This document shows positions 1 to 11,664 of a stretch of DNA of 11,664 nucleotides, piece after piece. This DNA is from Pseudomonadota bacterium (GTDB taxonomy: Bacteria; Pseudomonadota; Gammaproteobacteria; Burkholderiales; SG8-39). The stretch spans positions 1-11,664 of the forward strand of contig JAKAIH010000027.1 in NCBI GenBank assembly GCA_021825225.1, written 5' to 3'. How positions within the stretch are numbered: the stretch's first letter is position 1; every line of letters starts with the position of its first letter. A program made the translations under genes and the position numbers. Below the pieces are notes generated by a model, which saw only the letters and a program-made list of their open reading frames with translations, was not told the origin of the DNA and did no database searches.

Positions 1-786
1 TCGCGCGAACGCCGAGGTCTCGTAATTCACGTAACCGTTCCCAGCCAGCCGCTCTTCGATCAGCTCCTGCATGTCCGCCGCAAGCTCGGAGTCCGGCAAG
101 GGCGGCGGATGGCGGTAGAACAGCGTGTTCGGCTCCAGCGTGAGATGGTAGGCCGACAGGTGGGTGGTGCCGAAGCCGCGCGCTGCTTCGATATCCTGTC
201 CGGCCTGTTGCAGAGTCTGCTGCGGCAGGGCGTACATCAGGTCGAGGTTGATGTTGTCGAAATGCGCCTGCGCCATGCCGATCGCGCGCCGCGCCTCTTC
301 GCCGTCGTGGATGCGGCCGAGCGCGCGCAGATGCGCGGGATTGAAACTCTGTACGCCGATCGACAGGCGGTTTACGCCGCAAGCGCGGTAGTCGCGAAAT
401 TTTGCCGCCTCGAACGTGCCCGGATTGGCCTCCAGCGTGATCTCCGCGTCTGCGACGAGATTGAGCCGCGCGCGAAACGCATCGAGCAAAGTCTCGAGCG
501 CGCGCGCGGAGAACAGGCTGGGCGTGCCGCCGCCGAAAAATATCGAATACACGCGCCGGCCCCAGATCTGCGGCAGCGCGAGTTCGAGGTCGGCGATCAG
601 CGCCTGCACGTAGTCCTCTTCCGGCGCTTCGCCTCGACTTGTGCCGCGCACCTCGTGCGAATTGAAGTCGCAGTAGGGGCATTTCCTCACGCACCACGGT
701 ATGTGCACATAGAGCGACAGCGGCGGCAGCGCTTTCAGGCCGGCCCGGCTTGGCGGCAATACCACAGTGGTGCTGGCAAGGGACAT
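1..786 (-). CDS. hemW: HemW-like radical SAM protein (heme chaperone), 3' part missing
   Basis: The 5' 262 codons of a radical SAM protein are present; the 3' end lies beyond base 1. Near residues 26-41 it reads YVHIPWCVRKCPYCDF, the CxxxCxxC cluster-binding motif (C32, C36, C39) in the form typical of HemW. FFGGGTPS and NRLSIGVQSF follow, both hallmarks of the HemW/HemN group. HemW was long annotated as oxygen-independent coproporphyrinogen III oxidase. It is now regarded as a heme-binding chaperone that delivers heme to respiratory proteins in the cytoplasm or at the membrane. The family is usually about 380-400 residues, so roughly a third is missing. The ATG at 784-786 lies 27 bases after the rdgB stop, and rdgB-hemW is a common proteobacterial order, so co-transcription is likely. 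HemN is less likely because of the exact wording of the cluster motif. Confidence 0.93.
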   Translation of the reverse strand, partial: MSLASTTVVLPPSRAGLKALPPLSLYVHIPWCVRKCPYCDFNSHEVRGTSRGEAPEEDYVQALIADLELALPQIWGRRVYSIFFGGGTPSLFSARALETLLDAFRARLNLVADAEITLEANPGTFEAAKFRDYRACGVNRLSIGVQSFNPAHLRALGRIHDGEEARRAIGMAQAHFDNINLDLMYALPQQTLQQAGQDIEAARGFGTTHLSAYHLTLEPNTLFYRHPPPLPDSELAADMQELIEERLAGNGYVNYETSAFAR

Positions 787-813
787 TGGTACCGCGGGCG
801 GTCGGCGCGAGCG

Positions 814-1416
814 CTAGGGATAGCGGCGCAGCTTTTCGACCAGCTGGCGCAGCGCCTGGCCGCGGTGCGACAGCCGGTTCTTGTGCCCGGCATCGAGCTC
901 GGCCGCGGTCTTGCCCAGCTCGGGCAGGAAGAAATGCGGATCGTAGCCGAAGCCGTTGCCGCCGCGCGCCTGCGCCTCGATCTCGCCCCACCAATAGCCT
1001 TCGCCGATCAGCGGCTGCGGATCGGCCGCGTGGCGCACCAGCACCATGGCGCAATAATAGTAGGCGCGGCGTTCGCTGCAGGCGGCGAGCGCGGCTACCA
1101 ACTTGTCGTTATTGCGCGCGTCGCGCTCTTCGCGGCCGGCGCCGCTGCCGGCATAGCGCGCGGAATGCACGCCCGGCTCGCCGCCGAGCGCGGGCACACA
1201 TACTCCGGAATCATCCGCCAGGGCCGGCAGCCCGGCGAGCGCGGCGGCATGGCGCGCCTTCGCCAGCGCATTCTCGATGAACGTGAGGTGCGGCTCTTCC
1301 GCATCGGGTATGCCCAGCGCGGACTGAGTCTGGATGTCAAAGCCCAGAGGGCCGAGTATGGCCTGGATTTCGCGCAGCTTGCCGGCGTTGCCGCTCGCAA
1401 TGACTAGCTTTTTCAT
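814..1416 (-). CDS. rdgB: RdgB/HAM1 XTP/dITP pyrophosphatase
   Basis: The 200-residue protein is the usual length for RdgB/HAM1. It starts MKKLVIASGNAGKLREI, the family's substrate-loop signature, and has LADDSGVCVPALGG followed by PGVHSARYAG around residues 65-90, where the catalytic and metal-binding acidic residues lie. Near the C-terminus is LSHRGQALRQL, the conserved S-HRG motif. The enzyme hydrolyses non-canonical purine nucleoside triphosphates (dITP, ITP, XTP) to the monophosphate and pyrophosphate, keeping them out of DNA and RNA. It is cytoplasmic and a homodimer in known members. hemW follows 27 bases downstream and arsR ends 60 bases upstream. No Shine-Dalgarno sequence is visible before the ATG at 1414-1416. 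In many relatives rph precedes rdgB; here an unrelated regulator takes that place. Confidence 0.96.
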   Translation of the reverse strand: MKKLVIASGNAGKLREIQAILGPLGFDIQTQSALGIPDAEEPHLTFIENALAKARHAAALAGLPALADDSGVCVPALGGEPGVHSARYAGSGAGREERDARNNDKLVAALAACSERRAYYYCAMVLVRHAADPQPLIGEGYWWGEIEAQARGGNGFGYDPHFFLPELGKTAAELDAGHKNRLSHRGQALRQLVEKLRRYP

Positions 1417-1422
1417 GCACGC

Positions 1423-1428
1423 ATTCTA
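1423..1428 (-). promoter_or_regulatory. Possible -10 element for a leaderless rdgB transcript
   Basis: On the minus strand TAGAAT ends seven bases before the rdgB ATG, which would put transcription start at or next to the start codon. No ribosome binding site lies between them. No good -35 hexamer is seen at 17 bases, so this is weak. Confidence 0.25.
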
Positions 1429-1435
1429 CCGCGTA

Positions 1436-1452
1436 GGCGGCGCATTGCCGCC
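1436..1452. other. Hairpin between arsR and rdgB
   Basis: GGCGGC and GCCGCC form a perfect six-pair stem around a five-base loop in the 60-base arsR-rdgB gap. No T-run follows on either strand, so it is not a standard intrinsic terminator. It may protect the arsR transcript end or partly separate the two genes. Confidence 0.4.
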
Positions 1453-1476
1453 GCTGCGCCGCGGCGCGCGCAGATT

Positions 1477-1848
1477 TCAGGGTGCGCGCTGCTTCCGTCT
1501 CGACGCCGCTTCCGGCATCAGCTTGAGCAACTCGCGGCGCAAGGGCATCTTTTCGTCCATGCGCTCGGATATGCGTTTGCACACGCTGCGGCAGAGGTCC
1601 ACCATGGCCGGGTCCGCTGTGCGGTAATAGACCTGATTGCCGTCCTTGCGCCGCTCGAGCACGCCGCTTCTGTGCATGATGCCCAGGTGGCGGGATACGT
1701 TGGTCTGACTGGCGCCGATCTCATCGACGATTTGCGACACCGTTTTCTCTTCTTCGCATATGGAATGCATGATCCGGATGCGCGTGGGCTCGGAGAGCAC
1801 ACCGAAATACGAGGCGACAGCGTCGATGGCGTGACTGCGTTCATCCAT
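1477..1848 (-). CDS. ArsR/SmtB-family winged-helix repressor
   Basis: A 123-residue protein of typical ArsR/SmtB length. Residues 13-35 (ending LSEPTRIRIMHSICEEE) match the helix before the recognition domain. Residues 37-62 (TVSQIVDEIGASQTNVSRHL) are the helix-turn-helix, and 63-78 (VLERRKDGNQVYYRTAD) form the beta wing. Such proteins repress from dimeric sites and release DNA on binding metal or on cysteine oxidation or persulfidation. The ELCxCDL metal site of ArsR is absent. The cysteines are C31 in the predicted second helix and C86 and C90 in the last helix. That resembles the two-helix dithiol layout of persulfide sensors such as BigR and SqrR, although C31 sits about one helical turn from their usual position. 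The gene is divergent from the cytochrome operon and has a likely operator on its own promoter, so autorepression is probable. The ligand is unknown. Confidence 0.9.
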   Translation of the reverse strand: MDERSHAIDAVASYFGVLSEPTRIRIMHSICEEEKTVSQIVDEIGASQTNVSRHLGIMHRSGVLERRKDGNQVYYRTADPAMVDLCRSVCKRISERMDEKMPLRRELLKLMPEAASRRKQRAP

Positions 1849-1883
1849 TTGGTTTTCCGATATCTTCGAGATACCCCCGAGCG

Positions 1884-1913
1884 ACTATATGATCAGCAAC
1901 GCATATTTGTCAA
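1884..1913 (-). promoter_or_regulatory. Sigma70-type promoter of arsR
   Basis: On the minus strand a perfect -35 TTGACA (1913-1908) is followed by an 18-base spacer and TATAGT (1889-1884), five of six matches to TATAAT. Transcription would start near 1877 and leave a leader of about 28 bases before the arsR ATG at 1848. The palindromic site at 1887-1906 fills the spacer and enters the -10, so a bound protein would block polymerase. Confidence 0.72.
1887..1906. promoter_or_regulatory. Putative ArsR operator on the arsR promoter
   Basis: ATATG-N10-CATAT, a 5-base inverted repeat. On the minus strand it reads ATATGCGT-N7-CATATA, exactly the pattern found again at 2122-2142 before the octaheme gene. 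Its position inside the arsR promoter fits autorepression. The assignment to this ArsR protein is inferred from proximity. Confidence 0.6.
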
Positions 1914-1915
1914 TT

Positions 1916-1935
1916 GCACGGTGATGCACGGTGAT
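1916..1935 (+). repeat. Tandem 10-base direct repeat
   Basis: GCACGGTGAT occurs twice back to back, with GC starting a third copy. The period is about one helical turn, so both copies face the same side of DNA. It lies just upstream of the arsR -35. It could be an activator site or chance slippage; nothing else supports a function. Confidence 0.45.
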
Positions 1936-2070
1936 GCGCCGTGTCCGGGAAGCGCGCGCCGCGCAAATTCGCCGAACCCGCGTTGTAGCAAGTGCCGCAG
2001 TGCGGGTGCATCCAATTTATTGATCGAGTTCATCATCAAAATGGAACCAACGCCCAAAAGCAATTTGGCT

Positions 2071-2083
2071 GATGAGCCTCATC
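2071..2083. promoter_or_regulatory. 13-base palindrome upstream of the octaheme operon
   Basis: GATGAG-C-CTCATC is a perfect six-base inverted repeat with a one-base centre, about 40 bases before the second ArsR-type site and in the AT-rich stretch. It may bind a second regulator. No known consensus is matched with confidence. Confidence 0.3.
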
Positions 2084-2121
2084 CGTTAAAACGATTTTAT
2101 AAAAAAAAAATAAAGTCCAAG

Positions 2122-2148
2122 ATATGCGTATAGCCACATATACGCATA
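2122..2148. promoter_or_regulatory. Putative ArsR operator before the octaheme cytochrome operon
   Basis: A perfect inverted repeat with arms TATGCGTATA (2123-2132) and TATACGCATA (2139-2148) separated by GCCACA. The first 21 bases also fit ATATGCGT-N7-CATATA, the pattern on the arsR promoter. It lies about 110-120 bases before the octaheme start, where a promoter would be expected. A shared site at both divergent promoters strongly suggests one regulator, most simply the adjacent ArsR protein. Confidence 0.65.
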
Positions 2149-2199
2149 GACAGCCGGATAACAAAGCTTCCTAACCACTCGATCGCGTTTGCGGACGTC

Positions 2200-2218
2200 C
2201 TGCATCAACCCGATGCAG
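2200..2218 (+). other. Leader hairpin of the octaheme operon
   Basis: CTGCATC and GATGCAG form a seven-pair stem with a five-base loop. TTGCG (2189-2193) and CGCAA (2220-2224) can extend it across an unequal internal loop. It lies about 40 bases before the ribosome binding site. No T-run follows, so it is not an intrinsic terminator; it may affect mRNA stability or translation. Confidence 0.4.
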
Positions 2219-2255
2219 TCGCAACTGAGGGCTTCCGCCAGCGCGTCTTAACCGC

Positions 2256-2260
2256 AGGAG
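2256..2260 (+). promoter_or_regulatory. Shine-Dalgarno sequence deciding the octaheme start
   Basis: AGGAG directly abuts the ATG at 2261, which is too close for initiation there. It is nine bases before the in-frame GTG at 2270, a workable spacing. This favours the GTG start. Confidence 0.5.
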
Positions 2261-2269
2261 ATGTCGATA

Positions 2270-3871
2270 GTGCGCACTGGAATATTCATGGCCGCCGTGA
2301 TGGCTTCCATGCTCCTCGTTACCTCGGCCCAAGCCGCAGCCGAGCCGGGAGCCGCCAAGTTGTTGAAGTCTACCGCCGACCACAGCAAATTCAAGGAACT
2401 GAAGCAGGTGTTCAATTCCGGGCCGGAAGTCACCAAGGCCTGCCTCAGCTGCCATACCGAGGCGGCGAAGCAGATCCAGAAGACCGAACACTGGAACTGG
2501 GAATACAAGAGCCCGGAGGGCCAGCTGCTCGGCAAAAGGCACGTCATCAACAACTTCTGTACTTCGATAACCTCGAACGAAGCCGACTGCGCCGCCTGCC
2601 ACATCGGCTACGGCTTCAAGGAAGACAAGGCCTTCTTCGCCACGGAAACCAACGTCGATTGCCTGGTCTGTCACGACACCACCGGCAAGTACAAGAAGCC
2701 CATCGGTTTCGACGGGAACCCGGTCACCAAGAATACGGAATTCCCGCCGGGCTCGGGCAAGATCATCAAGGCGGTCGACCTGCAGTCGATCGCACAGCAC
2801 GTGGGCAAGTCCAGCCGTACCACCTGCGGCGCCTGCCATTTCTACGGCGGCGGCGGCGACGGGGTCAAGCACGGCGACCTGGACAGTTCGCTCGAGGCGC
2901 CGGAGAAGGCGCTCGACGTGCACATGGACGCGGACGGAAACAACTTCGTTTGCGATACCTGCCACGATACGCAGGGCCACCAGGTGCCCGGCAGCCGCTA
3001 CGCGCCGACCGCGCAGGACAAGGGCGAAGCGCATGTGCGCGGCAAGCACTACAACACCAGCCCCACCACCTGCCAGGCCTGCCATGGCCAGGCGCCGCAC
3101 AAGAAAATCGCCAAACTGAACGACCACACCGACAAGGTGGCCTGCCAGACCTGCCATATCCCGAAGTTCGCGCGTGGCGGCGTGCCTACCAAAATGTCCT
3201 GGGACTGGTCGACCTCGGGCAAGCGCGGGCCCGACGGCAAGCCTCTGGTGAAAAAGAATGCCGACGAATACGAGGTCTACAACGGCAAGAAAGGCGACTT
3301 CGTCCTGGCCGAGAACGTGGTGCCTCAATACATCTGGTTCAACGGCAAAGTGAAATACACCCTGCGCGGGGACAAGATCGAGGCCAGCAATCAGCCGGTT
3401 CACATCAACAGCTTCGAAGGCAGCGCGAGCGACGGCAAGTCGCTGATCTGGCCGGTCAAGGTATTTCACGGCAAGCAGGCCTATGACCCGGTGAACAAGA
3501 CGCTGGTAGTAACGCATCTTGCGGGCGAAGACGACACTGCCTATTGGGAGAACCTGAACTGGAAAAAGGCTGTCGCCGCCGGCATGGCCTCGGTCAACGC
3601 GCCCTTCTCCGGCAAGGTCGACTTCATCGAGACCGACAGCACCTGGCCGATCACCCACATGGTGGCGCCGGCCAAGGACGCGCTGCATTGCCAGGACTGC
3701 CATGCAGCCAACGGCAGGCTGGAAAAAGTTCCCGGCATCTACATTCCCGGGCGCGTCAGCGACCACAACCGCTTGCTCGACACCGCGGGCTGGGCAATCG
3801 CGGCGCTGACACTGCTGGGCGTTCTCGGTCACGGCCTTGGGCGCATCGTCCTATCCAAGCGCAAACACTAG
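2270..3871 (+). CDS. Octaheme c-type cytochrome, octaheme tetrathionate reductase (OTR) family, membrane-anchored
   Basis: The protein has 533 residues from GTG 2270, or 536 from ATG 2261; numbers below are for the longer form. A signal peptide ends near SAQA-A (about 26). There are exactly eight CXXCH heme sites: C61, C110, C134, C189, C231, C271, C295 and C477. The wide gap before the last one and the overall length match the OTR family. Purified Shewanella OTR is periplasmic and reduces tetrathionate, nitrite and hydroxylamine in vitro, with a lysine-ligated active heme. K143, K145 and K146, just after the third site, are candidate ligands, but I cannot align them. Unlike soluble OTR, this protein ends in a hydrophobic helix (about 509-531) and the basic tail KRKH, which predicts an inner-membrane anchor. 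The cytochrome b gene starts 12 bases after the stop, so the pair probably exchanges electrons with quinone. The physiological substrate is not established; a metal or extracellular electron-transfer role is also possible. Confidence 0.88.
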   Translation: MRTGIFMAAVMASMLLVTSAQAAAEPGAAKLLKSTADHSKFKELKQVFNSGPEVTKACLSCHTEAAKQIQKTEHWNWEYKSPEGQLLGKRHVINNFCTSITSNEADCAACHIGYGFKEDKAFFATETNVDCLVCHDTTGKYKKPIGFDGNPVTKNTEFPPGSGKIIKAVDLQSIAQHVGKSSRTTCGACHFYGGGGDGVKHGDLDSSLEAPEKALDVHMDADGNNFVCDTCHDTQGHQVPGSRYAPTAQDKGEAHVRGKHYNTSPTTCQACHGQAPHKKIAKLNDHTDKVACQTCHIPKFARGGVPTKMSWDWSTSGKRGPDGKPLVKKNADEYEVYNGKKGDFVLAENVVPQYIWFNGKVKYTLRGDKIEASNQPVHINSFEGSASDGKSLIWPVKVFHGKQAYDPVNKTLVVTHLAGEDDTAYWENLNWKKAVAAGMASVNAPFSGKVDFIETDSTWPITHMVAPAKDALHCQDCHAANGRLEKVPGIYIPGRVSDHNRLLDTAGWAIAALTLLGVLGHGLGRIVLSKRKH

Positions 3872-3883
3872 GAGAAATCAATC

Positions 3884-4534
3884 ATGGCACGCATGTACAT
3901 CTTCAAGCGTTTCGAGCGCTTCTGGCACTGGGCGCAGGCCGCACTCATCATCTTCATGCTCGCGACCGGGTTTGAGATCCACGGCAGCTACACGCTGCTC
4001 GGCTGGCAAAAGGCGGCCGACCTGCACACCACGGCGGCATGGACGCTGATCGGACTGTGGCTGTTCGCGATTTTCTGGCACTTCACTACCGGCGAGTGGA
4101 AGCAGTACATCCCGACGACCAAGAATATCCTTGCCGTCATGAATTACTACTCGGTGGGCATATTCACCGGTGCGCCGCATCCATTCCGCGTCACCCAGCT
4201 CGCCAAGCACAATCCGCTGCAGCGCCTGGCCTATCTGCTGGTCAAGCTGTTCATCAACCCGCTGATCTGGATCAGCGGACTGCTCTATCTGTATTACAAC
4301 CAGCTCGGCGCCACGAAAATCGCCGCGCTCGCCGGCCTGCAGCTCGGCTCGATCGCCCTGGTGCACACCGCGGCGGCTTTCATGATGCTGGCCTTCCTTA
4401 TCGGCCACCTCTACCTGTCCACTACCGGCCATACGCCGCTCGCGCACATCAAGGCGATGATCACCGGCTGGGAGGATCAGCACGAAGCGGAGCCGGAGCT
4501 GGCGCAGGCCGCTACTCCTGGCCGGCGCGGCTAG
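3884..4534 (+). CDS. Cytochrome b (b561 / hydrogenase-type), electron partner of the octaheme protein
   Basis: A 216-residue membrane protein with about four hydrophobic helices (roughly 14-30, 48-67, 114-137 and 155-180). Histidines suited to ligating b hemes are H15 (in FWHWAQ), H48 (DLHTT), H66 (FWHFTTG), H161 (LVHTAA) and H175 (IGHLYL). This is the layout of the HyaC/PhsC-like cytochrome b561 superfamily, which passes electrons between quinones and periplasmic redox proteins. A good ribosome site (AGGAGA, 3871-3876) precedes the ATG by seven bases. The gene begins 12 bases after the octaheme stop, so one transcript is very likely. The hydrophilic tail after about 185 is probably cytoplasmic. 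The direction of electron flow, toward tetrathionate reduction or away from an electron donor, cannot be read from the sequence. Confidence 0.88.
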   Translation: MARMYIFKRFERFWHWAQAALIIFMLATGFEIHGSYTLLGWQKAADLHTTAAWTLIGLWLFAIFWHFTTGEWKQYIPTTKNILAVMNYYSVGIFTGAPHPFRVTQLAKHNPLQRLAYLLVKLFINPLIWISGLLYLYYNQLGATKIAALAGLQLGSIALVHTAAAFMMLAFLIGHLYLSTTGHTPLAHIKAMITGWEDQHEAEPELAQAATPGRRG

Positions 4535-4648
4535 GCGGGCTACGGCAAGCCACGCAATCGGCGCAGCGAAGCGCGATGGATGCCCTAGGGCTGCGAATAC
4601 CTGGCGAATTTCCAATTTTCTTACTTTGACAATCTCGGGGAGCAAAAC

Positions 4649-6475
4649 ATGAATAAGAAGTTTTCGAAGCGCTTGCTCGTGGCGCTGGTTGCAGGGATCT
4701 GGCTGCCGCTCTCGGCGCATGCCGCCGACGAAGCGCTGATGAAGAAGATAGACGCGCTGTCGAGGGAAATCGAGCAGCTGAAACAGCAGGTCCGCGCCAA
4801 CGAGGAAAAAGCCGGCAAGGCGGTCGAACAATTGAAGAGCGAGACCAAGAAAGCCTACGCGAGCGACATCGAAGATCTGAAGGGCCAGGTCAAGCAGGCC
4901 CAGGGCAAGTCGCTCGGCAAGTGGCTGACCATCGGCGGCGATTATCGCTTCCGCATCGACTCCATGAAAGGGGAAACCAAGACCTTCACGGACGTGAATG
5001 CGACCTTCGCCAACGTACAGCAGAAACTGCAGGCCGATTTCTTCGCCAATCCGTCGACCGTAGCCGGCTCGTCCGCGTATTTCGGCGCGCCCGCCGCAGG
5101 CGGCATGTCTACGGCCGGAGCGCTCAGCGCCCTGATGAATTTTTCCCAACAGATGGCTGCGGTGAGAACCGTCGACCAGGCCAACGCCTTTGTCGCCAAT
5201 CCCGGGAATGCGGGTCTGATCCGCGGCATCGGCGGTTTCGCCGCCCAGGTTCCCGCGTACAAACCGGAAAACACCACGCTGTACACCAATCGATTCGGTC
5301 TCGACCTTCACGCCAAGGCGACCGAGGACGTAACCGTCAATGCGCGCCTGCTGGCATATAAGATATTCGGCTCCCAGGACGAGAACGGCATAGACAATTC
5401 CGGCAACGCGCCGTATTTCGCCGACCGCGTCGGCGTGTTCGACGGCACGCTCGGTCACGTGCCGTCCAGCAGTTACCTGAACGTCGACCGCGTATATGCC
5501 ACCTGGAGCAACATCGCCGACAGGGATATGTGGTTTTCGGTCGGCCGTCGCCCCTCGACCAATGGCGCGCCCAGCAACCTGAAATTGAATAATCCCCGCC
5601 CCGGCAACGGCGGCACGCCGTCGCTGCTGGTCGATTATGCGTTCGATGGCATGACTTTCGGTTACGCCCCGGACATCGATGCCCTGCCCGGAGCGTACGG
5701 CAAGGTCTGCTACGGACGCGGATTCGAGAGCGGCTTCCGCAAAACGCCGGGGAATTCCCTCTCCGATACCGACATGCTGGGCATCGCGCTGATCCCGATC
5801 GATACCGATCCGCTGCGCGTCTGGCTGCAGTGGAACCGCGGTTACAACATTTTCGATGCGCCGACCATGAGCAACACCTACTACGGCAATACCTCGCCCA
5901 AGATAAATCTCGGCGACATCGAATGGTGGGGCGGCGGTGTCATGAGCACGCTGAAAAAAGTGGGCCCGGGCGACCTCAATCTGTTCGCGGACGTCGCCTT
6001 GAGCGTAACCCATCCGAATTCGAATGTTTCATCCCAATTCGGATTCCAGGGGCTGCTGACCGGCAGCTTCTTCTCGCCGGAAGCGCCGACCAGCAGGAAG
6101 GGCAGCGCGATCGCCCTGGGTGCGCGCTACGACCTCCCGTCGAAAACCAAATTGGGCTTCGAGTACAACCACGGGTCGAAGAACTGGATCACCTTTGCGC
6201 CTGCCGCCGACGACATGTGGACATCGAAGGTCGGAACCCGCGGCAATGTGTACGAAGCCTATCTGATCCAGGAGCTTGCGAAGAAGCCGATTTCCTCGTT
6301 CTTCAGCAAAGCGTTCTTCCGCCTCGGCTATCAGTACTACGACTTCCAGTACACCGGCAGCAACAACTGGGTCGGCGCGCCGGTGAAGATTTCGGATGTC
6401 AATGGCCAGATGATGACCATGACCCCGCTGCAAAAGGCCTACAACCTGTATGCGACGTTCGAAGTGAAATTCTGA
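4649..6475 (+). CDS. Outer-membrane porin-like beta-barrel protein with N-terminal coiled coil (possibly DUF3373 family)
   Basis: A 608-residue exported protein. The signal peptide ends at SAHA-A (residue 25). Residues about 27-85 are charged heptad-like sequence (KKIDALSREIEQLKQQVR and similar), a probable coiled coil in the periplasm. From about 90 on it alternates short aromatic-rich strands and polar turns, for example WLTIGGDYRFRID and LGFEYNHG, and it ends in phenylalanine (TFEVKF), the usual outer-membrane barrel signal. It resembles the DUF3373 group of putative porins found in metal- and sulfur-respiring bacteria; I recall this likeness and could not test it. GGGGAG at 4637-4642 gives good spacing to the ATG. 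It follows cytochrome b after 114 bases, so it may belong to the same operon. Likely roles are passage of substrate, or a sheath for electron transfer across the outer membrane, although no outer-face cytochrome is present nearby. Confidence 0.75.
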   Translation: MNKKFSKRLLVALVAGIWLPLSAHAADEALMKKIDALSREIEQLKQQVRANEEKAGKAVEQLKSETKKAYASDIEDLKGQVKQAQGKSLGKWLTIGGDYRFRIDSMKGETKTFTDVNATFANVQQKLQADFFANPSTVAGSSAYFGAPAAGGMSTAGALSALMNFSQQMAAVRTVDQANAFVANPGNAGLIRGIGGFAAQVPAYKPENTTLYTNRFGLDLHAKATEDVTVNARLLAYKIFGSQDENGIDNSGNAPYFADRVGVFDGTLGHVPSSSYLNVDRVYATWSNIADRDMWFSVGRRPSTNGAPSNLKLNNPRPGNGGTPSLLVDYAFDGMTFGYAPDIDALPGAYGKVCYGRGFESGFRKTPGNSLSDTDMLGIALIPIDTDPLRVWLQWNRGYNIFDAPTMSNTYYGNTSPKINLGDIEWWGGGVMSTLKKVGPGDLNLFADVALSVTHPNSNVSSQFGFQGLLTGSFFSPEAPTSRKGSAIALGARYDLPSKTKLGFEYNHGSKNWITFAPAADDMWTSKVGTRGNVYEAYLIQELAKKPISSFFSKAFFRLGYQYYDFQYTGSNNWVGAPVKISDVNGQMMTMTPLQKAYNLYATFEVKF

Positions 6476-6484
6476 GTTAGCCCA

Positions 6485-6526
6485 GGCCGCCCGGTTTGCA
6501 CCCTACCCCCGGCAGATCGGGCGGCC
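6485..6526 (+). other. Long-range hairpin after the porin gene
   Basis: GGCCGCCCG (6485-6493) and CGGGCGGCC (6518-6526) pair perfectly over nine bases around a 24-base loop, starting ten bases after the porin stop. No T-run follows. It may stabilise the upstream mRNA end or act as a Rho-linked boundary before the small secreted protein. Confidence 0.4.
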
Positions 6527-6615
6527 GTTAGCGGAGAATCATTGCGAGCGTTGCCGAAGTGACGTGCGTTTTACCAGAGTTCAGATTTTTTATTTTTGCG
6601 CTAAAGGAGTATGCA

Positions 6616-6939
6616 ATGAACAAGAGAGTTTCAGCGATCATTCTGTCTGCCATGATGGCGGTATCGGGCCTCGCGTATGTGGGCAACGTCTCCGCCGAGC
6701 CGGTGACCATAGTCGGCACCATTTCCAAAATCCAATTGGCGCCGGACGGAAAGTCCGCCACTGCGATCCTCAAGGACAACAAGTCAGGGGCATCCGTCAC
6801 CATCGACATCACCGACAACCTGACCCTGGACAAATTCAAGGACAAGCGCATCGTGGAAGGCGACGAAATTCGCACCAAGTTCGATAAACAAGACGGAAAA
6901 AATCACAGCAAGTCGTTCAAGAAAACAGCCGGCTGCTGA
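6616..6939 (+). CDS. Small secreted protein of unknown function (107 aa)
   Basis: I do not recognise this gene. It encodes 107 residues: a signal peptide (MNKRVSAIILSAMMAVSG, cleavage likely after VSA at 27), then about 80 residues of alternating strands, such as VTIVGTISKIQ, ATAILKDNKS and ASVTIDITDN, and a lysine-rich end. The pattern suggests a small beta-barrel (OB-like) periplasmic domain; this is a fold guess only. One cysteine, C107, is the very last residue. An upstream in-frame ATG at 6559 exists, but the ATG at 6616 has AAGGAG six bases before it and gives a clean signal peptide, so it is preferred. The ATG at 6611 is followed by a stop after two codons. It sits between the porin and tsdA, so it is probably tied to the redox cluster, perhaps as an accessory or cofactor-binding protein. 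Confidence 0.75.
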   Translation: MNKRVSAIILSAMMAVSGLAYVGNVSAEPVTIVGTISKIQLAPDGKSATAILKDNKSGASVTIDITDNLTLDKFKDKRIVEGDEIRTKFDKQDGKNHSKSFKKTAGC

Positions 6940-6952
6940 CGCAGTTCCAGAC

Positions 6953-7016
6953 GCCGGGAGTCCCGACAGAGACCTGACGCGGGCACCCCCTGCCTACTCC
7001 AGAGGGCGCTCCCGGC
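6953..7016 (+). other. Inverted repeat between the small protein and tsdA
   Basis: GCCGGGAG (6953-6960) and CTCCCGGC (7009-7016) are perfect eight-base complements separated by 48 bases. The 136-base gap holds no gene. It may fold as a long-loop structure upstream of tsdA; no terminator T-run is present. Confidence 0.3.
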
Positions 7017-7075
7017 TCCGTAGTCCAAAGACGGCTCCGCTGGCGCGGGACCGGGCGATGGACGTGGAGGCGTGA

Positions 7076-7897
7076 ATGGATGCAAATTCCATGATCAAAG
7101 CAGCGCGCAAAAGCGCTTTTGGCCTGGTGCTGATCGTCGCCGCCGCGGGCGCCGTACCGGCCGCGGCGGGCGGAGAGGTCCGAGCTTTGGCAGTGCCGAT
7201 ACCGAGCGAACTGCCGCCGGGCGAACTGGGCAAGACCGTGGCCTTGGGGCGCGATATCGTCAACCACACCAACACGCACCCATTGAGCCGGCAATACGTC
7301 GGGAACAACCTCGCTTGTACCTCCTGCCATCTCGACGCCGGCACCAAGCCGGGGGCGCTGAGTTTCCTCGGTGCAGCTTCCGCCTACCCCACCTACACGC
7401 CGCGGGAAAAGCAGGTCATCACTCTGGAAGACCGCAACCTCAACTGTTTCATGCGCAGCATGAATGGCCGGCGCCCGCCCAACGGCAGCGCAGTCTCGGT
7501 GGCCATCGCCGCCTATATCACCTGGCTGTCGGAAGGCTATCCAGTCAAGATGAGCCTTAAAGGCCCGTTCGGCCCCAACGCGTCGCCGTCCTTGAACATA
7601 GACGAGGACGACGGGGACGTGCCGCGTGGCAAGACGCTGTACGGCTCCGCCTGCGCCAATTGCCACGGCAGCGATGGGGCGGGTGTCGGGAAATTTCCGC
7701 CGGTATGGGGCTCCCAGTCTTACAACGACGGCGCGGGCATGGCGTCGGACCTCAAGCTGGCTACCTACCTCAGGAACACCATGCCATTGGGCGATCCCAT
7801 CCTGAGCGACCAGGACGCACTGGACATCGCGGCTTATGTAAATGCACAGCCCCGTCCGAGGTTTGTGCTGCAGGAGCATTTGGGCAGCGGAAAATGA
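7076..7897 (+). CDS. tsdA: TsdA-type diheme cytochrome c (thiosulfate dehydrogenase / tetrathionate reductase)
   Basis: A 273-residue periplasmic cytochrome with a signal peptide (hydrophobic about 14-30). Heme 1 is at CTSCH (81-85). About 40 residues later comes LNCFMRSMNG with C124, matching the unusual cysteine axial ligand of heme 1 in Allochromatium TsdA. Heme 2 is at CANCH (193-197). NDGAGM (M222) and NTMPLG (M236) are its likely methionine region, also as in TsdA. TsdA joins two thiosulfates to tetrathionate and can run in reverse; which direction dominates varies by species. Length fits the family. TGGAGG at 7065-7070 sits five bases before the ATG. The next gene starts inside its stop codon (ATGA overlap), so translation is coupled. 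No TsdB diheme partner lies next to it, so electrons must go elsewhere, possibly to or from the nearby octaheme or cytochrome b proteins. Confidence 0.88.
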   Translation: MDANSMIKAARKSAFGLVLIVAAAGAVPAAAGGEVRALAVPIPSELPPGELGKTVALGRDIVNHTNTHPLSRQYVGNNLACTSCHLDAGTKPGALSFLGAASAYPTYTPREKQVITLEDRNLNCFMRSMNGRRPPNGSAVSVAIAAYITWLSEGYPVKMSLKGPFGPNASPSLNIDEDDGDVPRGKTLYGSACANCHGSDGAGVGKFPPVWGSQSYNDGAGMASDLKLATYLRNTMPLGDPILSDQDALDIAAYVNAQPRPRFVLQEHLGSGK

Positions 7898-8502
7898 TTT
7901 CGCTCCGGATGCAGTGGCGAAGCTGCGCGCTTGGCGGACCGACAGGCGCGGCGCAAGGGTACCGCCGACCGCCGCTGAAAACACGGCTGACACAGGCAGC
8001 AAGATTGCTGGCCTTGTTCTCGCTGCTGTGCTTTTCGCTGGTAGCCAGCGCTCAGGGAAGAGCAAGGCCGCGAATTGATTTCGTATATTTCGGCAGCCCG
8101 GAATGCTCATTTTGCCGCGGCTGGGAGGCTACCGATCTCCCCAAGCTAAAGCAATCCGCTCTGTTTCGGCAGGTCCGGTTCACCAAAATCACGAAAGCCA
8201 TAGGCTCCCCCGTTCCGCAAATCTCTTCGTTTCCGGACGAGCTCAAATACCTGCGCGAGCCGATTGCCGCAAAGCTTGCGGGTGCGGGTTCGCCCATGTT
8301 CGCGATCCTGAACGAGGGCAAGGTCGTGGAGGCCTGGAGGGGCTCGAAACAATACTCACCCGATCAGATCCTCGAAATCATCGGGCAGCAACAGGCGCAA
8401 ATGTTCAGCGGTCCAAATCGCAAGCCTGCTGTCCATTCTGCTGTTGCGCGGAAAAGCCGCAAGGCACCGCTTACGCTGAGCGCCGCGCCAGCCGCGCGCT
8501 GA
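7894..8502 (+). CDS. Secreted thioredoxin-fold protein coupled to tsdA
   Basis: A 202-residue protein starting at the ATG that overlaps the tsdA stop by four bases. After about 30 polar residues comes a hydrophobic stretch (38-52, LLALFSLLCFSLVAS) ending SAQG, read as a signal peptide with a long N-region or as a membrane anchor. The mature part has YFGSPECSFCRGWE, with a CxxC active site (C71, C74), and GSPMFAILNEGKVVEAWRG, where P134 would be the cis-proline of the thioredoxin fold. The C-terminal 30 residues look disordered. It probably acts as a periplasmic thiol reductase or oxidase. Coupling to tsdA suggests it serves that enzyme, for instance by keeping heme-binding or ligand cysteines reduced or by handling protein-bound sulfur; this is inference. 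The start is uncertain because no good Shine-Dalgarno sequence is close. The frame also runs upstream through tsdA, but that part is a shadow. Confidence 0.75.
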   Translation: MISLRMQWRSCALGGPTGAAQGYRRPPLKTRLTQAARLLALFSLLCFSLVASAQGRARPRIDFVYFGSPECSFCRGWEATDLPKLKQSALFRQVRFTKITKAIGSPVPQISSFPDELKYLREPIAAKLAGAGSPMFAILNEGKVVEAWRGSKQYSPDQILEIIGQQQAQMFSGPNRKPAVHSAVARKSRKAPLTLSAAPAAR

Positions 8503-8582
8503 TTCACCCGCAGCACCCGGCGGCGCCCCTTCGCCGCGGAGACCAGGCTCGCTCCTTCATTCCAGTTCCGCCTGCAGCCGTC

Positions 8583-8610
8583 GCCGGCACTAGCAATGAC
8601 CGGCTTTTTT
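8583..8610 (+). terminator. Probable intrinsic terminator after the redox cluster
   Basis: GCCGG (8583-8587) and CCGGC (8600-8604) form a GC stem with a 12-base loop, followed at once by six T (8605-8610). The stem is short, so efficiency is uncertain. A second hairpin (GCGGCG/CGCCGC, 8520-8537) lies upstream without a T-run. The rest of the 289-base gap (8503-8791) shows no gene or recognised RNA. The position marks a sensible boundary between the redox genes and the lipid genes. Confidence 0.5.
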
Positions 8611-8778
8611 GTGAGAACATTTCAGCCCGTGCCTGTGCCCCGCGGTCGTTTTGCGCTTGCCGCAAGTGTGAGCAATGTCAAGGCTGGCGGGCCGAGGCAG
8701 GGTAGCCTCAAGGCCCGTGGCAAGGGCGCAGAGTGCTCGTGCAAGCCGCTGGAACGGCAATGCTCAAGCAGCCGGAAC

Positions 8779-8785
8779 GAGGAGG
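8779..8785 (+). promoter_or_regulatory. Strong Shine-Dalgarno sequence fixing a TTG start
   Basis: GAGGAGG stands six bases before TTG at 8792, in frame with the methyltransferase. The family's conserved sequence begins right after it. The upstream ATG at 8675 would add 39 residues unlike the family and has no such site. Confidence 0.7.
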
Positions 8786-8791
8786 GCATCC

Positions 8792-9454
8792 TTGGATATT
8801 CGAGCGATAGAACAAGCCTACAGGCGCTACGCACGTTTTTACGACGTCTGTTTCGGGGCGGTATTTCAGCCGGGCCGCAGGGCAATTGTCGACAGGATGG
8901 ATTGCAGCCCCGGCGAGCGCATACTGGAAGTGGGCGTAGGCACCGGGCTTTCCCTTCCCCTGTACCCGCAGGACGTGCGCGTCGTCGGCATCGATATTTC
9001 GCGCGATATGCTGGAACAGGCCCGCGTGCGCCTGGCGCGGGATGAACTCGAATGCAGCGCCCGGCTGCTGGTCATGGATGCCGAGAACATGGCGTTCGAG
9101 GACGACAGCTTCGACAAGGTGGTCGCCATGTACGTTGCCTCCGTGGTTCCGGATCCGGGGCGCCTGGTCGACGAGATGCGCCGGGTGTGCAAGCCCGGCG
9201 GCCAGATATTCATGGTGAACCATTTTCACAGCCGCAATCCAATACTAGGGAGCGTGGAGAGCCTGCTTGCGCCGCTGTCGAAGCAGCTGGGGTTCCGTCC
9301 GGATTTTTCGCTGGACCGTTTTCTCGGGCAGACCGGCCTGGACGCGATGAATATCTGCCGGGTGAATCTGTTCGACTTTTCCACGATGGTCGAGGCCAGA
9401 AACAACAAGCAGGACGCGGCCGCGATTGCGGCACCGGCGTTCGCGCCATCCTAA
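8792..9454 (+). CDS. pmtA: PmtA-type phospholipid N-methyltransferase
   Basis: From TTG 8792 the protein has 220 residues, near the length of Rhodobacter-type PmtA. AYRRYARFYDVCFGAVFQPG at the N-terminus and LEVGVGTGLSLPLYP (45-59, the S-adenosylmethionine glycine loop) follow the PmtA pattern. So do GIDISRDML and, after a variable stretch, VASVVPDPGRLVDEMRRVCKPGG and VNHFHS. PmtA methylates phosphatidylethanolamine stepwise at the inner membrane to monomethyl-, dimethyl-PE or phosphatidylcholine. How many steps this one performs cannot be read from sequence. A related class I methyltransferase acting on quinones (UbiE-like) is the main alternative, but the N-terminal match argues against it. 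The gene is followed after 60 bases by a cyclopropane synthase that also acts on phospholipids, which supports the lipid role. A longer form from ATG 8675 is possible but unlikely. Confidence 0.78.
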   Translation: MDIRAIEQAYRRYARFYDVCFGAVFQPGRRAIVDRMDCSPGERILEVGVGTGLSLPLYPQDVRVVGIDISRDMLEQARVRLARDELECSARLLVMDAENMAFEDDSFDKVVAMYVASVVPDPGRLVDEMRRVCKPGGQIFMVNHFHSRNPILGSVESLLAPLSKQLGFRPDFSLDRFLGQTGLDAMNICRVNLFDFSTMVEARNNKQDAAAIAAPAFAPS

Positions 9455-9514
9455 GCGGCACGGGCGCGACAGGAGGTTTGCGGCGGCGGCAGCATACGAT
9501 TGCGAGGTGTCAGC

Positions 9515-10801
9515 ATGGAGCAGGAACGAACCCAGCATCACGCCGGGACGGTAGACGCTGCAGCCCATAGCGCAGCGCGTGCAAGCGCGTCGCGGCCGAC
9601 CCTGGGCAACAAAGTCTTTTCAGCGGAAAAGCTGCTGCTCGCGCGCATGATGGAATCCATGGGCAATCCGCCCCTGGATCTCGTGTTGTGGGACGGTCAG
9701 GCAATCGCGGGCACGAACAGTCCGCCGATCGCGCAGGTGCTGATCCGCGACCGCGGCGCCTTGCTGAAGCTCATCGCCAACCCCGAGCTCGGCTTCGGCG
9801 AAATGTACGTGGCGGAGCGCATCGAGGTGCAGGGCAACCTGGTGGATTGTCTCGAAGCGATCTACCGCTCGATGCGCGCCAGCGGGCACGGCCAGATCGC
9901 GCAAAAACTGCTGGCGCCGTTCAGCGCCGCGCCGCGCAATACGCAGCCCAGGGCGCGGCGCAACATCCATCATCATTACGATATCGGCAACGATTTCTAC
10001 AAGCTCTGGCTCGACCGGAACATGGTTTACACCTGCGCCTATTTTCCAACCCCGGACATGGCGCTGGAGCAGGCACAGGCGGCGAAACTCGACTACGTCT
10101 GCCGCAAGCTGCGCCTTGCGCCTGGGGAAGCCGTGCTCGAGGCCGGCTGCGGCTGGGGCGCTCTGGCGCTGCACATGGCCAAACACTACGGGGTCACGGT
10201 GAGAGCCTACAACATCTCCACTGAGCAAATTGCCTATGCGCGCGAACGCGCACTGGCCGAAGGCCTCGACGGCCGGGTGCAGTTCATCGAGGACGATTAC
10301 CGCAACGTCGAGGGCGAGTTCGACGCCTTCGTTTCGGTGGGCATGCTCGAACATGTCGGGATCGACCAGTACCAAGCCCTGGGGGCGGTCATAGACCGCA
10401 GTCTCAAGGATGGCGGCCGCGGGCTTGTTCATACGATCGGGCGGGACCGCCCCAGTCCGATGACCCCCTGGATAGAGCGCAATATATTTCCGGGAGCCTG
10501 TCCGCCCAGTCTGTCGCAGATGATGCAGATCTTCGAGCCTTTCGGTTTTTCGGTGCTGGATGTGGAGAACCTGCGGCTGCATTACGCCACGACGCTGGAG
10601 CACTGGCTGGCGCGCTACGAGGCCAATACCGAGCGCGTGACACAGATGTTCGATCCTGCCTTCGTGCGCACCTGGCGTCTGTATCTGGCGGGCTCACTGG
10701 CCGCATTCCGCTCTGGCGACATGCAGCTATTCCAGGTGTGCTTCAACCGCTCCGGCGAAAACCGCATCCCATGGACCAGGCAATACCTGTACGCACCCTG
10801 A
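9515..10801 (+). CDS. cfa: Cyclopropane-fatty-acyl-phospholipid synthase
   Basis: A 428-residue protein, slightly longer than E. coli Cfa (382), with a polar N-terminal extension of about 30 residues. Conserved features are NIHHHYDIGNDFYKLWLD (about 150-167), YTCAYF with C174, the S-adenosylmethionine loop LEAGCGWGAL (208-217), GMLEHVG with E279, LVHTIG with H306, and LHYATTL with Y357. The cysteine, glutamate, histidine and tyrosine correspond to the bicarbonate-binding active site of Cfa. The enzyme adds a methylene group across the cis double bond of unsaturated acyl chains in membrane phospholipids, usually for stress resistance. The ATG at 9515 has GAGGT six bases upstream and is preferred over an in-frame TTG at 9500. 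Related methyltransferases making mycolic-type or 10-methyl fatty acids share these motifs, so the exact product is less certain than the family. Confidence 0.9.
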   Translation: MEQERTQHHAGTVDAAAHSAARASASRPTLGNKVFSAEKLLLARMMESMGNPPLDLVLWDGQAIAGTNSPPIAQVLIRDRGALLKLIANPELGFGEMYVAERIEVQGNLVDCLEAIYRSMRASGHGQIAQKLLAPFSAAPRNTQPRARRNIHHHYDIGNDFYKLWLDRNMVYTCAYFPTPDMALEQAQAAKLDYVCRKLRLAPGEAVLEAGCGWGALALHMAKHYGVTVRAYNISTEQIAYARERALAEGLDGRVQFIEDDYRNVEGEFDAFVSVGMLEHVGIDQYQALGAVIDRSLKDGGRGLVHTIGRDRPSPMTPWIERNIFPGACPPSLSQMMQIFEPFGFSVLDVENLRLHYATTLEHWLARYEANTERVTQMFDPAFVRTWRLYLAGSLAAFRSGDMQLFQVCFNRSGENRIPWTRQYLYAP

Positions 10802-10810
10802 AACGCCGCG

Positions 10811-11664
10811 ATGCATAGCTGCGACGCGCTCATCGTCGGCGGCGGCCCCGCCGGCTCGTCCTGCGCCTGGAAGCTGCGCCGGCAGGGCATGGCGGTGACG
10901 GTGCTGGACAAGGCGCAGTTCCCGCGCAACAAGGTATGCGCCGGCTGGATCACGCCGGCGGTGCTGGAGGCGCTGCAACTCGATAGCGCGGACTATGCCA
11001 GGGAGCGCGTGCTGCAGCCGATCACGGCGTTTCGCACCGGACTGATCCACGGCGGCGAAGTGGAGACCCGCTACCCGGGCACGGTCAGCTTCGGCATACG
11101 CCGCTGCGAGTTCGACCATTACCTGCTGCAGCGCTCGGGCGCGCAGCTGCGGCTGGGCGAGTCCCTGAAATCGCTGGAGAAGCGCGGCAGTCAATGGATA
11201 ATCAACGATGCGATCGCAACGCCGCTCGTGATTGGCGCTGGAGGGCACTTCTGCCCGGTGGCCCGTTTCCTCGGCGCGAAGCTGGGCGCGACCGAAGCCG
11301 CAGTGGCGGCGAAGGAGCTCGAATTCGAAATGACTTCGCAACAAGCCGCCGATTGCCGTGTGCGCGCGGATACGCCTGAACTCTATTTCTGCCGGGATCT
11401 CAAGGGATACGGCTGGTGCTTCCGCAAAGGCGATTACCTCAATGTCGGCCTGGGGCGGGACGGCCACCAGGGTCTGGCGGAACAACTCCGGGATTTCTGC
11501 GATTTTCTATGGCAGCGCGGCCGGATTCCGAAGAATATCCCGGACAAATTCCAGGGCCATGCCTACCTGCTGCACGGGCATTCCGGACGCCGACTGGCAG
11601 ATGAGGGCGTACTGCTCGTGGGCGATGCGGCCGGGCTCGCTTATCCGGAAAGCGGCGAAGGCAT
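10811..11664 (+). CDS. Geranylgeranyl-reductase-family FAD oxidoreductase, 3' part missing
   Basis: An open frame of 284 codons running off the window. It starts MHSCDALIVGGGPAGSSCAW, a Rossmann FAD-binding motif (GGGPAG at 10-15), with an acidic residue ending the second strand (VLD, 31-33). It continues with FPRNKVCAGWITP, the family's second nucleotide motif (KxCxG), and later KGYGWCFRKGDYLNVGLG, close to the PxxYxWxFP motif of geranylgeranyl reductases but with R in place of the final P. Near the cut end is VLLVGDAAGLAYPESGEG, the GDAAG motif contacting FAD. Members reduce isoprenoid chains or other lipid double bonds, or act as quinone-linked oxidoreductases. The start is nine bases after cfa, so the two are probably co-transcribed; the substrate is unknown, with an acyl or isoprenoid lipid a reasonable guess. 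No clear Shine-Dalgarno sequence is seen. Confidence 0.8.
   Translation, partial: MHSCDALIVGGGPAGSSCAWKLRRQGMAVTVLDKAQFPRNKVCAGWITPAVLEALQLDSADYARERVLQPITAFRTGLIHGGEVETRYPGTVSFGIRRCEFDHYLLQRSGAQLRLGESLKSLEKRGSQWIINDAIATPLVIGAGGHFCPVARFLGAKLGATEAAVAAKELEFEMTSQQAADCRVRADTPELYFCRDLKGYGWCFRKGDYLNVGLGRDGHQGLAEQLRDFCDFLWQRGRIPKNIPDKFQGHAYLLHGHSGRRLADEGVLLVGDAAGLAYPESGEG

Follow-up and report, generated by a model that had tools for sequence, protein, structure and literature searches.

A candidate operator shared by octaheme cytochrome operons and sox-linked ArsR regulators in Burkholderiales

We analyzed a contig of 11,664 nucleotides (JAKAIH010000027.1; "the window" below is this whole stretch) from a Burkholderiales genome of the SG8-39 lineage, whose assembly (GCA_021825225.1, the home genome) has 3,129,124 bases in 544 contigs and is 85% complete. 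On the reverse strand, positions 1477 to 1848 code for an ArsR/SmtB-family regulator of 123 amino acids with cysteines at positions 31, 86 and 90. Its scores for PF01022 (49.5 bits, cut-off 22) and NF033788 (77.9 bits, cut-off 55) bear out the identity given to it in a sequence-only reading of the same DNA. The same holds for the gene on the forward strand at 2261 to 3871, named there as octaheme tetrathionate reductase-like, which codes for an octaheme c-type cytochrome of the tetrathionate-reductase family (OTR) with eight CxxCH motifs and 607.3 bits against TIGR04315 (cut-off 375). The OTR protein matched the octaheme tetrathionate reductase chain 1sp3, presumably from Shewanella, at 362 bits over 442 residues with eight CxxCH, and by hand count its Lys203 aligns to Lys153 of 1sp3, which we take to be the ligand of the active haem. 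Substrates of the family are tetrathionate (or nitrite and hydroxylamine), and the window protein is predicted to act as one of its enzymes. Unlike in the 1sp3 system, an ArsR-type site precedes the gene and a DUF3373 gene comes after it.

Downstream on the same strand are a cytochrome b561-type membrane subunit (3884 to 4534; PF01292, 72.7 bits) and the DUF3373 protein (4649 to 6475; PF11853, 501.6 bits), which is putatively porin-like and whose gene probably belongs to the same operon as the octaheme gene; the octaheme-DUF3373 synteny is kept in three relatives (L071, L077 and L085). The window also codes for a 107-aa protein with no Pfam match and, again on the same strand, for a SoxA/TsdA-type dihaem cytochrome c (7076 to 7897; PF21342, 44.9 bits, two CxxCH) of uncertain membership in the operon. 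Genes for a YeeE/YedE sulfur transporter, a rhodanese or both are present at 12 of the 18 OTR-linked ArsR loci. The OTR operon runs on into genes of these kinds in L072, L074, L076, L078, L079, L080, L082, L087, L088, L089, L090 and L092, and in the window and L071 it continues instead with the DUF3373 and SoxA/TsdA-type genes. A second octaheme gene of the home genome (L104; G000:C90:5618-6916) is 50% identical and lacks the dyad described below.

The promoter of arsR, TTGACA and TATAGT separated by an 18-bp spacer (11 of 12 matches), is found at 1913 to 1884 on the reverse strand, and just upstream of its -35 the sequence TGCACGGTGA occurs twice as a tandem direct repeat (1915 to 1934). The sequence-only reading had placed a motif within the spacer and -10 of this promoter and again before the octaheme gene; the window scan located exact copies of ATATGCGT-N7-CATATA at 1886-1906 (reverse strand), overlapping spacer and -10 as claimed, and at 2122-2142 (forward strand). 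Near the octaheme-side copy no sigma-70 match was found. The sole forward-strand match between 1700 and 2300 (1866-1893) is weak and distant, so a promoter can be assigned to arsR only. Allowing up to three mismatches, the window contains five matches to the motif where 0.29 are expected from shuffles, three of them overlapping one another at the octaheme-side site. In the whole home assembly the two window copies are the only exact matches. With up to three mismatches the assembly gave 15 matches on the forward search against 20 for the reversed control, which is no enrichment, and we rejected mismatch-tolerant searches with the motif as a way of tracing the regulon through a genome.

Comparison with relatives indicated that the asymmetric motif is a slice of a symmetric operator, a dyad of 20 bp (ATATGCG-N6-CGCATAT). 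This pattern was derived from the sites upstream of OTR genes in the family genomes and tested afterwards. The candidate ArsR operator at the arsR promoter (ATATGCGTTGCTGATCATAT, 1887 to 1906, reverse strand) differs from the dyad at two positions and has a degenerate right half, and the one before the octaheme gene (ATATGCGTATAGCCACATAT, 2122 to 2141, forward strand) differs at one and is centred 129 bp 5' of the octaheme ATG. The perfect 10-6-10 inverted repeat described earlier at the second copy was recovered by the repeat search at 2123 to 2148; it overlaps the operator and makes use of a third half-site, ACGCATA. We also considered this repeat as a terminator and discarded the idea, no terminator-like site being found. 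When the arsR-OTR intergenic regions of four genomes were aligned, all the invariant runs of at least five bases fell within two blocks, one being the arsR promoter and operator and the other the OTR-side operator with the third half-site, the latter kept in all four with one change in G012. These regions also share a weakly conserved GAT...ATC element (approximately 2069-2083 in the window). It precedes the OTR-side operator by some 40-50 bp and could be an activator site.

Across the 98 genomes of the family we found eight exact dyads in eight genomes and none of the control pattern, and all eight were located before an OTR gene. The home genome, its two sites having one and two mismatches, is not among them. 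At two mismatches the dyad was also more frequent than the control in many genomes (18 against 2 in G003, 13 against 2 in G025, 9 against 4 in the home genome); some of these lack a close ArsR and such matches are therefore not specific. An OTR relative was detected in 24 of the 98 genomes (E <= 1e-40) and a close ArsR relative in 25 (E <= 1e-30). OTR genes of the window's type, defined by 59% identity or more, number 20 in the family. For 18 of them the genome also codes for a close ArsR, and the dyad at up to three mismatches stands 70-137 bp before the start of 17 of the 18; it is absent from the remaining one (L092), as well as from the two genes in genomes with no close ArsR (G050 and G004). 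G001 has just one dyad, with a distant OTR on one side and a divergent ArsR on the other, and in G002 the ArsR and OTR genes are on separate contigs with the site present at both.

At the level of the order, OTR was found at E <= 1e-150 in 34 of 399 genomes, two of them family members. In the 32 outside the family no ArsR match reached 1e-30, and the dyad appeared at none of the 28 OTR genes scanned there (of 38 OTR places, those given loci; one, L250, contains Ns). Five of these genomes have an ArsR homologue of 46-49% identity beside soxC, and the OTR genes examined from this group (L235, L250 and L261) are without the dyad. A further locus, L158, came from a scan of GTDB representatives; its ArsR and OTR genes share a contig, and it has the dyad at two mismatches. 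Altogether, the dyad at up to three mismatches precedes 18 of the 19 window-type OTR genes whose genome has a close ArsR and 0 of the 30 whose genome has none (Fisher value 1.6e-12, which ignores kinship), a contrast confounded with kinship in that only two of the 30 belong to family members. Six other OTR loci were left out of this count. Two are more distant OTR genes beside ArsR, L097 with an exact dyad and L098 with four mismatches, and the other four are paralogues without the dyad (L104-L107), two of them, about 50% identical, in ArsR-bearing genomes (L104 in the home genome, L105 in G007). Different dyads, ATATTAGCAAAAGCTAATAT and ATATTAGTAGTTGACTATAT, were seen 36 bp before the paralogous OTR gene of G007 (L105) and before ArsR in L263 and L264, and are possibly the operators of a related ArsR subgroup.

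Absence of the motif from relatives that keep the gene pair had been named in advance as evidence against control of both by this ArsR, and what we found there was its presence in 18 of 19 cases. The earlier proposal that ArsR controls both itself and the octaheme/cytochrome b operon is thus well supported by comparison, as a prediction from sequence, since the dyad co-occurs with the regulator across relatives; on the arsR side the support from OTR-linked relatives is weaker, the site being present at 6 of 17 of their ArsR promoters with up to two mismatches and at 12 of 17 with up to three, and missing from those of L087 and L088.

We extended the analysis of ArsR promoters with the scan of GTDB representatives, which used the ArsR alignment as query and from which 80 of 184 loci were kept. 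They come from Burkholderiales and other Betaproteobacteria, including Cupriavidus, Pandoraea, Rhizobacter, Zeimonas and Methylibium. The resulting set has 71 distinct ArsR sequences out of 107, of which 70 have a usable upstream region; the exception is a second ArsR relative (57%) of the home genome that lacks Cys86 and lies near a contig edge (L101; G000:C233:4490-4840). In the 220 bp upstream of ArsR the dyad, fixed beforehand, was found with up to one mismatch in 37 of the 70 (0.01 expected), with up to two in 50 (0.02 expected) and with up to three in 59 (0.45 expected). These expectations are from single-base shuffles, and the rate in the home genome would give about 0.04 instead of 0.02. 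By origin, the site at up to two mismatches is present at 12 of 25 family loci and 38 of 45 from the GTDB scan. Six promoters (L087, L088, L099, L171, L175 and L181) are without a site, their best matches having five to six mismatches.

Most of these regulators neighbour sulfur-oxidation genes. At least two sox genes are on the locus in 46 of the 70 and in 40 of the 45 distinct sequences added by the GTDB scan, and 40 of the 46 sox-linked ArsR promoters have the dyad at up to two mismatches, a better match than at the OTR-linked ones (6 of 17). Pfam identified SoxY, SoxZ, SoxA/TsdA cytochrome, molybdopterin oxidoreductase, cytochromes c and a 5'-nucleotidase C-terminal domain at the family sox loci; the names SoxC, SoxD, SoxX and SoxB are our own assignment from Pfam matches and gene order. 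In the ArsR tree, built from few columns and with weak inner forks, OTR-linked and sox-linked proteins share a clade of 30 rows (support 100/98). The OTR label changes five times, at least three of them forced by well-supported branches, indicating that the partners were exchanged. The same ArsR clade and operator at the sox clusters of other Burkholderiales mean that the ArsR-octaheme couple is not an isolated pair. Within the window itself no sox cluster adjoins arsR. SoxB was found in 78 of the 98 family genomes; that of the home genome is in two fragments. Control of sox by the dyad in the window's own genus was considered and is not claimed: in the home genome and its relatives, 12 sox regions (nine from OTR-bearing genomes) were without it at up to two mismatches; seven of them include sequence upstream of soxY and in five the contig ends inside the sox cluster. 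Three metagenome bins in the set (L152, L165 and L191) are titled Bordetella parapertussis or Klebsiella pneumoniae and contain sox clusters of betaproteobacterial kind, and these titles look wrong.

A second conserved element was apparent at many of the OTR promoters. FNR-type class II promoters have a TTGAT-N4-ATCAA box about 30 bp before the -10. The dyad is present in 18 OTR promoters, those of 17 genes of the window's type and that of L097. In 14 of these 18 a box of this type (at least 8 of 10 positions) follows closely downstream of the dyad, where shuffles give 0.26, the pattern having been chosen after seeing the sequences. The distance from the box to the dyad centre is 18 bp in 12 of the 18 (L072, L074, L076, L078, L081, L082, L084, L087, L088, L089, L090 and L093), 20 bp in L079 and 29 bp in L097, and L158 has the same 18-bp spacing. 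In L074, L081 and L093 we counted by eye 23 bases from the box to a TAAT hexamer. The box beside the dyad is absent in the sublineage of the window (the window, L071, L077 and L085), where the third half-site is present instead. Such a box also occurs in L092 and L102, both without the dyad. The 18-bp spacing suggests joint control by oxygen and sulfur in the sister lineages.

The cysteines of the regulator are nearly invariant: among the 71 ArsR sequences Cys31 is conserved in 71, Cys86 in 70 and Cys90 in 69. The protein resembles BigR and SqrR in its ArsR fold and DNA-binding region, the BigR chain 3pqj being matched at 43 bits, but the score for the BigR model NF040642 was 47 bits (cut-off 155) and the sensing cysteine of BigR, which we take to be Cys42, aligns to His28. 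None of the 71 sequences has a Cys at position 28 or at position ~94, the two positions of the sulfane-sulfur repressors (the first from the BigR alignment, the second beyond it, by numbering extended without gaps). Cys31 is three residues from the first of these positions, and Cys90 and Cys86 are four and eight from the second. TsoR, an NCBIfam name, was rejected as an identity, the match being below cut-off; the paper on TsoR reportedly concerns antibiotic resistance in Proteus. A search of a plasmid collection gave no match at 1e-20.

The closest known case is SoxR of Hyphomicrobium denitrificans, Paracoccus and Pseudaminobacter, an ArsR-family regulator linked to sox that binds promoter-operator regions with repeats (PMC10451225, PMC11582611). 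Both SoxR and the clade of the window ArsR are small ArsR-family proteins with sox linkage, and a YeeE-type transporter gene accompanies SoxR. SoxR, SqrR, BigR, sHdrR, YgaV and HlyU share two cysteines (Cys50 and Cys116 in Hyphomicrobium numbering), and many shdr-linked ArsR proteins without them may act differently (PMC12423496). The window ArsR has no Cys at the positions corresponding to Cys50 and Cys116, as taken from the BigR alignment, and unlike SoxR its candidate target is the octaheme operon. In their accessible parts, the SoxR papers (PMC10451225, PMC12423496, PMC11582611) cover Alphaproteobacteria, mention Sox systems in Burkholderiaceae, and contain neither a Burkholderiales operator consensus nor an octaheme target. 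In the genome paper of Cupriavidus metallidurans soxR is a MerR-type gene, and the text available notes no ArsR at sox (PMC2864759). Our literature search, with most subscription papers outside its reach, returned none naming ArsR together with the full term octaheme tetrathionate reductase.

The sites, their conservation, their co-occurrence with the regulator and the identities of the genes are direct observations. From the relatives' site before sulfur-oxidation genes it follows that sulfur compounds probably turn on the octaheme enzyme, the sulfur signal being suggested by gene neighbourhood and cysteines, and we read the pattern as OTR operons having putatively adopted the operator of a SoxR-like, sulfur-responsive repressor. 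We consider it probable that such a repressor binds the dyads at arsR and at the octaheme operon and is released by reactive sulfur species. The 123-aa protein would be a repressor of this kind, of a Burkholderiales type, and we infer that its dimer would bind the 20-bp dyad and repress rather than activate. At arsR, where the dyad takes up the -35/-10 spacer and reaches into the -10, the bound protein would shut off its own gene, and at the second dyad, 129 bp before the octaheme ATG, it would keep the octaheme/cytochrome b operon off. For the inducer and the involvement of FNR we infer that Cys31, along with Cys86, Cys90 or both, would react with a reactive sulfur species, a modification releasing ArsR and turning the operon on, and that in sister lineages, with the operator 18 bp from the FNR-type box, a double condition of sulfur signal and low oxygen would apply. 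Several results tell against this account: the cysteines are not at the places used by known sulfane-sulfur repressors, the octaheme side of the window shows neither a nearby sigma-70 match nor an FNR-type box, the OTR genes L092, L104 and L105 are without the dyad although their genomes have the ArsR, and the site is weaker at OTR-linked than at sox-linked arsR promoters, with none at L087, L088 and L099.

That the same regulator and operators respond to a signal other than sulfur, the protein being an ArsR/SmtB-family sensor of a metal, of arsenite or of general redox state, we hold to be unlikely. The three near-invariant cysteines are possible ligands of a thiophilic metal and the matching NCBI model NF033788 is named metalloregulator, but two of the four alpha-5 zinc ligands of SmtB, which we take to fall on D79, A81, R92 and E95 of the window protein, are lost, and C61 of SmtB falls on T36 (ungapped alignment, counted by hand and extended by one residue). 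Besides, the genes recognised nearby are sox, YeeE-type and rhodanese genes (ars and efflux genes being outside the search). There is rather little to be said for ArsR activating the octaheme operon, for example by assisting a sigma factor or an FNR-type protein from a position upstream. The dyad of the sister lineages is indeed upstream of the FNR-type box and not over a -10, and around the octaheme-side site no sigma-70 promoter can be seen; however, at arsR's own promoter the dyad overlaps the -10, the usual layout of a repressor, and the characterised SoxR of Hyphomicrobium represses (PMC10451225). That the octaheme-side repeat is the site of an unrelated regulator or an RNA hairpin, with a coincidental match at arsR, is highly improbable, for although there are only two exact motif copies in one genome and the arsR copy has two mismatches and a degenerate right half, the dyad co-occurs with the regulator and recurs at ArsR promoters, all eight exact dyads are at OTR genes, OTR genes in genomes without a close ArsR have it in 0 of 30, and no terminator-like site was found.

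Returning to the sulfur-responsive repressor, a wider version of it seems to us possible, though short of an even chance: a distinct sulfur-sensing ArsR class, with a thiol switch shifted along the helices to Cys31 and Cys86/Cys90, would act on Burkholderiales sox clusters and would have switched in this betaproteobacterial family to the octaheme operon, with FNR-type co-control in most lineages. If so, expression of the octaheme operon would require both sulfur species and low oxygen. The analysis provides octaheme tetrathionate-reductase operons with a defined candidate operator, a candidate regulator and a candidate class of inducer. It also predicts the operator of the ArsR of sox clusters in Burkholderiales, including Cupriavidus, and indicates that sulfur species may be sensed there through a different cysteine layout.
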